The notes under the pieces were generated by a model, which saw nothing but the letters and a program-made list of their open reading frames with translations, had not been told where the DNA came from and ran no database searches. The translations under genes were made by a program, and so were the position numbers. From positions 62,001-126,000 of the IMG/VR virus record IMGVR_UViG_3300021181_000006: a DNA stretch of 64,000 bases; one strand, written 5' to 3'. Shown here in pieces: positions 1 through 64,000 of this stretch; position 1 is the first letter of the stretch, and every line of letters starts with the position of its first letter. The DNA is from a virus.

Positions 1-1971
1 CTTGAAACCAAAGCAGTAGTTATTGGTAAGTTAGAGTCACCATATCAAGCCTCTAAGGAAGTCAGTTGTAAATGCCAGATGACTACGGCCATTCCAGCAT
101 GTAAAAACTGTCCACTCAAGAGTCCTGGTGGATCATACCAATATACCTTTGATACTAAGCATCCAGACATGCTGAACTTTGTAGACTCGAATGAGGTATC
201 GAGACATCGATTTATTCGAAATAAGATTAAATATCCAGAGAAGTGTCGTGTCGATATCGAGGATGTCTCAATCCAGAACATCGTTGAACTGTTTCTTGCC
301 CCAGATATCGATACAATGACCGCATCTGCAGATAATCAGAAGTTTTCGAATGCTAAGCGTACTGGATATCTCATTGGTGATGATATTGAAGCGAATCAGT
401 CCTATGTGATTCGTGGATATGCAACACCTATGCCGAGCAATGGTTCATCAGTATTCGTCATCTTGGAGCATGAACCTATCCAAGATGATATTAATGCATT
501 CCGTATGTCATCCACCATCATGAAAGATTTATCGATCTTTCAGGCTGATGGCGATGAGAATAATCTTCAGGCTATCTCAAATAAGCTCAATGATATCTAC
601 GCAGACTTTTCTGACAATGTCACTCATATGATTGGCAGACAAGAAATGCATTTCGCGGCTGATCTCTGCTACCATAGTGCGATTAACTTCTCGCTCAGTG
701 GTATATCTCTGAAAAAGGGATGGGTAGAGATTATGATGCTTGGCGATACCCGCACCGGTAAAAATGATGTAGTAGAGGGATTAAGAAATCACTACCGTGC
801 TGGTGAGATGGTCAACGCTGAGAACTGCTCACAAGCTGGTCTTATCGGTGGTCTGGCAACCGCTGGTAATGGTCGTCAGTTCGTGAACTGGGGACGACTT
901 CCTGTGAATGATCGACGCTTATTAGTGCTTGATGAAGCTTCAGGTATGAGTGTCGATGTGATTTCAAAGTTGTCTCGTGTTCGTTCTGCTGGTATTGCTG
1001 AAGTGACCAAGATCAATGGTAATCAGTCTGCTATGGCACGCACACGCATGATCTGGATGGCTAATCCCAAAGATGGGAGAGTTCTGAAGGATCGTGAGTT
1101 CCCAGTAGAAGCGATTATGGGTATCATGGGTGCGACTGAAGACGTAGCTCGATTTGAGTTCGTCTGCTTTATCTCTCAAGATGATATCCCTAAGAATATC
1201 AATGTACTCTCCAAGAGACAGCGTGTACCACATAAGTATGTGAGCGAAAAATGCTCAAAACTTGTGTATTGGGCATGGTCACGTCAGCCAGAGCAGATTG
1301 AGTTTACTGATGCTGCTGAAAAGATGATTTATAAGGTAGCTGCTGATCTGACCAATCGATACGTAGAAGACGTACCGCTCATTCAGAAAGCAAACTTCCG
1401 TATTAAGTTAGCGCGTATGTCAGTAGCATTAGCTGCTCGTCTATTTAGCACTGATGCCAGCGGTGAAAAGCTCATTGTGCAAGCTCGTCATGTAGCCTAC
1501 GTTGCAGACTTTATTAATATCCATTATTCCAGTGAGGCATGTCAGTATGGTGCCTTCTCGAAACAGAAACGTGATGAGAGACAGATTAATAATGAGCAGG
1601 AGTTAAAGGATTTCTTCAATAAGCTTGAAGAGTTTGGACTACTAGAACGTTTCTGTGCTCAAATGCAGAATAGTAATGCGACAGCTTTTACTGCTGAACA
1701 GATTGGCGGTTTAACTGGAGCTGCTGATGGTAAATTTAATAAGACTGATAAACAGATTGTAGCATTCTTAGTCAGCTGTAATGCTTTAGAATCCTACTAT
1801 GGTAAATATAAGAAAACGAATGTATTTGTGTCATGGGTCAAGAAGAATGGTCCAAAGAAAGTTGGATTCAGTGCTTCAAGCCTCATGGCGAACTTAACAG
1901 AAGCAGAGCCTCTTACTGATGAAGAAATCAGAGCAGCAGAAGGAAAAGATGAAGATCTACGAAATAGATAA
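1..1971 (+). CDS. MCM-like AAA+ replicative helicase, 5' end outside window
   Basis: The frame is open from base 1, so the true start lies upstream. Near the start a CxC-x8-CxxC cysteine set (CKC...CKNC) suggests the zinc finger of an MCM N-terminal OB region. Walker A GDTRTGKND lies at 742-768, followed by AGLIGGL (like the MCM AGLTA segment), Walker B LLVLDEASGM, and a sensor-like RMIWMANPKDGR. This order is that of MCM helicases, which unwind DNA ahead of the fork. No DnaB-like helicase is seen in this window, so it may be the phage's replicative helicase (inference). The 3' end overlaps the next gene by 23 nt. Confidence 0.8.
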   Translation, partial: LETKAVVIGKLESPYQASKEVSCKCQMTTAIPACKNCPLKSPGGSYQYTFDTKHPDMLNFVDSNEVSRHRFIRNKIKYPEKCRVDIEDVSIQNIVELFLAPDIDTMTASADNQKFSNAKRTGYLIGDDIEANQSYVIRGYATPMPSNGSSVFVILEHEPIQDDINAFRMSSTIMKDLSIFQADGDENNLQAISNKLNDIYADFSDNVTHMIGRQEMHFAADLCYHSAINFSLSGISLKKGWVEIMMLGDTRTGKNDVVEGLRNHYRAGEMVNAENCSQAGLIGGLATAGNGRQFVNWGRLPVNDRRLLVLDEASGMSVDVISKLSRVRSAGIAEVTKINGNQSAMARTRMIWMANPKDGRVLKDREFPVEAIMGIMGATEDVARFEFVCFISQDDIPKNINVLSKRQRVPHKYVSEKCSKLVYWAWSRQPEQIEFTDAAEKMIYKVAADLTNRYVEDVPLIQKANFRIKLARMSVALAARLFSTDASGEKLIVQARHVAYVADFINIHYSSEACQYGAFSKQKRDERQINNEQELKDFFNKLEEFGLLERFCAQMQNSNATAFTAEQIGGLTGAADGKFNKTDKQIVAFLVSCNALESYYGKYKKTNVFVSWVKKNGPKKVGFSASSLMANLTEAEPLTDEEIRAAEGKDEDLRNR

Positions 1972-2401
1972 TTTCACGTTTTGTTGGTACAATGACACTA
2001 ATGAACTCGTCGTTGAAGACCTCAACGACGAGGTCGAAAACTTTGGAATCATTACGGCGTTCTTCGAGGATATCGAAGAATACCGTAGCTCTTCTGAAGA
2101 ACGTGATGGATATGTGTTCCACTTTACTCAACCCATTGATGTAGATGTCTATATTCACCAATTGAGTAATGTTCTCGATTTTATATGTGATATTCCTGAT
2201 CTACCATTTATTACTCGTCTTCTCTTTCGATCTCTCAATCCAGAACAACAGAAGGAACTTATCGATGCTTCAAAGAGGCCGTCTAGCCCACATGTACCAT
2301 CTGCAGGCGCAGCTGAACAATCTGACATTCGAGAAGAACAGCATATCAGACGTGAACCTGCGAAACGGAAGAGCACAGACTCTCACGACTCAGTTATTTA
2401 G
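1949..2401 (+). CDS. Hypothetical acidic protein overlapping the dUTPase gene
   Basis: 150 aa from ATG 1949, preceded by AAGGAAAAG and overlapping the MCM-like gene. The first ~110 residues are acidic and look like a folded domain; the tail is Ser/Pro/Arg-rich and lies inside the overlap with the next gene, so it may be only loosely constrained. No family recognised. Confidence 0.7.
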   Translation: MKIYEIDNFTFCWYNDTNELVVEDLNDEVENFGIITAFFEDIEEYRSSSEERDGYVFHFTQPIDVDVYIHQLSNVLDFICDIPDLPFITRLLFRSLNPEQQKELIDASKRPSSPHVPSAGAAEQSDIREEQHIRREPAKRKSTDSHDSVI

Positions 2402-3026
2402 AGATAATCTCATTACTGGATCATACTCCAATGATCTGGTATCAAACCATGTTATTAACTTTAATGACAAAAATTCTGCCATGCACTGGTGGGGTCAGCA
2501 ATATACATTGTGCGCCTTGGTTGAATTACAAGAGCTAGATGACTCTGATAGCGAGCAGAATGACATTATCGAGATTATCGATGTATGGCACTTCTTGCTC
2601 TCTATGTTCCAGGTCATGGGTATTCAGTATGAAGATTTGATTCGTATGCTTCCTGGAGATGGAGAGGATCTTGAGGAATTGTTCTATTGGAATGAGCCTC
2701 AAATTGCTCCGGGTAATGATGAGTATCAGCAAGAAGTCATTCAACATCTACGCACTGATCTCTTTAAGGTACTGACCTTATTCCCATGGAAACATTGGAG
2801 TAAAAAATCAGATTTTAATCATGCTGAAATCATTGATGCTATGTATGCAGTTCTTGGAAGTTGGGTTGATGTAGCGACATGTTGGGAGATCACTCCTGCT
2901 CGTCTCTATGAGATCTACCTCAAGAAAAACGCAGTAAATATCGATAGACAAAATTCTGGAACCTATTCCGAAGCGACAAAAGATGAATCCGATAATCAAT
3001 CCATTGATATCGGAGTTGCAGGATAA
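2265..3026 (+). CDS. Dimeric (all-alpha) dUTPase-like dNTP pyrophosphatase
   Basis: About 253 aa. The segments EIIDVWHFLLSMFQ, NHAEIIDAMYAVLGSW and YLKKNAVNIDRQNSGTY match the conserved helices of the dimeric dUTPase / MazG-like superfamily, which hydrolyses dUTP to dUMP and keeps uracil out of DNA. Start 2265 follows AAGGA; ATG 2292 is an alternative. An in-frame extension back to 2169 is hydrophobic and lies within the upstream gene, so I excluded it. It overlaps the upstream gene by 137 nt (110 from the alternative start). Fits with the dNMP kinase and ribonucleotide reductase genes. Confidence 0.85.
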   Translation: MLQRGRLAHMYHLQAQLNNLTFEKNSISDVNLRNGRAQTLTTQLFRDNLITGSYSNDLVSNHVINFNDKNSAMHWWGQQYTLCALVELQELDDSDSEQNDIIEIIDVWHFLLSMFQVMGIQYEDLIRMLPGDGEDLEELFYWNEPQIAPGNDEYQQEVIQHLRTDLFKVLTLFPWKHWSKKSDFNHAEIIDAMYAVLGSWVDVATCWEITPARLYEIYLKKNAVNIDRQNSGTYSEATKDESDNQSIDIGVAG

Positions 3027-3672
3027 AGAAATAACCGAGGCTCTGCTTGGAACAAACCCTTTCGATACGAAAGTGTTTGTTCCAAGCTTAGTCAAGGTCA
3101 TTGATTTACATCCTAGTACTCCGAATAAAGACTATACCAGCAGAATACGTTTTCAGGTTGCTATGATGACACATCCATCTATCATCACAGCGGTATCACC
3201 GTACCATGCTGATTTATTAGATATAACGGTACAGACGTTACATACTTTGGTAGCGAAATGCTATTATATGACATGGCCAGACATCGATGCGTCTGTCTAT
3301 TTTATGCCAGTCGATAATTATGGTACAAAATGCATAGAGATGATAGCTGTGCTGCCTGGCCTACTGAGATACCAGTATATGACACTAAAGCTATCACATG
3401 GCCGTCTCATTGACGCGATCTTTAGTATGCTCGGAACTATTATTAAACGCAATGAACTGACATTGAATCATGAAGAGCAATCACTCGCATTTTATCTGAT
3501 TACCCAACATCATGATGATCTAAAGACCGTCTATAAAAATCATACGCTTCATATTATTCAATATATAGCTGAAATATCAAGAAGAACACTATGCCAAATG
3601 CTGCAACTGACGCAAACCCAAGCGGACTCCTCCCAGAGCGCACTGCTCAAAGGAGTACAAGCAAAGATGTAA
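2983..3672 (+). CDS. Hypothetical protein
   Basis: 229 aa, starting inside the dUTPase gene (44-nt overlap) and ending in TAATG with the helicase start. Mostly mixed alpha/beta composition, no recognisable catalytic motif. Position between dUTPase and helicase suggests a replication-associated role, but only by context. Confidence 0.7.
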   Translation: MNPIINPLISELQDKEITEALLGTNPFDTKVFVPSLVKVIDLHPSTPNKDYTSRIRFQVAMMTHPSIITAVSPYHADLLDITVQTLHTLVAKCYYMTWPDIDASVYFMPVDNYGTKCIEMIAVLPGLLRYQYMTLKLSHGRLIDAIFSMLGTIIKRNELTLNHEEQSLAFYLITQHHDDLKTVYKNHTLHIIQYIAEISRRTLCQMLQLTQTQADSSQSALLKGVQAKM

Positions 3673-5489
3673 TGGATTTCTTTCCTTATAAAGGTGTAAG
3701 ACCTCAACAAGAGAAAGCTATTCGTGAAGCACTCGCCGCCTATGAAGCCGGTAAGCGCTTTGTTGTCCTCGAAGGTCCATGTGGTTCCGGTAAATCAGCT
3801 ATTATTAAAACATTAGCTGATTACTATGGAACTGCACATATTATTACTCCATTAAAAGTACTTCAGACACAATATATCACCGATTTTCCTGGTGAGATTG
3901 TTGATGTTCGTGGTAAGTCTAACTATGTTTGTGCATATGACGCAGCTCAGAAAGCGAATCAAACCACCATTGATGGGAAACCACATAAAGCCAGATCCTG
4001 TAACCGTGGACCCTGTACCATTAAGGGATTCACAAAAGACAAAAAACTGTGCGAAGTTGAAGAAACTATCATCAATAATGAAGTTATTTCATTTGATGAC
4101 AATACTACCGTGTTACCTGATGGTCGGATTGTGCGATATTCTGGTTGCCCATATCAGGTGGCGAAAGCGATAGCGAAGCAAGCTCCCTTCATCTGTCATA
4201 ACTTTGAGAGTTTTCTCTATCAGAATATGAATCCTAATGGTGGATGGCAGACTCGGCCATTTATGGCTATTGATGAGTGCCATAATATAGAAGGTAAAAT
4301 GCTGGCATTCATGGGGGTTAATATCCCACAGAATGCACTGATGGATGGTGATTCACTGCAAGAATGTCATTCTTTAAGTGAATTTTATGACTTCTTCTGT
4401 ATCGATAAGCCATATACCTTTGATCAGATGATGGATTACTTCGGATATGAGCAGCGCTACTTCACTAAAAAAGGAGAGCCTCTCACTCCGTATTCTATGT
4501 TTACACGTGCACGGTATCTCATGGCACGATTCCAATTCTGGAACGATCAAGATGATGGACGCCTAGCTCATGAAGCGAATGAAATAGCTGAACGTGTGTT
4601 ACGTTTAGCGAATAACTACGAATATGCCCGAGATAAAGGACGACAGTGTGAATATGTCTTTGAGCTTCGTGAAGGACGTGATTACCCCACTCTCAGTGGC
4701 CAGCCACTGTATGCTGGTCTATTTTCAAGTCACTTATTTGGACATGGAGAGAGGATTATGTTGGCGTCGGCGACGATCCTTAATCCTGAGATCTTCTGTA
4801 GAGCGATTGGCGTCTCAATGGACGAAACCGAGTTCGTGTCCCTCGCATCTGATTTCCCAGCTGAAACTCGTCCTATCAAAAAAGTATATGCTGGAAGAAT
4901 GAGCTACGCTCATAAAGAAGCAACGATGCCGAAGTTAATAGACGGTATAGATAAGATTTTATCAGTGCATAGCACTGATAAAGGCTTGATACACACTCAT
5001 ACCTTCGATATCACAAAAAAGATCATCACAGTATTACAGGCCAAGTATCCTGATCGTCTCTTAACTACTGAGTTATTTAAAGATGAACATGGTAACAGAG
5101 CTAAGGATGCCATGTTAGATTTCCATGAGAAATCTCACATACCAACAGTAATACTCGATCCAGCCTGTGATCAAGGCGTTGATCTTCCAGATGATCTCTG
5201 TCGATTCCAGATATTAGCGAAGGTTCCATATCCAAATATGAATAAATGGATGAAGGCAAAGATGGCATTACCTGGTGGTCAGGAGTGGTATACTATGCAG
5301 GCCGCTCTGAAGTTTGTTCAGAGTTATGGACGTGGTAATCGGCATAAGGCCGATCAATGTGTACATTATTTACTCGATGCTGACTTCGATAACTTTCTCA
5401 ATTCATGTCAGCGCTTCGATCTCTTGCCTCGTTGGCTCCTCGATGCGTTTGACAAACCCAAGACGGTAGTTTTAGGCAGAAAATCATGA
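3672..5489 (+). CDS. XPD/DinG-type superfamily 2 iron-sulphur helicase
   Basis: 605 aa from ATG 3672 (TAATG coupling); an in-frame ATG at 3591 would add 27 residues. Walker A GPCGSGKS at residues 35-42, DECH box at 201-204, LASAT (motif III), and QSYGRGNRHK near 550 (motif VI). Cysteines at 87, 110, 115, 127 and 159 lie between motifs I and II, where XPD, DinG and Rad3 hold a 4Fe-4S cluster. Such enzymes are 5'-3' DNA helicases in repair or structure resolution. Followed by ATGA overlap with the RNA ligase. Confidence 0.9.
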   Translation: MDFFPYKGVRPQQEKAIREALAAYEAGKRFVVLEGPCGSGKSAIIKTLADYYGTAHIITPLKVLQTQYITDFPGEIVDVRGKSNYVCAYDAAQKANQTTIDGKPHKARSCNRGPCTIKGFTKDKKLCEVEETIINNEVISFDDNTTVLPDGRIVRYSGCPYQVAKAIAKQAPFICHNFESFLYQNMNPNGGWQTRPFMAIDECHNIEGKMLAFMGVNIPQNALMDGDSLQECHSLSEFYDFFCIDKPYTFDQMMDYFGYEQRYFTKKGEPLTPYSMFTRARYLMARFQFWNDQDDGRLAHEANEIAERVLRLANNYEYARDKGRQCEYVFELREGRDYPTLSGQPLYAGLFSSHLFGHGERIMLASATILNPEIFCRAIGVSMDETEFVSLASDFPAETRPIKKVYAGRMSYAHKEATMPKLIDGIDKILSVHSTDKGLIHTHTFDITKKIITVLQAKYPDRLLTTELFKDEHGNRAKDAMLDFHEKSHIPTVILDPACDQGVDLPDDLCRFQILAKVPYPNMNKWMKAKMALPGGQEWYTMQAALKFVQSYGRGNRHKADQCVHYLLDADFDNFLNSCQRFDLLPRWLLDAFDKPKTVVLGRKS

Positions 5490-6616
5490 GTTTCTTTGGC
5501 GTGACGGTAGAAACCTTAGAGTCCATTACTCCCATCACCGGTGCTGACCGCATCGTGATGGGAATGCTGAAAGGCATGGACTATCAATTTATTCTTAAGA
5601 AAGGTGGCATTGCTCCTACACATCAGTGTATATTCTTTCCTATTGATTCTATCATTCCGGTTGAGCTACTGAAGTTCGTTGGTCTTGATGGTAAATTATC
5701 AGGAGGTTCCAAGAACCGAGTTAAAACTATCAAGATGAAGGGACAGATCTCTCAGGGACTGGTACTTTCTGTACCTGAAATTGAGAAATACTTACTCTCT
5801 ATCGGTAAACTGTTAGATACTTCATTAACTGATCTTACTGAGTGTCTTGGAGTGACGAAGTACGATCCTGAAATCATTGGAACCAGTCATGGTAGTAATG
5901 CTGCACGTGGTTCCATTAATCGTCCTCTGCCTGAAGATGTGCATCACTATGATATCGAAGGAACAGATCGCCATAAGGATATCATCGAAGTTCTTATGAA
6001 GACTCCGGTGTATATTACGGAGAAACTCGAAGGCATGAACTTCGCGTTAAAACGCGATCCTGAAGGTAATATCACGATCTGTAGCAGAAACCGTACCGTC
6101 TATGTTGAATCCGGTTCGATGATGAAGAGATTCTTTATGAGAATAAAGAATCTCTTCAAGAAACGTATCGTATCACAGCATGAACAGGCTATTCGTAATA
6201 GCGGACTTATAGAAGCTATTCATACATTGGCTGCGACATGTCACCCATATGATACGATTATATTCCGTGGTGAAGTCCTCGGACCACAAGTACAGAATAA
6301 TATTTATCATTTAGATAAACTCCGTGGCGTCGTATTCGATATCCAAATGGGTGGAGAATACCTCTCTGTCGAGCCATTCTTACGCTATGCAGCAGAACTT
6401 GGACTCAGTACTCCTCCTATGCTCTGGTGTGATGACACGTTAGAGAAGTTTCTTGGATATAAAACCATTGCTGAAATGAGCGATGGTATATCCAAACTCT
6501 TTGAGACGAAAAGAGAGGGTATTGTCATCAAGCCCATGGTTGAAGAGACATGCAAAATTGGTCGCATGTTCCTGAAGAAAAGATCGCCAGAGTATTTAAA
6601 CGAAAGCGATCTGTAA
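5486..6616 (+). CDS. RNA ligase, DRB0094-like family
   Basis: 376 aa. The nucleotidyltransferase signature is present: TEKLEGMN with the lysine adenylated at residue 180, FRGEVLGP (motif III region), EGIVIKP (motif IV) and LKKRSPEY (motif V). The N-terminal ~150 residues (TVETLESITPITGADRI...) resemble the OB-like extension of DRB0094-type ligases, which seal RNA ends with ATP. Probable role: sealing cleaved tRNA or other RNA. Last gene of its unit; a terminator follows. Confidence 0.88.
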   Translation: MSFFGVTVETLESITPITGADRIVMGMLKGMDYQFILKKGGIAPTHQCIFFPIDSIIPVELLKFVGLDGKLSGGSKNRVKTIKMKGQISQGLVLSVPEIEKYLLSIGKLLDTSLTDLTECLGVTKYDPEIIGTSHGSNAARGSINRPLPEDVHHYDIEGTDRHKDIIEVLMKTPVYITEKLEGMNFALKRDPEGNITICSRNRTVYVESGSMMKRFFMRIKNLFKKRIVSQHEQAIRNSGLIEAIHTLAATCHPYDTIIFRGEVLGPQVQNNIYHLDKLRGVVFDIQMGGEYLSVEPFLRYAAELGLSTPPMLWCDDTLEKFLGYKTIAEMSDGISKLFETKREGIVIKPMVEETCKIGRMFLKKRSPEYLNESDL

Positions 6617-6620
6617 CTCC

Positions 6621-6668
6621 TCATCGGTCTTATCCACCTATAAGGTGAGTAAGACCGATGATTTTTTT
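6621..6668 (+). terminator. Rho-independent terminator after RNA ligase
   Basis: Perfect 12-bp stem TCATCGGTCTTA (6621-6632) / TAAGACCGATGA (6650-6661) followed by a T run to 6668. Confidence 0.85.
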
Positions 6669-6683
6669 GGTATAAAACTCGTA
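6669..6683 (+). promoter_or_regulatory. GGTATAA promoter box
   Basis: TTTGGTATAAAACTCGTA directly after the terminator and 59 nt before the next start; one of the repeated GGTATAA boxes in this genome. Confidence 0.65.
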
Positions 6684-6727
6684 CTCAGTAGTTGTACAAC
6701 TACGTATTCACTCCTAGCTAGGATGTT

Positions 6728-7633
6728 ATGTCATCTCTCGTTATTAACGTTGGTGCTCAAGTCACTACGGCACGTGGGCAGAGTCTCACGATTACTATTG
6801 TTTCTAATGGTCGTTTTGGTGTTCGTGAAGTTGGTGGTAGAGCCCATTTCTGGAATGCATCAGGAACTGCTACTTCAGAGCGTACTTTAAACGCTTATGG
6901 CCATATCGTAGCTTCAGTTCCTGCAGCTGCCGATGAGGCAGCCACCGTAGCAGCACCTCGTCCCGCTTATCGCCAGCTCCCCGCCGTTGATATCGATGGT
7001 ATCATCGGCAAGATGGCTGCCGCCTGTGCTAGCGCTAACAAGTTCAAGGCTAAGGGCTATCAGCTCGTTCACGCTCTGCTCGCAGGTCGTGAAACCGTGA
7101 ATGCGTTTGATGTATGGGCGATGTCAGAACTCAGTCTCGATGAGAAGAAGTGGATTCTGCAGTCAACCCATGGCACTCGTTTCTTGCCTGAAACTTTTAG
7201 ACTCACTTCATGGGACAATTTTGTACGTGATCTCGCTCTTTGGCAGGATGCTACTACCTTAGTTATAACTCAAGGTCACTATTATCGCTGTAGTGATGGC
7301 AAGATTATCTTCATGAAGACTCAGCGTTCCGCCCAAGTTCTCTTAGGCACCGATACCCTGCAGTACAATCTCTCCATTGAGCATGATGGTAGCATTGGTT
7401 CGCGCTCATTCCGCGTAACCGAGGATTTGGGTACATCGTACCGAGAGGCCAGACCGCAGAATGGTCAGATCTATAAGTATATCACCGGCGGTCATATCAG
7501 AGTGATCATGGGTGACTATCTGGTCGATCCCACCAATGGATGTCGTGATGCTTGGAATACCCATCTGATTCATTATGATTTCGTCGGTAATCTTCCATCT
7601 TTTGGCATCCTCAAGGAACAGCTCGCTAAGTAA
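6728..7633 (+). CDS. Hypothetical protein with one copy of a ~60-aa repeat domain
   Basis: 301 aa. Residues ~95-160 (IIGKMAAACASANKFKAKGY...LLAGRETVNAFDVWAM...DEKKWILQ) match two segments of the following gene, so the pair are relatives with different repeat numbers. An Ala-rich linker precedes the repeat. No known family recognised. First gene after its own promoter box. Confidence 0.8.
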   Translation: MSSLVINVGAQVTTARGQSLTITIVSNGRFGVREVGGRAHFWNASGTATSERTLNAYGHIVASVPAAADEAATVAAPRPAYRQLPAVDIDGIIGKMAAACASANKFKAKGYQLVHALLAGRETVNAFDVWAMSELSLDEKKWILQSTHGTRFLPETFRLTSWDNFVRDLALWQDATTLVITQGHYYRCSDGKIIFMKTQRSAQVLLGTDTLQYNLSIEHDGSIGSRSFRVTEDLGTSYREARPQNGQIYKYITGGHIRVIMGDYLVDPTNGCRDAWNTHLIHYDFVGNLPSFGILKEQLAK

Positions 7634-7635
7634 TC

Positions 7636-8682
7636 ATGGCTAAGAAGATCATTCAAACCACTCCAGCGGAAGCTGGAGTGGTTTTACCTAAAGCAACTAT
7701 TCGTAATGTTATCAACGCTCTTGAGACTGCCTGTGGTCGTGGAGATCGCTATAAAGCTGATGAGTATCATCTACTGCATATTATGTTCGGTTTAAAGACA
7801 GAACTCAATGCGTTAGAGATATTAGGCATGAATAAAGTTCCTCCCGATGATCGTACTTGGATCGTAGATACGCTTCGTGAGACTCTTATTCCTGAACAAT
7901 ACAGGAATAGTCTTGATAGTGAGATTTTCGAAGACTTATTCCGATGTAATAATGTCGCTTATTGCACAAAGATCTTCACTCGATTCCAAAATGGCGATAA
8001 GATCAATCTGCCTAGCCAAGGCGATATCTGGGATATGGATGGCGAAAAAGTATTGGTCATTCATGATGACATCGGTAATGATGGTGAAGATCAAGTCCTC
8101 CTCTTCGGTGATTTTATGTTATCCGATTATCGTATCGTCGATCTTGCCTTCACAGGTCATCGTATTGGTCATATTAGTGACCATTCTGTTCCAGATGGTG
8201 ATATCACCGAGCAGTCTCTCGCGTCTTACTCCTTCGGTGAGCTGAAATACCATATTCGAGAAGCATGTGATCGTGGTATTCCTTATCGCAAGAATAACTA
8301 CGCTTTAGTACGTCAGCTCATGAATGGTCGCAAAACCATCACAGTACTTGATGTACTCAAGCTGCGTATTCCTGTCGAAGACATGCATTGGATCATCCAT
8401 CAGGTTGAGATGGCTGATATTTCAGGCTATAGTATCGACTGCAAGGCAGATCTGGTTCAAGCGGTTGAAGAATCAATCGAGAAAGATACTCCTGATGCCG
8501 CCAATGGGCAGATCTGGGAGTGGGCTGATAACATCTACTTGATGATCGATTCTGACTCTGATACTGTCATCAATCTCGAAACTGGTGAGATGGATACGTG
8601 CTTCGATATCTCTGATGCTGAATATGGCAGTACGCTGACAGCTAAACAATTGGCAGAGTGGAAAGATAGGTTCCAGGCGTAA
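7636..8682 (+). CDS. Hypothetical protein with two copies of the same repeat domain
   Basis: 348 aa. Repeat copies at ~22-90 (ACGRGDRYKADEYHLLHIMF...ALEILGM...DRTWIVD) and ~195-260 (ACDRGIPYRKNNYALVRQLM...VLDVLKL...DMHWIIH). Pattern: small helix, G-x-x-Y/F-K-x-x-x-Y-x-L, G-x-x-T, ALDVL, D-x-x-W-I. Starts 2 nt after the preceding gene, so co-transcribed. Acidic segments separate the repeats. Function unknown. Confidence 0.8.
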   Translation: MAKKIIQTTPAEAGVVLPKATIRNVINALETACGRGDRYKADEYHLLHIMFGLKTELNALEILGMNKVPPDDRTWIVDTLRETLIPEQYRNSLDSEIFEDLFRCNNVAYCTKIFTRFQNGDKINLPSQGDIWDMDGEKVLVIHDDIGNDGEDQVLLFGDFMLSDYRIVDLAFTGHRIGHISDHSVPDGDITEQSLASYSFGELKYHIREACDRGIPYRKNNYALVRQLMNGRKTITVLDVLKLRIPVEDMHWIIHQVEMADISGYSIDCKADLVQAVEESIEKDTPDAANGQIWEWADNIYLMIDSDSDTVINLETGEMDTCFDISDAEYGSTLTAKQLAEWKDRFQA

Positions 8683-8718
8683 TAGATATAGGTTCCTTTC
8701 AGGAATATATGTCTATTT

Positions 8719-8744
8719 ACACAGCTCTAACCGAGCTGTGTTTT
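8719..8744 (+). terminator. Rho-independent terminator
   Basis: ACACAGCTC (8719-8727) / GAGCTGTGT (8733-8741) stem followed by TTTT. Confidence 0.8.
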
Positions 8745-8745
8745 A

Positions 8746-8758
8746 GGTATAAGACTAG
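8746..8758 (+). promoter_or_regulatory. GGTATAA promoter box
   Basis: TTAGGTATAAGACTAG between a terminator and a long hairpin; expected to start the hairpin RNA below and/or the gene at 8850. Confidence 0.6.
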
Positions 8759-8830
8759 AGACAGAGCACGAGCCCAGCCGTTCATGATGTTCATAAAACA
8801 AAGCGTCATGAATTCGTGCTCTGTCTTTTT
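8759..8830 (+). ncRNA. Candidate short structured RNA or leader attenuator
   Basis: Starts right after a promoter box. AGACAGAGCACGA (8759-8771) pairs perfectly with TCGTGCTCTGTCT (8814-8826), with an inner TTCATGA/TCATGAA stem, and ends in a T run (8826-8830). It could be a ~70-nt small RNA or a leader that ends transcription before 8850. No known RNA family recognised. Confidence 0.5.
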
Positions 8831-8849
8831 CCACTAAAACAAGGATTTT

Positions 8850-9164
8850 ATGTCTCAGTACCGCTGCCTACGATTACGTGATGATATTACTGCTATTATT
8901 GGAATGCTGGAAAACCATATTGAGCACAAAACTGTTTTATCTATCCATGAGCGCGTAACACTCATCTCGATGTTACAGACGTTGGATGGATCGTTTCATG
9001 AGATGATGATGATTAACGATTTAGGGCGTAATATATGTATGCAAGAAGATAATAAACAGTATAATTTTCTTGCATTGGCGCTTAAGTCCTATTACAAGAA
9101 ACATAAGTTACATGAAGTATCTCCTACTGAAAAGAAAAAACGATTGTCTCCTCGTCCAGAGTGA
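8850..9164 (+). CDS. Hypothetical protein
   Basis: 104 aa, helical, basic C-terminus (KKKRLSPR). RBS-like AAGGAT just upstream. No family recognised. Its end overlaps the next gene by 53 nt. Confidence 0.65.
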   Translation: MSQYRCLRLRDDITAIIGMLENHIEHKTVLSIHERVTLISMLQTLDGSFHEMMMINDLGRNICMQEDNKQYNFLALALKSYYKKHKLHEVSPTEKKKRLSPRPE

Positions 9165-9582
9165 TCTGGTTGAGCGAGTCCTATTTAATGGCGATGGCGT
9201 AGCTATCTATATCAAAGGGTATAAAGAGAGTGCTTGCGTAGACTCAGCAGCTGATATTGTATCATTCGATACATTAGTAGAAGCCGTATCTGCTGCTGGT
9301 ATGCAACATCAGGTGGTAAATTATCCGGCACCTTTAAAAGAAGCTGCAGAAGCAGAAAGGCTTGCTGCTGGACATGCAGCGTCCTCATTCAACCAAGGTA
9401 AACTGTCAAAAATGATGGGGCAAATGTGGAAGCCAACGCATCCTCATGCTCTACCTCCTATGCAAATACCTACACCAGCATATCCCATGCATGGTGATTT
9501 CTCCGATGGTGACATGGATGTTTATGATCTCCGGGAACGTACATTAAGCGAAATAGTAAAGAGCGGATATAAGCAGGTATAA
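9112..9582 (+). CDS. Hypothetical protein with Pro-rich C-terminal half
   Basis: 156 aa from ATG 9112 (MKYLLLKRKNDC). N-terminal ~60 residues look like a small beta-rich domain; residues ~95-135 are Pro/His/Met-rich and likely disordered. No family recognised. Confidence 0.65.
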   Translation: MKYLLLKRKNDCLLVQSDLVERVLFNGDGVAIYIKGYKESACVDSAADIVSFDTLVEAVSAAGMQHQVVNYPAPLKEAAEAERLAAGHAASSFNQGKLSKMMGQMWKPTHPHALPPMQIPTPAYPMHGDFSDGDMDVYDLRERTLSEIVKSGYKQV

Positions 9583-9600
9583 GGTTAGTAAGGAATTACT

Positions 9601-9795
9601 ATGCGCGCTTATCGTGTGATATATATCATCCTCCTCTTAAACTTACCAATAGCATTAGTGTTATTTGTACTGCATCCAGATCATCCAGGTGCTGCCATCG
9701 CTATGGTAGCAGCGGTATTCGTAGCTATTCTGATTCTCTTCATATTAAAGCATTATAAGGCATTTAAAGATGACCAAAGAGGAAAAGCGAGCTGA
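9601..9795 (+). CDS. Small inner-membrane protein, two TM helices
   Basis: 64 aa. Two hydrophobic segments (VIYIILLLNLPIALVLFVL and AAIAMVAAVFVAILILFIL) joined by a short HPDHPG turn, with a basic C-terminal tail. Good RBS AAGGAA. A phage membrane protein of unknown role; holin is possible but unsupported. Confidence 0.7.
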   Translation: MRAYRVIYIILLLNLPIALVLFVLHPDHPGAAIAMVAAVFVAILILFILKHYKAFKDDQRGKAS

Positions 9796-9925
9796 ATGGC
9801 TCGCGCTGAAGAAGCAAATCGCTTCTAAAACTTTATCGCGTCAAAAGGCTATTATGCAGTCATTCAACGGTGGACTTATCGATAGAATCCTCGATAGATC
9901 TGCTCTGGAACGTAGGGAAGCCTAA
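9770..9925 (+). CDS. Small hypothetical basic protein
   Basis: 51 aa (MTKEEKRAEWLALKKQ...), overlapping the membrane protein gene by 26 nt, ending just before a terminator. Highly charged, probably one long helix. Coding inferred from position and a clean frame. Confidence 0.6.
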   Translation: MTKEEKRAEWLALKKQIASKTLSRQKAIMQSFNGGLIDRILDRSALERREA

Positions 9926-9928
9926 AAT

Positions 9929-9965
9929 AATAGAAGATCATCACTTATGGTGATCTTCTATTAGG
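9929..9965 (+). terminator. Terminator hairpin
   Basis: Perfect 12-bp stem AATAGAAGATCA (9929-9940) / TGATCTTCTATT (9951-9962), directly after the small gene; the T run is weak. Confidence 0.65.
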
Positions 9966-9970
9966 TATTT

Positions 9971-10402
9971 ATGAAACAAGACATTAACGAAGCATATACA
10001 TGCGTTAATTATGCCTTAATTTATTACGATGATCCTAACTTTTTGTCTGCTAATAAAACCAATCTACGTAAAGCCCTAGAACATCTTAAAAAATGTCAGA
10101 ATACTATGTCGGTGTCCATCACGACAACAGGGCTCCTCAAACAGATTCGGGATATACTCGATCACGTAGAATTACATGGAAACCTCGGTTTAGCCGAAGC
10201 AGCAGTCATTGCACTCGATCAGCTCCGTGATACGATCATCAAAGAGAATCCAGGATACCGATGGAGTGAGATAGATGACTTTATTCGACAGGGTCAAAAG
10301 ATTATGGCCATCAAGGTCTATCGAGATATCCATGGTGCTGGACTATACGACTCAAAATTAGCAGTGGAAAAACGCGCAGAATACTTAAGAAAAACAATAT
10401 GA
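9971..10402 (+). CDS. Protein with ribosomal L7/L12 C-terminal-like domain
   Basis: 143 aa. The last ~40 residues (FIRQGQKIMAIKVYRDIHG then GLYDSKLAVE) follow the pattern of the L7/L12 C-terminal domain, GKKIxAIKxxRxxTGLGLKEAKxxVE, also used outside the ribosome as a protein-binding domain. The N-terminal ~95 residues are helical and unknown. Might bind translation factors or ClpS-like partners (inference). ATGA overlap with the nuclease gene. Confidence 0.65.
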   Translation: MKQDINEAYTCVNYALIYYDDPNFLSANKTNLRKALEHLKKCQNTMSVSITTTGLLKQIRDILDHVELHGNLGLAEAAVIALDQLRDTIIKENPGYRWSEIDDFIRQGQKIMAIKVYRDIHGAGLYDSKLAVEKRAEYLRKTI

Positions 10403-10803
10403 TCACTACATTTAAAGAATTAAGCCACGATTGGAAAGAAACTCAGTTCACTGAAGCGATCCGAGATGGGATCGCTTCAGTGGGTGGATATAGCTTGAAG
10501 CTCGGTGCGAGCCAGTTTATGGCTAAGGGAACTCCAGATACCATTTATTTTTTAGCTGGCGTTACTTTCTTAATTGAGAGTAAAGTCCATCCATTCAAAG
10601 TATCAGCTATTCAGGTAGAACAACTAAGACGGATACGTGCTGGCACCGGGTGCGCTTGGGCAGCTACATTACGTCCACTTGATGGAGTCATGACTGTCGT
10701 CCTCGATGATGGATGGCAATTTACTTCATTAGAAAACATGGTGAAACACTGTGTGAATATCGCTAAAATACAAGCGAGGGATCGTGAGCTTAGACACGTT
10801 TAG
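10399..10803 (+). CDS. VRR-NUC / PD-(D/E)XK nuclease
   Basis: 134 aa. KGTPDTIYFL...TFLIESKV followed by FKVSAIQVEQLRRIRAGTG is the VRR-NUC pattern: PD, then E-x-K, then a Gln helix. Free-standing phage VRR-NUC proteins of this length are structure-specific nucleases or Holliday-junction resolvase-like enzymes. Sits between replication genes, consistent with recombination or repair. Confidence 0.75.
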   Translation: MITTFKELSHDWKETQFTEAIRDGIASVGGYSLKLGASQFMAKGTPDTIYFLAGVTFLIESKVHPFKVSAIQVEQLRRIRAGTGCAWAATLRPLDGVMTVVLDDGWQFTSLENMVKHCVNIAKIQARDRELRHV

Positions 10804-11443
10804 TAACGACGGGGACGTTTTTAATACCCCTCCTACATTTATTAAAACCATTCAAAATGAAAAGCATCTCCGCGATCTCCAGTCACAATATAATGGTAAT
10901 CCAACTGGGAAGCCTGAATGTCCATATCGTCGCGGTCCATGGATATCAACGTATCGTGGATTAAACGCTATGATGACCAGCGGTCATGTGGATAGCTACT
11001 GTACCTATTATGATCGTGAATGTACTGGTACTCAACTCAAAGCGCATCATTGCCGTATCTGTGCACGTAATGCAGAGGTGAATGGATATTGTCGTCTTTG
11101 TAATTTCTGTATGAATGATGATATCTTTGAACGTAAGAACCAGTTTGTGACCTTCAGTACTCGAATTAGTAATCTTACCAGACTGATAGGTTATCAGGCC
11201 TATGTAACCGCATTGAGGACGCATCGGGAAGATCTTCTGACGCGGTTTTTAGTTTCTCTGGAAACAAAATACCGTGTACATTTCTTCATCACTCCGAAAA
11301 CATTCTCAACGATGCTTGTTATCTTCACTGATTCATCTTTTAATCCTGAAACCAGTTGGACACCCGTATGGAGAAAGTTTATCCGAGATGTCGTAAACCC
11401 ATCAATTTTAGAAAAAAACACATGGACATTGCCCGTTTCATAG
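10784..11443 (+). CDS. Cys-rich zinc-binding hypothetical protein
   Basis: 219 aa from a GTG start after AAGCGAGGGA, overlapping the nuclease by 20 nt. A cysteine/histidine cluster at ~73-110 (CTYYDREC, HHCRICARN, YCRLCNFC) looks like one or two zinc sites. C-terminal ~90 residues are unknown. First of the zinc-protein run 10784-12844. Confidence 0.65.
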   Translation: MSLDTFSNDGDVFNTPPTFIKTIQNEKHLRDLQSQYNGNPTGKPECPYRRGPWISTYRGLNAMMTSGHVDSYCTYYDRECTGTQLKAHHCRICARNAEVNGYCRLCNFCMNDDIFERKNQFVTFSTRISNLTRLIGYQAYVTALRTHREDLLTRFLVSLETKYRVHFFITPKTFSTMLVIFTDSSFNPETSWTPVWRKFIRDVVNPSILEKNTWTLPVS

Positions 11444-11835
11444 CTCGTATGGAGCGGGCTCCTGTCTTTTATCGACAGGATGTTGATGGCATGAATGATG
11501 TTTATGATCTTAAAAAAGAATGTCTAGACTTTGAAAAAGATTTTGGATGCCTACCTACCGGTCATATATCCCATTATGATTATAATTATAGCAGTAGTAA
11601 TCAATTGCGCGACATCAAGCAATACATGAAAATCTGGATTATAGCTTTTGATGTGAGTAGCTATCTCTATCATGCTGACACTCCTGGTGGAGAACGTTAT
11701 TGCTGGAGTTGTAATACAAGATATAAGAGTACTGAAGAAAACGACTTTAAATACCAACTCCATCTACCACGTCATTGTTATACGTGTGAAAATAGGACGA
11801 TTCGACTGAGGACATATATCAATGCCAACGAGTAG
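11422..11835 (+). CDS. Hypothetical protein with CxxC zinc knuckle
   Basis: 137 aa from ATG 11422 (MDIARFIARMERAP); ATG 11356 and 11449 are alternatives. C-terminal CWSCNTRY...HCYTCENR looks like a zinc ribbon. Overlaps both neighbours by 14-22 nt, so translationally linked. Confidence 0.6.
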   Translation: MDIARFIARMERAPVFYRQDVDGMNDVYDLKKECLDFEKDFGCLPTGHISHYDYNYSSSNQLRDIKQYMKIWIIAFDVSSYLYHADTPGGERYCWSCNTRYKSTEENDFKYQLHLPRHCYTCENRTIRLRTYINANE

Positions 11836-12046
11836 AGAGCGACTCAGCTATTTATGTAATAAGTATAATACTGCATGGTCTATTGATTTTCATACACATT
11901 TAAACGCACATCTACCATACTGTTTTTTCTGTAAACAACCTTATGATGCTGTCGAAATGGCATTAAATCTTTCCCCACAATGTGATTGTCCTCAGATCCA
12001 TGAGGCTATTGCAGAAGTTACGGAGATGACATATGGATCTCACTGA
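11822..12046 (+). CDS. Small zinc-ribbon protein, family 1
   Basis: 74 aa. CFFCKQPYDAVEMALNLSPQ then CDC: a CxxC...CxC pattern shared with the genes at 12033 and 12614, which also begin with a helix ending around a Y-x-x-x. Tandem paralogue; function unknown. Confidence 0.65.
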   Translation: MPTSRERLSYLCNKYNTAWSIDFHTHLNAHLPYCFFCKQPYDAVEMALNLSPQCDCPQIHEAIAEVTEMTYGSH

Positions 12047-12287
12047 ACGTCATGCACGATATCATGCAATTCGAAAAAGATATTATCCAAATAGTATTGT
12101 AGCTATATTCGATTTATTAAATAGGGAATTTAAGGAGACACAATGCTGTCCATTCTGTGAAAAAGAATCTCATAGTATCTATAAAGACTTAAATATTCCT
12201 CTGTATTGTGACTGTAAAAAGTATAGAGCATTATGTAGTGATGTAGCATTTTTTAAGGATCCATTCCATGCAGTGCCCCAAATGTGA
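12033..12287 (+). CDS. Small zinc-ribbon protein, family 1
   Basis: 84 aa. CCPFCEKES...DLNIPLYCDCKKY. Paralogue of 11822 and 12614 with the same CPxC, D-L-[NS]-I-P and CDC spacing. Overlaps its neighbours by 14 and 20 nt. Confidence 0.65.
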   Translation: MDLTERHARYHAIRKRYYPNSIVAIFDLLNREFKETQCCPFCEKESHSIYKDLNIPLYCDCKKYRALCSDVAFFKDPFHAVPQM

Positions 12288-12450
12288 TCAGGAACTGCCT
12301 GAAGAAGATATCATGAAAGCGAATCTTGGATTAGACTGTAGTAGCTGTAATAGGATGAGAGTAACTCATATCATGGCGCGTCTTATGTCGGGAGCTGATA
12401 TGGTGTTTCCATCAAAATTATTTGACCGTGAATGTGATAAACCTTCATGA
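12268..12450 (+). CDS. Small zinc-ribbon protein, family 2
   Basis: 60 aa. CPKCDQELPEEDIMKANLGL then DCSSC: two CxxC knuckles. Closely related to the next gene. ATGA junction at 12447-12450. Confidence 0.65.
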   Translation: MQCPKCDQELPEEDIMKANLGLDCSSCNRMRVTHIMARLMSGADMVFPSKLFDRECDKPS

Positions 12451-12617
12451 TTACCTGCCCTAAATGCGGATGGGATCAAGTGCCTGATGAGGAACAGCTC
12501 CATATAGATTTAGGTTTAGACTGTAGTACATGTTTTATTCATAAGTTTATAAGCCATACCATGCGTGAAAAAACCTGTATTGAGCAAATATTCCCTAGCC
12601 TACGAGTAGATCCATGA
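12447..12617 (+). CDS. Small zinc-ribbon protein, family 2
   Basis: 56 aa, MITCPKCGWDQVPDEEQLHI then DLGLDCSTC; clear paralogue of the gene at 12268. Linked to both neighbours by 4-nt ATGA overlaps. Confidence 0.65.
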   Translation: MITCPKCGWDQVPDEEQLHIDLGLDCSTCFIHKFISHTMREKTCIEQIFPSLRVDP

Positions 12618-12844
12618 CTACGGTTGAAGAACTCTATGCCATCCAGAAAAAATACTGGAATCATGATATACAATTTGTCTATGACATAGTCGTTTTGGAT
12701 GGAGATACGAATGGGCAATGTCCATTATGTAACCTCTATCAAGATCCACTATTACAAGATTTATCTATACCATTTAGTTGTGATTGTGATAAGTTTCAAG
12801 AACTAGAAAAAGATCTTGCTATAATTAAATCATTTTATCCATGA
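12614..12844 (+). CDS. Small zinc-ribbon protein, family 1
   Basis: 76 aa. CPLCNLYQDPLLQDLSIPFS then CDCDKF; third member of the CPxC...DLSIP...CDC family. Overlaps the SNF2-like helicase start by 4 nt. Confidence 0.65.
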   Translation: MTTVEELYAIQKKYWNHDIQFVYDIVVLDGDTNGQCPLCNLYQDPLLQDLSIPFSCDCDKFQELEKDLAIIKSFYP

Positions 12845-14229
12845 ATACTCTCTATCCCTATCAAGAAACCACCGTCCAGCAACTCATGCAGTGGCAGTCC
12901 AGTGGACTCATAGCTGACTGCGGAACTGGTAAATGTGCCATGCTCTTAAACTTGTTCCTGCGGAAGAAGTTGAAGAAACTACTTATTATTTGTCCTCGAT
13001 CTGTCATGGAGTCCGCATGGGGTGACGATATACCAAAGTTCGCACCACATCTGACTTTTCAGATGGTATGGCATGCGAATATGGCGAAACGTAAGCTCTT
13101 GTTAGCTCAACCAGCAGATATATATATTATAAATTACCAAGCTGTTGGTAAATGCTTTAATGAACTCGTAGCTAAGCAATTCGATATGTGCATTCTCGAT
13201 GAATCTACTTTTATTAAGAATCCCACGTCGCATCGCTGCAAAGATGTATTAAAACTCCGAAAGTATATACCTTCACGGCATATCGCCACCGGAACTCCAG
13301 GACATGAGCCGTTGCATTACTGGAGTCAGTGGTCATTTATCCATGATACACCGTTCTTAGGGTGTAGATCATGGTATGACTTCCGTAAAAAGTTTTATTA
13401 TGAGATCCCTTTACCGACTGGCATATCATTATGGAAGTTTAATGCTAATTATACACATATGCTTAATGATGCTTTGTATACCAATAGCATCCGTCTTTTC
13501 AAAGCAGAGTGTCAAAAATACCTACCTGCGCGTAACTTTATCAGACGGTACATCGATCTTCCACCCAGTGCGAGATCTATCTATAAGCAAATGGAAAAAG
13601 AGTCCGTTGCTGATATTCCTGGTAACGATGATAAACTGGCTGCCTTCTTCGAAACGACCCGTCGAGGCAAACTTCGCCAAATGGCAAACGGATATGTCAT
13701 ACGAGATGACAGGGGGTATGCTAGGACCGTACATAATATACACACAAGTAAACTCGAAGAATGTCGTGATATCATTGATAACGTTTTAGAGCCAGAAGAA
13801 TCTGTGATCATCTGGTCGAACTTTGTTGAGGAGATACGCCAGTTAGAAAAAGAACTCGGTTATCCATCGATCTGTGGTGGTACGAAGAATGCTAATCAGT
13901 TAATCGCTGATTTCAAAGCAGGAAAGCTAAAAGGTATCATTGCACATCCAGCTTCTGTAGCACATGGAATCACCTGGACAACCTGTCATAACTCTATATA
14001 TTTCGGGCTACCAGAGGATACCGAGTTATTTTGCCAATCTCTTGACAGAACGCACCGTAACGGTCAGATCTATCCTTGTAACTATTTTCTTATACTCGCT
14101 AGAAAAACTATAGACGAAGACATATGGAAGGATCATGAACGTAAGAAGATACGAGAGCTCACTATCAGCTCAGACTCTACGTTTAAGAAACTTATGTTGC
14201 AACGTCTTATCACCCTGAACATGATTTAG
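12841..14229 (+). CDS. SNF2-like DEAD/DEAH helicase-ATPase
   Basis: 462 aa. Motif I ADCGTGKC (25-32), motif II LDEST (119-123), motif III ATGTPG, and in the second RecA lobe VIIWSNF, and QSLDRTHRNGQ (motif VI). This is the compact SNF2/RapA-type core found in several phages, a double-strand DNA translocase used in replication, recombination or transcription. No extra nuclease or zinc domain is fused. Confidence 0.88.
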   Translation: MNTLYPYQETTVQQLMQWQSSGLIADCGTGKCAMLLNLFLRKKLKKLLIICPRSVMESAWGDDIPKFAPHLTFQMVWHANMAKRKLLLAQPADIYIINYQAVGKCFNELVAKQFDMCILDESTFIKNPTSHRCKDVLKLRKYIPSRHIATGTPGHEPLHYWSQWSFIHDTPFLGCRSWYDFRKKFYYEIPLPTGISLWKFNANYTHMLNDALYTNSIRLFKAECQKYLPARNFIRRYIDLPPSARSIYKQMEKESVADIPGNDDKLAAFFETTRRGKLRQMANGYVIRDDRGYARTVHNIHTSKLEECRDIIDNVLEPEESVIIWSNFVEEIRQLEKELGYPSICGGTKNANQLIADFKAGKLKGIIAHPASVAHGITWTTCHNSIYFGLPEDTELFCQSLDRTHRNGQIYPCNYFLILARKTIDEDIWKDHERKKIRELTISSDSTFKKLMLQRLITLNMI

Positions 14230-14240
14230 GTATAATATGC
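14229..14240 (+). promoter_or_regulatory. GGTATAA promoter box at gene start
   Basis: TTAGGTATAATATGCC spans the stop of the SNF2-like gene and the ATG at 14237. If it is a -10 element, the transcript would begin at or inside the next gene (leaderless), or the box serves a later start. Confidence 0.45.
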
Positions 14241-14848
14241 CAGTACAGCAACTGAATGAAAATACTCTATCGGCACCTGTGGTGTTTGCCAAAGGTGTTG
14301 ATAGTCCATTACCTCCAGTACGACGTGGAAGGCCACCGAAGGCTAAGGATACAGTAGCTCTCAAGCAACCTGAGGTAGCTGAAACGATTGCGCCACCTCC
14401 TCGGAAGATTAAGCAAGGGGTGAGAGAACAACAGCCAGTCATACAACAGGCTCCTCCTGAGCCCGTTGAAGAACTCAATGATAAGACTGATCCTGAGATA
14501 GATATGGCAGCTATGCTGCTAGATGAAGCGAATGCCGATATGTCAGATAATCAATCCAAAGATGATGGCCAGGCCCTGACAAACGAACAACCAGAATCAT
14601 TTAGTATCGATCAAGTCTATCATGACATCTTCACTGGTGAACTTCGTGAGACGACCAAACAACTGCTTATTCATTCAGTCGAGGGTAAGTCTATCCTCGA
14701 TGAGATTAATAGCGAAAACTATAGTCATTGGGAAAAAGAATGTCTGACACAACTTCGACAAGCAGTGGGCCAGTACCAGGGGAAACTCATTCTGGAGATC
14801 AAGATAACCCAGCAGCCAACCCATTTACTCGTCGAAGTCCAGAAGTAG
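14237..14848 (+). CDS. Disordered protein with AT-hook-like motif
   Basis: 203 aa. VRRGRPPKAK at ~29-38 is a near-canonical AT-hook (minor-groove DNA binder). Residues 40-115 are Pro/Glu-rich and low complexity; the C-terminal ~80 residues look folded. Overlaps the sigma factor gene by 109 nt in another frame, suggesting coupled production of a DNA-binding accessory with the sigma factor (inference). Confidence 0.7.
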   Translation: MPVQQLNENTLSAPVVFAKGVDSPLPPVRRGRPPKAKDTVALKQPEVAETIAPPPRKIKQGVREQQPVIQQAPPEPVEELNDKTDPEIDMAAMLLDEANADMSDNQSKDDGQALTNEQPESFSIDQVYHDIFTGELRETTKQLLIHSVEGKSILDEINSENYSHWEKECLTQLRQAVGQYQGKLILEIKITQQPTHLLVEVQK

Positions 14849-15534
14849 TCGATCAGTCTAAGATATCTCTCGATATTTTAGATTTATCGACTATTCCTCG
14901 TATTGAGGATATCCCTGCTGCCGAACCTTTCATTGTGCATGACCGTGCACCTGAGGTAGACGCAAAGGGACAGATTCGTGTATTATCACGTGATGAAGAG
15001 CGTGCCCTCATTGCTAAAGCACTGACCGGCGACAAGAATGCACGGAATAAGATTGTTGAACACAATTTGAGGCTTGTAGCCTATGTCGCAAAGTCGTATG
15101 CACGCGATCAGGAGATGTTTAACGAACTCTACGCTGAAGGATATCACGTCCTCTTTCATGCCATAGACCGCTTTGATCTCTCCATGGAGACAAAGTTCTC
15201 AACCTATGGTACCTGGTGGATTCGACAGGCGATGTCGAAGTACCTCCATATGAAGCATGGTAATGGATCGGTCTATGATATTGATATGGAATCGCCAGTG
15301 AACAAAGAGAATTACGAGAATAACGAGGTGACTCGTTTGATTCGTGATTGTCTGTATTTATTAACAGACCGCGAGTCTGATATTATTAAACGTCGCTTTG
15401 GAATCGACTGCTCTGAGGAAACTCTTGATGAGATCGGTAAGGACTACGGCTTATCGAAGGAACGTATCAGACAGATCCAAGAGAAAGCGCTTGAGAAGTT
15501 AAAGCCTATTTTACAAACCTCATTTATGGCGTAA
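14740..15534 (+). CDS. Sigma-70 family RNA polymerase sigma factor
   Basis: 264 aa from ATG 14740. Region 2: NRIVEHNLRLV-like KIVEHNLRLVAYVAKSY, then FNELYAEGYHVLFHAIDRFD and FSTYGTWWIRQAM (regions 2.1-2.4). Region 4: LLTDRESDIIKRRFG, ETLDEIGKDYGLSKERIRQ, QEKALEKLK. Region 1.1 is replaced by a ~70-residue unrelated N-terminus and region 3 is very short. It should direct host RNA polymerase to phage promoters; the GGTATAA box is a candidate target (inference). Confidence 0.92.
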   Translation: MSDTTSTSSGPVPGETHSGDQDNPAANPFTRRSPEVVDQSKISLDILDLSTIPRIEDIPAAEPFIVHDRAPEVDAKGQIRVLSRDEERALIAKALTGDKNARNKIVEHNLRLVAYVAKSYARDQEMFNELYAEGYHVLFHAIDRFDLSMETKFSTYGTWWIRQAMSKYLHMKHGNGSVYDIDMESPVNKENYENNEVTRLIRDCLYLLTDRESDIIKRRFGIDCSEETLDEIGKDYGLSKERIRQIQEKALEKLKPILQTSFMA

Positions 15535-16097
15535 TGAAATACCACAACATCCTGAATTACAGGTATAAACTTCATAGCATTATTAAAGAAAGCTATACTC
15601 AGTATTATTATCCATGCAAATGGGACGATCATACGACCATAGCACATTACAGCGTTTCTGATATCCAGGCATGGATTCTACGTGAGGCTATTCATCTACG
15701 TATTATTCTTAAGACTTATTTAGATTCTCACCAACTACCGTTTCATCTAGGTCTTATGAATAATAGTGATAACCTGCATACAGAGTGGTTATTTAATAAT
15801 ACTGCATTAAAGATCTCTTTACATAAAAATATGTATCGATTTAATAAAATGCACTATGAATATGGTTTATACTCTAATTTACACATCGGTAGTTCTGTAA
15901 GTGCTAGAGTGATTTTAGATATAACTCGCTATGTGAATAATATGATCGAGACTCCATTACATAACATGCTCTATGATCTCATCGAACAGAGATATCTCAT
16001 GTATCTTTATCAGTACTGTTATGAAAATAATGACGATAGAACTCATTTTATTGATGATATTATGCATAAGCGTCGGAGTAATCTTGCGTTATCATAA
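15534..16097 (+). CDS. Hypothetical protein, paralogue of the next gene
   Basis: 187 aa, TAATG junction with the sigma gene. MKYHNILNYRYKLHSI...YSVSDIQAWILREAIHLRIIL aligns with the next product (RYHNLYLKKYHLKQL...YDDYQIQSWITCASINMRILL). Rich in His, Tyr and Asn; no known family. A GGTATAA-N3-TCATA sequence lies inside it at 15563. Confidence 0.7.
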   Translation: MKYHNILNYRYKLHSIIKESYTQYYYPCKWDDHTTIAHYSVSDIQAWILREAIHLRIILKTYLDSHQLPFHLGLMNNSDNLHTEWLFNNTALKISLHKNMYRFNKMHYEYGLYSNLHIGSSVSARVILDITRYVNNMIETPLHNMLYDLIEQRYLMYLYQYCYENNDDRTHFIDDIMHKRRSNLALS

Positions 16098-16653
16098 TCT
16101 CTACCTCAAAAAATATCATCTGAAACAACTCTGTGATAGTACCTATGGCGATAAACGCGTCGTCACGTATCCTCTCAATCATACTGATATTATACAGTAT
16201 GATGATTATCAAATACAATCATGGATTACCTGTGCATCTATTAATATGAGGATCTTATTAGATAAAACTTTAAAACATCTGTCTTTTCTCAACCATTTAA
16301 ACATAGCTCATAAATCACGACAAAAACATCATTTAGATGATGTGACTTATATCAGCACAGGATATCAGGAAGACATCCAGCAGGAACTTACCTTGCATAT
16401 AGAGGTCATAGCAGGACCATTCCATAGTCATATTGAGTCGGTATGGATGAGAAATAAGAATGATACTATTGTTTTTAAAAGTATAAAAAATAATAATTGG
16501 TTGATATGTACATTAGTAGAATCGTATTACAATATGATATTCGCGTATAATGCGCGTGATATGAATATTAAACTGCCATCATTAATCATGAATCATATGC
16601 AAATGTATGCGTGGCAGAATATGGATAATATCTTAAATTCGCAAATAGACTAG
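16084..16653 (+). CDS. Hypothetical protein, paralogue of the preceding gene
   Basis: 190 aa if started at TTG 16084, which sits 5 nt after GGAG (16075-16078) and lines up with the start of its paralogue (MRYHNLYLKK). ATG 16054 or 15973 would add hydrophobic residues inside the upstream gene. Function unknown. Confidence 0.6.
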   Translation: MRYHNLYLKKYHLKQLCDSTYGDKRVVTYPLNHTDIIQYDDYQIQSWITCASINMRILLDKTLKHLSFLNHLNIAHKSRQKHHLDDVTYISTGYQEDIQQELTLHIEVIAGPFHSHIESVWMRNKNDTIVFKSIKNNNWLICTLVESYYNMIFAYNARDMNIKLPSLIMNHMQMYAWQNMDNILNSQID

Positions 16654-16660
16654 ATTATTT

Positions 16661-16676
16661 GGTATAAATCTCATAC
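16661..16676 (+). promoter_or_regulatory. GGTATAA promoter box
   Basis: TTTGGTATAAATCTCATACAG, 27 nt before ATG 16688 with AGGAGG in between. A clear copy of the GGTATAA-N3-TCATA pattern. Confidence 0.7.
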
Positions 16677-16687
16677 AGGAGGTTTCC

Positions 16688-17005
16688 ATGAAGTTGGAAA
16701 AAACTCCACTGGTAGTCCTTGTTTCCCTGCTCCGCTATGGCAGGGTGACTGATAGACAAATCCATGGAATGATCGAAGGCGGTGATCGTGCAGTATCCGC
16801 TGCGAAAACAAAACTATTAGAATTACCTGGTATTTATAGTGTGAGTGGTGATTTAGCCACCTATAACTACCTGAGTACCAATAGAATTTTTACATTCCGA
16901 GACGGAAATAATAAAGCAATATCTCTTAGGGATGTGAAGCATCGGGCTGTTCCTACAGTGCATGTCCCCACTGACTTAGCTGCGATGCAGGAGTTCTTTG
17001 CGTGA
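16688..17005 (+). CDS. Hypothetical protein, possible winged-helix
   Basis: 105 aa with a strong AGGAGG RBS and its own promoter box. VSLLRYGRVTDRQIHGMIEG and the following helix/strand order suggest a winged-helix fold (weak). Overlaps the dNMP kinase start (GTGA). Confidence 0.6.
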   Translation: MKLEKTPLVVLVSLLRYGRVTDRQIHGMIEGGDRAVSAAKTKLLELPGIYSVSGDLATYNYLSTNRIFTFRDGNNKAISLRDVKHRAVPTVHVPTDLAAMQEFFA

Positions 17006-17625
17006 TTGTTGGTATTGGTCATAAAAAGCAGCATGGTAAATCCACTGCTGCAGCTATCATCCAGTCATATCTGCAAAAGAACGGCTACCCGTGTGTAGTC
17101 GATTCTTTTGCAGAAGGTCTGAAGCGAGTTCTGCTAGAACTCTTCCCGAAGCAATTACAATATCGTCATCTGTATGGCACAGATGCTGATAAAAATGAAC
17201 GCTTACCGGATATACGTATTCCGAACTTAAAAGCTGGCGAGTTCGTATGTGGTCGTACTTTGATGCAACACTTCGGAACCGAAGTGTGTCGCAGTATGTA
17301 TGATAAAATTTGGTGCACACAGTTAGCTAATCGAGCTGCTCAGCAGCCTGGTAAAGTGACTATTACGGCTGATGTACGGTTTCCAAATGAAGTAGAGACG
17401 ATTTTAGGGCATAATGGTATTGTTCTGAAGATCCAACGTCCTGTTGAACCTTCAGGCAACGATACACATCCATCCGAAACTGCTTTAGATGGTTTTACAG
17501 GCTGGAGTCATGTCGTTGTGAATGATGGCGATATGTCTGCCTTAGAATCAAAAATTATTAGCATCTGTGATTCCATCATCATCCCCAAACTTGATGTTGA
17601 AAGAAATAACATCAAAAGGTTTTAA
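17002..17625 (+). CDS. Deoxynucleoside monophosphate kinase-like
   Basis: 207 aa from GTG. P-loop GHKKQHGKST (6-15), then SFAEGLKRVLLELF, and RTLMQHFGTEVCRSMYDKIW and TITADVRFPNEVETI, matching phage dNMP kinases (T4 gp1-like), which phosphorylate dNMPs to dNDPs. Works with dUTPase and ribonucleotide reductase to supply dNTPs. Confidence 0.85.
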   Translation: MIVGIGHKKQHGKSTAAAIIQSYLQKNGYPCVVDSFAEGLKRVLLELFPKQLQYRHLYGTDADKNERLPDIRIPNLKAGEFVCGRTLMQHFGTEVCRSMYDKIWCTQLANRAAQQPGKVTITADVRFPNEVETILGHNGIVLKIQRPVEPSGNDTHPSETALDGFTGWSHVVVNDGDMSALESKIISICDSIIIPKLDVERNNIKRF

Positions 17626-17628
17626 TAC

Positions 17629-18813
17629 ATGCATGCAAAAGAGCTGAGGGTATGCCTCCAGACCGGACTTTTCGAGAACTGCGAAGAGGATGGCCGACAA
17701 ATCTTTGTTCCCTATATCATTGGCGAAAAGGGTGACGGTAAGTCCACCATCGTCAAAGAACTATGTGCCGCAAATAATGCGTATATGATCGATATTCGAC
17801 TGGCTCTCGAAGATGTTCCTGATCTTAAAGGCTTCCCTTTCGTGGACAAAGTCCAGGTGAATGGGCAGACGGTCAGCCTCACAAGCTTCGCTACGCCTGA
17901 TTGGATCCCGCATGGTCATAGGCTCCAGGAGATCCTACAAAGTGGCACCAAGAGGACGGTAGGCCCCTTTGCTGGCAAGCCATTCCAGTGGGTGGTCATC
18001 TTCTTCGATGAGATGGCTCGTGCCAAGTTGGACGTGCATCAGATCATCTTCCGTATGGTGCTGGACTTCCAGCATGGCGATATCACCTTCGACAAGTGTG
18101 TTCGCATCGTTTCGGCAGATAATCCTGCTACTAAGGACTATAAGGGGGTTAATAAGTTGGATGCCGCATTGGCAAACCGCTTTACGACTCTCTCGTACTC
18201 AGGTCCGACGTTGGCTGAATGGTCGGAATATGAGGCAGCTCATTCTGACTCGATGATCATCCGTTTCTTGACTGAACAGACATCTATGTTCCGCAAGGGT
18301 AATGCCACTCCTCGAACTCTCTCAAAGATTGGCCGTCGTGTGCTCAAGTCGTCTGCCAAGACGAATGGAGCTATTCTGTTCCAACTGCTCTGCGGTATGT
18401 GTGGCGAGGAATTCGCCGCCGCATTCCTCAGATATTATGAGAGCAGCTACAAGGCCATCAAGGCTAAGACTATCTTCGAGGGAACCAAGAAAGAATTCGA
18501 GAAGGCTGTTGCTCAGATCAAGGACTGGAATGCCAGTCATGGCAAGCAGTCTGATGCCATTGCGGATACCGCTATGGACATGCTGGAGTACATGAAGGAG
18601 CCGTATAACTACGTCAACTTCAATGTGAGTCGCTTCATCGAGGTGCTCAATGCATTTCCTGAGGATAAGACCTGGATGATTGTTCGCATGATCGCGGATA
18701 ATCGTGCCGAGAAGTATCCTGAGGGCTACAAGAAGATCCATCCGATTATCCTGCAGAATGCGGATATCAGGGCGATCATCTCGACGCTCTCTGCCAAGCT
18801 GGGAACACTGTAA
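17629..18813 (+). CDS. MoxR-like AAA+ ATPase
   Basis: 394 aa. Walker A GEKGDGKST (32-40), Walker B VVIFFDEMA with DE at 127-128, sensor-1-like SADNPAT, arginine-finger region ALANRF. MoxR ATPases act with VWA proteins as remodelling chaperones; a VWA protein is at 21873. Codons are noticeably richer in C/G at third positions than in neighbours, suggesting high expression or separate ancestry. Strong hairpin terminator follows. Confidence 0.88.
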   Translation: MHAKELRVCLQTGLFENCEEDGRQIFVPYIIGEKGDGKSTIVKELCAANNAYMIDIRLALEDVPDLKGFPFVDKVQVNGQTVSLTSFATPDWIPHGHRLQEILQSGTKRTVGPFAGKPFQWVVIFFDEMARAKLDVHQIIFRMVLDFQHGDITFDKCVRIVSADNPATKDYKGVNKLDAALANRFTTLSYSGPTLAEWSEYEAAHSDSMIIRFLTEQTSMFRKGNATPRTLSKIGRRVLKSSAKTNGAILFQLLCGMCGEEFAAAFLRYYESSYKAIKAKTIFEGTKKEFEKAVAQIKDWNASHGKQSDAIADTAMDMLEYMKEPYNYVNFNVSRFIEVLNAFPEDKTWMIVRMIADNRAEKYPEGYKKIHPIILQNADIRAIISTLSAKLGTL

Positions 18814-18819
18814 AATAGC

Positions 18820-18865
18820 AGTAAACATCATAATTGAGACTAACGTCTCTTTTATGATGTTTACT
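18820..18865 (+). terminator. Long hairpin terminator
   Basis: AGTAAACATCATAA (18820-18833) / TTATGATGTTTACT (18852-18865) perfect 14-bp stem with an inner GAGAC/GTCTC stem, directly after the MoxR-like gene. Confidence 0.7.
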
Positions 18866-18869
18866 ATTT

Positions 18870-19436
18870 AGATAGTAAATAATAATGAAAATAAAGGCTC
18901 ACATACACGAGGGTAAGAGCCGATTTAGACTTCATATAAGATATATAATAATATTTTATTATTTTATTTTATTATATATTATTATATATATTTCTATTTA
19001 ACGTAATATGTGTCATAGTTACATATATTATACATAATCCATGTCATTATGACACAGTATTCAGTAAATGACTATATATTGAAATTGAAAGTAAATGTAT
19101 GTCATTATGACACAGTCTGTATGTCATACTGGTCAGTATGACATACAGACGTTTAAATTAATTTAAATATATAATCGTGTCATTATGACATGGTCTTACT
19201 GACAACCATGTCATAATATACTTTTTACATTTAAAGACGATTAAACAGTAAAAGTCATAAGTGCTTGTCAGTACTAAACAGATTTCTCAAAATAAAAAAA
19301 AAAAAATTATTTTTGTACATAAATTTATTGGCACTCTGACCGAGCCGAAAGGCTCCAACCCTTTTCAGGATCTGTCAAAATAATTTTTTTTTTTTATTTT
19401 ATGATATAACATATATGCATGAATCGGAGGATATCT
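18870..19436 (+). other. Gene-free AT-rich region; candidate origin, centromere or operator region
   Basis: No credible gene for ~570 bp. 18930-19000 is almost pure A/T (TATATAATAATATTTTATT-like, possible unwinding element). Palindromic repeats follow (19011-19217), then an A13 tract near 19300, a GAGCCGAAAGGCTC hairpin (~19343), and a T12 tract near 19390. The layout of AT-rich element plus iterons plus bent-DNA tracts is that of replication origins or partition sites (inference). Confidence 0.65.
19042..19217 (+). repeat. Palindromic iterons TGTCATTATGACA and long inverted repeats
   Basis: Exact TGTCATTATGACA at 19042-19054, 19100-19112 and 19178-19190. GTCTGTATGTCATACTG (19115-19131) and its perfect complement (19134-19150) form a 17-bp inverted repeat with a 2-bp gap. 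TTTAAATTAATTTAAA (19152-19167) is a perfect palindrome. ATTATGACATGGT (19182-19194) is inverted at 19205-19217. Partial TGTCAT copies lie at 19011 and 19254. Confidence 0.85.
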
Positions 19437-19898
19437 ATGCAAAATGAACATTTGACATTATTTGAAGTTTTACATGAAGTACTAGGATGGGATGATGATG
19501 AGTCATGGGGTAACGTGAATATACCTCGTCGCGGTCCTTCTGATCTCAGGCCAACTGATATGAGTGGTCTATTAATTTCATCCACCAATAAAATGGTCAG
19601 TCCATCTACTATTACCATGGCTGAGTTCATGGAACTGCCATATGGATTTACTATTTGGTTAGGTAAGAATAAAGATTATTATAATATTGTTCCATTTGAG
19701 ATGGAACATAAACATGTGACATTCCATGCAGAAGAACTCATGGTGTATTACTCATGTGGTCATGAAGCGTGTATAAAAATGATGCCCATGATCATTGATA
19801 TTAAACAGAGGTTTCTCGCTAAGCTCATCTATGCGCCCATCAAGAATAATACTGGTAAAAAGCCACTTACTATGGTAAAAGCTAAGAATGGAACATAA
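19437..19898 (+). CDS. Hypothetical protein
   Basis: 153 aa from ATG 19437, 6 nt after GGAGG (19426-19430). Acidic N-terminus, then beta-rich. No family recognised. First gene after the iteron region. Confidence 0.7.
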   Translation: MQNEHLTLFEVLHEVLGWDDDESWGNVNIPRRGPSDLRPTDMSGLLISSTNKMVSPSTITMAEFMELPYGFTIWLGKNKDYYNIVPFEMEHKHVTFHAEELMVYYSCGHEACIKMMPMIIDIKQRFLAKLIYAPIKNNTGKKPLTMVKAKNGT

Positions 19899-20193
19899 TG
19901 AATTCTTAACTGGGCCTTATACATGGATTCAGCTCTTCACGAAAGAAGAGATTAAAGCGATATTCGACCAAGCATGGGAGTATCGGCTGAAATCGATGTT
20001 AGCTGATGTTAAGGAGTTACAAGATATTAAGTATTATAATACGATTGATACACCACCTAAAGATGGCGTATCCATACGCTTTAAACAGACCAGCTCACGT
20101 CGTATAGACTGGTTCTTTGTTGTTGGCAAAGAAGAAATACCAGTTGGAGAGGGATTATTCTTAAATTATGCAAATATCACCGAGCCAGATTGA
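19888..20193 (+). CDS. Hypothetical protein
   Basis: 101 aa, overlaps both neighbours (11 and 26 nt). Helix then beta-strand pattern (VSIRFKQTSSRRIDWFFVVG). No family recognised. Confidence 0.65.
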   Translation: MEHNEFLTGPYTWIQLFTKEEIKAIFDQAWEYRLKSMLADVKELQDIKYYNTIDTPPKDGVSIRFKQTSSRRIDWFFVVGKEEIPVGEGLFLNYANITEPD

Positions 20194-20548
20194 GCGGTTA
20201 GCTAAATACTTTGAAAACAAGTATGATAAGTGGGTGCGAGATTCACAGTTAAAGTTTCAGATGAATCTGAATACCGATGAAATACATCTCTTGAAGACCA
20301 GCTGGATGCATTGTCGTCATGAATATGGATCTACCATGCGTATCTATGTCACGGATATCTGTGATCAACATAAAGATGCTCGTCTCGCCTCAGATAGTCG
20401 CTCAGTAGTAGATACTGTCTATATGAGGATCGATGATATGATGACACATAGTAAATGGAAAGTATTTGCTATCGTATTCAATCACGAACTTCACGGACTT
20501 GAGAAAACGAGTAAAAGTACCCATATCTCATACCTCTACGGAGAATAA
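20168..20548 (+). CDS. Hypothetical protein with K-x-x-M-N-L motif
   Basis: 126 aa. N-terminal helix (IERLAKYFENKYDKWV) then QLKFQMNLNTDEIHLLK, a version of the short motif recurring in small proteins of this window. Function unknown. Confidence 0.65.
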   Translation: MQISPSQIERLAKYFENKYDKWVRDSQLKFQMNLNTDEIHLLKTSWMHCRHEYGSTMRIYVTDICDQHKDARLASDSRSVVDTVYMRIDDMMTHSKWKVFAIVFNHELHGLEKTSKSTHISYLYGE

Positions 20549-20926
20549 ATGCGCTGTCCTCAATGCGAGTTCTATATCAATTCCTGTTTAGGACTTTGCG
20601 ATGCACGGTGCTTAATTGGCAATGATGATGTAGACTCAGAACAGTTTAAATCACTACTCACGAGTAGTGTCAATAATTTACCTGCTATTAATGTGTTTCT
20701 TCAACGTAAAGCTTCGACTATGATCGAGTATCTCTATAATCACGAAGATGCGAACATGAAGATGATGGCCGTTGCTGTCTATTATGCCAAGTTGAGTGAT
20801 CATAGGAAGAAATACATCATGTCATTAGATGAGAAACATCCTGCAAGGATTCTTCTTGTCCAAATGGACGCTGGACGACGTCCTAATATTAAGGAGATCA
20901 TTATCCATGCTACCAGAGGAGTATGA
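20549..20926 (+). CDS. Hypothetical protein with N-terminal Cys cluster
   Basis: 125 aa. CPQCEFYINSCLGLCDARC at the N-terminus may bind zinc; the remainder is helical. Starts directly after the preceding stop. Confidence 0.65.
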   Translation: MRCPQCEFYINSCLGLCDARCLIGNDDVDSEQFKSLLTSSVNNLPAINVFLQRKASTMIEYLYNHEDANMKMMAVAVYYAKLSDHRKKYIMSLDEKHPARILLVQMDAGRRPNIKEIIIHATRGV

Positions 20927-21221
20927 TCGTATTAAACAAATTCTTGAGGACGTACATCATGAGTATGCCCTCAAGAATATATTAGGGTTACCCACAGAAT
21001 CAGTTCCATTTGCATTAGAGTGGATGGATGATAATAAAATACAGTTTATTATTAAGAACTCTGGTATCGCATCAGGTGAGTTCACTCTCATGATTAAGAG
21101 AATTTATCGTAGCAATCATACCGTTGGGCATTTTGTCGCTTCCTATAAGAAGCTCGAAAATATGGTCAATCCGAGTTCATTACGATCTATCGGTAAAATA
21201 ATGAAGAGGTTATTTCATTGA
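20907..21221 (+). CDS. Hypothetical protein
   Basis: 104 aa from ATG 20907, which has AAGGAG upstream; the frame extends further upstream without support. Helix followed by beta-strands (IQFIIKN...EFTLMIKRIY). Unknown. Confidence 0.65.
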   Translation: MLPEEYDRIKQILEDVHHEYALKNILGLPTESVPFALEWMDDNKIQFIIKNSGIASGEFTLMIKRIYRSNHTVGHFVASYKKLENMVNPSSLRSIGKIMKRLFH

Positions 21222-21517
21222 GCCAAGAAGCTGTAGAAATATTCATACGATTTATTATTGATGGATGTAAACATGAACTTCAAATGTATTTATCTATGGA
21301 TATAGGTAATAGTGCATGGTATACATTTAAGGATGGAACTGCTCTCTATATGCTCTGGGATGGACGTTTTAATCTGATCTTAGTCACAGCCACGGATCTT
21401 GGAGTAGCCTATGAGGCTATAGCATTAGATATCGCGGATATGCCATCATCAACAGATATTATGATTTTATCACGTATTCTGATACAGCGAGGCACCTATG
21501 CCAAAGAAGTGTCCTGA
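21218..21517 (+). CDS. Hypothetical protein
   Basis: 99 aa from TTG 21218 with AGAGG upstream and a TTGA overlap with the preceding stop. Helix then beta-strand layout like its upstream neighbour. Unknown. Confidence 0.55.
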   Translation: MSQEAVEIFIRFIIDGCKHELQMYLSMDIGNSAWYTFKDGTALYMLWDGRFNLILVTATDLGVAYEAIALDIADMPSSTDIMILSRILIQRGTYAKEVS

Positions 21518-21848
21518 TAAGCATTTAGAGACTCATAATAGGATTAAAAATACTATTATGAGTCTTATCGATCAAAAGAAATTCCTACATGACTTAGGTA
21601 TTACATACCTAGGATTTCCAGTATTTGATCGGGATACACATCTTAAAGTTGGTGATATGGATCTATTAGAACATGCAGATACTACTAGTCATCCACCGTT
21701 ATTACTATATAGTCTGTATTATAAACAAGATAAAGATATGTATTGTAACAAGCATTTTGCGAGCCGTTTCAGGCTCGAAGAGATGCTGCAAGGTGATACT
21801 ATATTACGCATCAGAACATACTTGCGGAAGAATAAACTGGTCATATAA
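21498..21848 (+). CDS. Hypothetical protein
   Basis: 116 aa, overlaps the previous gene by 20 nt. Charged helix at the N-terminus, C-terminal basic helix (IRTYLRKNK). Unknown. Confidence 0.65.
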   Translation: MPKKCPDKHLETHNRIKNTIMSLIDQKKFLHDLGITYLGFPVFDRDTHLKVGDMDLLEHADTTSHPPLLLYSLYYKQDKDMYCNKHFASRFRLEEMLQGDTILRIRTYLRKNKLVI

Positions 21849-21863
21849 GGTATAAATTCATAG
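21849..21863 (+). promoter_or_regulatory. GGTATAA promoter box
   Basis: AAGGTATAAATTCATAGAGG, 24 nt before ATG 21873, with GAGGATC as RBS. Matches GGTATAA-N3-CATA. Confidence 0.7.
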
Positions 21864-21872
21864 AGGATCATT

Positions 21873-23171
21873 ATGTCTGATTACGGCAAAGGGCAGCTCT
21901 ATTCGATAGCGCGTACTTATCTTATTAAGTTCCGACCCTTTTATGCATCGTTCATCCAGGACTGTGCGATTAATTTAGAATGGGATAAAAATCCCGTCGA
22001 TTCGTCCATTGTCAATGGACGCATACATTTGTATGTCAACGAAGCGTTTCTCATCGAGCAGGGCACCACTCCAAAAGAGCTGGCACTACTGATTGAGCAA
22101 CAGGTCAATCTGTTAGTGAATAAGCATCAGATCCGTTCTGTGAATCATGAACTCGGTAGATACGTGGCTGCTGCGCATATCGCAACATCACAAGTCTGCT
22201 TCTCGAAAGAGTTCCCTGACTATGCTCAGATTCTGACTCACGATAAAGCGAAAGAGAAGTTTCAGAACTTTCCTGGCCAAGAGAAGGCTGCAGAGATCTA
22301 TTATGACGCGATCCCACCAGATCCGCCGAGTGATAAAGATATGCAGCCGTACATGCAGCCAGAAGGTGGTGGAGATGCTGGTGAAGGTGAAGGTAAAGCA
22401 GGTGATGGAGAAGGTGAGGGACCTCCTGGTCCTAAGCCAATCCAGCATGGTGCTGCATGGCAGGAAACCAATACTAACGAAGAACAGTTCGACTCTATTC
22501 TGCGTGACGTCGTGAAAGATGCTGCTGGTAAGAACCCAGGAAACATTCCAGGGCATCTCAAGGAGCTGATCGATAAGATCTTGCGGCCACCTGAGGTTCC
22601 TTGGGAGGAAGAGCTGAAGGACTTTATCGAGTCTAAAGTGACGACTGATACGGATCCATCATGGAAACGTCGCAATCGTAACTATGCTCACGCTCCTTAC
22701 ATCATGAAGGGTAAGCAGCCTTCCTTCAGAAGCAGATTCGTTGTGTTTATTGATACATCTGGTTCGGTTAGCTCAGATAATCTGAAGCTGTTCCTGGCCG
22801 AGATGGTCGGTATTTACAATGCTTCGCGTCATACACTCATCACCGTTTGTGTCGATCATTCGGTACAGTCAGTAGCTGAGTTCGATGGGGATGCGAAGTT
22901 CGAGTTCGCTGGTCGTGGAGGTACTCAATTCGACGTCACTATTAAGATGTGTAATGGCGATCTGACCGAGTTAAGCGATCCTATTCGTGAGAAGTATCTC
23001 GAATTACTCGAAGCTGATACCGATATCGATGGTGCTATCTACTTCACTGATGGTGAGTGCGGTCTGTCTGAAACGACAAACCTTCCACTGTTATGGGTGA
23101 TTACACCAGATGGCACCGTGCCAAAGAATTTCCCAGGCAAGGTGGTCCAGATGAAGGATAAAAAGAAGTAA
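21873..23171 (+). CDS. VWA-domain protein with degenerate metallopeptidase-like N-terminus
   Basis: 432 aa. C-terminal VWA domain with MIDAS residues: DTSGS (294-298), GGTQFD, FTDGE. A Gly/Glu-rich linker (164-187) joins an N-terminal domain resembling the DUF2201 putative-metallopeptidase type, but the expected HExxH helix reads LLIEQQVNLLVNKH, so it is probably inactive. Such proteins pair with MoxR AAA+ ATPases; the partner is at 17629. It directly precedes the ubiquitin-like cassette. Confidence 0.8.
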   Translation: MSDYGKGQLYSIARTYLIKFRPFYASFIQDCAINLEWDKNPVDSSIVNGRIHLYVNEAFLIEQGTTPKELALLIEQQVNLLVNKHQIRSVNHELGRYVAAAHIATSQVCFSKEFPDYAQILTHDKAKEKFQNFPGQEKAAEIYYDAIPPDPPSDKDMQPYMQPEGGGDAGEGEGKAGDGEGEGPPGPKPIQHGAAWQETNTNEEQFDSILRDVVKDAAGKNPGNIPGHLKELIDKILRPPEVPWEEELKDFIESKVTTDTDPSWKRRNRNYAHAPYIMKGKQPSFRSRFVVFIDTSGSVSSDNLKLFLAEMVGIYNASRHTLITVCVDHSVQSVAEFDGDAKFEFAGRGGTQFDVTIKMCNGDLTELSDPIREKYLELLEADTDIDGAIYFTDGECGLSETTNLPLLWVITPDGTVPKNFPGKVVQMKDKKK

Positions 23172-23178
23172 TTCTTCT

Positions 23179-23194
23179 GGTATAACTTTCTTAT
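23179..23194 (+). promoter_or_regulatory. GGTATAA promoter box
   Basis: TCTGGTATAACTTTCTTATAG; upstream of the small modifier gene, separating it from the VWA gene. Confidence 0.65.
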
Positions 23195-23201
23195 AGCGAA
23201 T

Positions 23202-23234
23202 AGAGGGATATATCATTGTATGATATATCTCTCT
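23202..23234 (+). promoter_or_regulatory. Hairpin in the leader of the modifier gene
   Basis: AGAG-G-GATATATCAT-TGT-ATGATATATC-T-CTCT hairpin, without a T run, in the 5' leader. May end the VWA transcript, stabilise the mRNA or regulate it. Confidence 0.5.
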
Positions 23235-23274
23235 AAAATTATTAAACTCCATTTCTCATAGAAATTCATGCATC

Positions 23275-23496
23275 ATGGCTACAACCAAGGTTTATAAGGG
23301 TGCCAACCAGATCGCCGAGTCGAGTCTTGTTGGACGCACCATCACCAGTATCTTCAGCGATGACACCATCGTGGACGTACTGAATCTGTCCGGTGACGAG
23401 ACTATTCGCGTCAACGGTGAGCAGGCAGATCGAAACTATACTATCCGCAGCGGTGACGCTGTTGAGTTCTACAAGCAGCAGGGAACCAAGGGTTAA
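23275..23496 (+). CDS. ThiS/MoaD-like small modifier, PRTRC protein C-like
   Basis: 73 aa. Short beta-grasp layout: VYKGANQIAESSLVGRTI, TIVDVLNLSGDETIRVNG, then NYTIRSGDAVEFYKQQGTKG. RVNG...I.SGD.V.F is typical of ThiS/MoaD and PRTRC C proteins. It ends in TKG rather than GG, so conjugation would need a variant tail or the protein may act non-covalently. It has its own promoter box and a strong terminator, and GC-rich third positions, pointing to abundant independent expression. Confidence 0.75.
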   Translation: MATTKVYKGANQIAESSLVGRTITSIFSDDTIVDVLNLSGDETIRVNGEQADRNYTIRSGDAVEFYKQQGTKG

Positions 23497-23555
23497 TAAC
23501 CTTTTGTTCTGATGTAGCGTAACGTCTGCAGTGGTAGACGAAGTCGGAGTGACTT

Positions 23556-23587
23556 AAAGAGCCTAATATGTATTAGGCTCTTTTTTT
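23556..23587 (+). terminator. Strong rho-independent terminator
   Basis: AAAGAGCCTAATA (23556-23568) / TATTAGGCTCTTT (23571-23583) with a T7 run; ends the modifier transcript before the E2-like gene. Confidence 0.88.
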
Positions 23588-23612
23588 AGTTAAAAAGTGG
23601 TAGAAAGTATAT

Positions 23613-24398
23613 ATGGTAATATATAGAACCATGGATACTGGCAATACTACAAGTTTTACGGTTACTACTAATGTCAGTGGAAGTTTTGGGAATATTGGTA
23701 ACTATGTAAATTTTGTCACAGAAGTCCAGCAACCGAAGGAACAACATCCCGTGACCATCGAAATCGATGAATCAGGCAGAGTAACGTTCTTTGAGAAGAG
23801 AATCATCAAAGAAACGAACTTAGAAAATCTGTTAAAGACATTCGAGGAGCAGAAGCCGTTGTCATCAGGCTTACTCCCTCAAAACTGTATCAATTACACG
23901 AGACGTGGTCGGGCTACGATCTATGTGATCGAAGAGTTCCCTGGTGTTCGCAAAATTAATTATCAGACGCAGGCACGTGAACTACTCACTAATATGCCGA
24001 TTAGCGTACCATTCTTATATTGGGTTCTTGTCTTTAATCCTGCATTAACTGCATATGTGCGTTGTTCCAAACGTCGCTTGAAGACCTTGGACGATCCAGT
24101 ATTCCATCCTCCACTTCTGAACGTATACGATCAGGGTTCTGGCAAGATCTGTGCTGGTGATGGTGTTCAAGTAGATGCTCGTTCTAATCTGATAGAGAAG
24201 ATCGAACAGTTTACGAAAACACTCTGGGGATCTAATTGGAATCATGATTTGACTCCTGGATATCCTGCAGAGTTTAATAACTATCCACAATACATTCGTA
24301 TGTCATCCGCTGATCCAACCGTATGGTCCAAGCTCAGTTACAGGAAAAGCGACCTCAGTATTAATCAACTTCTCATGAGATTATCAACGAGTGAGTAA
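23613..24398 (+). CDS. Prokaryotic E2-like protein, PRTRC protein B-like
   Basis: 261 aa (ATG 23631 is an alternative start). ISVPFLYWVLVFNPALTAYV and HPPLLNVYDQGSGKICAGDG resemble PRTRC B / Prok-E2 family D, where a G-x-[IV]-C-x-G cysteine (here Cys180) is the proposed catalytic residue. It would accept the small modifier from the ThiF-like E1 (inference from gene order and family). The first ~45 residues are Thr/Ser/Gly-rich and probably flexible. No clear promoter box directly upstream. Confidence 0.68.
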   Translation: MVIYRTMDTGNTTSFTVTTNVSGSFGNIGNYVNFVTEVQQPKEQHPVTIEIDESGRVTFFEKRIIKETNLENLLKTFEEQKPLSSGLLPQNCINYTRRGRATIYVIEEFPGVRKINYQTQARELLTNMPISVPFLYWVLVFNPALTAYVRCSKRRLKTLDDPVFHPPLLNVYDQGSGKICAGDGVQVDARSNLIEKIEQFTKTLWGSNWNHDLTPGYPAEFNNYPQYIRMSSADPTVWSKLSYRKSDLSINQLLMRLSTSE

Positions 24399-24714
24399 AA
24401 AAGAGAGCGCGCAAGCCAATCGTGATCTCTATTACATGCTGAATGAGTATACTACTAGTATCAAAACGATCTCTATCGAAGAATATATCGATAAAGATCT
24501 GAAGATATTAACGGTAGAAGAATTAGCGAACACCAAGGTCACTGAAGCCAACTTCGGTGAAGTTATGTTCGTTAAGAAACTCCGTCAGTATGCCATGGAT
24601 AAAAACGTGGTATTTCGTGGCATGTCTATGGCAGATAAAATTGCTTTAGATAAAATTATTAACAAGATCCCCCTTTGTCAAGCTGTCACTACCGTAGAGG
24701 ATACTGACCTGTGA
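24391..24714 (+). CDS. Small protein within the ubiquitin-like cassette
   Basis: 107 aa from GTG, overlapping the E2-like gene by 8 nt and the JAB gene by 4 nt, so translationally locked into the cassette. Charged, helical, no recognised family; candidate accessory subunit. Confidence 0.65.
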   Translation: MSKKESAQANRDLYYMLNEYTTSIKTISIEEYIDKDLKILTVEELANTKVTEANFGEVMFVKKLRQYAMDKNVVFRGMSMADKIALDKIINKIPLCQAVTTVEDTDL

Positions 24715-26105
24715 AACTCGTTGGAACGCTGGGCATGCTGCCCCTTTATCATCTCGAAAAAGGAGATGATGTATCACAAATGTGCGATGATATCGAAAAG
24801 ACTTCATATATCCTGGCTCATGATGGGCTGTGGTTACTGAAGAAAACTGACTTTTTCTGGAGTCTTCGCGCTGCGAAGGTTCCTAACGCGGTTGAGAAGA
24901 CCGAAGCACTCATTAATACGCATGGCCTGCCTTTGGTCCCAAAAGAGGAGATGGATACGGCTATCGCCTTTTTTCGTCGCGTGTACGCCATACATAAGTC
25001 CGAAGCCGCGCTCATTCTCTATTGGCTCCCAGGCACGACGCAATTTAAGTGGACCTGTCCCAAGCAAACTGTTGCTCCAGCGTCAGTTAACTACAGCGAT
25101 GTCCCACATCCAGGCGAAGGCTGGATTGTCCTCCTCCACATGCATTCCCATGCATCGATGTCAGCATTCCATTCGGGTACTGACGACCATGATGAAAAAT
25201 TCGTGGATGGCTATAATATCACGATTGGGAAGCTAAACACTCCTGGTTATGAGTTTGAGTGCCGCATCATGATTGGTGGACTTAGCCTGAAGTCGAAGAT
25301 GGAAGATATTGTGGAGAATTGGTTACCTCCGGTTGGAGAGTTCCCTAATGAGTGGTTAAATAATGTGAATACTCCTCCTCCGTATGTGGCTCCTGCATAT
25401 ACGCCATATACTCCACTGGTTGGGTGTTTCCCGCCAGTTTCTCGTCCTTGGGATGATAAATACATGGCGCCTCAAGGCCATGGGTCACATAACTATGTTC
25501 CTCCCGGTCAGCATGGAGAGTGGAAGAGTGATCTGGGAAAATCGAGAGTCCCATTGACTTCGACGATGAAGCAGCAGAACAACGTCGATGGGAAGCGCTC
25601 TCATGGGAATGCTAAGAAGAATAAGAAATATCAGGCGCCCATGTCTGATCTGTATCCGCTCTCAGGGCCATCAAGAAATACATCTGAAACTGTCGCGGTT
25701 CGTAAATGGATCGATGCCAACTTCAAGTTTCTGACAGAACTCGGATATACTGGACAGGATTACGCTGCATTTCTGTCGATGACTCTTGCACAGGCCAAAG
25801 AAGAGCTTGAAGCAGATAATCGTGATTACTTTATTGGTAATGGATTAGCTCTTCCGACACAATGTGATATTTTAGGGTATAAACAGAATGTTATCCCCTT
25901 TAATCAACATGCGAGTGGTCGTGTGATGTTGACTCCTGTCGAACAGGAGAGCGATGGATTTGTTCCTGCTCCGTTCAACAGCAAGACCGATACGACTCCT
26001 GAAGAGGAGACGACGATTATTAGCCGTGAAACCGAACCTGGTAAAGTGGATGAAAATCCATTACAAGGTATTTATCTGACGAAAGCAAATGGCGGAATCA
26101 TCTGA
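24711..26105 (+). CDS. JAB/JAMM metalloprotease, PRTRC protein A-like, with long C-terminal extension
   Basis: 464 aa from GTG. HMHSHASMSAFHSGTDD contains an exact JAMM H-x-H-x10-D (His145, His147, Asp158), with upstream glutamates such as Glu98. JAMM enzymes remove ubiquitin-like modifiers or trim their precursors. Residues ~205-330 are Pro/Tyr/Gly-rich and probably disordered; ~335-380 forms a second helical segment. Longer than typical PRTRC A proteins. Overlaps the E1 gene by 17 nt. Confidence 0.85.
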   Translation: MKLVGTLGMLPLYHLEKGDDVSQMCDDIEKTSYILAHDGLWLLKKTDFFWSLRAAKVPNAVEKTEALINTHGLPLVPKEEMDTAIAFFRRVYAIHKSEAALILYWLPGTTQFKWTCPKQTVAPASVNYSDVPHPGEGWIVLLHMHSHASMSAFHSGTDDHDEKFVDGYNITIGKLNTPGYEFECRIMIGGLSLKSKMEDIVENWLPPVGEFPNEWLNNVNTPPPYVAPAYTPYTPLVGCFPPVSRPWDDKYMAPQGHGSHNYVPPGQHGEWKSDLGKSRVPLTSTMKQQNNVDGKRSHGNAKKNKKYQAPMSDLYPLSGPSRNTSETVAVRKWIDANFKFLTELGYTGQDYAAFLSMTLAQAKEELEADNRDYFIGNGLALPTQCDILGYKQNVIPFNQHASGRVMLTPVEQESDGFVPAPFNSKTDTTPEEETTIISRETEPGKVDENPLQGIYLTKANGGII

Positions 26106-27042
26106 GATCCTGACTCTCCCTACTCGGGAGAGTCAGCCCAATATGCAGCATGGCGTGTATGTTATTGGACTTGGTGGAATCGGATCCTGGCTCGTTGAGC
26201 CAGTGATGCGGTTCCTCCATTCCAAGAAGATGCTCGATCATACTGATATCATTCTGGTTGATGGCGATAAATACGAAGCAAGTAATCGTAATCGTCAAAT
26301 CGTTCATCCTAAGCTGATTGGTATGAATAAAGCGGATGCGACTGCGCAACGCATGCGTTCATACTTCCCAGAGTCATCCATTATCGCAGTGCCTCAATTT
26401 ATCTCAACAAAGCATGGGTCCTATTTCAAACAGTATCCTGCCAGGACCTGGATCCTCTCATGCTCAGATAATAATGTGTGTCGTCTCCATCTCAGTCAGA
26501 TTGCTGATGGCATGGATAATGTCACATTATTAACTGGTGGTAATGAGATGACTGATGGCAATTCTCATCTCTTTCATCGTACTGCTCGTAGCCATCAGAA
26601 TGAGACCTTACTGAAGAAGCATCCTGAGATTGCAGAAGCAAACGATGGTGATCGTTCAGCAATGTCATGTGAACAGCTTGCAGCATTACCTAGTGGTGGG
26701 CAGATTATTGTCACCAACTTTGTTTGCGCATCCACTATGTTAATGCATTTTTATCAATCCTGGGAAGCATATGCCAACCACAAGATCCCCGACTACAACG
26801 AATCATTCTTTGATATCAACAAATGCGCTTTCAACAGCATCGAAACTCGCTCCAGATCACGCGAGCAAGAACGTAGTCCAACAGAGCGAAACATTAGAGC
26901 GCGAGTCAATCTCTCAGAAGTCACAGCAGCCAGCGCAGAGCTTGTCTTCAATACCACCGAAGAGCCACCTCGGGTCCGAGATCGAGATCGAGGAGGAGGC
27001 GCTGGTCCTGCAGTTCCCGGACCAGAAGTTGAGGCTCGATAG
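26089..27042 (+). CDS. ThiF-like E1 activating enzyme, PRTRC ThiF-like
   Basis: 317 aa. Nucleotide-binding GLGGIG (27-32), VDGD (57-60), ASNRNRQ (64-70) typical of ThiF/MoeB/UBA1 adenylation domains. MSCEQLAALPSGGQ places Cys194 as the candidate thioester cysteine. No zinc CxxC pair was seen, as in the PRTRC ThiF group. The C-terminal ~70 residues are Arg/Glu-rich low complexity. It would adenylate the modifier at 23275. Confidence 0.85.
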   Translation: MAESSEILTLPTRESQPNMQHGVYVIGLGGIGSWLVEPVMRFLHSKKMLDHTDIILVDGDKYEASNRNRQIVHPKLIGMNKADATAQRMRSYFPESSIIAVPQFISTKHGSYFKQYPARTWILSCSDNNVCRLHLSQIADGMDNVTLLTGGNEMTDGNSHLFHRTARSHQNETLLKKHPEIAEANDGDRSAMSCEQLAALPSGGQIIVTNFVCASTMLMHFYQSWEAYANHKIPDYNESFFDINKCAFNSIETRSRSREQERSPTERNIRARVNLSEVTAASAELVFNTTEEPPRVRDRDRGGGAGPAVPGPEVEAR

Positions 27043-27043
27043 G

Positions 27044-27385
27044 ATGAGCAACTGGCCTATTGTCGATATGACCGACAATAGGATCATTTATGGATATGTA
27101 AATATTGATGAATGGTATGCAAATCCTGATGAATTATCGTGTATTCCTCTACCATGTGGTGATAAGTGGTTAGAAATTACTCCAGATATGACATCTGGAG
27201 TATATCTGGCAGAGATGCAGGACTGTCTCGCTGAAGAGCGCGATTATCCAAGAGTCTGCGTGGAATGCGGAACGCTCATTTCTGAGTGTTCAGTCCATAC
27301 CACGCAAGAATGTCCTTCGTGCCGTCAGGAACCAGAACAAGTATTTCCACTCCATGAACTGCTGTCAACACCAAGAGGTCCATAA
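27044..27385 (+). CDS. Hypothetical protein with zinc ribbon
   Basis: 113 aa from ATG 27044 after GAGG. C-terminal CVECGTLISECSVHTTQE then CPSC may form a zinc ribbon. A longer in-frame start at 26771 overlaps the E1 tail and has poor protein character. TAATG coupling to the next gene. Confidence 0.65.
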   Translation: MSNWPIVDMTDNRIIYGYVNIDEWYANPDELSCIPLPCGDKWLEITPDMTSGVYLAEMQDCLAEERDYPRVCVECGTLISECSVHTTQECPSCRQEPEQVFPLHELLSTPRGP

Positions 27386-28563
27386 TGTGGCGATATGCCA
27401 TACAACCAGAGCTGGAAGACGCTACTATTTTTAATCAGAAGTTAGCTTCAGTGACAAGTAATCCTGAGACTGACTTTGTTCTTTCTAAATCTTCATGGTC
27501 AGAACGTAGAATGCGTGTGTTGAACGCGTATTTCACCACCAAGTACTTTGGATTGGATGTAAAACTCCTGACCACCATGATCTCAGAATCATGTGGATGG
27601 GATACGAAATGCTTAGTGAAAATATTTGATAGATTTGCTGCTGTCGATATTAAGCCTATTTCACTCTATTTCGATTATCGAGAAGAGTGTAGGGCATGCA
27701 TGCGTTGTCAGAATAGCCATTATATGCTGTCTCCATGGACTATGTGGGTAGGAATTAATTCCGCTCACCTTCCAGAGTCTCAGGGATGTAGAGGTGAATG
27801 GAGTAGTAATTATCCTGGCGTCACTGGTCAGGTGACCTCAGCAAGTAGAAATAGAACACTTATCGGTGGTGATCGTGGAGAGCCATATCCGGTACTTACG
27901 TGGAGTTTTGTAAAACACGAAAATAAGTACCGAATGATCTTTAGCGCACCGATACCTGACGTGTATATGACGACTTTCACTGGTCAGAGGACTATAGAGT
28001 TCGATAACATACGCGATGTTAATCGCTTAATGGTCGGCCTCGTCTATTTTATGCTCAGACAGGGAAGCAGCGGTCCAGGGATCAATATTGGATTATTAGA
28101 TCAAGGTGGCTTCGCTGTTGATTTCTTCAAGTCCGACAAATGGCAGCAGTCGTTGAACAGTTTCGTTTCATCATTCAGTAACGAACTTGATGCTACTACG
28201 TTTGAACGAAAGACTCGTCTGACGGAGTTATCAGCTATTAAGATCGTTCAGGAAAACTATTCTGCTCTTATTACAGAATATACGAGCATTGGTGATTTCA
28301 TGACGGCTACCTTTCCTGGTAAGACGTATATCGAAGTCGCGTCACAATGCTTTAAGCAGAAGATTCCAGAAGCCGAGAAGGCAAAGGAAGTTACAGAAAC
28401 CGCTTTAACCGAAGCTGTTGCTGCAACACCTGCGAAGAAGACACGCAAGAAGAAAGCTGTTCTTACTGGTGTCGAAGAAGATGTAGCAGTTGAAGAAGAA
28501 TCTGTACCAACGGCTATTCGTGCTGAAGTGGCTGTAGTAGCTCCTGCTCCTCAACCAGCATAA
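27385..28563 (+). CDS. Hypothetical protein with Lys/Ala/Val-rich tail, end of the cassette
   Basis: 392 aa. A CRACMRCQ pair at ~107-112 may bind metal. Core ~1-320 looks folded; the last ~60 residues (PAKKTRKKK then acidic and Ala/Val/Pro-rich) are disordered and partly DNA-binding-like. Co-transcribed with the cassette and closed by a terminator; a candidate substrate or accessory factor by context only. Confidence 0.7.
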   Translation: MWRYAIQPELEDATIFNQKLASVTSNPETDFVLSKSSWSERRMRVLNAYFTTKYFGLDVKLLTTMISESCGWDTKCLVKIFDRFAAVDIKPISLYFDYREECRACMRCQNSHYMLSPWTMWVGINSAHLPESQGCRGEWSSNYPGVTGQVTSASRNRTLIGGDRGEPYPVLTWSFVKHENKYRMIFSAPIPDVYMTTFTGQRTIEFDNIRDVNRLMVGLVYFMLRQGSSGPGINIGLLDQGGFAVDFFKSDKWQQSLNSFVSSFSNELDATTFERKTRLTELSAIKIVQENYSALITEYTSIGDFMTATFPGKTYIEVASQCFKQKIPEAEKAKEVTETALTEAVAATPAKKTRKKKAVLTGVEEDVAVEEESVPTAIRAEVAVVAPAPQPA

Positions 28564-28580
28564 CAATTCTTAGTGCACTA

Positions 28581-28609
28581 AGAATAGACCTGAAAGGGTC
28601 TATTCTTTT
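28581..28609 (+). terminator. Rho-independent terminator
   Basis: AGAATAGACC (28581-28590) / GGTCTATTCT (28597-28606) and TTT; overlaps an upstream 20-bp palindrome ATTCTTAGTGCACTAAGAAT (28567-28586). Confidence 0.8.
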
Positions 28610-28672
28610 AGCTAGTAAGTCGCTGTTGACCATCATGCCTGAACGGCTATGGTGTCTCTCACGAGGTGAGTC

Positions 28673-28840
28673 ATGAGTGAAGAGATGGAGAAGCACGCAG
28701 TCGTTGACTGTCCGAACTGCAAGTGCATTGATTACCTAAAGAAGTCAAAAGATTTATTTAAGTGTACAAACTGTGGATTAACGTTTGGAATTCCTGATGA
28801 GCCTAGGGGCCTGGTTTTTAATACTGGTACTGGCAAATAA
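28673..28840 (+). CDS. Small zinc-ribbon protein
   Basis: 55 aa with GAGGTGAG RBS. CPNCKCIDYLKKSKDLFK then CTNCGLTF: a classical two-CxxC zinc ribbon. Overlaps the next gene by 44 nt. Confidence 0.7.
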   Translation: MSEEMEKHAVVDCPNCKCIDYLKKSKDLFKCTNCGLTFGIPDEPRGLVFNTGTGK

Positions 28841-29096
28841 CGGGTTAGTAGAACTCCTTCATCACGGTAGAATATTTAAAGATATTAAACTGCGATTAAT
28901 CAGCATAAGCTGGTTAACTGGACTCAACTGCCCTTATTGCCTTTCATATAGGTCATCAGCACTTTTAGTGCTGATGACCTATCGGGAAACTCATCTCGGT
29001 TTACTTGGTATAACGATCTTAGCTCTAGCAACTGCTAGGGGATCAAATTTAGTCAATGACTACTTGGCGATCTATTCAAGAACGCCAAAGGCGTAG
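28797..29096 (+). CDS. Membrane protein, DUF1360-like
   Basis: 99 aa. Hydrophobic N-terminus (GAWFLILVLANNGLVELL), a central NCPYCLS motif, and a second hydrophobic stretch, the pattern of DUF1360 proteins common in phages. A perfect 16-bp hairpin lies within the coding sequence. Confidence 0.6.
   Translation: MSLGAWFLILVLANNGLVELLHHGRIFKDIKLRLISISWLTGLNCPYCLSYRSSALLVLMTYRETHLGLLGITILALATARGSNLVNDYLAIYSRTPKA
28948..28982 (+). repeat. Perfect 16-bp hairpin inside a coding region
   Basis: ATAGGTCATCAGCACT (28948-28963), TTT, then the exact complement 28967-28982. It may act as an mRNA processing, stability or attenuation element ahead of the ribonucleotide reductase genes. Confidence 0.75.
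29007..29022 (+). promoter_or_regulatory. GGTATAA promoter box
   Basis: CTTGGTATAACGATCTTAGC inside the end of the DUF1360-like gene, 100 nt before the ribonucleotide reductase small subunit start. Confidence 0.5.
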
Positions 29097-29106
29097 AAAT
29101 ATATAT

Positions 29107-30069
29107 ATGACAAAATCAATTTTAGGTCATCGAACCACCTATAAACCATTTGACTATGATTGGACGTTTAAAGCGTTTCAGTCTCAAAATCAGAGCCATT
29201 GGATGGCCCAGGAAGTACCAATTGATAATGATATTAAAGACTTCCATTTTACTTTAACTCCAGCCGAGAAATCATTAGTCACACAAGTGCTGAGATTTTT
29301 TACGCAGGCTGATCTTGCCGTATCTGATAATTACATTAATAGACTTATGCATCATTTTCATCTTCCAGAAGTTAAGATGATGTTATCAGCATTTGCAGCA
29401 ATGGAATCTGTTCATGTAGATGCCTATGCATATCTTTCTGATAGTCTTAATCTAGATTCTAATAATGATTTTTATCAGTCTTTTGTAGACATTAAATCTA
29501 TGAAAGATAAAGATGATTATCTTAATAATATTGAGATTACAGATATAGCCTCATTAGCTAAGTGTTTAGCTATATTTGGTGGATTTGTTGAGGGAGTCCA
29601 GTTATTCAGTTCATTCGCTATTCTTAATAGTTTTCCTCGTAGAGGATTATTGAAAGGTGTTGGACAGATTATCACATGGTCTATTAGAGACGAGAGTTTA
29701 CATGCTCAGTGTATTACTAAACTTTTTAGAGAGATCATCTCCGAAAACCCATCATTATGGAATGATGAACTGAAAAAGAGTTTATACCAGGCATGTCGAG
29801 ATTGCGTTAAACTTGAAGACGCTTTTATTGATGCCTGTTTTGATATGGGCGATATCGAAGGTCTGACGGCAGCTAGCATAAAAAAGTATGTACGATATAT
29901 GGCTGATATCCGACTTGGCGATCTTGGCCTCAAGAGTAATTATCATATTAAGCAAAATCCATTACCGTGGCTTGATGTGTTAGTGAATGGACAAGAAATG
30001 CAAAATTTCTTTGAGGGTAGGTCTACTAACTACTCCAAAGGAACTATTATTAATGACCTTGTAAGATAA
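29107..30069 (+). CDS. nrdB: Ribonucleotide reductase small (R2) subunit
   Basis: 320 aa from ATG 29107. Metal-ligand motifs of class I R2 are present: AMESVHVDAYAY (E-x-x-H and radical-region Tyr), FVEGVQLFSSF, RDESLHAQ. It generates the tyrosyl radical needed by the large subunit to make deoxyribonucleotides. Followed after 21 nt by the large subunit. Confidence 0.92.
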   Translation: MTKSILGHRTTYKPFDYDWTFKAFQSQNQSHWMAQEVPIDNDIKDFHFTLTPAEKSLVTQVLRFFTQADLAVSDNYINRLMHHFHLPEVKMMLSAFAAMESVHVDAYAYLSDSLNLDSNNDFYQSFVDIKSMKDKDDYLNNIEITDIASLAKCLAIFGGFVEGVQLFSSFAILNSFPRRGLLKGVGQIITWSIRDESLHAQCITKLFREIISENPSLWNDELKKSLYQACRDCVKLEDAFIDACFDMGDIEGLTAASIKKYVRYMADIRLGDLGLKSNYHIKQNPLPWLDVLVNGQEMQNFFEGRSTNYSKGTIINDLVR

Positions 30070-30090
30070 TCTTAGAAAGCACACCAAAGT

Positions 30091-32094
30091 ATGACCATTC
30101 TCGAATGCCTGGATCGACAAGACCTGATTGGTGCAAGAGACCTTTTATTAGCAGATATTAAAGAGCAGACAAAGTCGCTTAACTCGTGGGATAGTCCTCA
30201 GTATACCACGAGTAAAATCGTACAAGAGCATATTAAACTCGACTATAGTCGTGATGCTTTATTTACTTATTTCGGATTAGAGGTTATTAAAGATCGATAT
30301 TTTCTTCGCAATAAAGATCAAATTGTAGAAGACTGCCAGAAGTTCTGGGCGCGTATTGCTACTGGCGTAGCTTATGCAGGACTGAAGTCAGTTATTAAGC
30401 CTGGTGGCATTCAGTTGGTAAATCAGGGAATCTATGAAGTACACGACGTAGATCCATCAGGGAAACCAGTCCTGTTTCAGGATATAGTAACCTATGCACA
30501 AGAGTTATATGAGATTCTGTCGAAGCATTGGTTTACGTTGGCAACTCCTGTGCTCACGAATATCGGATCATCTCGTGGTTTACCTATTAGCTGCTTTCTC
30601 AATACTGTTTCTGATAGCATTGAAGGTATTTACGAGTCGTACTCAGAGAATGCGTTTCTATCGAAGGGAGGAGGAGGCATTGGCACTCATTGGGGCAATG
30701 TGCGGGGCAAAAATGCTCGACTTAGTACTGGTGGTAAGTCTTCTGGTATCATCCCTTTCCTTAAAGTCATGGATGCTTCTACTCTGGCTGTTAGTCAGGG
30801 TAATACCCGTCGAGGTGCTGCGGCAGTGTATCTTAATGTCTGGAACAGCGAGATTGAGGAGTTCATTGAGATACGTAAACCTACTGGGGGTGATCTGGAT
30901 CGTCGATGTCTCAATCTTCACCATGGCATTGTGGTGGACGATGCTTTCATGGTAGCGGTTGAGAACCGTACTTCCTATGCATTGCGCTGTCCTAAAACCA
31001 ATGAAGTAGTTAAAGAAATCGATGCTTTCGAGTTATTCCGTAATATCATGAAGGTCCGTATTGAGACTGGAGAGCCGTATATTCTCTTTATTGATGCAGT
31101 ATTGAAAGATACTCCAGTACATCATGTGGAGAAAAAATTATTTTGTCAGCAAAGTAATTTATGTTCTGAGATTACACTTCCAACGACAGTAGATCGCACT
31201 GCTGTCTGCTGCTTAGGATCATTGAATTTAGAGAACTACGATCAATGGAAAGATGATCCGAATATCATCTATACCGCTGTCCGTGCACTCGATAATGTTC
31301 TGCAAGATTTCATCTATAAAGCCGATGCACAGCAATATAAGAAGTCTATATTCTCAGCGACACAGGAACGATCTGTAGGGCTCGGTGTTATGGGGTACCA
31401 TGGCATGCTCATGCAGAAGGGTATTCCTTTTGAGTCTATTGGTGCACGATCACTCAATCGTCTCGTCTTTAAGAATATCCATACCAAAGCTAAGGCTGCT
31501 TCAGTGCGCCTTGGTCAGGAAAGAGGAGTCTGCCCAGATGGACTTGGAACTGTTTTTAACCAGCGCAATAGCTATGTCCTTTCTATTGCTCCAACAGCTA
31601 ATATCTCGGTTATTGCGGGAAACTCTACTCCGGGTATCGAACCGATTGTAGGACAATGCTACTTACAGAAAACATTATCAGGCTCTTTTCTGGTAAAAAA
31701 TAAGTACTTAGAACAGTATCTTGAATCTATCAATAAGAATACGGCAGAAACTTGGAAGGACATTATAGCCCACGGTGGGTCCATCTTACATCTTCCTTAT
31801 ATGGACGATAAAGCAAAGGCCGTATTCAAGACAGCATTCGAGATCAACCAACGAGAACTCGCCCATCAGGCTGGTGATCGACAACCATTTATTTGCCAAG
31901 CACAGTCGTTAAATCTGTTTTTCGACGTACCTGTATCCATGAAGTATCTTTATGATGTCCACATGGAAGCCTGGAAATCAGGCTGTAAGTCGCTGTATTA
32001 CCTGCGTAGCCAGCCTATCCTGAAGGCTGACTCGACGGAGCGCGAAGCAGTGCGTAAACAAATAGAAAATACAGAGTGTGCTGTTTGTCAATAA
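30091..32094 (+). CDS. nrdA: Ribonucleotide reductase large (R1) subunit
   Basis: 667 aa. Catalytic motifs: ATPVLTNIGSSRGLPISCFL, SKGGGGIGTHWGNVRG, NLCSEITLPT (active-site Asn/Cys/Glu), CCLGSLNL, APTANISVIAGNSTPGIEP, and a C-terminal CAVC redox pair. No N-terminal ATP-cone is evident, so allosteric activity control is probably absent. Forms a class I enzyme with the upstream R2. Confidence 0.93.
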   Translation: MTILECLDRQDLIGARDLLLADIKEQTKSLNSWDSPQYTTSKIVQEHIKLDYSRDALFTYFGLEVIKDRYFLRNKDQIVEDCQKFWARIATGVAYAGLKSVIKPGGIQLVNQGIYEVHDVDPSGKPVLFQDIVTYAQELYEILSKHWFTLATPVLTNIGSSRGLPISCFLNTVSDSIEGIYESYSENAFLSKGGGGIGTHWGNVRGKNARLSTGGKSSGIIPFLKVMDASTLAVSQGNTRRGAAAVYLNVWNSEIEEFIEIRKPTGGDLDRRCLNLHHGIVVDDAFMVAVENRTSYALRCPKTNEVVKEIDAFELFRNIMKVRIETGEPYILFIDAVLKDTPVHHVEKKLFCQQSNLCSEITLPTTVDRTAVCCLGSLNLENYDQWKDDPNIIYTAVRALDNVLQDFIYKADAQQYKKSIFSATQERSVGLGVMGYHGMLMQKGIPFESIGARSLNRLVFKNIHTKAKAASVRLGQERGVCPDGLGTVFNQRNSYVLSIAPTANISVIAGNSTPGIEPIVGQCYLQKTLSGSFLVKNKYLEQYLESINKNTAETWKDIIAHGGSILHLPYMDDKAKAVFKTAFEINQRELAHQAGDRQPFICQAQSLNLFFDVPVSMKYLYDVHMEAWKSGCKSLYYLRSQPILKADSTEREAVRKQIENTECAVCQ

Positions 32095-32125
32095 TTATCC
32101 ATTAACACTCACCAAGGTTTAAAAC

Positions 32126-32497
32126 ATGCAACTCCGCATCCGCTCCGGCGCTGACACTTCCGACATTGCTCGGATGGGTGTCATCGCTACTCATGCTCGC
32201 AAGCTGGCCCGTTATGCGGCTCAGACTCGCAGCCCATCATTCACTCTGAGTCTCGATAGAAATGAATACAGCGTTACCGTCACTGACCGCGCTGTCATCA
32301 AGCCTGTCGCTACTGTGAAGAGAAAGTCGCCATCTGTCGGCACAGACTCTCTTGGAACCAGCGCAAAGAAGATCATGGCCGCTCTTGATTCGGGTAAGGC
32401 TGCTTATCGCAACCTCACCTCTGAACAACAGTCCATTGCTCGTTCAGAGCGCTCCAAGCGTTCAGCTCGTACCGCAGCCGCGAACAGGGGCTGGTAA
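32126..32497 (+). CDS. Small very basic hypothetical protein
   Basis: 123 aa, rich in Arg/Lys/Ser/Ala, with C-terminal RSERSKRSARTAAANRG. Likely binds nucleic acid (inference from charge). GC-rich codons suggest strong expression. Own terminator follows. Confidence 0.65.
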   Translation: MQLRIRSGADTSDIARMGVIATHARKLARYAAQTRSPSFTLSLDRNEYSVTVTDRAVIKPVATVKRKSPSVGTDSLGTSAKKIMAALDSGKAAYRNLTSEQQSIARSERSKRSARTAAANRGW

Positions 32498-32503
32498 TAG
32501 TAC

Positions 32504-32536
32504 AAAACAGCCATGGTTATACCTGGCTGTTTTTTT
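32504..32536 (+). terminator. Rho-independent terminator
   Basis: AAAACAGCCA (32504-32513) / TGGCTGTTTT (32524-32533) stem with T run. Confidence 0.85.
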
Positions 32537-32551
32537 AGATATAGGGAATAT

Positions 32552-32890
32552 ATGTCAAAAGTCGAAGAAATATCCGTCGAAGCGATGGAGATTAAGGTCA
32601 CTATCGCTAAAGGACAGGAATTCGTACAGGTTATGGCGAAGGCACTTATCGCTATGCTAGACGCACATAGAGCTGTAAATTACGTGGAAAGCCGCATAGA
32701 GACAGCAGAAGGTGTTCCATTATCAATTACTATACAACGGATTGTGGATGGGAAGTCTCCCCATGATCTTAGGTTAGAAGCTGAACGCCGTGTTCAGATT
32801 CTCACCCTTGAACTTGATGCCTGTCATAGTGTGATCAAAGACTTGCAGTCTGAATGCATCGTGGCAAGATCGCAGACGAATCAGGTATAA
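32552..32890 (+). CDS. Hypothetical helical protein
   Basis: 112 aa from ATG 32552 with AGGGA RBS. Long helices (EAERRVQILTLELDACHSVI) suggest a coiled coil. Unknown. Confidence 0.65.
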   Translation: MSKVEEISVEAMEIKVTIAKGQEFVQVMAKALIAMLDAHRAVNYVESRIETAEGVPLSITIQRIVDGKSPHDLRLEAERRVQILTLELDACHSVIKDLQSECIVARSQTNQV

Positions 32891-32898
32891 AACTCTTG
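32884..32898 (+). promoter_or_regulatory. GGTATAA promoter box
   Basis: CAGGTATAAAACTCTTGG at the stop of the preceding gene and 72 nt before ATG 32956. Confidence 0.5.
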
Positions 32899-32955
32899 GT
32901 GGTAGGCATCTTAACGATCCAAAGTAAAATCCTGCCAATTTAAAAAGGATAGCCA

Positions 32956-33630
32956 ATGGCTATTAAGCGTAAAGAAGTTGTTGTTGATGTCGTTCATAAT
33001 CAGATCCGCAATCTGGTTGCTCGTCATTTTGATGGAGCTATTTCCAAGAAGGGATATCTTCATATGAATGCTGATGCTCTCTTTTCAGAGGCTCGTGCAC
33101 TGACTGGATCAGTCGATGAAGCTGGTCGAGTCATGAAGATTCTCCGTGAACTGACCCCTGATCATTTGACCTTCGAGGTCTTTTCTGAAGGCGTCTATGA
33201 TGGTAATAACATTGTTATCTATCGTCGTGGAGATCGTCCTGACTATCAGAAGCCGAAGTTGAATAAGCTGACTAATGGGCAGATGGCAAGATTGGCGTTA
33301 GGTTTACTGTATCAATATCCAGTAAAGCCTAATACTCTATTTTGTCAGTATAAGGTTACTCGTGCTAATATTGCTTCAGCTCAGGCTATTGCTGATAGGG
33401 TTAAAAAAACTGGTTATACTTTTTCCGCATCAGCAATTAACCATGCATGGATTCCTGTTATCAGTGATGCTGGTGCTCAAGAGATTATTGCTATCTACTT
33501 GAGATCTGTCGATCATCTTGAGAAGCTATCGATATCTATGCCTAAGAAGGCTAAAGTGAAAGCTAGAGCCATCTATGTCGAAGGTCATTACACTGCTAAA
33601 CAGCTTAAATCGCTATTAGATTCAATGTAG
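32956..33630 (+). CDS. Hypothetical protein
   Basis: 224 aa with AAGGAT RBS and its own promoter box and terminator. Mixed alpha/beta, basic C-terminus with KKAKVKARAIYVEGHYTAKQ. No family recognised. Confidence 0.7.
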   Translation: MAIKRKEVVVDVVHNQIRNLVARHFDGAISKKGYLHMNADALFSEARALTGSVDEAGRVMKILRELTPDHLTFEVFSEGVYDGNNIVIYRRGDRPDYQKPKLNKLTNGQMARLALGLLYQYPVKPNTLFCQYKVTRANIASAQAIADRVKKTGYTFSASAINHAWIPVISDAGAQEIIAIYLRSVDHLEKLSISMPKKAKVKARAIYVEGHYTAKQLKSLLDSM

Positions 33631-33636
33631 CTATTA

Positions 33637-33677
33637 AAGCGCAAGTAGAGTAAAAAAACTACTTGCGCTTATTTTTT
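33637..33677 (+). terminator. Rho-independent terminator
   Basis: AAGCGCAAGTAG (33637-33648) / CTACTTGCGCTT (33659-33670) with T7. Confidence 0.88.
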
Positions 33678-33740
33678 TACTATTATGATTCCAACTATAA
33701 CAGCCAATACAGGCTGCAAACAATCCAAAGGATTTATCTC

Positions 33741-33989
33741 ATGGCTAAGTACGCTTCTAACAAGCAGATCGCAAGCAAGATGGCTTCGCGTGCTCTCAAT
33801 GGTGTTTTCGATACTCTCTCCGCTGATGCACTGAAGGCTGAGTTCGGCTTCCGTCGTCTGTCGGATGCTAAGGTCGCCAAGATTCAGGCAGTGGGCAATG
33901 CTCTCGTCGGCAAGATTCAGACTCGTCTGAACAAGCTGGCGGCTGGTCGTCAGCCCAAGGCTGCAGTTGCGACTGTTGTCGCAGTTTGA
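33741..33989 (+). CDS. Small basic Ala/Lys-rich protein, probably abundant
   Basis: 82 aa from ATG 33741 with AAAGGA RBS. Basic (KYASNKQIASKMASRAL...), GC-rich codon choice unlike most neighbours, single-gene unit between two terminators. Nucleic-acid binding or structural role is possible but unproven. Confidence 0.65.
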   Translation: MAKYASNKQIASKMASRALNGVFDTLSADALKAEFGFRRLSDAKVAKIQAVGNALVGKIQTRLNKLAAGRQPKAAVATVVAV

Positions 33990-34016
33990 TCATTCGTTGA
34001 TGTGTTAGTATAATAG

Positions 34017-34049
34017 CGCTCTCAGGGACTCAAACTGAGAGCGTTTTTT
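34017..34049 (+). terminator. Rho-independent terminator
   Basis: CGCTCTCAG (34017-34025) / CTGAGAGCG (34035-34043) with T6; ends 3 nt before a tRNA. Confidence 0.85.
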
Positions 34050-34051
34050 AT

Positions 34052-34137
34052 TGGTGGATGCGGCGAATGGTAAGCCAGCACGCTGTTAACGTGCCGTTAG
34101 AAATAACATGTAGGTTCGACTCCTACTCCACCAGCCA
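34052..34137 (+). tRNA. tRNA-Asn(GTT) with class II-like variable arm
   Basis: Acceptor TGGTGGA/TCCACCA, discriminator G, encoded CCA. Anticodon stem GCACG/CGTGC, loop CTGTTAA. The 15-nt variable region forms GTTA-GAAA-TAAC, unusual for Asn tRNAs, which are class I. Confidence 0.85.
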
Positions 34138-34140
34138 CTT

Positions 34141-34497
34141 ATGTTTACACCACAATCCGTCTCTGACACAGAAATAGAGGCCTGGTTTAGATCTCTATTT
34201 ACCATACCAGAGGCTATGCATGTTCATTATGAGTTCAGATTTCTTGTAGCAGAAAATATATATTGTAAATTATTGTATATTTATGCACCTGTTTTTGGCA
34301 CGCAGAAGAATACTATGGGATATTATAAAATCTGCTTTGGAGATCGTGGATCAAACGACTACCAAGAGGCAGTCTATCAGTATATCGATAAAGCTATCAT
34401 GAAGTTTATATATTATATACGTACTTTATCATCACTAGACCGCTCATTCGTCAGGATGTTATGGCAGCACAATCCAGCGTCACAGACGCAGAATTAG
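34141..34497 (+). CDS. Hypothetical protein, WF-helix family
   Basis: 118 aa. EIEAWFRSLFTIPEAMHVHY near the N-terminus recurs in the genes at 34461, 34768 and 48492: acidic-I/L-x-x-WF, then a strand. Unknown function. Begins 3 nt after tRNA-Asn. Confidence 0.65.
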   Translation: MFTPQSVSDTEIEAWFRSLFTIPEAMHVHYEFRFLVAENIYCKLLYIYAPVFGTQKNTMGYYKICFGDRGSNDYQEAVYQYIDKAIMKFIYYIRTLSSLDRSFVRMLWQHNPASQTQN

Positions 34498-34781
34498 AGA
34501 ACTGGTTTAAGACTGAGTTCTCTATACCACTGGCTATGGATGTAACTCACAGCGTGAGACCATTCCGCGTGTCAGAATCGCGTATAATGTCTTTATATTA
34601 TAAAGAAGATTTTTTTGGTTATTTACATTTTGAGATTTTTGCAGCATGTGCGTCGAAGTATAAGGTATCAGTGAGTGCATATAATCTGCAAGATGCATTA
34701 CGTCTGTTTATAGAGACGGTACGATCTTATCATATGCTGAATCCAACATTCATTTCTATGATTAAAAATGTTGCAGTTTAA
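34461..34781 (+). CDS. Hypothetical protein, WF-helix family
   Basis: 106 aa. ELENWFKTEFSIPLAMDV matches its upstream paralogue (34141). Overlaps neighbours by 37 and 14 nt. Confidence 0.65.
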   Translation: MAAQSSVTDAELENWFKTEFSIPLAMDVTHSVRPFRVSESRIMSLYYKEDFFGYLHFEIFAACASKYKVSVSAYNLQDALRLFIETVRSYHMLNPTFISMIKNVAV

Positions 34782-35088
34782 TCATAAAGATATAGAACGT
34801 TGGTTCCTTTGGAAAGCACAGATCTATATTGATCTTCATGTAGATTATGAACTATTCTTTCATATGAATGACAGTATTGGATGTTATGTAAATTATCGAG
34901 AAAGATATAGCGAGGGATATTGGTATGAGGTAGCTTTGCCTAATAAAGTACCATATTATCGTAATAACATCAATAATCTTGCATCTTGTCTCTTCATGAA
35001 TATAAACTGGGATATCGCACTTGATAAAACTTTTGCTAGAGAACTCCACTATGTTAATAAATCTCCCGCTGCTCGGAAGCCGATTTAA
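34768..35088 (+). CDS. Hypothetical protein, WF-helix family
   Basis: 106 aa. DIERWFLWKAQIYIDLHVDY, third tandem member with a more divergent central region. Unknown. Confidence 0.6.
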   Translation: MLQFNHKDIERWFLWKAQIYIDLHVDYELFFHMNDSIGCYVNYRERYSEGYWYEVALPNKVPYYRNNINNLASCLFMNINWDIALDKTFARELHYVNKSPAARKPI

Positions 35089-35377
35089 GATTCTTGAACC
35101 ATGGTCTGTCGTTATTCCATATGACAATAGCGCTCTTATTAAACTACTTACTACAGAAAATGAGGTTGGATCAGCATTAAACGTTCATATAGATGTTCCT
35201 ATGATATGGAGAACAGATACTATATTCTTAATAAAACGGTTTGAAATGAGTAGATTTAGTTCATGGGTCTTCCTATCTGTACAGAAAAGTCCAGATCATC
35301 GCTTTGTGAGCAAAATACCATTTCATCTTGATATGTTACAGACACCAGATATACCGTATCAGCTAGTCGTCAAATAA
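35051..35377 (+). CDS. Hypothetical protein
   Basis: 108 aa from ATG 35051, overlapping the preceding gene by 38 nt and ending immediately before tRNA-Pro. No family recognised. Confidence 0.55.
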   Translation: MLINLPLLGSRFKILEPWSVVIPYDNSALIKLLTTENEVGSALNVHIDVPMIWRTDTIFLIKRFEMSRFSSWVFLSVQKSPDHRFVSKIPFHLDMLQTPDIPYQLVVK

Positions 35378-35455
35378 CAGTCCGTAGCTCAGCTTAGTTA
35401 GAGCACTTGGTTTGGAACCAAGGGGTCAAAAGTGCGAATCTTTTCGGACTGACCA
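35378..35455 (+). tRNA. tRNA-Pro(TGG)
   Basis: C1 acceptor CAGTCCG/CGGACTG, D arm GCTC...GAGC, anticodon stem CTTGG/CCAAG with loop TTTGGAA, T stem AAAAG/CTTTT, ACCA end. Confidence 0.92.
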
Positions 35456-35460
35456 TTATT

Positions 35461-35742
35461 ATGAACATCCCACTCGTCATAACTTACGCGGAACTCTGCA
35501 TGCGCCTTGATAGTCAGCATCTTGCTGATTTGGATCGTGTAGAGCGTTTATGGCTTGAAATGACATCGGAAGAAGAAGATATATGCATCAGCATCATGAG
35601 ATCAATCGAGAAGAAATTATCCAAGCGCTTGAAGCTGGATGGACTTTTATTGTCAAATACAATAAATCTGGTTATACTATGTCAGCTACCAAAGAGACAG
35701 AGTCATCCCCTGAAGTGGTTGGGAAGAACGTCGATCTCTTAA
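35461..35742 (+). CDS. Hypothetical protein, possibly extended by loss of a stop codon
   Basis: 93 aa from ATG 35461. The first ~45 residues look genuine; the remainder is read out of frame through the next gene (160-nt overlap), with poor protein character. May be a real short gene whose stop was lost by a small indel. Confidence 0.45.
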   Translation: MNIPLVITYAELCMRLDSQHLADLDRVERLWLEMTSEEEDICISIMRSIEKKLSKRLKLDGLLLSNTINLVILCQLPKRQSHPLKWLGRTSIS

Positions 35743-35783
35743 TGATAGATACTTTAAAATATTTAAATAGATCGGTTATATGA
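35583..35783 (+). CDS. Hypothetical protein, GWTF family
   Basis: 66 aa. IIQALEAGWTFIVKYNKSGY resembles the next gene (CGLIKSGWTFHHCIKWNN), supporting this frame over the overlapping one. Unknown. Confidence 0.55.
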   Translation: MHQHHEINREEIIQALEAGWTFIVKYNKSGYTMSATKETESSPEVVGKNVDLLMIDTLKYLNRSVI

Positions 35784-36037
35784 TTAATTCTCCGAGAGTC
35801 TGTGGTCTTATTAAGAGTGGTTGGACATTTCATCATTGCATCAAGTGGAATAACTTCAATGAAGCGTATATTCATGCAGTATGGGCTACAAAAGAGATTT
35901 TTAGCACTACTGTCTATGAATCTCTACACTATGACCATCATGCGCTTTCGATGACACTGCATGAGGCTGAGAAGCAAGAGGCGAATGAAGAGACGCGTGT
36001 CTTAGTTACTATTGGCTCTCGTAATGACGAATTGTGA
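35780..36037 (+). CDS. Hypothetical protein, GWTF family
   Basis: 85 aa, paralogue of the preceding gene, joined by ATGA overlap. Its stop lies inside the following hairpin. Confidence 0.6.
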   Translation: MINSPRVCGLIKSGWTFHHCIKWNNFNEAYIHAVWATKEIFSTTVYESLHYDHHALSMTLHEAEKQEANEETRVLVTIGSRNDEL

Positions 36038-36072
36038 GTATATTGAACCTAAAAAAGGTTCAATATACTCAC
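36034..36072 (+). terminator. Perfect 17-bp hairpin before tRNA-Trp
   Basis: GTGAGTATATTGAACCT (36034-36050), A5 loop, exact complement 36056-36072. Acts as terminator or as a processing site for the tRNA just downstream; no T run. Confidence 0.6.
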
Positions 36073-36078
36073 ATATAT

Positions 36079-36152
36079 GACTCGGTACATCAGTCCGGTA
36101 GATGACTTCCCTCCAAAGGAAGCAGGCGGTGGTTCGAATCCATCCTGGGTCG
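36079..36152 (+). tRNA. tRNA-Trp(CCA)
   Basis: GACTCGG/CTGGGTC acceptor, discriminator G as in tRNA-Trp, anticodon stem CTTCC/GGAAG with loop CTCCAAA. CCA is not encoded. Confidence 0.85.
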
Positions 36153-36172
36153 TTGCATTGGCGTGTAATCCT

Positions 36173-36188
36173 GGTATAAGTCCTTCGT
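36173..36188 (+). promoter_or_regulatory. GGTATAA promoter box ahead of a gene-free stretch
   Basis: CCTGGTATAAGTCCTTCGTA, ~350 nt before the next gene; would transcribe the gene-free region first. Confidence 0.5.
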
Positions 36189-36510
36189 ATCTCCTGCGGT
36201 GCTCGGACAACCGTAATGAAACACTCATAGACGTCGTCCCGTAAGACTAGGAGAGTGTAGGTGGTTCGTAGGTACAGCTAAAAACATAATAAGGTGAACC
36301 CGACTCCATTGGCCATTGGCGTTAGTAGTGAAAGGTGTTCTTATGCACTGCCATAAAAATAAGAGGCGAGCCTTCAGGTCTTATGAAGGGGGTTTGGCAA
36401 CGTTTCCCGTTATAAACGTCTACTTTTTCTCACTTTGTGTGTATATGAAATACAAAGTGATCGCTGGTTGAATAATCTACAGCGTGCTGGCGGGTAAGCC
36501 GCACCTATTC
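36185..36510 (+). other. Gene-free, structured stretch; candidate ncRNA or long leader
   Basis: No good gene. Contains TCTCCT...AGGAGA long-range pairing (~36200/36250), CACTTTGT/ACAAAGTG hairpin (~36430-36460), and a GTGCTGGC...GCCGCAC hairpin just before the next start. It follows a promoter box. No known RNA family recognised. Confidence 0.4.
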
Positions 36511-36522
36511 AGAAAGGAACCC

Positions 36523-36780
36523 ATGGCAACATATGCGGCTGGTCGTAAATACAACATAGCTCTTTCTATACTATTCTGTGGGCATCAAACACCCATCCAA
36601 TATATCTTTGGCGGATGCGAAACCGATGATATTGCTAATAAAGCAATGCGTGAAGCCTATAAGAAAGCCAAGGCTGATATCGCAAAAGGCGATAAGGCTA
36701 TTGAGCTATCAGACTTTGATACGTTATTGCCAGTAGAGAATATCTGTTATATTAAGATCATTTGTCAGCTTCGTGATTGA
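36523..36780 (+). CDS. Hypothetical protein
   Basis: 85 aa from ATG 36523 with AAAGGAA RBS. Strand, then a charged helix (AMREAYKKAKADIAKGDKAI), then strand. Unknown. Confidence 0.65.
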   Translation: MATYAAGRKYNIALSILFCGHQTPIQYIFGGCETDDIANKAMREAYKKAKADIAKGDKAIELSDFDTLLPVENICYIKIICQLRD

Positions 36781-36815
36781 CATTACAACTTATAAAGTCA
36801 TGATGTCAATCTTAC

Positions 36816-36889
36816 GTGGGTATAGGTCAGTGGTAGATCAACTTCCTTCCAAGTAGAAGACGCGTGTTCGATTCACGCTACCCGCTCCA
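36816..36889 (+). tRNA. tRNA-Gly(TCC)
   Basis: GTGGGTA/TACCCGC acceptor, discriminator T as in Gly tRNAs, CCA encoded, loop CTTCCAA. The anticodon stem ACTTC/GTAGA has two mismatches, so function is slightly uncertain. Confidence 0.8.
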
Positions 36890-36892
36890 ATT

Positions 36893-37120
36893 ATGATAAT
36901 CGATCATTCAGAAGCGCATGGTATTTTTGCTCCTCTTACTGAGGAGGAAACCATGAGTATTGCATTAAAAATGACTATGAATATTAAATTAACAAATCGT
37001 GAATCATACCACCAGTATGGTAGATATGATACTCCTGATTTTATATTTATACACATACCAGGACCAGCACTTTGTAATGCGAGTGCTATAGCTAAGGTTC
37101 TTATCGATGACTCAGGATGA
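36893..37120 (+). CDS. Small protein with K-x-x-M-N-I motif
   Basis: 75 aa; SIALKMTMNIKLTNRESY at 23-40. First of the K-x-x-[ML]-[NG]-[IL] group in this region. Unknown. Confidence 0.6.
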   Translation: MIIDHSEAHGIFAPLTEEETMSIALKMTMNIKLTNRESYHQYGRYDTPDFIFIHIPGPALCNASAIAKVLIDDSG

Positions 37121-37352
37121 AGAAGACCATATCTTTGCAGCTATACATCTAAAACTAGAGATGGGTATAGCATTAAGTACTGATGAGATCGTGACTCAAT
37201 TCTGTTCCGTCTATTCCGATAACGGTGAACCTCAACCACTTCAGAATTACCTTTATGTCCAAATACAAGACATTAATCGCAAAAAGCGTGGAAGAACATT
37301 CCTCACCCATGATGATGGCAGCGTCACGTGCTTCTCGTCGCCTCAAAGTTGA
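37107..37352 (+). CDS. Small protein with K-x-x-M-G-I motif
   Basis: 81 aa; IHLKLEMGIALSTDEIV near the N-terminus. Overlaps neighbours. Unknown. Confidence 0.55.
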   Translation: MTQDEEDHIFAAIHLKLEMGIALSTDEIVTQFCSVYSDNGEPQPLQNYLYVQIQDINRKKRGRTFLTHDDGSVTCFSSPQS

Positions 37353-37452
37353 GATGGGTATACCGCTCACATCGGATGAATATGTTGAATATGTTCAAGA
37401 TCTCAGAAAAAATAATATGTTAACTATTAATAATATTCTGGATGCCATCTAG
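37309..37452 (+). CDS. Small protein with K-x-x-M-G-I motif
   Basis: 47 aa from ATG 37309 (ATG 37255 would make 65 aa). RRLKVEMGIPLTSDEYVEYV near the N-terminus closely matches the preceding protein, indicating tandem duplication. Confidence 0.55.
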   Translation: MMMAASRASRRLKVEMGIPLTSDEYVEYVQDLRKNNMLTINNILDAI

Positions 37453-37479
37453 TATATAAACCTATTTTAGGTTAAAATT

Positions 37480-38058
37480 ATGCCAATCATCGTACCAGTT
37501 ACTCCACGCCTAAAAGCATTGGCCGTGAAGCTAGCTCATATCCGTAATGGTCCAAAAGTAGCGGCTGGACTAAGAAATGGATTTTCCTCGCACTGTTATG
37601 GAGCGCTAGGAGAACTGGTATTTAGTGAGGAATTTGGATGCGATATAGACTGGAAATCATATGGTGGACTAGATGGAGATGGTGGTCATCCTGATTGCCA
37701 TCATAACGGTATTCATAAGTCATTTGAGATTAAGTTTTCTACTCATTTAACTAGTCCTGATCTTAAATTTGATCATGTAAATGAGTTCATCGCAGATTAT
37801 GCTGTTTTATTGTCATTAGGCGATATACGAGCAGACAAAGTATATATTATTGGCTATATAGATCGTTTATCATTTTTAAGTAAAACAAATGGTATTAGGA
37901 CACAGCAAAATTATGGTAATAGGCCACCACGAGAAGTAGTTAAATATGGTAAATTGTTTGATATACAAGATATATTAAATATGATCGGATCACAATGGAT
38001 ATTGAGCTGGAAAAGAAAGATACACCTGCAGCGTTTGATAGTACAGGGAATTCTTTAG
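37480..38058 (+). CDS. PD-(D/E)XK endonuclease-like protein
   Basis: 192 aa. GALGELVFSEEFG...GGHPDCHHNGIHKSFEIKFST gives the E...D...E-x-K set of restriction-endonuclease-like folds. Possibly a free-standing nuclease or homing enzyme. Its C-terminal ~20 residues overlap the next gene. Confidence 0.6.
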   Translation: MPIIVPVTPRLKALAVKLAHIRNGPKVAAGLRNGFSSHCYGALGELVFSEEFGCDIDWKSYGGLDGDGGHPDCHHNGIHKSFEIKFSTHLTSPDLKFDHVNEFIADYAVLLSLGDIRADKVYIIGYIDRLSFLSKTNGIRTQQNYGNRPPREVVKYGKLFDIQDILNMIGSQWILSWKRKIHLQRLIVQGIL

Positions 38059-38273
38059 ATGACTATGCATATGGCAGTACTTTTGATCGTGTCGTACATG
38101 ATCTCGCTAAATGCCAAGAATATGAACGAGCTAAACCACTCAAGCACGATCTCGGAATATGGACTATCTATGATGAAATGTGGTTAACCATATATCGTAA
38201 TCGTCAATTAGAGGCCATGGCACACTATAGTCTCTATTCCTTAGCTCAAGAACATGCGTGTTGTGATCCATGA
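37995..38273 (+). CDS. Small protein with LKHDLGIW motif
   Basis: 92 aa; KPLKHDLGIWTIYDEMW resembles the next two proteins (LRIDLGLWTVWDA, LRKELGLYGIKD). Unknown; ATGA junction downstream. Confidence 0.55.
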   Translation: MDIELEKKDTPAAFDSTGNSLDDYAYGSTFDRVVHDLAKCQEYERAKPLKHDLGIWTIYDEMWLTIYRNRQLEAMAHYSLYSLAQEHACCDP

Positions 38274-38494
38274 CACCAGAAGAAAAACAATTACGTATAG
38301 ATCTTGGGCTTTGGACAGTATGGGATGCTTCCGAGGATAAGGTTACACAAGATATCAATCGTGAGATAGATAAACTATTTTTACATGAACTGGGGACGAT
38401 GATTTATGATCAATCTCTACGAGAGCGAAAAACAGCTCCGCAAAGAACTCGGCCTGTACGGAATAAAAGACATCATAGAGGAAATACTCAATGA
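38270..38494 (+). CDS. Small protein with LRIDLGLW motif
   Basis: 74 aa; EEKQLRIDLGLWTVWDASED at the N-terminus. C-terminal Arg-rich part lies in the overlap with 38406 and may be unconstrained. Confidence 0.5.
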   Translation: MTPEEKQLRIDLGLWTVWDASEDKVTQDINREIDKLFLHELGTMIYDQSLRERKTAPQRTRPVRNKRHHRGNTQ

Positions 38495-38642
38495 GCAAGC
38501 AAGTTATCGTTATGCGCAAGGATCTCAACATGCGCAAAGGCAAGCTTGTGGCCCAAGGGTCACACGCAACCATGAAGGATTTACTATCCAAATTTCAATC
38601 CCTAGACCAATCGATCATATCGAGATTAAACTTCTTATTTAG
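38406..38642 (+). CDS. Small protein with LRKELGLY motif
   Basis: 78 aa; ESEKQLRKELGLYGIKDIIE at the N-terminus matches its two upstream neighbours. Its C-terminal half runs out of frame through the PTH2-like gene (151-nt overlap), so the end may be a lost stop. Confidence 0.45.
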   Translation: MINLYESEKQLRKELGLYGIKDIIEEILNEQASYRYAQGSQHAQRQACGPRVTRNHEGFTIQISIPRPIDHIEIKLLI

Positions 38643-38898
38643 ACCCCGTAGTATCTTCAGCGAAGATGAAAAGAAATACTACTTTGGTACCTTTAAAAAG
38701 ATTTGTGTCTATGTGCAGTCTGAGCAGCAGCTCGATGCTGTACATGAATTGGCTCTTAAGAAGGGACTCGTTAGCCATTTGATCATCGATAGTGGCCTCA
38801 CTGAGTTTAAGAATGTAGCTACAAAGACCTGTTGCTGTATTGGGCCAGATGATGAAGATTTAATCGATTTCATTACTGGTGATCTACCATTGCTATGA
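38491..38898 (+). CDS. Peptidyl-tRNA hydrolase 2 (PTH2) family
   Basis: 135 aa. MSKQVIVMRKDLNMRKGKLV, AQGSHA, KICVYVQSEQQLDAVHELA, VSHLIIDSGLTEF and CCCIGPDDEDLIDFITGDLP correspond to PTH2 throughout (typical length ~115-135). PTH2 releases tRNA from stalled peptidyl-tRNA; it is archaeal/eukaryotic in origin but occurs in some large phages. Fits with the many phage tRNAs here. Confidence 0.9.
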   Translation: MSKQVIVMRKDLNMRKGKLVAQGSHATMKDLLSKFQSLDQSIISRLNFLFRPRSIFSEDEKKYYFGTFKKICVYVQSEQQLDAVHELALKKGLVSHLIIDSGLTEFKNVATKTCCCIGPDDEDLIDFITGDLPLL

Positions 38899-39083
38899 TA
38901 GTACCTGAACACGATAAAACTGGCTTCATATCTTATGTAGCTGAAGGCATTGATGAAGCGCTCTTTCGCAAAGAAATGGGATTGCCGCTCTACATGCAGG
39001 ACGTTGACATTATGAAGCTGGCTGAGGTCTATAAAGTTCGTGTCAATCGATATCGTTTATTACAAGGAAAACCACTCTTATGA
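38895..39083 (+). CDS. Small protein with K-x-M-G-L motif
   Basis: 62 aa; ALFRKEMGLPLYMQDVDIMK at ~22-41. ATGA-coupled to both neighbours. Unknown. Confidence 0.6.
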   Translation: MIVPEHDKTGFISYVAEGIDEALFRKEMGLPLYMQDVDIMKLAEVYKVRVNRYRLLQGKPLL

Positions 39084-39268
39084 GAATGTTCGAAGAACTC
39101 AACTGGTCACCAGAAGAGATAGAAATGATTCTCCATAGAGGTGAACTGAAGGCTGATCTCGGTTTAGAGTTATCTCAGATCGAAGCAGGTATGATGAACT
39201 GGAGACATCGCGTGTACTTAGAACAGTTACGTGAAGCTGATAGACAGGCTCCGAAGCATTATGATTGA
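39080..39268 (+). CDS. Small protein with K-x-D-L-G-L motif
   Basis: 62 aa; GELKADLGLELSQIEAGMM at ~21-39. Unknown; tandem member. Confidence 0.6.
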   Translation: MRMFEELNWSPEEIEMILHRGELKADLGLELSQIEAGMMNWRHRVYLEQLREADRQAPKHYD

Positions 39269-39455
39269 CGAGATCTATGTAAAACAGCTGATGAATATAC
39301 CATTATCATACAATGAAAAAAAAGAGTTATTTGTATATGAGAAGATGCTCCCGCTCAGGCGATATGATCGGCGATATGATCCATTAGGATTCCTGGATGC
39401 AAATCAGGTATCCTATTATGGGTGGCTCTTTGATATGTATAGGAACGAAGCATGA
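39261..39455 (+). CDS. Small protein with K-x-L-M-N-I-P-L motif
   Basis: 64 aa from ATG 39261; IYVKQLMNIPLSYNEKKELF at the N-terminus, a consensus copy of the recurring motif. Unknown. Confidence 0.6.
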   Translation: MIDEIYVKQLMNIPLSYNEKKELFVYEKMLPLRRYDRRYDPLGFLDANQVSYYGWLFDMYRNEA

Positions 39456-39715
39456 TAGATCGTATTGAGTTGAAGAGAATGCTTCGGGTACGGCTCGATG
39501 ATGAAGAAGCTTCATTTATTATGAATCAATCGAAGAATATCCTCGGATGGATTAACCAATATAATATGGGCAGCCACATGATAGAAGGCGAAGAATGGGC
39601 AATACATATGATATCACATGTATTTACAGAAAATCTCACATGTCATGTCAGCGCTCCTTGGTGGTATAGAGAAGTTAATAAGGTACTAGGTTATGATCGA
39701 ATCCATAAAACTTAA
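39452..39715 (+). CDS. Small protein, paralogue of the next gene
   Basis: 87 aa; IELKRMLRVRLDDEEASFIM then helices ending in PWWYREVNKVLG. Whole-length similarity to the following product (same ends: TQWMYRVLDRLG). Confidence 0.6.
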   Translation: MIDRIELKRMLRVRLDDEEASFIMNQSKNILGWINQYNMGSHMIEGEEWAIHMISHVFTENLTCHVSAPWWYREVNKVLGYDRIHKT

Positions 39716-39944
39716 GAAACAGATGGGGATTAAACTCTCCTATGATGAAGCCCATTTTATACTACAAAAGTCTATCGATATACGTAAAGACCTGATTAGT
39801 AGATGCGGTAATGATCTAGTCCATAAAGAAAAAATTATGGGTATATATATTAATCATATGATGGATGTATTTCCAATGCGTGACGTAGGCCAAGCTCCTG
39901 TGACTCAGTGGATGTATAGAGTTCTAGATAGACTTGGTATATGA
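39693..39944 (+). CDS. Small protein, paralogue of the preceding gene
   Basis: 83 aa; IKLKKQMGIKLSYDEAHFIL at the N-terminus. Overlaps its paralogue by 23 nt. Unknown. Confidence 0.6.
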   Translation: MIESIKLKKQMGIKLSYDEAHFILQKSIDIRKDLISRCGNDLVHKEKIMGIYINHMMDVFPMRDVGQAPVTQWMYRVLDRLGI

Positions 39945-39959
39945 ACTGTAAACGAAGTG

Positions 39960-40163
39960 ATGGAAATAAGAATGGAAGAAAAACGTGTGGGACAAAATAT
40001 ATACGAAGAGTCTATTAGACTCAAACAAATCATGAATATACCACTGGAAGCTGATGAGGTACTCCATATGTGTTATCGTGGTCTCGGATCGAAGCCATTA
40101 ACATCAGAATCTAGGCGCTCCCTGATGAACAATGTGAAAAAGTATGGACATAAATACCATTAA
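39960..40163 (+). CDS. Small protein with K-x-I-M-N-I-P-L motif
   Basis: 67 aa from ATG 39960 (GTG 39957 adds one residue); IRLKQIMNIPLEADEVLHM. Unknown. Confidence 0.6.
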   Translation: MEIRMEEKRVGQNIYEESIRLKQIMNIPLEADEVLHMCYRGLGSKPLTSESRRSLMNNVKKYGHKYH

Positions 40164-40350
40164 CATGAAACGTCAGTTACATATTGATCTTGATATCAAT
40201 GAAACCATTTGTCTTATGCAGTCTATCAACACTGATCCGCGCATCATAGCATTTTTAGAAAGAGCCCGTGACAAATACTCAAAAACAGAGCCTAGCGATC
40301 AAGAAGCTCATGAATATCCCAGTCCATCTCCTGGATATACTGGAAGCTGA
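40144..40350 (+). CDS. Small protein with K-x-x-L-H-I motif
   Basis: 68 aa; INMKRQLHIDLDINETICLM. C-terminal part overlaps the next gene and is probably unconstrained. Confidence 0.5.
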   Translation: MDINTINMKRQLHIDLDINETICLMQSINTDPRIIAFLERARDKYSKTEPSDQEAHEYPSPSPGYTGS

Positions 40351-40474
40351 TGATACTATTGAGAAAATTATAGCAGAAGCAGATAGACATGGAATCGAAT
40401 GCCGAAGGCGTGTACTTACACCTACCATCCATACAGATGAAGGAGCATCTAGGCATTCCTCTCACTCTGGATGA
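40268..40474 (+). CDS. Small protein with K-x-L-M-N-I-P motif
   Basis: 68 aa from GTG; LAIKKLMNIPVHLLDILEAD. Overlaps both neighbours by more than 80 nt. Confidence 0.5.
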   Translation: MTNTQKQSLAIKKLMNIPVHLLDILEADDTIEKIIAEADRHGIECRRRVLTPTIHTDEGASRHSSHSG

Positions 40475-40577
40475 ATGGTCTTTATTAAGGCATAATTCGC
40501 TTGTAAAAGATCTCATCATCAAGTACGCTCCTGATGAGATCTTAAATATTGATGATATATATTGGGGGAATACGTAG
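40389..40577 (+). CDS. Small protein with K-x-x-L-G-I-P-L motif
   Basis: 62 aa; IQMKEHLGIPLTLDEWSLLR. Last of the run; ends immediately before tRNA-Ile. Confidence 0.55.
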   Translation: MESNAEGVYLHLPSIQMKEHLGIPLTLDEWSLLRHNSLVKDLIIKYAPDEILNIDDIYWGNT

Positions 40578-40654
40578 TCACCTTTAGCTCAGTTGGTTAG
40601 AGCAATGCCCTGATAAGGCATAGGTCCCTAGTTCGAGTCTAGGAAGGTGAACCA
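40578..40654 (+). tRNA. tRNA-Ile(GAT)
   Basis: TCACCTT/AAGGTGA acceptor, ACCA, anticodon stem ATGCC/GGCAT with loop CTGATAA, T stem CCTAG/CTAGG. Canonical. Confidence 0.93.
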
Positions 40655-40657
40655 TAT

Positions 40658-40734
40658 GGGCCTGTAGCTTAATTGGCTAAAGCGTCTGCCTTGCACGCAG
40701 AAGAGTTTCGGTTCGATTCCGAACAGGTCCACCA
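40658..40734 (+). tRNA. tRNA-Ala(TGC)
   Basis: GGGCCTG/CAGGTCC acceptor (one G-T pair), ACCA, anticodon stem TCTGC/GCAGA with loop CTTGCAC. Confidence 0.93.
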
Positions 40735-40746
40735 TAGAAATGATTT

Positions 40747-40848
40747 ATGCAGTTAATCACAAAACTTGCCTGGAGCCCAACGTCTATAACGTTGAGCGTG
40801 GCAGTTATCTTAGTCATTATCCTCATTAAGTTAGATCAAAGTAGATAA
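40747..40848 (+). CDS. Tiny single-TM protein
   Basis: 33 aa (MQLITKLAWSPTSITLSVAV then ILVIILIKLDQSR): one hydrophobic helix with a charged C-terminal end. No strong RBS; coding is plausible only by hydrophobic pattern and position before a terminator. Confidence 0.4.
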   Translation: MQLITKLAWSPTSITLSVAVILVIILIKLDQSR

Positions 40849-40882
40849 GACTAAACCCACTCAAGGAGTGGGTTTAGTCTTT
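40847..40882. terminator. Bidirectional terminator between convergent genes
   Basis: Perfect 15-bp stem AAGACTAAACCCACT (40847-40861) / AGTGGGTTTAGTCTT (40867-40881); the U/A-flanked stem serves both the plus unit and the minus-strand pair ending at 40861. Confidence 0.85.
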
Positions 40883-41145
40883 ATAAAGGCGATTAACTCG
40901 TCTATCTTTTTATTTAGCTTAACGTATTCTTCAGAATGCTCATTCTCTATCGATTCGATAGCGGTCTGAGTATTCCCTAATGCAAGTTTAAAGCGTTCAT
41001 TCTCTTCACTAATCTCATCGCCACGTTTAATAATTGCGTCATTAAGCTTCTTTATTTTCTTCAGGTCGCTTTGAGCGGCATGCAGAGAATCAACCAGCTC
41101 CTTTTTGGAGACAGACGGTTTACGTTTGGACTTAGCTTTGACCAT
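40861..41145 (-). CDS. Coiled-coil hypothetical protein
   Basis: 94 aa from ATG 41145. N-terminus very basic (KAKSKRKPSVSKK), then a long charged coiled-coil helix. Shares base 41145 with the stop side of the upstream minus gene; co-transcribed with the phosphoesterase. Confidence 0.7.
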   Translation of the reverse strand: MVKAKSKRKPSVSKKELVDSLHAAQSDLKKIKKLNDAIIKRGDEISEENERFKLALGNTQTAIESIENEHSEEYVKLNKKIDELIAFIKTKPTP

Positions 41146-42179
41146 TATTCCCTCCAGCTGACCCACTTCACTTTCTCAGAGACTGACTGTTGCGACTCAA
41201 GTTTAATGGGCATCCAGTAATTAATGCCGATCTCACGATGCGTCGTCCACAGTGCCTGCTGAGGAAGCTCGAAGTCAAAGTTGTTATCAGCAGCATACTC
41301 ATCATAGCCCTTAATGGAACCATTAACTATGATGCCTTTAAATTGCGCTAATTGATGCCAATGGCCCATTAACATGAAATCATAGCTTTGGTTGACAGCC
41401 GTCTGACGCTTACGCTTCTTGAAATCACCAGTCATGAGAGGTGATAGTAAGCCAGCGATACCTCCACCTCCACGGAACTGATTGCCATGGGTCAGCAGGT
41501 ACCGCGTACCATAGATATTATACTGACAGTCGGTTGACTCGCTGACCTTGAAGACCACGCGCTTGTCTCCTTCGTAGATAGTCTCCAACATGGTATAGAT
41601 AAGCCAGTCATAGTTCTTGAAAACGTAGTTTTTCGACTCGGGTTTAAATGTAGTACGACCATGGTTACCAACGACACATGGTATAAAGAGTCTAGGAAAG
41701 TGCTTCAGGAGTTCATCGATAGCCCACTTGATCTTCCCTACCAGTTCCTTGCACGACTTCAGAGCCGGGTCAGTATTGGTGGCGGTGAGTTCATGGTGGA
41801 TCTCTCCAGAGATCATGTCGCCACCAAGAGCGAGCACGAGGCCATCATACTTCGGGTTCACCATATGCTTGGTCAGCATGAGAATCGTCTTCTCAACGAG
41901 ACGCTGCAGACGGCGGTTAAAAATTTCTTTGTTGAAGGCATTCACATGCCCGATAGCGGTTGGATTTACGACTTCAGAGTAATGCCAATCTGACCAAAAA
42001 GCTGTAGGAATCCCTGGTGAATTGATGTTACTAGGGGTCTTGGTAGTCCACTCAGGTGTCACGATATTGGCCGATGATAGGCCGAAGATTTTCTCACGGA
42101 TATAGTCAGTCTCTAGGTTATTCTCTTTCGCATCTTTCAGTTCGGATTTCAATGCCTTGACCTGTTCTTTAAGATCCAT
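41145..42179 (-). CDS. Metallophosphoesterase, possible nuclease-like
   Basis: 344 aa from ATG 42179 with AAGGAT RBS on the minus strand (an upstream ATG at 42269 is less likely). Calcineurin-like motifs in order: SDWHYSE, GGDMISG, VVGNHGR, LLTHGNQF, MGHWHQ; these bind two metals. An N-terminal coiled coil (LKEQVKALKSELKDAK) precedes the domain. Could be a DNA exonuclease (Mre11-like), phosphatase or phosphodiesterase. One of only two minus-strand genes. Confidence 0.85.
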   Translation of the reverse strand: MDLKEQVKALKSELKDAKENNLETDYIREKIFGLSSANIVTPEWTTKTPSNINSPGIPTAFWSDWHYSEVVNPTAIGHVNAFNKEIFNRRLQRLVEKTILMLTKHMVNPKYDGLVLALGGDMISGEIHHELTATNTDPALKSCKELVGKIKWAIDELLKHFPRLFIPCVVGNHGRTTFKPESKNYVFKNYDWLIYTMLETIYEGDKRVVFKVSESTDCQYNIYGTRYLLTHGNQFRGGGGIAGLLSPLMTGDFKKRKRQTAVNQSYDFMLMGHWHQLAQFKGIIVNGSIKGYDEYAADNNFDFELPQQALWTTHREIGINYWMPIKLESQQSVSEKVKWVSWRE

Positions 42180-42288
42180 CTTGCGTATCCTTTTTTCTTG
42201 GGTATGAGTGGGGCAATGCCACGCCACTCGATTATCCCAAAGGATACTGCCCAGAGTGGTGGTCTGCAAGTAGAATCTCGATATACAT

Positions 42289-42365
42289 GCCCGGCTAGCT
42301 CAATTGGCTAGAGCGCTTGCTTTACATGCAAGAGGTTTCAGGATCGTCCCCTGAGCTGGGTACCA
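42289..42365 (+). tRNA. tRNA-Val(TAC)
   Basis: GCCCGGC/GCTGGGT acceptor with two G-T pairs, ACCA, anticodon stem CTTGC/GCAAG with loop TTTACAT. The T loop GATCGTC deviates from TTCGANN. Confidence 0.88.
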
Positions 42366-42370
42366 TTTTC

Positions 42371-42386
42371 GGTATAAGATCAGTAC
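42371..42386 (+). promoter_or_regulatory. GGTATAA promoter box
   Basis: TTCGGTATAAGATCAGTACACC, 37 nt before ATG 42408, with AAGGAAA RBS between. Confidence 0.65.
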
Positions 42387-42407
42387 ACCAAACCAAGGAA
42401 ACATCCC

Positions 42408-42824
42408 ATGAGCGCTGATAATACCGTTGCTGTTTTTTCTACACCAGATGGCAAATCCTATGTCATCGAAGTACAGTGTATTGAGAGTCGGTTCTTACTC
42501 GAAACAGATCAGCTCGATCCTCTCTGGCATGTTGACATGCTGTCGAAGGCCGAGGTCTATACTTCTGAAGATGCGGCAATATGTGCTGCATTCGCACAAG
42601 CTGAGGATCACTATGTTGAGTACGGAGTATGTCGCGTGAAACTACCTCACACTCTCGCAGAATTCATCGAACAGATCGAACCAGTCTATCACAAGCTCCT
42701 GTTAGGAGTGATAGACATCAATGGAACCAAGACTAATACTGCTAAACGTAGGAAGTCGATCTACTTAGAAAACATTCTAAGAAGCTTGACAAGCCTTCAA
42801 GAGCAGTTATTATTGAAATCATGA
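42408..42824 (+). CDS. Hypothetical protein
   Basis: 138 aa, monocistronic: own promoter box and terminator. N-terminal beta-rich half, C-terminal helices. No family recognised. Confidence 0.7.
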   Translation: MSADNTVAVFSTPDGKSYVIEVQCIESRFLLETDQLDPLWHVDMLSKAEVYTSEDAAICAAFAQAEDHYVEYGVCRVKLPHTLAEFIEQIEPVYHKLLLGVIDINGTKTNTAKRRKSIYLENILRSLTSLQEQLLLKS

Positions 42825-42903
42825 AATGTATATCGTTCCATCAGACGTATCAAACCACATCAGGTAGTGCCTGAGGTTTCTATACTCTTTTGGTGAGTAC
42901 ATG

Positions 42904-42935
42904 AACCCTGGCCCGCAAAGCCAGGGTTTTCTTTT
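42904..42935 (+). terminator. Rho-independent terminator
   Basis: AACCCTGG (42904-42911) / CCAGGGTT (42921-42928), T-rich tail. Confidence 0.85.
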
Positions 42936-43020
42936 ATATTTTTTATACACGTAAGGTTAAGGCCCGATACTGTCGGGAGATAGCGGCAACGAAGGTTGGG
43001 GTTGGCCGCATGGGGAATCG

Positions 43021-43476
43021 ATGAAAACATCACATGATGAGTTTTATGTACAAATTATAACTGATAAGTACGCTGGGAATTTTGAACGGGAGATGTGCGC
43101 TTTCATTACTGGTCAGTATGGTGATTGTGGAGTTGGAGAAGAAGAGGCTCAGCTCGTACCGAGTCAGATACAGAGCTTATTTGAAGGAGCCATCGATCAT
43201 AAATCAGATGAAAGTGGGTGTGCAAGGCCATGTGAAGTAGACTACGGCGAACATAATGCATTTAAGATATTTTTCTTGAAAACCCCAACTCAACAGATGA
43301 TGGATATCATCTGTGAGCGTGCTGAAAGATTTTGTATGTCACGACAGAGCGCAGAACTTCGTGAAATTCTTGGTTTACCTAGTGTAAAAAGTTGTCCTAC
43401 TGTAATTAAGGCTATTACTATTTTCCATCAAAAAACTATCATTACAACGGTGATGGTGCTTGCCGAATCAGAATAA
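43021..43476 (+). CDS. Hypothetical protein
   Basis: 151 aa. No family recognised. The ~85 nt before it (42936-43020) hold a CCCGA...TCGGG hairpin and GGCCGCATGGGG but no clear promoter box. Confidence 0.6.
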   Translation: MKTSHDEFYVQIITDKYAGNFEREMCAFITGQYGDCGVGEEEAQLVPSQIQSLFEGAIDHKSDESGCARPCEVDYGEHNAFKIFFLKTPTQQMMDIICERAERFCMSRQSAELREILGLPSVKSCPTVIKAITIFHQKTIITTVMVLAESE

Positions 43477-43527
43477 TCAGTTAAATATACTACTTGAAAC
43501 GTATAGTATACCTCATAATATCATTAT

Positions 43528-44007
43528 ATGAAAATATGTACTATATGTAAAATTCCGAAGCTAGAATCGGAGTTTGATTTCACTAATAAAGCGACTGGTA
43601 CTTTGCATTATTATTGCAAAGAATGCCAACGCCCTAGGTCAAGACAATCATATTTAAGGAATAAGCATAAATATAAAGATAGATGGAAAGTACGTAAAGA
43701 TATAAGAATTATGGCAGCTAGACACTTTATTTACGAATATAAAAAAACTCATCCATGTGGATGTGGAGAGTCGGATCCTAGGGTATTAGATTTTGATCAT
43801 GATATACAAAATACAAAAGTACGGCCAATTTCTCAGATGATACAAACCGGTGTAATTATCAAAAGACTCCAGTTAGAAGTAGATAAATGCACAGTAAGAT
43901 GTGCTAATTGTCATAGAAAACGAACATCAGAACAATTAAACCATTATGCATGGTTGAAAAGTTCTGAGTATATACAGTTTGCATCTAGACTTAATGAGGA
44001 ATCTTAA
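43528..44007 (+). CDS. Free-standing HNH-type homing endonuclease-like protein
   Basis: 159 aa. N-terminal zinc finger CTICKIPKLESEFDF...CKEC; then CGCGESDPRVLDFDHDIQNT and CTVRCANCHRKRTSEQ, the usual metal-binding HNH layout (D-x-D-H then C-x-x-C-H-x-K-x-T). Not in an intron; lies just before a tRNA cluster, a typical insertion site. Confidence 0.8.
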   Translation: MKICTICKIPKLESEFDFTNKATGTLHYYCKECQRPRSRQSYLRNKHKYKDRWKVRKDIRIMAARHFIYEYKKTHPCGCGESDPRVLDFDHDIQNTKVRPISQMIQTGVIIKRLQLEVDKCTVRCANCHRKRTSEQLNHYAWLKSSEYIQFASRLNEES

Positions 44008-44023
44008 TAATATAGTGAGATAT

Positions 44024-44098
44024 AGCGGGATAATTCAGTGGAAGAAAGCGATCCTCATAAGTTCGCAGTCGCTGGTTCGATCCCAGCTCCCGCAACCA
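44024..44098 (+). tRNA. tRNA-Met(CAT), possible initiator
   Basis: AGCGGGA/TCCCGCA: positions 1 and 72 are A and A, unpaired, a hallmark of bacterial initiator tRNA. Loop CTCATAA, AACCA end. The three G-C pairs at the base of the initiator anticodon stem are absent, so elongator Met or Ile(k2C) remain possible. Confidence 0.8.
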
Positions 44099-44109
44099 CT
44101 TATGGCGAT

Positions 44110-44242
44110 GGCGACGGTGATGGAATAGGCAAACATAATCTGGTGAAACGCACAGTTGCCTGGTCTTAGTACACTAGGAGGCGTGATCCAGATGAGGATG
44201 GTACTCATCTCCTGTCAGTTCGAGTCTGACCTGTCGCCTCCA
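44110..44242 (+). tRNA. Atypical class II tRNA-like gene with an enlarged anticodon arm
   Basis: 8-bp acceptor GGCGACGG/CTGTCGCC, T, CCA; D arm like Leu tRNAs (ATG-GAATAGGCAAA-CAT); T arm GTCAG-TTCGAGT-CTGAC; long variable arm GATGAG/CTCATC. The anticodon arm ATCTGG/CCAGAT encloses ~44 nt with nested CGC/GCG and CCTGGT/ACTAGG stems and a terminal loop CTTAGTAC. If TAG is the anticodon it would be Leu(UAG). May be an insertion or a degenerate gene. Confidence 0.5.
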
Positions 44243-44255
44243 ATTCAGTTCGTCC

Positions 44256-44323
44256 TGTGCATTAGCTCAGCGTAGAGCACTCGCCTCGTAAGCGATAGGT
44301 CGCAGTGTGATACTGCATGTACT
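44256..44323 (+). tRNA. Probable degenerate tRNA-Thr(CGT)
   Basis: D arm GCTC...GAGC and anticodon stem TCGC/GCGA with loop CTCGTAA are good, but the acceptor is short (GTGCAT/ATGTAC), the T arm has 4 bp (GCAG/CTGC) with loop TGTGATA, and no CCA is encoded. Functional status doubtful. Confidence 0.5.
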
Positions 44324-44328
44324 TTTAT

Positions 44329-44401
44329 GGTTTGGTATATCAGTTGGTAGATTACTCGTTTGAAAAGCGAGAGGGCGGCAGTTCGAGTCTGTCCCAAACC
44401 A
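44329..44401 (+). tRNA. tRNA-Phe(GAA)
   Basis: GGTTTGG/CCAAACC acceptor, discriminator A, loop TTGAAAA on stem CTCGT/GCGAG. CCA not encoded. Confidence 0.9.
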
Positions 44402-44436
44402 TTCCTTTTTCTTATTAACGCATTACTAAGGTTTAT

Positions 44437-44769
44437 ATGCAAGTTATAGGTAAGCTGTTGTTCGCATTAGGCAGTATCGACTTCAAAGAAGAAGAGATTA
44501 TTGCTATAGTTAAGTTGGTTCCAGCCAATACCAAAGTATTTATTCATGCTTCAGCCTGTCCAACGCCTGTCTTTAAAGAAGAGACAAAGAAGCGTTTCGG
44601 CAATAACATGATGCTCTCATTGGCTCGTGCTGTGAATGTCACAGACAGACTTATTGCCAATGGTTTAGTCGAAACTCAGATTGTACATGTGCTAGCCGTT
44701 GGAGCTCAGCCGTGTACTCCTGAGCAGTATGAGCAGGCAAGGTCGGTTACGGTGCGTATCCACGATTAA
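44437..44769 (+). CDS. Hypothetical protein
   Basis: 110 aa with AAGG RBS; VFIHASACPTPVFKEET and IVHVLAVGAQPCTPEQYEQA suggest a compact alpha/beta fold. No family recognised. Sits between tRNA-Phe and tRNA-Ile(TAT). Confidence 0.7.
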   Translation: MQVIGKLLFALGSIDFKEEEIIAIVKLVPANTKVFIHASACPTPVFKEETKKRFGNNMMLSLARAVNVTDRLIANGLVETQIVHVLAVGAQPCTPEQYEQARSVTVRIHD

Positions 44770-44772
44770 TCG

Positions 44773-44852
44773 GGGCCTGAGGTATGATTGTGGTAGAGTC
44801 ACTCAGCTTATATCTGAGCATCAAGCAGGTTCGACTCCTGCCAGGCCTACCA
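44773..44852 (+). tRNA. tRNA-Ile(TAT)
   Basis: GGGCCTG/CAGGCCT acceptor, ACCA, anticodon stem CTCAG/CTGAG, loop CTTATAT. TAT reads AUA directly, without the lysidine-modified CAU tRNA bacteria use; useful for an AT-rich phage. D arm is irregular. Confidence 0.85.
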
Positions 44853-44984
44853 TCTATTTATTAGTCCCATCCATATTCTGATAGCCCAATGTAGAGGCTG
44901 TACGCGACCCTTTGAAGTTAGCCTGCAAGTTCTTGGTAGATAATCCAAGTCATGCGAGTACGGGTGGGGCATTTATTATTTCAT

Positions 44985-45059
44985 TCTCCTGTAGTTTAAC
45001 TGATAAAACTAGCGGCTTTGGACCGCTCATTGGTCGTTTGAATCGGCCCGGGAGAACCA
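44985..45059 (+). tRNA. tRNA-Gln(TTG)
   Basis: TCTCCTG/CGGGAGA acceptor (T1-A72 as in Gln), ACCA, stem AGCGG/CCGCT, loop CTTTGGA. Confidence 0.9.
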
Positions 45060-45066
45060 GTTTCAT

Positions 45067-45141
45067 GTCCTGTGTAGCTCAATGGGAGAGCGTAGCTCTG
45101 TGGCAGCTAAGACTTGGGTTCAATTCCCAGCATGGGAACCA
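45067..45141 (+). tRNA. tRNA-His(GTG)
   Basis: TCCTGTG/CATGGGA acceptor preceded by an encoded G (position -1, as in His tRNAs), stem TAGCT/AGCTA, loop CTGTGGC, ACCA. Discriminator A rather than the usual C. Confidence 0.88.
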
Positions 45142-45182
45142 TTTATGTGGTAAAACAACATTACGAAAGGTTTCATTTACTT

Positions 45183-45527
45183 ATGGCTAAGAATTCCATC
45201 ACCTCATTACGCGTCACCTTGGAAAACGGAATCTGGGCGTTTACAGACCCGAATACCGATTTGGTACGCGAAGCATTTGTTGCCGGTGCAGATTCGCTCT
45301 GCGAGGCTCTGGCTGCCAGCGTTGGCAGTGATAACGCAGTGACCATCCTCTTCTCGGCAGGTAAGTTTCCTGACTACCAAGTCAGACTCGACTGGCTTCG
45401 TCCTGAGATGAGTGGCAACCTGTATACCGTGAAGTCGATGGGTAATCATCATGTCTGGCTCTGCCCAGCATTACTCAAGTATTTTGCACGTGCTCCGAGG
45501 CGCATCTACGTGCAGGCAAAACCATAA
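45183..45527 (+). CDS. DUF6717-like protein
   Basis: 114 aa from ATG 45183. LRVTLENGIWAFTDPNTDLV, REAFVAGADSL, FSAGKFPDYQVRLDW, WLCPALLKYFARAPRRIYVQ follow the pattern of DUF6717 proteins of bacteria and phages (recognised from memory; moderate certainty). GC-rich codons differ from neighbouring genes, consistent with recent acquisition. Confidence 0.65.
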   Translation: MAKNSITSLRVTLENGIWAFTDPNTDLVREAFVAGADSLCEALAASVGSDNAVTILFSAGKFPDYQVRLDWLRPEMSGNLYTVKSMGNHHVWLCPALLKYFARAPRRIYVQAKP

Positions 45528-45538
45528 CATTTTAGCGT

Positions 45539-45627
45539 GGGAAGTGCAAATAAGGTAGGACGGTCCTACGGTTGACTGTAGATCAACTCTCTGAGAGCAT
45601 TCGGTTCAACTCCGCCGCTTCCCACCA
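45539..45627 (+). tRNA. tRNA-Tyr(GTA), class II
   Basis: GGGAAGT/GCTTCCC acceptor, ACCA, anticodon stem GTTGA/TCAAC with loop CTGTAGA, variable arm CTCT-GAGAG. The D region is a perfect GTAGGA-CGG-TCCTAC hairpin and the T stem has only 3 bp, so the structure is non-standard. Confidence 0.8.
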
Positions 45628-45642
45628 TCTTATAAGGATAGC

Positions 45643-46032
45643 ATGTCATCATTCATTAAAATCGGCTCATGTCGATATTTAGTTATTTTTCATTATCCAG
45701 CTATTAGTAACGATGTTGAGCCTACCTTCTCTGTCCCAGTCTATGACAGTCATTCAGAAAAATTAATCATAGATGCCGCTCAGGACCATTTCCGACATCA
45801 GAGACTCTTTAAAGTTAATCTTGATACCGAATCTCATTACCTCAATATGTCACATGTTGAGAGGATATCGACACAAACACAATATTGGGTTCCTGTTGAG
45901 CTTGATCCAAAATATGTGACTTTTCATCGTTTACGCTGGCAAGTTATTGGATCCTATAGATCTATCACCGAGTATCTGAAGCCTATCGAAGAAGAAGTCT
46001 TTAAATACAATGAACTTGGATTATCTCAATGA
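45643..46032 (+). CDS. Hypothetical protein
   Basis: 129 aa with AAGGA RBS, beta-rich. ATGA overlap with the next gene, which has a similar size and LTDPxx...Trp layout; no family recognised. Confidence 0.65.
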   Translation: MSSFIKIGSCRYLVIFHYPAISNDVEPTFSVPVYDSHSEKLIIDAAQDHFRHQRLFKVNLDTESHYLNMSHVERISTQTQYWVPVELDPKYVTFHRLRWQVIGSYRSITEYLKPIEEEVFKYNELGLSQ

Positions 46033-46493
46033 CCAGTAAATATATCGTCGAAGGCATTCCATGTCTGACGCTCAGATACACATTAAATATTACTGAAAAA
46101 CAGGATAATATCGGCAGCGGACCATCAATAGCCATATCTCTGAGCGATAAAAAAGAAATCAAGGCAAAAGCTGATTGTATTATCGCTGCTATTGATACAG
46201 AACTAAAGATGGTTCAAATTATTGATGATCTTTGGCTTGATCCATTCTGTATTAAAATGATACGTATTACCGAAGAAATCTGGTTGCCGCAGGAACAGGT
46301 TTCCTATTGGGACTTTAACCGAGGTTATTGGTTTTCTAAGATGAGTCACAGTGTTAATGAGGATATTCTCGATGCAGAGTACACCAAATGGCAGTTATTA
46401 TCTGCTGAAAACGATAGCTCTGATAAAAAAATCGGTCTGATGGGAACAGACCAAGCTGCTGGTACACGTTTCGCAGGAACATTACGCGTATGA
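46029..46493 (+). CDS. Hypothetical protein
   Basis: 154 aa, ATGA-linked to both neighbours. Beta-rich first half, flexible C-terminus. No family recognised. Confidence 0.65.
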   Translation: MTSKYIVEGIPCLTLRYTLNITEKQDNIGSGPSIAISLSDKKEIKAKADCIIAAIDTELKMVQIIDDLWLDPFCIKMIRITEEIWLPQEQVSYWDFNRGYWFSKMSHSVNEDILDAEYTKWQLLSAENDSSDKKIGLMGTDQAAGTRFAGTLRV

Positions 46494-47026
46494 AAATCTT
46501 ACTCGATATGGATGGAGTCCTTGCTGACTTCGAAAACAAAGTATATGATCTCTTTGGCCATCCAAGAGAAAAATTTGATGGTAATAATATGTGTGATATT
46601 GCTCAGTCCTGCGGTGTGAGCAATGAAGCATTCGATACGGCTATGGCAGTAGAAGGATTCTTTTTGAGTATCGAACCGTTGCCGTGGTGCTTCAATCTCG
46701 TAGAGATTTGCGAGAAGCGTGTTGGTCCAGAAAACGTAGCTATCCTGACCAAGCCTTTTAGTGGACAATGTGCTAAAGAGAAGGTCGAATGGGTAGCAAA
46801 GTATCTCCCAAGTTACGCGAAGCGATTACTGATTGGTAAGGCTAAGCATTTCTGTGCCTCACCTGAATCAATCCTGATTGATGATACCTGGAAGAATCTT
46901 GAATCATTCTTGGAACATGGCGGTCAAGCTATTCTTTTCCCAAACCTCTATAATATCCATAGGACCTATTTAACGGATCCTATAAAATTTGTAGAAAGAT
47001 CACTTGATACGCTTATGGCTGGATGA
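46490..47026 (+). CDS. 5'(3')-deoxyribonucleotidase-like HAD phosphatase
   Basis: 178 aa. LLDMDGVLADFE (motif I with DxD), ILTKPFSG (motif II), and ESILIDDTWKNLESF (motif IV) match the NT5C-type family, which dephosphorylates (d)NMPs. Alternatively a related nucleotidase. Linked by overlap to the receiver-domain gene. Confidence 0.85.
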   Translation: MKILLDMDGVLADFENKVYDLFGHPREKFDGNNMCDIAQSCGVSNEAFDTAMAVEGFFLSIEPLPWCFNLVEICEKRVGPENVAILTKPFSGQCAKEKVEWVAKYLPSYAKRLLIGKAKHFCASPESILIDDTWKNLESFLEHGGQAILFPNLYNIHRTYLTDPIKFVERSLDTLMAG

Positions 47027-47357
47027 CAAACGACCAATGCCATGGAATTATAACTATTGGGCGAAGACATCTTCTGATGCGATAAGTGTTATCGCCGGTG
47101 GTCAAGTGGAGGCAATATCACTTGACCACGATCTTGGAGACAAGACGATAACTGGTGATGGCTATGAGGTTGCCAGTTATATCGAAAAGTGTGCCTTTCT
47201 TGAATTGATTCCACGCATACAATGGATATGTCATAGCGCTAATCCAGTTGGCGTACAACGTATGGTTGCAGCACTGAAGAATGCTGATACATTTTGGAGC
47301 GAACATGAACGAAAAAACGGTCTTTGTCTTGTGGTTAAAAATAGCCCAGCTTCCTGA
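47004..47357 (+). CDS. Cyclic-phosphate-processing receiver-domain (cREC) protein
   Basis: 117 aa from TTG. MIRLWLDDKRPMP, ISLDHDLGD, TGDGYEVASYIE and WICHSANPVGVQRM match a family of receiver-like proteins predicted to act on RNA cyclic phosphate ends or cyclic nucleotides. With the RNA ligase (5486) it suggests an RNA-end repair function (inference). Confidence 0.75.
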   Translation: MIRLWLDDKRPMPWNYNYWAKTSSDAISVIAGGQVEAISLDHDLGDKTITGDGYEVASYIEKCAFLELIPRIQWICHSANPVGVQRMVAALKNADTFWSEHERKNGLCLVVKNSPAS

Positions 47358-47628
47358 TGCTCATCCCTATGCCGTATTCTCTATGGCACCGGATATCGAT
47401 GAAGTGCGGATAGCCTTCGAAGCCGTATGCCTGCAGATTACTGACGCTGAATCAGCTCAGTATAATGCAGAGCATATGGGCTTCGATGGTTTTCCAACTA
47501 TCCCTGAGCTCAATGCATTTGATATCGATCAGGCTATTTTCTTTGCTAATCAAGAGCAGACGTTTATTGTTGGGTTCGGTAAATTCAAAGAAGATGACCT
47601 ACCAGAAGAGATACCAGATAGCCAGTGA
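47305..47628 (+). CDS. Hypothetical acidic protein
   Basis: 107 aa from ATG 47305, overlapping neighbours by 53 and 4 nt. Strongly acidic C-terminus. Unknown. Confidence 0.6.
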   Translation: MNEKTVFVLWLKIAQLPDAHPYAVFSMAPDIDEVRIAFEAVCLQITDAESAQYNAEHMGFDGFPTIPELNAFDIDQAIFFANQEQTFIVGFGKFKEDDLPEEIPDSQ

Positions 47629-48002
47629 GTATTACCGGTCAAGCTCAGAATAAAGTCTGGGCGCATGCACTCCTCAAACGAGGAGGATCTATTTGGATCG
47701 TTGGCGATATCCTCCGTGATATGGTCGATGAATGTCAAAGTTTCTTGTTGAAGAAAGAGATGAATATCGATCAGGTCACGCCGAGTGCTCATTTCTATTT
47801 TTTAGGTAATGATCACGGTGTGGTCTATATCATGGTACAAGATGCTGATAATATCATTATCTCTTATTCAGACTTTAGTGACAACGCAACCCTGGAGACA
47901 GAAATCTCAGTAAGTTTTACGCTACTAGAGAGATCTGCAGTGTGTGGTGAGATGTTGTTGAGGTCGCCAGAGGTAATAATAGGATCGATATCGGTAGGAT
48001 AG
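47625..48002 (+). CDS. Hypothetical protein with K-x-E-M-N-I motif
   Basis: 125 aa from GTG. N-terminal helix ending FLLKKEMNIDQVTPSAHFYF carries the recurring motif. Beta-rich afterwards. Unknown. Confidence 0.6.
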   Translation: MSITGQAQNKVWAHALLKRGGSIWIVGDILRDMVDECQSFLLKKEMNIDQVTPSAHFYFLGNDHGVVYIMVQDADNIIISYSDFSDNATLETEISVSFTLLERSAVCGEMLLRSPEVIIGSISVG

Positions 48003-48006
48003 AATC

Positions 48007-48393
48007 ATGTCTGATGCTATATGTTTAGAATGTTCTGAATCATTTACTTACAGTGGCTCAGTTAAATATAAATATTGTTCCAATAAATGTCAGCAGTGGT
48101 TCCAAACTAAGAAAAAAATAGAGTCTGGCAATTATACTGCTCCAATGGCTAAGAGATATCTTTTAAAGATACGAGGCATTAAATGTGAAATATGTGGAAT
48201 AACTGAATGGTGCGGACAGCCAGTACCACTAGTATTAGATCATATCAATGGTAATTCTGATAATAATGCATTAGATAATTTAAGATTAGTATGTGGGAAC
48301 TGTGATATGCAATTACCGACATATAAAAGTAAAAATCGTGGCAATGGTCGTCATTCTAGGCGTATACGTTATGAGGCAGGCCAGTCATATTAA
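48007..48393 (+). CDS. Free-standing HNH endonuclease
   Basis: 128 aa. N-terminal zinc finger CLECSESF...YCSNKC; HNH core CEICGITEW...LDHINGNSDN, then NLRLVCGNC. Metal-dependent nicking/homing nuclease. Ends 3 nt before tRNA-Thr, another tRNA-side insertion. Confidence 0.9.
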   Translation: MSDAICLECSESFTYSGSVKYKYCSNKCQQWFQTKKKIESGNYTAPMAKRYLLKIRGIKCEICGITEWCGQPVPLVLDHINGNSDNNALDNLRLVCGNCDMQLPTYKSKNRGNGRHSRRIRYEAGQSY

Positions 48394-48396
48394 CAT

Positions 48397-48472
48397 GCCC
48401 CTAAAGACTTAGATAGCGAAGTTTCGCACTTGTAATGCGAGGAGGTCCGTGCAAGTCGGGCTGGGGGCACCA
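48397..48472 (+). tRNA. tRNA-Thr(TGT)
   Basis: GCCCCTA/TGGGGGC acceptor, ACCA, anticodon stem TCGCA/TGCGA with loop CTTGTAA, T stem GTCCG/CGGGC. D arm weak. Confidence 0.85.
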
Positions 48473-48491
48473 TTTATAAATAAGAAGTTCT

Positions 48492-48980
48492 ATGTTACTC
48501 GATGATATTAAAGACTGGTTTAAAGACCGGTATGCACTGCATCATATGATGCGGATTAATGTAGATGAAACATTCCATATTGGTAAGAAACAAATATTGA
48601 CGGTACGTATTACCTATCAGTGGCCTTTATTCGTAGATGAGCATAAGCAATCGGACCATCAATTCATAATACATATGACGCAAAAAGACTGGCATCATCG
48701 TGTTGCGGAGTATGTGTCAGGGATCAAACTGGATCTCATCAACGGAAAACTAGCTATCTACGATCCAAACGGTCATATTCGTTTATCTGGAACTACTGCG
48801 AACAAAATATTTTATTCGCATCAGCAGCCATTAATCTACCAACAACTTGGATGGCAATATTATAAGTTTAGAAATATGCATCGCCTCTGCACACTTGCGC
48901 CAGAAAAGATAGAGTATAAACTCCGTCTCATGCAGATGACTGCTTGGAATCCAGAACCTATCGAGATCTGTTTACACTGA
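48492..48980 (+). CDS. Hypothetical protein, WF-helix family
   Basis: 162 aa. IKDWFKDRYALHHMMRINVD at the N-terminus resembles the 34141-35088 group. Longer, with a beta-rich middle. Unknown. Confidence 0.65.
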   Translation: MLLDDIKDWFKDRYALHHMMRINVDETFHIGKKQILTVRITYQWPLFVDEHKQSDHQFIIHMTQKDWHHRVAEYVSGIKLDLINGKLAIYDPNGHIRLSGTTANKIFYSHQQPLIYQQLGWQYYKFRNMHRLCTLAPEKIEYKLRLMQMTAWNPEPIEICLH

Positions 48981-48986
48981 ATTTTC

Positions 48987-49002
48987 GGTATAAGAATCAT
49001 AG
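48987..49002 (+). promoter_or_regulatory. GGTATAA promoter box
   Basis: TTCGGTATAAGAATCATAGAG, 50 nt before ATG 49037; good match to GGTATAA-N3-TCATA. Confidence 0.7.
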
Positions 49003-49036
49003 AGATCTACTATCTCTCATCTATAAAAAGGCATAC

Positions 49037-49246
49037 ATGTTAGCTGATACCATTTTGAGTGAACAAGAGTTTGCTCAACTCCGTAAACTCCTCCGTAAGA
49101 TGGACATCCCAGACCATCGCAGAGGCAATCTCGAAATTCAGGGAGCGCGATGGTTGTATAAACATCTTGCGCTCATGAATGCGAATAAGCCGGAATATCC
49201 TCAGGTCATGGCGTTATTAAAACGTATATCTCTCATAGATGATTGA
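49037..49246 (+). CDS. Small hypothetical protein
   Basis: 69 aa from ATG 49037, monocistronic between a promoter box and a hairpin. Basic, helical (FAQLRKLLRKMDIPDHRRG). Unknown. Confidence 0.65.
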   Translation: MLADTILSEQEFAQLRKLLRKMDIPDHRRGNLEIQGARWLYKHLALMNANKPEYPQVMALLKRISLIDD

Positions 49247-49270
49247 AAGTTCCGCTTTCAATCATCTATG
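49234..49270 (+). terminator. Perfect 16-bp hairpin overlapping the stop codon
   Basis: CATAGATGATTGAAAG (49234-49249) / exact complement 49255-49270; no T run, but placed at the gene end. Confidence 0.6.
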
Positions 49271-49316
49271 ACCCATAAACTGTTTTAACAACCCATACAG
49301 GGGAGAGGACTATATC

Positions 49317-49847
49317 GTGTTAAACGAATTAATCGTCTACTCTGATGGTGGGTATCATGAAGAGATCATCTTGACTGATAGTACTGAGCGCTTCTTGAAA
49401 AAGACGCGTGGATACTATTATTCTGACATTTATGAAATCTATATGACGTGTGCGCGCATCAAGCGTGACATGGTTGTAGACTTCATAAAACGATGCAAGG
49501 AACATGAGTTTCCCGTCTCTACCCCCCAGAGAAGATTCTTGCAGATTTACTACATTGGCGGTTACCCAGAATATGTTGAGAAAATAGGTCATCCAGGTGA
49601 GTACGAACTTCTTGATATGACAGATATCAATGACGAACTCAGAGACCTGGAGAATAAACTGGCCAATATGGGAATCAAGCACACCTACGTTTCCATGATT
49701 CGGAAAATGAATGGCATTGAAGAAATATGGAATCACAAGTTCCAAGATGAGCGATCTGAAGCAGCTAAGATGTCGAAAGAAGAACTCCAGTACCAACAAC
49801 AACAGTTGCGAGTTTGGAGAAGTGTGGTAAACCAATACAGAAGATAA
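49317..49847 (+). CDS. Hypothetical protein
   Basis: 176 aa from GTG after GGGGAGAGGA. C-terminal Gln-rich coiled coil (KEELQYQQQQLRVWR). Own terminator. Unknown. Confidence 0.7.
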   Translation: MLNELIVYSDGGYHEEIILTDSTERFLKKTRGYYYSDIYEIYMTCARIKRDMVVDFIKRCKEHEFPVSTPQRRFLQIYYIGGYPEYVEKIGHPGEYELLDMTDINDELRDLENKLANMGIKHTYVSMIRKMNGIEEIWNHKFQDERSEAAKMSKEELQYQQQQLRVWRSVVNQYRR

Positions 49848-49869
49848 CCGATGAAAATCGGTTATCTTT
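49843..49869 (+). terminator. Rho-independent terminator
   Basis: GATAACCGAT-GAAA-ATCGGTTATC (49843-49866) followed by TTT. Confidence 0.8.
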
Positions 49870-49897
49870 AGATAAAAGTAATATCTTTATAAAACAT

Positions 49898-50731
49898 GGC
49901 TTTGTGGGGGAATAGGCAGACCCGTCAGACTTCGTGCTTGACATGAGCGGCAGACTCATATCATGAAAGATATGAGTCAACTTACTTGTGCCAAGTGTGG
50001 TCAACCTAGGGATAAAGGACGTAGGATATGCCGAAGCTGTTATCTTTCTGAAAAGAAAATAACAGCCAAAGCACGTCATGCAGTCCAGGGTAGATATATG
50101 TATCACTTAGTGTGTAAGGCTTGTAATGCCAAATACACTGTAGCGAGAAAAAGCTCTCAGTTTTGTCCTGTGTGTAGAGATTTAAGGAATGTTAAACCGA
50201 TTCATATTAATGAATATGTTTATAATTCTGAAATGAGTAAAAAAACAGGTCATACTTGGGAGCATAGATGTATAGCTGAATCAGTAGTTGGAAGAAAGCT
50301 TCATACCAATGAAGTAGTCCATCATATGGATCATAATCCTAAAAATAATCAGCTAGAAAATCTCCTCGTCATATCAAGAGTGATGCATATAAAACTACAT
50401 CGTTATCTAGATGATCATAGAGTCATTATGGAGCAATCCATACATGAGAATTTCGAGAATTGCTGGAATAGCCTCATAACTCCTATAACTACAGCATGGT
50501 TGGAAACAACGGGTGCGAAAGTCATAAAAATATGGGAGATTGGCCAATCAGCAGCCGAGCCTCAAACTATACGAGTAGATGAGGAAGGTTCAGAGACTAT
50601 GCACGAAACATCCCACGTGGATGAAGATATAGTCCAGACTACAACAGCCGTGCTGGCTAGCGAAAGCTAGAGTAGTAAGAAAATCTGATGTCCGCAAGGA
50701 CGTGTCGGTTCGAGTCCGACCAGAGCTACCA
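49898..50731 (+). tRNA. tRNA-Leu(TAA) split by a group I intron
   Basis: Exon 1 49898-49932, exon 2 50680-50731. Acceptor GGCTTTG/CAGAGCT, ACCA; joined anticodon arm TCAGA-CTTAAAA-TCTGA; variable arm GTCC-GCAA-GGAC; T arm GTCGG/CCGAC. The intron sits after U34 of the UAA anticodon, the same place as the trnL(UAA) intron of cyanobacteria and chloroplasts. Core elements: GGCCAATCAGCAGCCGAGCC (~50546), TTCAGAGACTA (~50590), GATATAGTCCAGACTACAAC (50626). Intron ends in G50679. Confidence 0.88.
49963..50670 (+). CDS. Intron-encoded HNH homing endonuclease
   Basis: 235 aa inside the tRNA-Leu intron. Zinc knuckles CAKCGQPRDKGRRICRSC and CKACNAKY...FCPVC; HNH_3 core WEHRCIAESVVGRKL, EVVHHMDHNPKNNQLENLL, MHIKLHRYL. 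The C-terminal ~45 codons coincide with the intron's catalytic core. Mobilises the intron into intronless tRNA-Leu alleles. Confidence 0.9.
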   Translation: MKDMSQLTCAKCGQPRDKGRRICRSCYLSEKKITAKARHAVQGRYMYHLVCKACNAKYTVARKSSQFCPVCRDLRNVKPIHINEYVYNSEMSKKTGHTWEHRCIAESVVGRKLHTNEVVHHMDHNPKNNQLENLLVISRVMHIKLHRYLDDHRVIMEQSIHENFENCWNSLITPITTAWLETTGAKVIKIWEIGQSAAEPQTIRVDEEGSETMHETSHVDEDIVQTTTAVLASES

Positions 50732-50735
50732 ATAA

Positions 50736-50981
50736 ATGGGTATTATCCTCAGCATCACTCTTGCAGTGATGCTTTTTATCTTAAATATTTTCTTTGCTGA
50801 GTATCTCTCTACGAAACATACCTTGAGAAACTTAAAGCTATACAAACAGCTGAATATAGAAACCATTTACACAACAGATGAGATACGTAAGCTCATCGTG
50901 AAATTCCGATGGATTATGGCAGTCATCATCCTGAATATCTTACTTATCATTACTGGAATGGTATTAGATCTCTATGTCTGA
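50736..50981 (+). CDS. Two-TM membrane protein with K-x-L-N-I motif
   Basis: 81 aa. TM helices at ~3-22 and ~58-78; the loop carries LKLYKQLNIETIYTTDEIRK, a copy of the recurring motif. Unknown. Confidence 0.65.
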   Translation: MGIILSITLAVMLFILNIFFAEYLSTKHTLRNLKLYKQLNIETIYTTDEIRKLIVKFRWIMAVIILNILLIITGMVLDLYV

Positions 50982-51267
50982 AAAACGCCCACTCATCGAC
51001 TCGGAAGTCGCAACACTTATTATTTGGATATTAGGAGTAATACTGATAGTAGGTATTATATGCGATACATTCTGTTTCTTTCGTAAAAAAAGAGCAGAAC
51101 AGTATAATAATTTGGTACAGGCTATCGCTAACGCTAAAACACCAGAAGAACGCGCTACATTTTCACGAGAATTAGAGATTCTTGATATCGATAAGGCTGC
51201 AAGTGATATCACTGAAGAAGCTCTGCTATTGGATCACGCAATTCAGAAAACAGCTACAAAAGAGTAA
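50974..51267 (+). CDS. Single-TM protein
   Basis: 97 aa: TM helix (TLIIWILGVILIVGIICDTF) followed by a charged cytoplasmic helix. Overlaps the preceding membrane protein gene by 8 nt; they may work together. Confidence 0.65.
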   Translation: MSEKRPLIDSEVATLIIWILGVILIVGIICDTFCFFRKKRAEQYNNLVQAIANAKTPEERATFSRELEILDIDKAASDITEEALLLDHAIQKTATKE

Positions 51268-51269
51268 CT

Positions 51270-51593
51270 ATGAACGTATTCGACATCGGAGTCCTGATTC
51301 GGCAAACCTTTGTCGAATATGATCTTCTTTTAGACTTTAACTTTTATATATCTGATGAATATGCGATGATGTGCTATCCTGAAACAAATAGTTACATGAT
51401 ATTTAGACTCGGTGGCACTCTGCCATGGATGAACCTGCGTCCTTGTGCTTATGGACGTTTACTGCAGTTTGATTTCGACTTTCCTCAGACACTCATGACC
51501 CTTGGCCTCCAGACTGACGAAGTCTATCAATATCTCTTGAGAACTGGCAGGAGTAAACCGATCACCGAACAATACCTTTCAGATTTTTTGTAA
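51270..51593 (+). CDS. Hypothetical protein
   Basis: 107 aa. GVLIRQTFVEYDLLLDFNFY resembles the helix-strand opening of several small proteins here. Unknown. Confidence 0.65.
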   Translation: MNVFDIGVLIRQTFVEYDLLLDFNFYISDEYAMMCYPETNSYMIFRLGGTLPWMNLRPCAYGRLLQFDFDFPQTLMTLGLQTDEVYQYLLRTGRSKPITEQYLSDFL

Positions 51594-52000
51594 GTACCTA
51601 GGTAGTAGCATTAAAAGTGTGCATCGTAAGAGTGAGAGTCATGACTTTGTTTGAGCGATAAAGGTGCCTAGAAGATAGGGAACGCCCTCAACCCGCAAGG
51701 GAGTCGCTACAGCCTTCTTTCTGGACTGATATCAGCATGCCATATGCCCCTCACCAGGGCTCAGTATACCTTGCAAGGGACAACGCCTGAACAGCGACAG
51801 TCCAAACTGTGGCAGCAGAAAGAATGACCCAACAGATGATGACTGATATGACGTTATGTTTGTTTATCTTTATGATCTCGTTCAGGACCAGATCCACATA
51901 ATAACGTTATATGAGTAGAGTAAGATAATCGAGACTCTCTTTGGTTTAATAACACACCTAGGTATTTATATCATTTTTTAGGATATAAGAGATTTGATAC
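51594..52000 (+). other. Gene-free structured stretch; candidate ncRNA
   Basis: About 400 nt without a gene before the split tRNA. Palindromic ACCTAGGT occurs near both ends (51598, 51955); CCC-GCAA-GGG tetraloop hairpin (51691-51700), shared as ACCCGCAAGGGAG with 59239; ATAACGTTAT near 51901. Structured RNA or a remnant mobile element; no family recognised. Confidence 0.4.
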
Positions 52001-52746
52001 GCGTCTGTAGCTCAATGGTAGAGCAGTGGACTTTTGTAATGGAAGCTTCATGTAGTAATACATGAATGAACATTTCGCTATATGCGGGAACACCCTCAGA
52101 GCCTGAAGTACCGAAAGGTAACAATCTTCAGGATTGGGCAATCCGCAGGAAACTTATAGACCTTATGATTAGTAATCATATACTCTCATTAAAAGGGGAG
52201 TATTATGCATGCAAAATCAAAAGGATTATTAGGAGAGCTAATGATAGCTAAGGATCTGGTTGAGTTCGGTTTTGAAGTTTTCACCGAATTAGGCGATAAC
52301 TCTAAAGTCGATCTTATTGGTTTATATGACTATAAACCATATAAGTTTCAAGTAAAAGCAGCAACTACCACTCAGCATGGAGTTGTTATGCTTGATTCAA
52401 GAAAATCAGGACCTAACTATCATTTCAGGTACGAAGCAAAACATGCAGATATATTCGCAATATATGTCCTAGATAGGAATATTATTGCTTATGTATCTGC
52501 AGAAATGCTATTATCTGGCATCTCTGTGACATTGAGAATCGATCCGGCTGCAAATAACCAAACAGCAAATGTTAGGTATATTGCAGACTATCGAGATCCT
52601 ATGAGGCTCCTCAGAGACTATACGCGAAACACCCAAACTCTGGGTGATGATATAGTCCAGACTACAACAGCAGCAACGCTGGTTCGTGAAAACGAAAGTA
52701 GTAGGTAATCCACGGGTTGGCAGTTCAAATCTGCCCAGACGCACCA
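52001..52746 (+). tRNA. tRNA split by a group I intron, probably Lys(TTT)
   Basis: Acceptor GCGTCTG/CAGACGC, ACCA, D arm GCTC...GAGC, T arm GGCAG/CTGCC. With exon 1 ending at 52034 and exon 2 starting at 52706 the anticodon arm is GTGGA-CTTTTAA-TCCAC = Lys(UUU), supported by a P1 pairing CTTT/GAAG and a ...GG intron end. Splicing one base earlier gives Thr(UGU), but a Thr(TGT) gene already exists at 48397. Intron core: GGGCAATCCGCAGG (~52136), CAGAGACTATAC (~52611), GATATAGTCCAGACTACAAC (52649). Confidence 0.8.
52205..52708 (+). CDS. Intron-encoded PD-(D/E)XK homing endonuclease
   Basis: 167 aa. KGLLGELMIAKDLVEFGFEV, SKVDLIGLY, YKFQVKAATTT give the E...D...Q/E-x-K core of the I-Ssp6803I-like PD-(D/E)XK group, known from tRNA introns. 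The C-terminal DDIVQTTTA matches the HNH protein of the other intron because both are read from the shared intron core. Its TAA stop overlaps the first bases of exon 2. Confidence 0.82.
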   Translation: MHAKSKGLLGELMIAKDLVEFGFEVFTELGDNSKVDLIGLYDYKPYKFQVKAATTTQHGVVMLDSRKSGPNYHFRYEAKHADIFAIYVLDRNIIAYVSAEMLLSGISVTLRIDPAANNQTANVRYIADYRDPMRLLRDYTRNTQTLGDDIVQTTTAATLVRENESSR

Positions 52747-52769
52747 CCCTTATTTCATGAAAGCCATCT

Positions 52770-53093
52770 ATGCCACCTAGAAAACCCATGGGTCTTGGCA
52801 CAATATATACACCTAAGAAAATATCATGGCAAACTATTCTACAACCATTGCTAGATGCACATGAAGCACGCCTTACTGATATAGAGAGAAATCTTGGTCT
52901 TGGTTATCCCTTTACGATAAAACACGAGCATAATGTGATTTTTATCTGTTATAGAGATAGGCTGCACGCTGTGAGGCCTGGACACTCTCCAGACCCAACT
53001 ACGTATTATAGTGAGTCTATTACCTCGTATACGTTGGTCACGGAACAAGGCTTAATGAATAAACATCATGAGTTTACATTACTACCATGGTAA
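52770..53093 (+). CDS. Small protein, LTDIER tandem family (1 of 5)
   Basis: 107 aa. HEARLTDIERNLGLGYPFTI; the L-T-D-I-E-R-x-L-x-[IL]-x-[YF]-P motif recurs in the next four genes. Unknown. Confidence 0.65.
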   Translation: MPPRKPMGLGTIYTPKKISWQTILQPLLDAHEARLTDIERNLGLGYPFTIKHEHNVIFICYRDRLHAVRPGHSPDPTTYYSESITSYTLVTEQGLMNKHHEFTLLPW

Positions 53094-53104
53094 ATGGTGG
53101 ACCT

Positions 53105-53389
53105 ATGCTCTATACCTATCAATGGATAGAAATCCATCGACCATTCTTAATGGCTCATATGGCACGTCTTACTGATATAGAAAGACAGCTCGATATTGGA
53201 TTTCCATTCAAGCTTATACATAAGCCATTCGGAAGAATGGAATATAGGCATGAACTCTATAAGAATTACTTTCATATTAAAGGGATTCAGAACTTTATAT
53301 CCTATCATGCTCATGGATCATTCTTATCTGAAGAAGATGGAGATATACTGGATAACATCCGTAAGCAATTTGTAGTCGAGCCATGTTAA
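53105..53389 (+). CDS. Small protein, LTDIER tandem family (2 of 5)
   Basis: 94 aa from ATG 53105 (53087 possible). MARLTDIERQLDIGFPFKLI. Unknown. Confidence 0.65.
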   Translation: MLYTYQWIEIHRPFLMAHMARLTDIERQLDIGFPFKLIHKPFGRMEYRHELYKNYFHIKGIQNFISYHAHGSFLSEEDGDILDNIRKQFVVEPC

Positions 53390-53646
53390 ATTGGCATGTC
53401 GTTTTTTCTAATACTCTCAGAGTACATGAAGATGGTCTCACTCCCATGGAGAAACAGCTCAATATTGGATACCCTATACTTATCTCTATGATGAACCCTA
53501 AGAACGGATTGCAATATAAGATGCATCTCTATAAGACCTATTTCATCGAAGATATTCGTCTTCACCAAAAGATTTTCTATACCGATAGCTGTCCTTGGGA
53601 CGGATGGGTGATATCCAGTATACGTGAAAGTATTAGGCTATTATGA
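53383..53646 (+). CDS. Small protein, LTDIER tandem family (3 of 5)
   Basis: 87 aa. DGLTPMEKQLNIGYPILISM then a YKMHLYKTYF strand like the fifth member (MKVYLYKDYF). Unknown. Confidence 0.65.
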   Translation: MLNWHVVFSNTLRVHEDGLTPMEKQLNIGYPILISMMNPKNGLQYKMHLYKTYFIEDIRLHQKIFYTDSCPWDGWVISSIRESIRLL

Positions 53647-53912
53647 AAATATTGAAAACAATAAGCTTTGGTGAGGCATTAGCGCCTATTATTAATCAAT
53701 ACCGTGATAAACTCACTGATATAGAGCGAGATCTCAATATTCTCTTTCCTATACGTCTAAAAAACGCCTTCATTTATGAAGATCGTATTACTATATTCTA
53801 TGGACCTCAGTCAGATACGGTGATGTTTCATCAAATCATTATGTATGACACTATGGAGGTTGAAGTACATGATGATGAACTTACATTCCAGCTGCGACAG
53901 AAAAGATCATAA
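53643..53912 (+). CDS. Small protein, LTDIER tandem family (4 of 5)
   Basis: 89 aa. DKLTDIERDLNILFPIRLKN. ATGA-linked to the third member. Unknown. Confidence 0.65.
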   Translation: MKILKTISFGEALAPIINQYRDKLTDIERDLNILFPIRLKNAFIYEDRITIFYGPQSDTVMFHQIIMYDTMEVEVHDDELTFQLRQKRS

Positions 53913-54188
53913 ATGGAAAATAGATTGACGTGGGGAGATCTCTTCCATGATGTCATGGAAGAGCGGCTATCGCGGGTGACAGAGATAGAACGGTGTATGA
54001 ATCTTACGTATCCTATTATAGTGAGGCTCCATCATCATATGAAAGTATATCTCTATAAAGATTATTTTACTTCACACTTTCCAGAAGATATTATCTCATA
54101 TCGAGTGTCGTATGCCATTATTCCTCAAATAGATAACGATGATCACTTTCTGGAAGAACTAAAAAAGACACTGACACTCATTACATAA
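53913..54188 (+). CDS. Small protein, LTDIER tandem family (5 of 5)
   Basis: 91 aa. SRVTEIERCMNLTYPIIVRL. Starts immediately after the fourth stop. Unknown. Confidence 0.65.
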   Translation: MENRLTWGDLFHDVMEERLSRVTEIERCMNLTYPIIVRLHHHMKVYLYKDYFTSHFPEDIISYRVSYAIIPQIDNDDHFLEELKKTLTLIT

Positions 54189-54300
54189 GCAACCCAGTCT
54201 CAGGTGGTTGAACATCCCAGGTTTGGGATACCTTTCGCGTTTAAACTGAAGCCTAAAGAACGTTAAAACAGAGACATGGCTTCGTAATTTCAGGAAACAC

Positions 54301-54693
54301 ATGGAATTCGCTTCTCATATGCTTACTGGTAGTATACAAACTACTGCATTATTATTTGTATGGCGTAGCTATCGTCAGCAACGGAATAAAGTATTAGATG
54401 GAGAGTTAAAGATCGATCTTGGTATTATTAAACCACCTCCTACGGAAGAGACCAAGCACGCAGATAAGACACTTGATGAAGAAATGTCTGATTATCTCGA
54501 CAGTACTCCTATCACAGACCGTATTGACTGGGAGCTACACTTATTCAGAAAAAAGTGGATGAAGCGTGAAAAACTCTTCGCGTTCACTATGTCATTGCTC
54601 TATATCGTTATTAACATCTTTTCTATTTCCTATACGATACATGAACATCAGCCTATACCGCATCATCCGGTAGTGACTCTTCATAAGAAATAA
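54301..54693 (+). CDS. Membrane-associated hypothetical protein
   Basis: 130 aa. Hydrophobic N-terminal segment (TGSIQTTALLFVW), acidic middle containing LKIDLGIIKPP, and a C-terminal TM helix (LFAFTMSLLYIVINIFSISY). Preceded by ~110 nt holding only an ATCCCA-GGTT-TGGGAT hairpin. Unknown. Confidence 0.65.
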   Translation: MEFASHMLTGSIQTTALLFVWRSYRQQRNKVLDGELKIDLGIIKPPPTEETKHADKTLDEEMSDYLDSTPITDRIDWELHLFRKKWMKREKLFAFTMSLLYIVINIFSISYTIHEHQPIPHHPVVTLHKK

Positions 54694-54703
54694 TCTTTAA
54701 AAA

Positions 54704-54780
54704 GCTCCCATGGTGTAATCGGCTAACATACCTGATTTTCAATCAGGTGACTGACGGATCGTACCCGTCTGGGAGTACCA
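54704..54780 (+). tRNA. tRNA-Glu(TTC)
   Basis: GCTCCCA/TGGGAGT acceptor, ACCA, stem CCTGA/TCAGG, loop TTTTCAA. Confidence 0.92.
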
Positions 54781-54795
54781 CTTCAAAGGATATCT

Positions 54796-55077
54796 ATGTT
54801 AAAATGCCTCGCTTGTGGCGTTGAAAAAGACATGCAAGAAAAAGAACTCTATACCTTCTGCGAACATAGGTTTATAGATGCTCCCATAGATCCATTATTA
54901 GAGTTAGATTGTCAAGGTGGACCATTGAATGATGGTTCTGGATATTGTGATTTCAGACGTGTGCTCGTATGCCATGCATGCTTTAATAAATTAGAGCCTG
55001 ATATGTGGATAGGCCAAGAATGCTGGGAACGCCTCTCTCCTATTACCCCATTTAACGAATTACCACATCTAGAATAG
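54796..55077 (+). CDS. Cys-rich zinc-binding hypothetical protein
   Basis: 93 aa. CLACGVEKDMQ at the start and CDFRRVLVCHACFNKL, CWERL later: several possible zinc ligands. Unknown. Confidence 0.65.
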   Translation: MLKCLACGVEKDMQEKELYTFCEHRFIDAPIDPLLELDCQGGPLNDGSGYCDFRRVLVCHACFNKLEPDMWIGQECWERLSPITPFNELPHLE

Positions 55078-55093
55078 GGTATAATAGCCATAG
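55078..55093 (+). promoter_or_regulatory. GGTATAA promoter box
   Basis: AGGGTATAATAGCCATAGATTC, 56 nt before the lipoprotein ATG. Confidence 0.7.
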
Positions 55094-55133
55094 ATTCAAA
55101 CAACCATAAGCCCTAATACGGCAAGGAGGATCT

Positions 55134-56114
55134 ATGCGTTATATCATGCTATTCTCAATACTTGCCGTGTTGGCAGGTTGTGGAGGGGGAGGGGGGTCCT
55201 CATCCAGCCAGACTTCTGGCGTTACACCACCCCCAACATCTGGTCCGACGCCTCCCACCGGAGTGACGTACCAGTTGTCAGACATCAACAGTGAGTGGAA
55301 TATCAAGGATTCCACTGGTGCCGTGACCGAGACGGTATTCTTCAACTCTCAGGGCCTAGAGACGGGTAATACGAATACCCTGTATATCTGGGAGCAGCAA
55401 GGCGTTCCTCAGGTCACGCAAGTGGTCTTGAATGCTTCGAATCAGTATGTGTGGTCTGAAATGATACATACCAAGTATGATCAATTCACTACCACCTATA
55501 CTGGTGTTCTCGATGCAGGTAAGGACCATATTACCGGAACTACGAGCATCGTGGATTTGCATCAGTCATCCACGAGCCCTACGATTACTACGATCACCAC
55601 GAGTAGTACATTCAGTGCTGATATCAATGGCGCAGTGATTGTAGCGCCTCCCCTGAGTGGATTTGTGAATACAGCTACGTCTACCTGGCAGATACCTGTT
55701 CCAATCGATAGCGCTACTGGTGGACCAATTTGGACGGCTACTATCCAATTTGGAGCAACAGTTGGGAATGAAGATCCCATGATTTCTGCGGTGTTGCCAC
55801 CGCTCATGGCTGGTGGTCAGTCGAATGGTACATTCACCTGGCTTTCGAATCAGTCGGAAGAAGGTGTTATGGTAGATGTCTGTGGAACAGTGCATATCAA
55901 GCTGTACTACTCATACACGAATGGAATTAGCCAACCGGCCTGGGATATCATCTATATCACCGGTACGTTATCAGCGAATGGTCAGCTCATTGTGGGTAAC
56001 TGCTATCGTGAGCAGTACAACAATGGCACTGGTCCAGGAACTGGTACTTGGAGTGGTACCACGCAATTCGGCGTCACTACGACCAGTGAACTGCTGTCTT
56101 CAAGCAACGGCTGA
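55134..56114 (+). CDS. Secreted lipoprotein
   Basis: 326 aa with AAGGAGG RBS. Signal peptide MRYIMLFSILAVLAGC with lipobox LAGC (Cys16), then a Gly5/Ser4 linker and a Pro/Thr-rich tether; the remainder is Thr/Ser/Gly-rich beta structure. Should be lipid-anchored in the envelope. Phage lipoproteins can block superinfection or alter receptors, but nothing specific is visible. GC-rich codons and isolated transcription unit suggest acquisition as a moron-type gene. Confidence 0.85.
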   Translation: MRYIMLFSILAVLAGCGGGGGSSSSQTSGVTPPPTSGPTPPTGVTYQLSDINSEWNIKDSTGAVTETVFFNSQGLETGNTNTLYIWEQQGVPQVTQVVLNASNQYVWSEMIHTKYDQFTTTYTGVLDAGKDHITGTTSIVDLHQSSTSPTITTITTSSTFSADINGAVIVAPPLSGFVNTATSTWQIPVPIDSATGGPIWTATIQFGATVGNEDPMISAVLPPLMAGGQSNGTFTWLSNQSEEGVMVDVCGTVHIKLYYSYTNGISQPAWDIIYITGTLSANGQLIVGNCYREQYNNGTGPGTGTWSGTTQFGVTTTSELLSSSNG

Positions 56115-56124
56115 TACCAGCCAC

Positions 56125-56145
56125 CAACGTCCTTTGTGGACGTTG
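56125..56145 (+). terminator. Terminator hairpin
   Basis: CAACGTCC (56125-56132) / GGACGTTG (56138-56145), 15 nt before a T run (56159-56165). Confidence 0.6.
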
Positions 56146-56176
56146 TCTTACATAACCCTTTTTTTAGAAAGAATAT

Positions 56177-56461
56177 ATGAATAATATTATCGTCGTAACA
56201 ATCTTTGTCCTATTATTTTGTGCTGCTATTATGGTCGGTATTGCCAAATGTTCTAGGACTATCGTCCACGAATATGGTGGCAAGCAAACCATTATCCTCC
56301 CTCCGAACAAGCATCTCATCAATATCTCTTGGAAAGATGGAAATCTCTGGTATCTTACTCGTGACATGGCTATTGGTGAGATTGTACAGACCTATACCTT
56401 CCAGGAAAACTCAGCAGCTGGTATCTTCCAAGGTACCATCATCATTATTGAAACGCATTAA
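56177..56461 (+). CDS. Membrane-anchored phage protein
   Basis: 94 aa. N-terminal TM helix (IIVVTIFVLLFCAAIMVGI) then a small soluble domain, NKHLINISWKDGNLWYLTRD...YTFQENS, resembling small proteins common in enterobacterial phages. Role unknown. TAATG junction downstream. Confidence 0.65.
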   Translation: MNNIIVVTIFVLLFCAAIMVGIAKCSRTIVHEYGGKQTIILPPNKHLINISWKDGNLWYLTRDMAIGEIVQTYTFQENSAAGIFQGTIIIIETH

Positions 56462-56769
56462 TGCCTGTAAAACAAACCATTAAGACCATTCAAATAGCAG
56501 GCGTTAATAAAAAATGCTGGAAGATGGGCGATCCAGTAGTGGTCGCTCTTTTAGGAGAAAACGAAAATGAAGGACGTTCAGCACGCTGCTGCTGTAGCTG
56601 CAAATACCATAAAGTACTCAAGTCACACCCATGGGTGAATGGTATGTCTATTAAACATACGCTTGGGTATGTCTGTACACAGGATATCTGGTCAGATGGC
56701 AAGGAAGCTGGTATGAACGTCATGGCCAGTGGACCACACGGACTCTGTGAGAGTTGGGAACAAAAATGA
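56461..56769 (+). CDS. Cys-rich hypothetical protein
   Basis: 102 aa. RCCCSCKYHKVLKSHPWVNG...YVCTQDIW...LCESWEQ suggests a metal site. Unknown; overlaps the next gene by 4 nt. Confidence 0.65.
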   Translation: MPVKQTIKTIQIAGVNKKCWKMGDPVVVALLGENENEGRSARCCCSCKYHKVLKSHPWVNGMSIKHTLGYVCTQDIWSDGKEAGMNVMASGPHGLCESWEQK

Positions 56770-56948
56770 ATAAGCTATTTATCAACATGGATACATGGAC
56801 CAATGATGTTGTGGCAGGAACCGCTACGCATCTAGAACTATTTAAATTACTAGGGTGTATTTTTGCAATATGTCTCGTATGCGTCACCGTACTGTATATC
56901 TTTGGATACTTCTGGCTCAAAATCTGTGACGAATTGGGAGCACCGTAA
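56766..56948 (+). CDS. Single-TM protein
   Basis: 60 aa from ATG 56766; TM helix GCIFAICLVCVTVLYIFGYF near the C-terminus. Unknown. Confidence 0.6.
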   Translation: MNKLFINMDTWTNDVVAGTATHLELFKLLGCIFAICLVCVTVLYIFGYFWLKICDELGAP

Positions 56949-57214
56949 TGGAACGAGATCAACTGACTAAGAAACAGATCAATGAAGGTGTAGAAGCATT
57001 TCTTGATAAGTTTCATGCTATACGCAAGAAAAAGGGTGTTGGTGCTTGGGTTACTACCCATGAGGCTTTAGGTTTCGTCACTGAAGAGTATCACGAGTTA
57101 AGCGATGCGGTGAGATCGAACAGGCTGAATGATGTAGAGGCTGAACTCATGGATGTTGCTATATGCTCATTGTGGGCAATAGTATCGATTCGAGCAGGAA
57201 GTATTACTAAATAA
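56948..57214 (+). CDS. MazG-like nucleotide pyrophosphohydrolase
   Basis: 88 aa. FVTEEYHELSDAVRSNRLND and EAELMDVAICSLWAI give the E-E-x-x-E...E-x-x-D metal-binding helices of MazG-like enzymes, which hydrolyse (d)NTPs or possibly alarmones. Short single-domain type. Starts at the TAATG junction. Confidence 0.75.
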   Translation: MERDQLTKKQINEGVEAFLDKFHAIRKKKGVGAWVTTHEALGFVTEEYHELSDAVRSNRLNDVEAELMDVAICSLWAIVSIRAGSITK

Positions 57215-57216
57215 CA

Positions 57217-57306
57217 GGAGAGATGGCAGAGCGGTTTATCGCGCTAGTTTTGAAAACTAGAAGGCCTGAAAGGGCTTCGGGGGTTCGAATCCCTCTCTCT
57301 CCGCCA
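57217..57306 (+). tRNA. tRNA-Ser(TGA)
   Basis: GGAGAGA/TCTCTCC acceptor, discriminator G, CCA, long variable arm, stem CTAGT/ACTAG, loop TTTGAAA. Canonical class II Ser. Confidence 0.95.
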
Positions 57307-57322
57307 ATTTAATAGGAATAAC

Positions 57323-57490
57323 ATGGATTTCGATTACTACACAGAAGAAGAGCTTAAGCGCGGTGATGATATCAAAGTGTATAAAGCCATTATGCGTCAG
57401 ATAAAGAAAGCATCGCAAGAAGTTAAGAACTGGCCTAAGTCGATGCGAGATAACATTGTTAAAAGAACTACTACCATTGATAGTAATTAA
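57323..57490 (+). CDS. Small hypothetical protein
   Basis: 55 aa (MDFDYYTEEELKRGDDIK...), RBS TAGGAAT. Charged, helical. Unknown. Confidence 0.6.
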   Translation: MDFDYYTEEELKRGDDIKVYKAIMRQIKKASQEVKNWPKSMRDNIVKRTTTIDSN

Positions 57491-57509
57491 TCAAAGATAA
57501 GAATTATAT

Positions 57510-58538
57510 ATGACCACACACCACGAATTTCCTTGTCAGTCTCCTATACGCCGTGTTCTTTTCATCTGCAAGAAGCGCACTACAGAATACGGCGAGCTTA
57601 AAAGCTCGGGATTGCTTAATTCAGCACGCATGACTGCTCAAGCATTAGCTCATCACGGATGTCATACCAGATTGGTTGATGTCTTCGATGGAAATAGTGT
57701 TGATCGTGAAGTCTATGCATTTAAACCTACGCATGTTATTATTGAAGCGTTCTGGCTCACGCCATCTAAGCTCGAAGAGCTTATTAAGCTGCATCCAACC
57801 GTGCAGTGGCAAGTACGTAATCACTCAAAAATTCCTTTTTTAGCAGGCGAAGGAATCGCCATCGACTGGTGTTATCAGTACGCACAGCTACCGCGTTACA
57901 CCTTGTCTTCAAACTCTATTGAAGCGATGACCAACTTTAATAACGTAGGTATTCCCTGTGTCTATGCTCCCAATATCTATGAAGCTCGTATCCAAACTCC
58001 TCCAAAGAGAGTGCATGGACCTGACTTGCATATTGGGTGTTTTGGGGCTATACGACTGCTTAAAAATCATTTACTCCAGGCAGTGGCAGCCATTATGGTG
58101 GCAAATCAAACTGGTAAAAATCTTCGGTTTCATATAAATATTGCTCGGCAAGAGATGCAGGGCAGAGAGCCATTAAAGAATTTAAGGGCTCTCTTTGCTC
58201 ATCAATCAAATCATATTCTTGTAGAACATGATTGGCTTGACCACGATCAGTTCCTGAAGCTGATTGCTACTATGGATATTGGCACTCAAGTTTCTTATAC
58301 AGAAACCTTCAACATCGTCTCAGCTGACTTCGTCTCTATGGGTATTCCCATCATTGTGTCAGACGACATCAACTGGATGCCAGACGCAGCGATTGCTGAC
58401 TGTAACTCAGCTGAGAGTATCTCGAATCATGTGATGCGAGAACTGTCCCGTGATAGAGATCGCATTCAACACGAAAATGTTATTAGCTTAAAGAAATACA
58501 ACGCAAAGGCCATACAGGCATGGATATCGGATCTGTAG
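57510..58538 (+). CDS. Glycosyltransferase, GT-B fold
   Basis: 342 aa. Rossmann-like N-terminus (RVLFICKK), HIGCFGAIRLLKNHLLQAVA, and QVSYTETFNIVSADFVSMGI then PIIVSDDINW, the nucleotide-sugar-binding C-terminal lobe of family-4-like glycosyltransferases. Possible targets are phage DNA bases, a phage protein or host surface sugars; nothing in the window decides. Confidence 0.8.
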   Translation: MTTHHEFPCQSPIRRVLFICKKRTTEYGELKSSGLLNSARMTAQALAHHGCHTRLVDVFDGNSVDREVYAFKPTHVIIEAFWLTPSKLEELIKLHPTVQWQVRNHSKIPFLAGEGIAIDWCYQYAQLPRYTLSSNSIEAMTNFNNVGIPCVYAPNIYEARIQTPPKRVHGPDLHIGCFGAIRLLKNHLLQAVAAIMVANQTGKNLRFHINIARQEMQGREPLKNLRALFAHQSNHILVEHDWLDHDQFLKLIATMDIGTQVSYTETFNIVSADFVSMGIPIIVSDDINWMPDAAIADCNSAESISNHVMRELSRDRDRIQHENVISLKKYNAKAIQAWISDL

Positions 58539-58840
58539 ACATAGATAAGAAATATGTCACCAATAGATCATTGAGCGAACTGATTTTCGATAATCTTGAA
58601 CAGCGCACTAAGGATCAATGGAGCCTGAATCGTGATCTTGGATTACCCTATGAGGTACTCGTAGGTGATGGTATATTCTTTGGAATCAATGCCAATGGAT
58701 GGGTGTTAGGCGTGTCACATCCATGGGAATACAAAGGTTATTACGTGAATAATTGTCCATCAAAGAATGCGTTTATAACACAGCTTTCTGTGAGCAATGT
58801 TCGCTCTATCTATAGAAATTTATTCCCACAATTCCGGTAG
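58520..58840 (+). CDS. Hypothetical protein with N-x-D-L-G-L motif
   Basis: 106 aa; QWSLNRDLGLPYEVLVGDGI carries the recurring motif, followed by a strand-rich domain. Overlaps the glycosyltransferase by 19 nt. Confidence 0.6.
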   Translation: MDIGSVDIDKKYVTNRSLSELIFDNLEQRTKDQWSLNRDLGLPYEVLVGDGIFFGINANGWVLGVSHPWEYKGYYVNNCPSKNAFITQLSVSNVRSIYRNLFPQFR

Positions 58841-58847
58841 AAGGTTA

Positions 58848-58988
58848 ATGCCCTGGGAAGTGGAGCTTAAGAATCTGAAGGTTTCCAGTCCAGCCAGAAC
58901 GATAATTGATATAAGTATATATCTATATGCACTAGCAATGCATATATATCTATATGAAGGTCATCCCATCTTTCGCAGCTGGTGGTAG
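58848..58988 (+). CDS. Possible small protein
   Basis: 46 aa (MPWEVELKNLKVSSPARTII...), with a hydrophobic helix containing ISIYLYALAMHIYLY. Weak RBS; may be spurious. Confidence 0.35.
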   Translation: MPWEVELKNLKVSSPARTIIDISIYLYALAMHIYLYEGHPIFRSWW

Positions 58989-58989
58989 T

Positions 58990-59537
58990 GATGCTAACAT
59001 ATTTTGACGCTTATGCTTTACCTTTAAATATTCTGCCGAGAGATTCAGATGGGCGAGAACACTCGTAAAGAGTTGCACTCTTTCAGTATTGGTATATATA
59101 AAATCATGTATATACACGATCAAACTGATAGTAGCTTTTCATTGCTACACTCGTGTAGCAATGGTTTTCTAGAGTTAGTTTCTGGCTTGTCTCATACATC
59201 CAGAAGTCACTAGAATAACAATAGACATTAAATTCTATACCCGCAAGGGAGAGCCACGAGAACGTCGCATCGTGGTTAGTATGAGCGTGGCTCGGTTCAG
59301 TGGGGTCATGGTTTATCAAAGCTTTCCATACGGTTTAACTGAGATCGTATGGCGCAAACTTACCTTCCTGTCGGTGGTGAGCGATAGAGTCCCTTGGTGG
59401 TGATCCCATTAAGAATTCTCACAGTTGCAGGGTATATGGATGTCTAGGCTCCTTGGAGTTCCGACCACACACATATATCTGAGTGACCAGACAGGAATTT
59501 TTTCCCGCTGCTTTCCGTAGGCAGGCTCAACGGGTTG
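58990..59537 (+). other. Gene-free structured stretch; candidate ncRNA region
   Basis: No convincing gene. Hairpins: TTGCTACACTCGTGTAGCAA (~59142), GAGCCACG/CGTGGCTC (59251-59291), CCC-GCAA-GGG (59241-59250; ACCCGCAAGGGAG shared with 51690). Ends in a strong terminator, so likely transcribed as structured RNA. No known family recognised. Confidence 0.45.
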
Positions 59538-59584
59538 TGGGGAGTATCTCGGTGAGCGAGATACTCCCCAATACGGAGTTTTTT
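59538..59584 (+). terminator. Strong terminator hairpin
   Basis: TGGGGAGTATCTCG (59538-59551) / CGAGATACTCCCCA (59557-59570) perfect 14-bp stem, T6 at 59579-59584. Confidence 0.8.
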
Positions 59585-59585
59585 A

Positions 59586-59600
59586 GGTATAAAATAATGA
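59586..59600 (+). promoter_or_regulatory. GGTATAA promoter box at gene start
   Basis: TTAGGTATAAAATAATGAG directly after the terminator, only 11 nt before ATG 59597; like 14229, implies a very short or absent leader. Confidence 0.55.
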
Positions 59601-59944
59601 GAACGATCACGCAGTTTGTTAATATCCTTTGGGATGAATTTTACGTTCCATATACTATGGGAATATCGAGTGTTACTATTTTTCCTCATTACGTGCATCA
59701 ACCATTGATGTGTGGGTTTGCATTCAATAACTCATTACTTCCTCATAAAAGTATAAAATCATATGTCACTCGTTGTGAGATTCGATTTGGACACAATGGG
59801 TGGGGATCTATCTGCTATGACTTTCAAACATTTATCCATAGTGTAGAAAATCACGAATACATCAACTCACACCTAGCACGGATGAGAGCCTATGTTAAAA
59901 AACACCATGCCGAGCTATGTTCCAACCAAGGAAAGGATAGCTAA
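59597..59944 (+). CDS. Hypothetical protein, helix-strand family
   Basis: 115 aa from ATG 59597. FVNILWDEFYVPYTMGISSV resembles 59892 and 60298 (helix, then M-x-I strand). Unknown. Confidence 0.65.
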   Translation: MRTITQFVNILWDEFYVPYTMGISSVTIFPHYVHQPLMCGFAFNNSLLPHKSIKSYVTRCEIRFGHNGWGSICYDFQTFIHSVENHEYINSHLARMRAYVKKHHAELCSNQGKDS

Positions 59945-60311
59945 AAATATACTCGATCAGTTATTCCGAGAGTTCGGAGTGCAGATTGTTATGCGCATTG
60001 CCTTTGAGTGTATGCTCAAACCAGGAGTGAGATTTTACTATGAAAGTTATCCATACGATGATCGTAACGAATTCTGTTATCGGTTAGACTTTCAACTGGA
60101 TGGTCGAGCTGGTATCGTAAAGCATCGATGGATGCCTATTGGCATGACGAAGAAAGCACTGCTGAAATCAATGGTCGGCTTTCTCAACACACGCCATGGC
60201 GATGAGTTCTTCATGGACATGCTCTCATTACCAGAGATATATACACAGTTGGATAAATATGGTTACAACTGGTTCACTATCACGGATCGGATACGTGATG
60301 AAAGACTTTAA
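59892..60311 (+). CDS. Hypothetical protein, helix-strand family
   Basis: 139 aa. ILDQLFREFGVQIVMRIAFE near the N-terminus, then VRFYYESYPYDD. Overlaps its paralogue upstream by 53 nt. Unknown. Confidence 0.65.
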   Translation: MLKNTMPSYVPTKERIAKNILDQLFREFGVQIVMRIAFECMLKPGVRFYYESYPYDDRNEFCYRLDFQLDGRAGIVKHRWMPIGMTKKALLKSMVGFLNTRHGDEFFMDMLSLPEIYTQLDKYGYNWFTITDRIRDERL

Positions 60312-60642
60312 TGCTAGCGAAAAACGAGATATCCATACGATAAACACTATCGTTGATTCATTTTGTAATGAATATGCGATACAAATAAATATGAATATTC
60401 CGTGTGATCGGGAGATGATCGGCAATGTGATATTTGGTTATGATGGCCTCGTACTCTATTGCAGCAGCCCATCTGATATACGTCTCTGCAGCGCAGAGTA
60501 TAAAGAAGTATTTAAGACACAGATTTTTTTTATGAAAAAATATGAAACCATTAGACATATGATAAATATATACAGGATGCTGTACACACTCAACCTAGAA
60601 AGACCTTATGACATCCGACGACCATCTGAAACAATGCATTGA
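60298..60642 (+). CDS. Hypothetical protein, helix-strand family
   Basis: 114 aa from ATG 60298. IVDSFCNEYAIQINMNIPCD, then VIFGYDG. Combines the helix-strand opening with the M-N-I-P motif. Unknown. Confidence 0.65.
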   Translation: MKDFNASEKRDIHTINTIVDSFCNEYAIQINMNIPCDREMIGNVIFGYDGLVLYCSSPSDIRLCSAEYKEVFKTQIFFMKKYETIRHMINIYRMLYTLNLERPYDIRRPSETMH

Positions 60643-60967
60643 TGATTTAATCGAGGATATCAAGAATAATCCTAATGGATGGCAGATGATCAGCAATAAT
60701 ACCACCTTATATAATGTTCACGAAAGTATAACAATATCCTGGAACTCTCATTGGTTCAGAAAGTTCTATAATCAACGTATTGAGATTGAGGATACGCATC
60801 TGAACGCAACATCATATACCATACCAAAATCCATATTCATACCGATGTATGCAGCTATCCAGTCATGGAAAATACAGGAGGAAGATAAACAGCGTATAAG
60901 AAATATGAATATGTTAATAGATCGTACTGCGGGATTAAAAATCAAGTCTGAGATGAACATTACATGA
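60608..60967 (+). CDS. Tandem EMNIT-tail family (1 of 4)
   Basis: 119 aa. DDHLKQCIDDLIEDIKNNPN at the start, an SHWFRKFY core, and a C-terminal GLKIKSEMNIT. The same start, core and tail recur in the next three genes. Unknown. Confidence 0.7.
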   Translation: MTSDDHLKQCIDDLIEDIKNNPNGWQMISNNTTLYNVHESITISWNSHWFRKFYNQRIEIEDTHLNATSYTIPKSIFIPMYAAIQSWKIQEEDKQRIRNMNMLIDRTAGLKIKSEMNIT

Positions 60968-61362
60968 CGAGCATACGTACCACATCAGATGAACATATAA
61001 AACGATGCATTGAACAGATTATAGAGAATATAAATCATTTTCCAAATAACTGGAAACAAAAGGTAGATAGTGATGATGAACATCATCTGAAAACATTAGA
61101 TGATATGTTAGGCCTTCGTTGGTATCCACGTAAAGCAGGATGGTTTAATAAGAGTACCACAGAACGATGGAGACTCTCTTATAGAGATCATGATTTTAAT
61201 CATCATAGCTATGATCTGAAGAGTATCTATTGGAAGGATCTTGAAGCCATTATAAAGAAATGGATGGAAACACATGAAGACAGTGAACTGGTAAAACGTA
61301 TGGAACATCTCATAGAAACAACTGCAGCACTAAAAATTAAAGCAGAGATGAACATTACATGA
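60964..61362 (+). CDS. Tandem EMNIT-tail family (2 of 4)
   Basis: 132 aa. DEHIKRCIEQIIENINHFPN, LRWYPRKAGWFNKST, tail LKIKAEMNIT. ATGA overlaps on both sides. Confidence 0.7.
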   Translation: MTSIRTTSDEHIKRCIEQIIENINHFPNNWKQKVDSDDEHHLKTLDDMLGLRWYPRKAGWFNKSTTERWRLSYRDHDFNHHSYDLKSIYWKDLEAIIKKWMETHEDSELVKRMEHLIETTAALKIKAEMNIT

Positions 61363-61748
61363 AAAAATGCACTATGACCCCTGATGAACATATCATGCGA
61401 TGCGTAAACCAGATTATCGATAATCTGAATCAATTTCCAAAATACTGGGACATACGTATTGATAATGATAAAGAACATCACCTCAAGTCTAAAGATGGTA
61501 AAATGCGTTTGCACTGGTATCCATCTTGGTTCAGAAAATCAAAAACCTGTAAGTGGAGGCTATCCTATATAGGTCGTGGGATGGATGAGCACACGTATAT
61601 ACTAACGAAGAGGTTCTGGAAACCATTAGCGGATGCATCTAAGGCTTGGATGAAAAATCATGAGGATGAGTTCCTTATTGCACATATGGAAGAACTCATT
61701 GATCATACGGCAGGATTAAAAATAAAAGCAGAAATGAATATTACATGA
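61359..61748 (+). CDS. Tandem EMNIT-tail family (3 of 4)
   Basis: 129 aa. DEHIMRCVNQIIDNLNQFPK, LHWYPSWFRKSKT, tail LKIKAEMNIT. Closest to the second copy. Confidence 0.7.
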   Translation: MKKCTMTPDEHIMRCVNQIIDNLNQFPKYWDIRIDNDKEHHLKSKDGKMRLHWYPSWFRKSKTCKWRLSYIGRGMDEHTYILTKRFWKPLADASKAWMKNHEDEFLIAHMEELIDHTAGLKIKAEMNIT

Positions 61749-62101
61749 AGCATGTCTGTGGTGTTGAGACGATCATGAATATAGCTAATAATATGAGATC
61801 ACATCCAGATCATTGGAAGTACAATGAGCGTGATGATGATATTACTGTATATAATAAAAATGAGCAGTTTACTATCAGGTATGAGAAGCATTGGTATGGA
61901 TATATCGATAAAAGATTAGAATTTAGAGATAATTCAGGCCAGTATAGGGTTATGCTCGGTAGAGTTGCATTTAAACCATTAATTTCTGCGATACGCTTTA
62001 TGCAGGATTGGCATGAGAATAAGCAGAGTCGTGATATAGCAGAAAGGGTGTTATTAGCTACTCGTGATCTCACGATCAAATCTGATATGAATATCACATG
62101 A
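61745..62101 (+). CDS. Tandem EMNIT-tail family (4 of 4)
   Basis: 118 aa. VETIMNIANNMRSHPDHWKY, tail LTIKSDMNIT. More divergent at the start but same end. Confidence 0.68.
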   Translation: MKHVCGVETIMNIANNMRSHPDHWKYNERDDDITVYNKNEQFTIRYEKHWYGYIDKRLEFRDNSGQYRVMLGRVAFKPLISAIRFMQDWHENKQSRDIAERVLLATRDLTIKSDMNIT

Positions 62102-62481
62102 GAAAACTCCCTCAGATAGATAACTATACCTATCTTCTTCCTATTCGTGAGAAAACTCTCATGGAGTATCGTGATAAGCTCGCCATAGCTGTATTTGCTG
62201 ATAATATCATCGAGATCGAGATGGGTATAGATTTAGATTACTATATTAATAAGAAACTCTTGTTTTCTAAACGCGGCGATAAAGGTATGCTCAGCACTCC
62301 ACATGGAGGAATTGAGTTTAACTTTGATATCAACGAGTTTAAGAAAGCATTGATGATCTATTATGTATTCAGTAAAGATTATCCAGGATGCCGTATCAAA
62401 CGTCAAAGAACACGCAGGTTTCGCATCTTTCTACGAAAAATACGAAACCTATTCTTTGGGTATAAGAGGAATACTCACTAA
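62098..62481 (+). CDS. Hypothetical protein with E-M-G-I motif
   Basis: 127 aa. ADNIIEIEMGIDLDYYINKK; basic C-terminus (KRQRTRRFRIFLRKIRNLFF). A GGTATAAGAGGAATA box overlaps its end (62459). Confidence 0.65.
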   Translation: MRKLPQIDNYTYLLPIREKTLMEYRDKLAIAVFADNIIEIEMGIDLDYYINKKLLFSKRGDKGMLSTPHGGIEFNFDINEFKKALMIYYVFSKDYPGCRIKRQRTRRFRIFLRKIRNLFFGYKRNTH

Positions 62482-62495
62482 CAAGGATTCTTCTT

Positions 62496-62759
62496 ATGCC
62501 AACGACGGATAGGATTCGTAAGTCTCTGCTCGCTGAAAAGCAGCCTCCTCGTGTCTATTATGAACCAACAAAAGAGAAGGCGAATCAAAAATCAACTCAG
62601 TTTTTTAAAAATGCCAAGAAGGTTCCTACGGTTGAAACAGCTGCAGAAGCGATGGCTATCTTACGTACAGGATCTTCGGTGATTCTCTGTAACCAAGATA
62701 TATACGATCTCTTCTCAGGTGAAGACCGTGAGCACCATTTGAACCGATGGGATTTATAA
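62496..62759 (+). CDS. Small basic hypothetical protein
   Basis: 87 aa with AAGGAT RBS. KPTKEKANQKSTQ-like basic N-terminus, then an alpha/beta C-terminal part. Own terminator. Unknown. Confidence 0.65.
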   Translation: MPTTDRIRKSLLAEKQPPRVYYEPTKEKANQKSTQFFKNAKKVPTVETAAEAMAILRTGSSVILCNQDIYDLFSGEDREHHLNRWDL

Positions 62760-62769
62760 TCTATACACG

Positions 62770-62792
62770 AAAGTAGGCTCGGCCTACTTTAT
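62770..62792 (+). terminator. Terminator hairpin
   Basis: AAAGTAGGC (62770-62778) / GCCTACTTT (62782-62790). Confidence 0.7.
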
Positions 62793-62804
62793 TAGCTAGG
62801 ATAT

Positions 62805-63080
62805 ATGGATATCAAAGACATCGATACCTTAATCGATTATATTGTCGGTAAAGAAATACGTTTACTGATGAATCTTGAACAAAAAGCTACTGTTACTATT
62901 AAAGATAGTACCTATTCATTACTGGAAGATACGGGTAGATTTACACTCTATATGACGTGTAATAGTCGTACTCATTGTCTGTATAGCGGAGGTACATTCA
63001 ATCAGATGATTGATACGCTCAAAACAGAGTCATTCAGACAATCTATTATTACCAATACTAAGATCTATTCCAGAAAATGA
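62805..63080 (+). CDS. Small protein with R-L-L-M-N-L motif
   Basis: 91 aa. VGKEIRLLMNLEQKATVTIK, then beta-strands. Unknown. Confidence 0.65.
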   Translation: MDIKDIDTLIDYIVGKEIRLLMNLEQKATVTIKDSTYSLLEDTGRFTLYMTCNSRTHCLYSGGTFNQMIDTLKTESFRQSIITNTKIYSRK

Positions 63081-63544
63081 GCACTATCTATGATCTCGTC
63101 CAAAATCATATGCAAATCCAGCACTATCTTGGGCTAAAAGTATCTCTCTATATTCAACTCGGGTGTGATTATTTTCTTATACGTAATGAAAGCGCAGATC
63201 TATTCGCGTTTATAAAAATTACGTATTCGATAAGAAAATATGAAGGCCATAAAATATTACTGTTGACCGGTAAATATGCATGGTATACCAGTCATCTCAA
63301 GAACATCGATCTCTATATCAAAGGTCATGCACCATGCAGTATTGTGCATCAAAACGATATGTGCTTAGATTTTGTACATCGTGTAATACCGAACATACAA
63401 AAGGTATCGCATCTCCACTCTGCTGTCCCATTTAATTTCTATGGATATCCATGTGAATCTCTATTTGTGGCAGTCCACGCCGATAGTGGATATACAGCTA
63501 TACATATGGTAGATATGACCAATGACATACCTGCAAAACCGTGA
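63077..63544 (+). CDS. Hypothetical protein with H-Y-L-G-L motif
   Basis: 155 aa. HMQIQHYLGLKVSLYIQLGC then strand-rich. ATGA-linked upstream; next gene overlaps by 23 nt. Unknown. Confidence 0.65.
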   Translation: MSTIYDLVQNHMQIQHYLGLKVSLYIQLGCDYFLIRNESADLFAFIKITYSIRKYEGHKILLLTGKYAWYTSHLKNIDLYIKGHAPCSIVHQNDMCLDFVHRVIPNIQKVSHLHSAVPFNFYGYPCESLFVAVHADSGYTAIHMVDMTNDIPAKP

Positions 63545-63962
63545 TGTATTTGAGATGCATAAACATCTCAATTTACCATATAAAGTATATATTATCGACA
63601 ATTCTTCAGTACATAGCGTCGAAATACGCGGTGACTTATATGTACTGAGTGTCTATAGCCATGAAATCAACAAAACGGTAGATGGCCAGATTGAGATCAT
63701 CGTTCATCAAATATTTCATAGTAGTCATCATGAACTCGCTCAGTATTGCCATATTTTTATTGGCAGCCATGCTACTGATAATATACATGATATCTATACC
63801 TTCTTCGTGAGGAAACATATACCAGAAGCGGTCTGTATATGGCATGATTTTTACAAAAAGGACTGTAATCCTTCTAACTTCCAACATACGTCTAGAACGA
63901 GGTGTGTTCTCAACATACCAGGTTATCGTATGAATATACTAGTCATAGGGCATATAACATGA
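63522..63962 (+). CDS. Hypothetical protein with K-H-L-N-L-P motif
   Basis: 146 aa. VFEMHKHLNLPYKVYIIDNS; paralogue of the preceding gene in layout. Unknown. Confidence 0.65.
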   Translation: MTYLQNRDVFEMHKHLNLPYKVYIIDNSSVHSVEIRGDLYVLSVYSHEINKTVDGQIEIIVHQIFHSSHHELAQYCHIFIGSHATDNIHDIYTFFVRKHIPEAVCIWHDFYKKDCNPSNFQHTSRTRCVLNIPGYRMNILVIGHIT

Positions 63963-64000
63963 GCATTAAACGCGATATGAACATCCCATTGGTATGGGTC
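63959..64000 (+). CDS. Start of a gene cut by the window end, K-R-D-M-N-I-P-L motif
   Basis: Only 14 codons are visible: MSIKRDMNIPLVWV, a consensus copy of the recurring motif at the very N-terminus; ATGA overlap with the preceding stop. Confidence 0.6.
   Translation, partial: MSIKRDMNIPLVWV

What the first reader, a model, noticed from the sequence alone, without database searches (positions are those of the whole stretch)
23275..27042. Phage-encoded PRTRC-like ubiquitin-type cassette
Modifier-like (73 aa), E2-like, small protein, JAMM protease and ThiF-like E1 lie in the order used by plasmid PRTRC cassettes. The E1 has GLGGIG and a candidate thioester Cys194; the protease has an exact HxHx10D; the E2-like protein has G-x-I-C-x-G. 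This amounts to a near-complete conjugation/deconjugation set inside a phage. Possible roles: modifying phage or host proteins, or countering Bil/CBASS-type host defences. Motifs are seen; function is inferred.
Basis: partly seen in the sequence, partly recalled or inferred. Interest (0 to 1): 0.92.

Follow-up and report, generated by a model that had tools for sequence, protein, structure and literature searches.

The report
Phage-borne ubiquitin-like tagging cassette
This large bacterial virus carries a complete gene set for attaching and removing a small ubiquitin-like tag on proteins, related to a little-studied plasmid system, and many other large phages, including isolates already in culture, carry versions of it, so its function can be tested.

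Summary
Observation confirmed. At 23275-27042 (+) a tailed phage (184-kb IMG/VR record with head, sheath and tail-fibre genes) encodes a beta-grasp modifier, a family-D E2, an unknown 107-aa protein, a JAMM protease and a ThiF/E1. E2 and E1 pass Pfam cut-offs; PRTRC B/A/ThiF matches are significant but below NCBIfam cut-offs. Catalytic residues are conserved across about 30 viral loci; 17 of 24 such records tested have a terminase match. Key new evidence is the modifier: a profile from other phages' modifiers, tail deleted, still finds this ORF (1.6e-6), and the deleted tail ends in the shared x-K-G motif (here GTKG). Relatives carry extensions after KG or tandem copies. Cultured phages (Arash, KLEB27-3, D69, ME3, BgVeeders33) carry cassettes; Arash's E1, JAMM and E2 appear in its virion proteome as 'structural proteins' and its modifier ORF was missed. 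This is a phage variant of Iyer 2006 operon type 6d, not a strict PRTRC member (no ParB, no alpha-helical protein). An active conjugation/deconjugation pathway is likely; target and role (virion, takeover, counter-defence) are unproven.

The parts
23201..23235 (+). Strong hairpin (16-bp stem, 3-nt loop) between the vWA gene and the modifier gene
   Evidence: fold -19.8 kcal/mol, z -6.5; no long T-run follows, so terminator function is uncertain
23275..23496 (+). Ubiquitin-like (beta-grasp) modifier, 73 aa, ends QQGTKG
   Evidence: profile of other phage modifiers 1.3e-11, without tail columns 1.6e-6; AlphaFold2 pLDDT 83.6, PDB neighbours SUMO/NEDD8/Ub/Urm1/MoaD at probability about 1 but E about 0.001-0.03; codon use ranks 4 of 243 ORFs
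23556..23583 (+). Intrinsic-terminator-like hairpin followed by T-run, between modifier and E2
   Evidence: -16.1 kcal/mol, z -4.5
23613..24398 (+). E2-like protein (Prok-E2_D), active-site candidate Cys180
   Evidence: Pfam 2.5e-8 above cut-off; PRTRC_B 4.6e-7; N170, C180, G182, N210 invariant in 13 viral E2s; structure model weak
24391..24714 (+). Unknown 107-aa protein within the overlapping gene series
   Evidence: no library match and no homologue beside other cassettes
24711..26105 (+). JAMM/JAB metalloprotease, 464 aa, E98, H145xH147, S155, D158
   Evidence: PRTRC_A 1.7e-9; Prok-JAB 0.0045, below cut-off; residues conserved in the family
26089..27042 (+). ThiF-like E1, 317 aa, GLGGIG, thioester candidate Cys194
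   Evidence: ThiF 1.4e-18; PRTRC_ThiF 9e-13; C194 invariant in 10 E1s

Best explanation
The cassette is a working phage-encoded ubiquitin-like conjugation and deconjugation pathway of the Iyer 2006 6d / PRTRC-like kind. The ThiF-like E1 adenylates the C-terminal Gly73 of the 73-aa modifier and holds it on Cys194. It passes the modifier to Cys180 of the family-D E2, which joins it to amino groups of target proteins. The JAMM protease removes it and, in relatives with extensions or tandem copies, also matures it. SHOWN here: homology, gene order, conserved catalytic residues, conserved modifier tail, predicted modifier fold, wide occurrence in large phages. INFERRED: thioester transfer, conjugation, deconjugation. 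SPECULATIVE: that the modifier is made in large excess (insulated gene, capsid-like codon use) and tags proteins on a large scale. Weights for the target: phage or virion proteins about 45%, host proteins for takeover or counter-defence about 40%, other about 15%. The confidence below is for the biochemical pathway, not for any one role.
For: Enzyme families and motifs. Modifier found by a profile from other phages even without its tail (1.6e-6), with the shared x-K-G tail as independent check; relatives with 1-8-residue extensions or 2 to about 6 tandem KG-ending copies imply processing by the JAMM. Beta-grasp model. About 30 viral loci keep E2 Cys and JAMM residues, and the E1 Cys aligns in all but two; 17 of 24 such records tested have a terminase match. 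Same order of modifier, E2, JAMM and E1 as plasmid PRTRC cassettes. Cultured phages with cassettes; Arash E1, JAMM and E2 listed in virion proteomics (PMC10585845). Modifier gene bounded by hairpins and with capsid-like codon use, seen again in Arash.
Against: No biochemistry exists. The E2 model is weak (pLDDT 63) and matches no PDB fold. The window's variant is divergent, with no close relative in the collections and a long E1 branch. No E3 or known reader or protease partner was identified. The codon signal is modest (90 of 20,000 resamples; one E1 stretch scores as high) and is absent for the tetra-modifier of KLEB27-3. Arash proteins could be carry-over in the particle preparation.
Confidence: 0.78

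Rival explanations
1. Sulfur-carrier pathway: the ThiS/MoaD-like protein is adenylated by the ThiF and used as a thiocarboxylate sulfur donor (tRNA or cofactor thiolation), with the JAMM as maturation protease.
For: The modifier fold resembles ThiS, MoaD, Urm1 and TGS domains (weak Pfam ThiS/TGS hits in L020); the E1 is of the ThiF family.
Against: A dedicated E2 with invariant Cys, a conserved E1 Cys194 and tandem KG-tailed modifiers fit conjugation better. No rhodanese, thiolase or cofactor gene was recognised among the neighbours examined. Iyer 2006 notes that JAB genes are absent from thiamine and molybdopterin operons.
Confidence: 0.09
2. Counter-defence: the cassette exists mainly to defeat host ubiquitin-like or CBASS defences, for example by the JAMM stripping host conjugates or the E1/modifier acting as decoy.
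For: Such host systems use E1/E2/JAB enzymes against phages (established knowledge; Bil paper cited); the phage JAMM and E1 are distant relatives of theirs (for E1).
Against: A complete forward pathway with its own modifier and E2 is more than an inhibitor needs. The same cassettes sit on large plasmids beside replication genes. No recognised anti-defence gene was noted in the neighbourhood. This is a role that could coexist with the main explanation.
Confidence: 0.15
3. Relic or passenger: a cassette picked up from a plasmid and decaying, without function in this phage.
For: It is divergent (long E1 branch), lacks two usual operon members and has no close relative in the collections.
Against: Five intact, closely packed ORFs; every catalytic residue and the modifier tail are kept; modifier codon use is like that of the capsid gene; phage cassettes recur in diverse lineages.
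Confidence: 0.05

Closest known systems
Operon type 6d of Iyer, Burroughs and Aravind 2006 (PMC1779556)
   Same: Stand-alone Ub-like protein with C-terminal Gly, separate family-D E2, JAB and E1 genes
   Different: The window lacks the alpha-helical protein, has an unrelated 107-aa protein, and lies in a phage; its modifier is of the longer ThiS-like type
PRTRC system of plasmids (TIGR03734-03738 and others)
   Same: Order C-B-A-ThiF; significant matches to B, A and ThiF profiles; modifier tail TKG as in Methylomonas and phage BgVeeders33 PRTRC C
   Different: Scores far below family cut-offs; no ParB in the record; protein F-like gene missing; phage, not plasmid
Bil and type II CBASS conjugation of bacteria
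   Same: E1, E2 and JAMM logic
   Different: Only the ThiF core resembles PADLOC models; phage-borne, with its own KG-tailed modifier
Lambda TAPI/TAPK (gpI/gpK)
   Same: Phage Ub-like domain cleaved by a JAB protease
   Different: No E1 or E2; a tail-assembly switch, not a conjugation pathway

Membership tests
Iyer 2006 operon type 6d | Small stand-alone Ub-like protein with C-terminal Gly | tested here: met
   ends GTKG
Iyer 2006 operon type 6d | E2 with conserved Cys and a downstream His | tested here: met
   C180 and H211 (NHDL) present; the His is not invariant in viral E2s, whereas N210 is
Iyer 2006 operon type 6d | E1-like gene next to a JAB gene, E1 not fused to rhodanese | tested here: met
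Iyer 2006 operon type 6d | JAB-N domain with strictly conserved Arg and Trp | not tested
   N-terminal region aligned but these residues were not assigned
Iyer 2006 operon type 6d | Alpha-helical protein in the operon | tested here: not met
   profiles of two such families find no window ORF
PRTRC system | B, A and ThiF above NCBIfam cut-offs | tested here: not met
   29.4/131, 37.5/102 and 48.1/145 bits
PRTRC system | ParB-related protein | tested here: not met
   none in the 184-kb record, which may be incomplete
PRTRC system | Protein C profile | tested here: inconclusive
   no hit, but controls were silent
PRTRC system | Order C, B, A, ThiF | tested here: met
Bil / CBASS-type antiviral conjugation | E1, E2 and JAB of the defence families | tested here: inconclusive
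   PADLOC 2023: only E1-E2 hits through the ThiF core, none for E2 or JAMM; whether this release holds Bil models was not checked

The most novel reading that the evidence does not exclude
Large phages of many lineages run their own mass protein-tagging pathway: a KG-tailed ubiquitin-like modifier, made at capsid-like levels in some of them, is attached by phage E1/E2 enzymes that travel with or accumulate around the virion, to decorate virion or host proteins during infection, with a phage JAMM reversing it. It would be a ubiquitin-like conjugation cascade that serves a bacterial virus rather than its host.
Probability: 0.33. Interest if true: 0.92.

Novelty: new variant of a known kind. Interest (0 to 1): 0.79.

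Why it matters
Bacterial ubiquitin-like conjugation systems with a tested role are, as far as I know, host defences; the PRTRC/6d class has been without a known function since it was predicted in 2006. Showing that complete cascades are common in large phages, with a diagnostic modifier tail and cultured carriers, turns an orphan family into one that can be tested in laboratory infections, and raises the possibility that viruses of bacteria use ubiquitin-like tagging for themselves. The 2021 jumbo-phage survey does not mention it and targeted searches found no description, but subscription journals and preprints were not covered.

Tried and rejected
DNA similarity and E2 protein search in cultured phages with the window sequences: no match; cultured carriers were reached only through intermediate relatives. 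Single-protein scans of viral contigs with the window E2 and JAMM: nothing. E2 model too weak for a fold match. PDB sequence searches with E2 and JAMM profiles: no hits. Idea that the MoxR ATPase and vWA metallopeptidase upstream belong to the cassette: neither recurs beside other cassettes and the pair is a known jumbo-phage feature, so treated as neighbours. Idea that this E1 clade is virus-only: rejected, since close relatives lie on MAG contigs of Parcubacteria, Lentisphaerae and a Planctomycete. Idea that every modifier gene is codon-adapted: not true in KLEB27-3.
Full report
What is there. The window is bases 62001-126000 of a 184,466-base IMG/VR virus record. Elsewhere the record encodes a major head protein, a head protein, tail fibres and a tail sheath, so it is a tailed phage with a contractile tail. 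No terminase was recognised with phrog_2 or PF03237; the record may be a fragment, or its terminase divergent. On the + strand at 23275-27042 lie five ORFs: modifier (73 aa), E2-like (261), unknown (107), JAMM (464) and E1-like (317). The last four overlap by 4-17 bases.

Enzymes. The E2 passes the Pfam cut-off for prokaryotic E2 family D, and the E1 passes that for ThiF. The three enzymes match PRTRC B, A and ThiF with E-values of 5e-7, 2e-9 and 9e-13, but at roughly a quarter to a third of the curated cut-off scores. In an alignment with plasmid 6d/PRTRC E1s, Cys194 is invariant, as are the nucleotide-binding glycines. Among 13 viral E2s, N170, C180, G182 and N210 are invariant. JAMM residues E98, H145, H147, S155 and D158 are kept through the family.

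The modifier. No library recognises the 73-aa protein above cut-off. The evidence comes from relatives. A scan of viral contigs with an E1 alignment found 70 loci, and one with a JAMM alignment found 7. In viral loci whose E1s group with the window's (13 rows, support 97/92, long branches), a small gene lies directly after E1. A profile from six of these finds the window ORF at 1.3e-11. With the tail columns deleted it still finds it at 1.6e-6, and no other window ORF is significant. The deleted tail is then an independent check: the window ends GTKG, and relatives end AGQKG, AGEKG, SGVKG, AGKKG+C, AGEKG+SL or YDKG. The shorter modifiers of plasmids and other phages end AGTKG, AGVKG or TGTKG, as single units or as 2 to about 6 tandem copies. 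Profile-profile comparison joins the two modifier types, though with probability only 86% (E 5e-6). AlphaFold2 gives a beta-grasp model (pLDDT 83.6) with a disordered tail; the PDB neighbours include SUMO, NEDD8, ubiquitin, Urm1, SAMP1 and MoaD at probability about 1, although Foldseek E-values are only about 0.001-0.03. x-K-G thus looks like the diagnostic tail of this family, in place of the GG of ubiquitin or ThiS. Tandem and extended forms need a protease, which the JAMM could supply.

Distribution. About 30 viral loci (several near-identical) carry E2, JAMM and E1 together, all with the E2 Cys and the core JAMM residues; the E1 Cys aligns in all but two. Of 24 cassette-bearing viral records (39-527 kb), 17 have a terminase match; 16 of these are strong, one weak. 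Cultured phages carry recognisable cassettes: Bacillus phage KLEB27-3 (216 kb; four-copy modifier, DFI protein, alpha-helical protein, E2, JAMM noted as PRTRC_A, E1), Salmonella phage Arash (181 kb), Vibrio phage D69 (187 kb; three-copy modifier), Acinetobacter phage ME3 (235 kb; JAMM annotated PRTRC A but split, modifier candidate ends DGNKAA, E2 match weak at 0.0047) and Burkholderia phage BgVeeders33 (33 kb). Related cassettes also occur on MAG contigs assigned to Parcubacteria, Lentisphaerae and a Planctomycete; whether those are phages was not tested. The window's own variant is divergent and no close relative was found.

Expression clues. The modifier gene is bounded by two strong hairpins; the one before E2 looks like an intrinsic terminator. 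Its codon use, measured against the major head and sheath genes, ranks 4th of 243 ORFs; synonymous resampling reaches it in 90 of 20,000 trials. E2, JAMM and E1 rank lower (56th-111th), though one 73-codon stretch of E1 scores as high. In Arash the modifier ranks first of 19 genes, measured against capsid and tail genes. In KLEB27-3 the four-copy modifier gene ranks only 10th of 35. One reading, not tested, is that excess modifier is obtained either by an insulated strong gene or by tandem copies.

Virion clue. The Arash virion proteome (sucrose-gradient particles, LC-MS; PMC10585845 Table 2) lists Gp246-Gp249 as structural proteins. The paper counts 252 coding sequences while GenBank ends at gp251c, and after gp239 the numbers appear shifted by one. 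Under either numbering the E1 (gp246c), JAMM (gp247c) and E2 (gp248c) are all listed; GenBank labels E1 and E2 'structural protein'. The authors warn that abundant enzymes may co-purify. The 66-aa modifier ORF of Arash (ending RTGTKG) was not annotated; gp251c occupies another frame there, so its peptides may have been missed.

Mechanism. The best reading is an E1-E2 conjugation cascade with a JAMM for removal and maturation. Shown: homology, gene order, residue conservation, modifier tail and fold prediction. Inferred: thioester chemistry, conjugation to protein amino groups, reversal. Role unknown: phage or virion proteins slightly ahead of host proteins, because of the capsid-like modifier codon use and the Arash proteome; counter-defence is not excluded. 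Sulfur transfer is disfavoured by the E2 and the conserved E1 Cys.

Comparison with the known. It fits operon type 6d of Iyer et al. 2006 except for the missing alpha-helical protein. It is not a PRTRC system in the strict sense: below cut-offs and no ParB. The jumbo-phage survey of Iyer et al. 2021 reports the MoxR-vWA pair seen here upstream; its text holds no mention of JAB, and its only mentions of ubiquitin concern eukaryotic hosts or a cited title. Literature searches found no description of phage-borne E1/E2/JAB cascades in the open-access library; subscription papers and preprints were not covered.

Verdict. Observation confirmed; interpretation largely right as to kind, unproven as to role. 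New variant of a known kind, with good prospects for direct test in cultured phages.

Noticed in passing
window 17629-18813 and 21873-23171: MoxR-like AAA ATPase (phrog_1297) and DUF2201 metallopeptidase-vWA protein upstream of the cassette, matching the MoxR-vWA pair reported in jumbo phages. PHROGs labels the vWA family phrog_1314 'HNH endonuclease', which looks wrong.
   Followed up: partly
window 26771-27385: Zinc-ribbon-like ORF overlaps the E1 3' end by about 270 bases in another frame; its true start is probably further downstream.
   Followed up: no
L021:8621-10249: In several relatives a classic AAA ATPase (PF00004 plus AAA_lid_3) gene follows the modifier directly, suggesting an unfoldase partner for conjugates.
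   Followed up: partly
L048:9153-10004; L068:9230-10120; L044:8976-9761: A gene directly after E1 in phage cassettes: reverse transcriptase (RVT_1, 1e-22) in L048, RT-like by eye in L068 and L044, followed by a SpoVG-like gene in L048 and L068.
   Followed up: partly
L006, L009, L044, L048, L053, L068, L089, L090, L092, L095, L117: A previously unnamed protein of about 90-180 aa, mostly ending in DFI or DYI, lies between modifier and alpha-helical gene in full 6d operons.
   Followed up: partly
L123:29694-29894 (-), Salmonella phage Arash OQ632216: Missed 66-aa KG-tailed modifier ORF; the annotated gp251c is in another frame.
   Followed up: yes
L009 (NZ_AP024502, B. velezensis) and L006 (NZ_CP065512, Cytobacillus) plasmids: Weak, split terminase-like matches on these 220-240 kb 'plasmids', and a phage E1 51% identical to that of a relative, suggest they may be phage genomes or phage-plasmids.
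   Followed up: no
L001:7708-12537: A second large phage with a divergent set: E1 lacks the Cys region and the modifier candidate ends DVAGM, not KG; perhaps degenerate or a different chemistry.
   Followed up: partly
L118:2754-5864 (Acinetobacter phage ME3): The JAMM gene is split into two ORFs by about 2 kb that holds a tRNA-Met and small genes.
   Followed up: no

What the first reader, a model, noticed from the sequence alone, without database searches (positions are those of the whole stretch)
49898..50731. Group I intron in phage tRNA-Leu(UAA) at the cyanobacterial/plastid trnL position, with HNH gene
The intron interrupts the anticodon loop after U34 and shows P4/P7-type conserved strings. 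The same site hosts the classic trnL(UAA) intron of cyanobacteria and plastids; a phage copy with a homing gene bears on how that intron spread.
Basis: partly seen in the sequence, partly recalled or inferred. Interest (0 to 1): 0.72.

Follow-up and report, generated by a model that had tools for sequence, protein, structure and literature searches.

The report
Mosaic self-splicing intron in phage tRNA-Leu
A large, uncharacterised phage carries a mobile self-splicing intron inside its leucine tRNA gene at exactly the spot used by the classic cyanobacterial and chloroplast intron; it is one of many such phage copies, and its ribozyme appears stitched together from two different intron lineages.

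Summary
Window 49898-49932 and 50680-50731 are the exons of one tRNA-Leu(UAA). A 747-nt group I intron (49933-50679) separates them after U34, with an HNH_3 endonuclease ORF in its P1 loop. Rfam scores it 61.6 bits, the joined exons are called tRNA-Leu(taa), and covariation across ten relatives supports P3-P9. Three things change the picture. (1) It is not alone: at least 109 other viral contigs, about 91 bacterial contigs and named phages (Atu_ph07, a 735-kb huge phage, Lak-B1) have a group I intron at this site. A 2014 review said all phage introns then known lay in protein genes. (2) It is not a copy of the cyanobacterial intron. P4-P6 scores like phage protein-gene introns, P7-P9 like the trnL lineage: a mosaic. 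A second intron 2 kb away, in tRNA-Lys(UUU) with a PDDEXK_5 ORF, shares its P7-P9 at 88-94%. (3) The HNH frame runs on through the catalytic core. In the trnL lineage phage and bacterial copies are interleaved (one phage clade rejected, p-AU 0.0004), whereas cyanobacterial copies form one clade. Nothing shows that phages delivered that intron. Splicing and homing are untested.

The parts
49898..49932 (+). tRNA-Leu(UAA) 5' exon (acceptor strand to U34)
   Evidence: Joined exons called tRNA-Leu(taa) by ARAGORN
49933..50679 (+). Group I intron, 747 nt, after U34, ends in omega-G
   Evidence: RF00028 61.6 bits; exon test; covariation
49963..50670 (+). HNH_3 endonuclease ORF, 235 aa (stop included); double zinc-ribbon-like start; frame continues through P2, P3 and P4-P9
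   Evidence: Pfam HNH_3 1.5e-7; ORF list; frame open in 10 of 11 relatives across P3-P6
50420..50424 (+). Internal guide sequence GAGUC: pairs with exon GACUU (U34.G) to make P1; the HNH ORF therefore lies mainly in the P1 loop
   Evidence: Duplex and conservation in relatives
50427..50442 (+). P2 hairpin with GNRA loop (UAUGGA-GCAA-UCCAUA)
   Evidence: Sequence; compensated in relatives
50451..50589 (+). P3 5' strand and P4-P5-P6 domain, phage protein-gene type
   Evidence: HMM: 11.6 bits protein-gene profile versus 1.2 trnL profile; covariation
50590..50679 (+). P7-P3'-P8-P7'-P9 domain and 3' splice site, trnL-lineage type
   Evidence: P7'-P9: 34.3 bits trnL profile versus 0.0; shared with the Lys intron at 88-94%
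50680..50731 (+). tRNA-Leu(UAA) 3' exon including CCA
   Evidence: ARAGORN on joined exons
52001..52034 (+). tRNA-Lys(UUU) 5' exon
   Evidence: ARAGORN on joined exons
52035..52705 (+). Second group I intron, after U35 of tRNA-Lys(UUU)
   Evidence: RF00028 22.8 bits, below gathering; P9 20.0 bits with trnL profile
52205..52708 (+). PDDEXK_5 endonuclease ORF in the Lys intron; its stop codon is the first three bases of the 3' exon
   Evidence: Pfam PDDEXK_5 2.5e-15; sequence
52706..52746 (+). tRNA-Lys(UUU) 3' exon
   Evidence: ARAGORN on joined exons

Best explanation
A mobile, self-splicing mosaic group I intron in a phage tRNA-Leu(UAA) gene. Splicing (inferred from anatomy): exon GACUU pairs with guide GAGUC across a P1 loop that holds the HNH gene; exogenous G bound in P7 attacks after U34, then U34 attacks after omega-G, joining the anticodon loop and releasing the intron. 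Spread (inferred): the HNH protein nicks or cuts intronless trnL alleles in co-infecting phages and repair copies the intron in. Origin (supported by sequence): an exchange joined the P3-P6 half and HNH gene of a phage-type intron to the P7-P9 half of the intron lineage that occupies trnL(UAA) in bacteria and phages. The HNH frame then extended into the ribozyme ('core creep'), so one stretch serves both RNA fold and protein C-terminus.
For: Group I identity. tRNA exons and boundaries. Guide-exon match: in five HNH-bearing relatives besides the window GAGUC pairs with GACUU at the same alignment place, and in two relatives whose intron sits one base earlier (after U33: L282, L295) the guide reads GGUC, which matches GACU with a U.G at the shifted site. 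HNH. Mosaic: P4-P6 window 1.2 versus 11.6 bits; P9 34.3 versus 0.0; ten relatives alike, medians 1.0/17.4 and 17.4/0; Leu and Lys introns of this genome share only P7-P9. Core overlap: frame open across 40 codons of P3-P6 in 10 of 11 relatives and in 0 of 9 phage introns with the same P5 motif but no such ORF.
Against: No splicing or cleavage data. P1 is predicted; a weaker local alternative (CUU.GUG/CAUGAG) exists at 49930-49950, and L290 has a mismatch in its guide. Codon positions in the overlap show only a mild third-position excess (350/342/439 differences), so selection on the protein there is not proven. The protein-gene comparison set is small (16). The P9 module also occurs in protein genes (HTVC120P capsid, crAss-like dnaB), so the exchange need not have happened at a tRNA.
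Confidence: 0.75

Rival explanations
1. It is a plain phage copy of the classic trnL(UAA) IC3 intron of cyanobacteria, diverged but unmixed.
For: Same site after U34; P7'-P9 scores 34.3 bits with the trnL profile.
Against: P4-P6 scores 1.2 bits with that profile although 93% of cross-validated trnL introns exceed 10; it fits phage protein-gene introns better. The blastn hits in compact trnL introns fall almost entirely in P7-P9.
Confidence: 0.1
2. P9 similarity is convergence: an unrelated phage intron entered the same site independently and evolved a P9 that suits the tRNA exon.
For: Different P4-P6 and HNH family; three core types share this P9 at anticodon-loop sites.
Against: 31 nt at 94% and 24 nt at 88% identity between two introns with unrelated P4-P6 is much for convergence; the same P9 occurs in a capsid gene, so it is not a tRNA adaptation.
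Confidence: 0.12
3. The intron is decaying: tRNA no longer made, HNH frame a relic.
For: No expression data in either direction; only the sequence is available.
Against: All core helices intact, exons fold to a canonical tRNA, HNH motif intact, and no other tRNA-Leu called in the record.
Confidence: 0.05
4. The ORF overlap with the core is a chance open frame; the HNH protein really ends near the guide sequence or P2.
For: Mild codon bias only; ORF ends vary among relatives; a published warning about such overlaps (PMC3073962).
Against: 10 of 11 relatives are open in this frame over P3-P6 and none of 9 controls; the TGA seen in most related ORF-less introns is replaced.
Confidence: 0.35

Closest known systems
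Cyanobacterial/plastid trnL(UAA) intron (group IC3; Anabaena, plastids)
   Same: Same tRNA, same phosphate (after U34), omega-G, U.G at the 5' site, P7-P9 alignable
   Different: Different P4-P6 domain; HNH gene in the P1 loop; no cyanobacterial copy of the window type found
Compact phage and bacterial trnL(UAA) introns found here (e.g. Agrobacterium phage Atu_ph07)
   Same: Same site and P9 type
   Different: IC3-like P4-P6, mostly 193-240 nt without ORF; those with an ORF mostly carry another HNH type, often antisense in gammaproteobacteria
Phage protein-gene introns (T4 td/nrdB/nrdD, Twort, SPbeta, Acinetobacter terminase)
   Same: P4-P6 of the same general type; phage mobility with endonuclease genes
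   Different: They sit in protein genes, most have a longer segment between P7 and P7', and a different P9
Synechocystis tRNA-fMet intron with I-Ssp6803I (PD-(D/E)XK in P1)
   Same: Endonuclease gene in the P1 loop of a tRNA intron overlapping P1/P2 (PMC3073962); nuclease class like that of the window's Lys intron
   Different: Different tRNA and organism; the Leu intron here carries HNH

Membership tests
Group I intron | Covariance-model match over the conserved core | tested here: met
   61.6 bits over cut-off 50, model 1-253
Group I intron | P3/P7 pseudoknotted core with compensatory changes | tested here: met
   P3: 4 of 5 pairs with two-sided changes, 100% paired; P7 paired but nearly invariant
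Group I intron | U.G at 5' splice site in P1 and omega-G at 3' end | tested here: met
   GACUU/GAGUC duplex and terminal G; by prediction, not experiment
Group I intron | Autocatalytic splicing in vitro | not testable with these tools
   Needs transcript assay
trnL(UAA) IC3 intron family of cyanobacteria and plastids | Insertion after U34 of tRNA-Leu(UAA) | tested here: met
trnL(UAA) IC3 intron family of cyanobacteria and plastids | IC3-type P4-P6 | tested here: not met
   1.2 bits versus cross-validated median 61.4 for members
trnL(UAA) IC3 intron family of cyanobacteria and plastids | P9 and 3' end of the lineage | tested here: met
   34.3 bits, member median 29.2
HNH homing endonuclease | HNH motif | tested here: met
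   PF13392 1.5e-7, residues 101-139
HNH homing endonuclease | Cleavage of the intronless allele | not testable with these tools
   Needs protein assay

The most novel reading that the evidence does not exclude
Phages are a main traffic route for introns at the tRNA-Leu(UAA) anticodon loop. Different ribozymes repeatedly enter that site in phages, swap whole catalytic domains, and pass to and from bacteria, possibly including the ancestor of the cyanobacterial and plastid intron.
Probability: 0.25. Interest if true: 0.78.

Novelty: new variant of a known kind. Interest (0 to 1): 0.6.

Why it matters
A standard review (PMC3984707) states that every phage group I intron then known lies in a protein gene despite the many phage tRNA genes. 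Here the textbook bacterial tRNA site is filled in at least 109 further viral contigs and in named phages, where tRNA finders miss it. This makes the old question of how the trnL intron spread testable with phage-host pairs. The mosaic ribozymes point to domain-level exchange between intron lineages, and the guide sequence that shifts with the insertion site is strong comparative evidence for working splice-site choice.

Tried and rejected
The search for related loci with the HNH protein found no relative in viral contigs. A pattern scan for tRNA-Lys introns gave one hit (L297) whose sequence looked like chance. I first placed the HNH gene in P2 with a local P1 next to the 5' site; one search showed the conserved guide after the HNH domain, so it is in the P1 loop. 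I first took the P9 module as tRNA-specific; phage protein genes also have it. The third-codon-position test is inconclusive. The phage could not be named: no megablast match, little in PHROGs, no terminase by two models, ribonucleotide reductase best 47% identity. Rejected: that the window copy is a simple cyanobacterial intron; that phage copies of the trnL lineage form one clade (p-AU 0.0004).

Full report
OBSERVATION. The window is bases 62001-126000 of a 184,466-base virus record. At 50403-50657 it holds a full-length match to Rfam Intron_gpI, 61.6 bits. The flanks are the halves of a tRNA. With 49933-50679 removed, ARAGORN calls tRNA-Leu(taa); with it in place it calls nothing. The insertion point is after U34, the intron's last base is G, and the gene ends with an encoded CCA at 50731. 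No other tRNA-Leu was called by ARAGORN in the window or in the other stretches read (one search lists the Rfam tRNA matches without anticodons), so the phage copy would need splicing to be used.

ANATOMY. The 235-aa ORF (49963-50670) matches HNH_3, with HHMDHNPKNN..H intact. A pentamer GAGUC at 50420-50424, followed at once by a GNRA-capped P2, pairs with exon GACUU, giving the U.G pair expected at a group I 5' splice site. The same GAGUC lies at the same alignment place in the HNH-bearing relatives L016, L025, L034, L285 and L291. So the HNH domain is in the P1 loop. In two relatives (L282, L295) the intron sits one base earlier, after U33, and the guide there reads GGUC, matching GACU with the wobble at the shifted site. 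That covariation of guide and splice site is the best comparative evidence for function.

CORE. The core alone folds to P4, P5 with its extension, P6, P7, P8 and a forked P9. On an alignment of ten relatives, 95.9% of cells pair, 29 of 59 pairs change on both sides and the covariation score is 0.439, against 0.05-0.10 for slid partners. P3, which makes the pseudoknot, is 100% paired with 4 of 5 pairs compensated.

HOW COMMON. A pairing-based search for the 5' exon then gave 203 tRNA-Leu(UAA) genes split after U34: the window's intron twice, 109 other viral contigs and 92 bacterial contigs (one weak). By record titles they span Pseudomonadota, Bacteroidota, Bacillota, Acidobacteriota, Bdellovibrionota, cyanobacteria and others. 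These are lower bounds, conditional on the pattern, and some metagenomic bins may hold phage DNA. Most are compact (193-240 nt); most long ones carry HNH-like ORFs, often antisense in gammaproteobacteria (Pfam on four of them, names three). Named phages have it too: Agrobacterium phage Atu_ph07 (its paper lists 33 tRNAs and never uses the word intron, PMC6102473), huge phage LR756501 and Lak-B1. Microcoleus phage My-WqHQDG has a related intron in what reads as tRNA-Arg(CCU).

TWO LINEAGES, ONE MOSAIC. Blastn of the window core matches near full length only L016, L025/L044 and L034; in compact introns it matches mostly P7-P9 alone. Further scans gave more relatives of the window type, including L296, 278 nt without the HNH domain. 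Profiles were built from 86 compact trnL introns and 16 phage introns outside tRNA (T4, Twort, SPbeta, Acinetobacter terminase, viral contigs; one search located many). P4-P6 of the window scores 1.2 (trnL) and 11.6 (protein-gene); P7'-P9 scores 34.3 and 0.0. Ten window-type introns behave alike; in cross-checks neither set's P9 profile scores the other set above 4.8. In the window itself, the Leu intron and a second intron in tRNA-Lys(UUU) (52035-52705, PDDEXK_5 ORF) share P7-P9 stretches at 88% and 94% while their nucleases differ. L011 and L012 have another core type with the same P9 in what reads as tRNA-Leu(UAG). The P9 module also occurs in phage protein genes, and pYD6-A and AD45 look like the reverse mosaic by eye. 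Exchange of whole domains between group I lineages is thus the best reading; where it happened is open.

CORE OVERLAP. The HNH frame runs from the P1 loop through the guide, P2, P3 and P4-P6, in the window to 12 nt before the splice site. It is open over 40 codons in 10 of 11 relatives, 0 of 9 controls with the same P5 motif. The relatives are not independent, and codon-position counts are only mildly biased. Overlap of this kind is known as core creep; the longest example in the review's table is 81 nt (PMC3073962), against about 217 nt here from P3 to the annotated stop, if that stop is the real one.

SPREAD. In a tree of 110 introns of the trnL lineage (three added from named phages) the nine cyanobacterial ones form one clade (100/100), one phage clade is rejected (p-AU 0.0004), and the phage label needs 10 changes (at least 4 forced by starred branches). 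The HTVC120P capsid-gene intron pairs with the trnL intron of the 735-kb phage (95/93), though its branch is long (a quick tree agrees on the main points). So introns have passed between phages and bacteria several times, and at least once between a tRNA and a protein gene. The direction and any tie to the cyanobacterial ancestor are not shown. The window intron is outside this tree because its halves appear to have different histories.

KNOWN VERSUS NEW. Group I introns in bacterial tRNA-Leu(UAA) and phage introns with HNH genes are textbook. The 2014 review says all phage introns then known were in protein genes (PMC3984707). My searches of the open-access library found no later report of phage tRNA group I introns, but most subscription papers are not held. 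I class this as a new variant of a known kind.

Noticed in passing
window 52001-52746: Second interrupted tRNA gene, tRNA-Lys(UUU), with a sub-threshold group I intron after U35; its PDDEXK_5 ORF runs through P7-P9 and stops on the first three bases (TAA) of the 3' exon.
   Followed up: partly
window 48007-48393: Free-standing HNH_3 ORF (128 aa) about 1.5 kb upstream of the split tRNA-Leu.
   Followed up: no
window 52770-54188: Five small tandem ORFs look like paralogues sharing a 'LTDIERxLxIGYPxxI'-like stretch.
   Followed up: no
window 44256-44324: tRNA-like gene scored by Rfam (40.8 bits) but not called by ARAGORN; the loop suggests anticodon CGU.
   Followed up: no
L273 about 1440-1520 (Lak-B1): The 3' end of another group I intron appears to lie inside the D-arm of the same tRNA-Leu, so that tRNA may hold two introns.
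   Followed up: no
L011 (match at 1361-1383, - strand), L012 1628-1650: Group I introns in what reads as tRNA-Leu(UAG), with an apparently antisense ORF and a core like the window's Lys intron.
   Followed up: partly
L337, L339, L336 (pYD6-A, AD45-P1, SP-15): Phage introns with trnL-like P4-P6 but protein-gene-type P7/P9: apparent reverse mosaics, judged by eye.
   Followed up: no
L010 2969-3576 (Acinetobacter phage YMC13/03/R2096): Two unannotated group I introns just upstream of, and likely within, the terminase gene; one is similar to the window Lys intron.
   Followed up: partly
gammaproteobacterial contigs such as L158, L165, L228, L262: Chromosomal trnL(UAA) introns often carry an HNH-like gene on the antisense strand.
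   Followed up: partly
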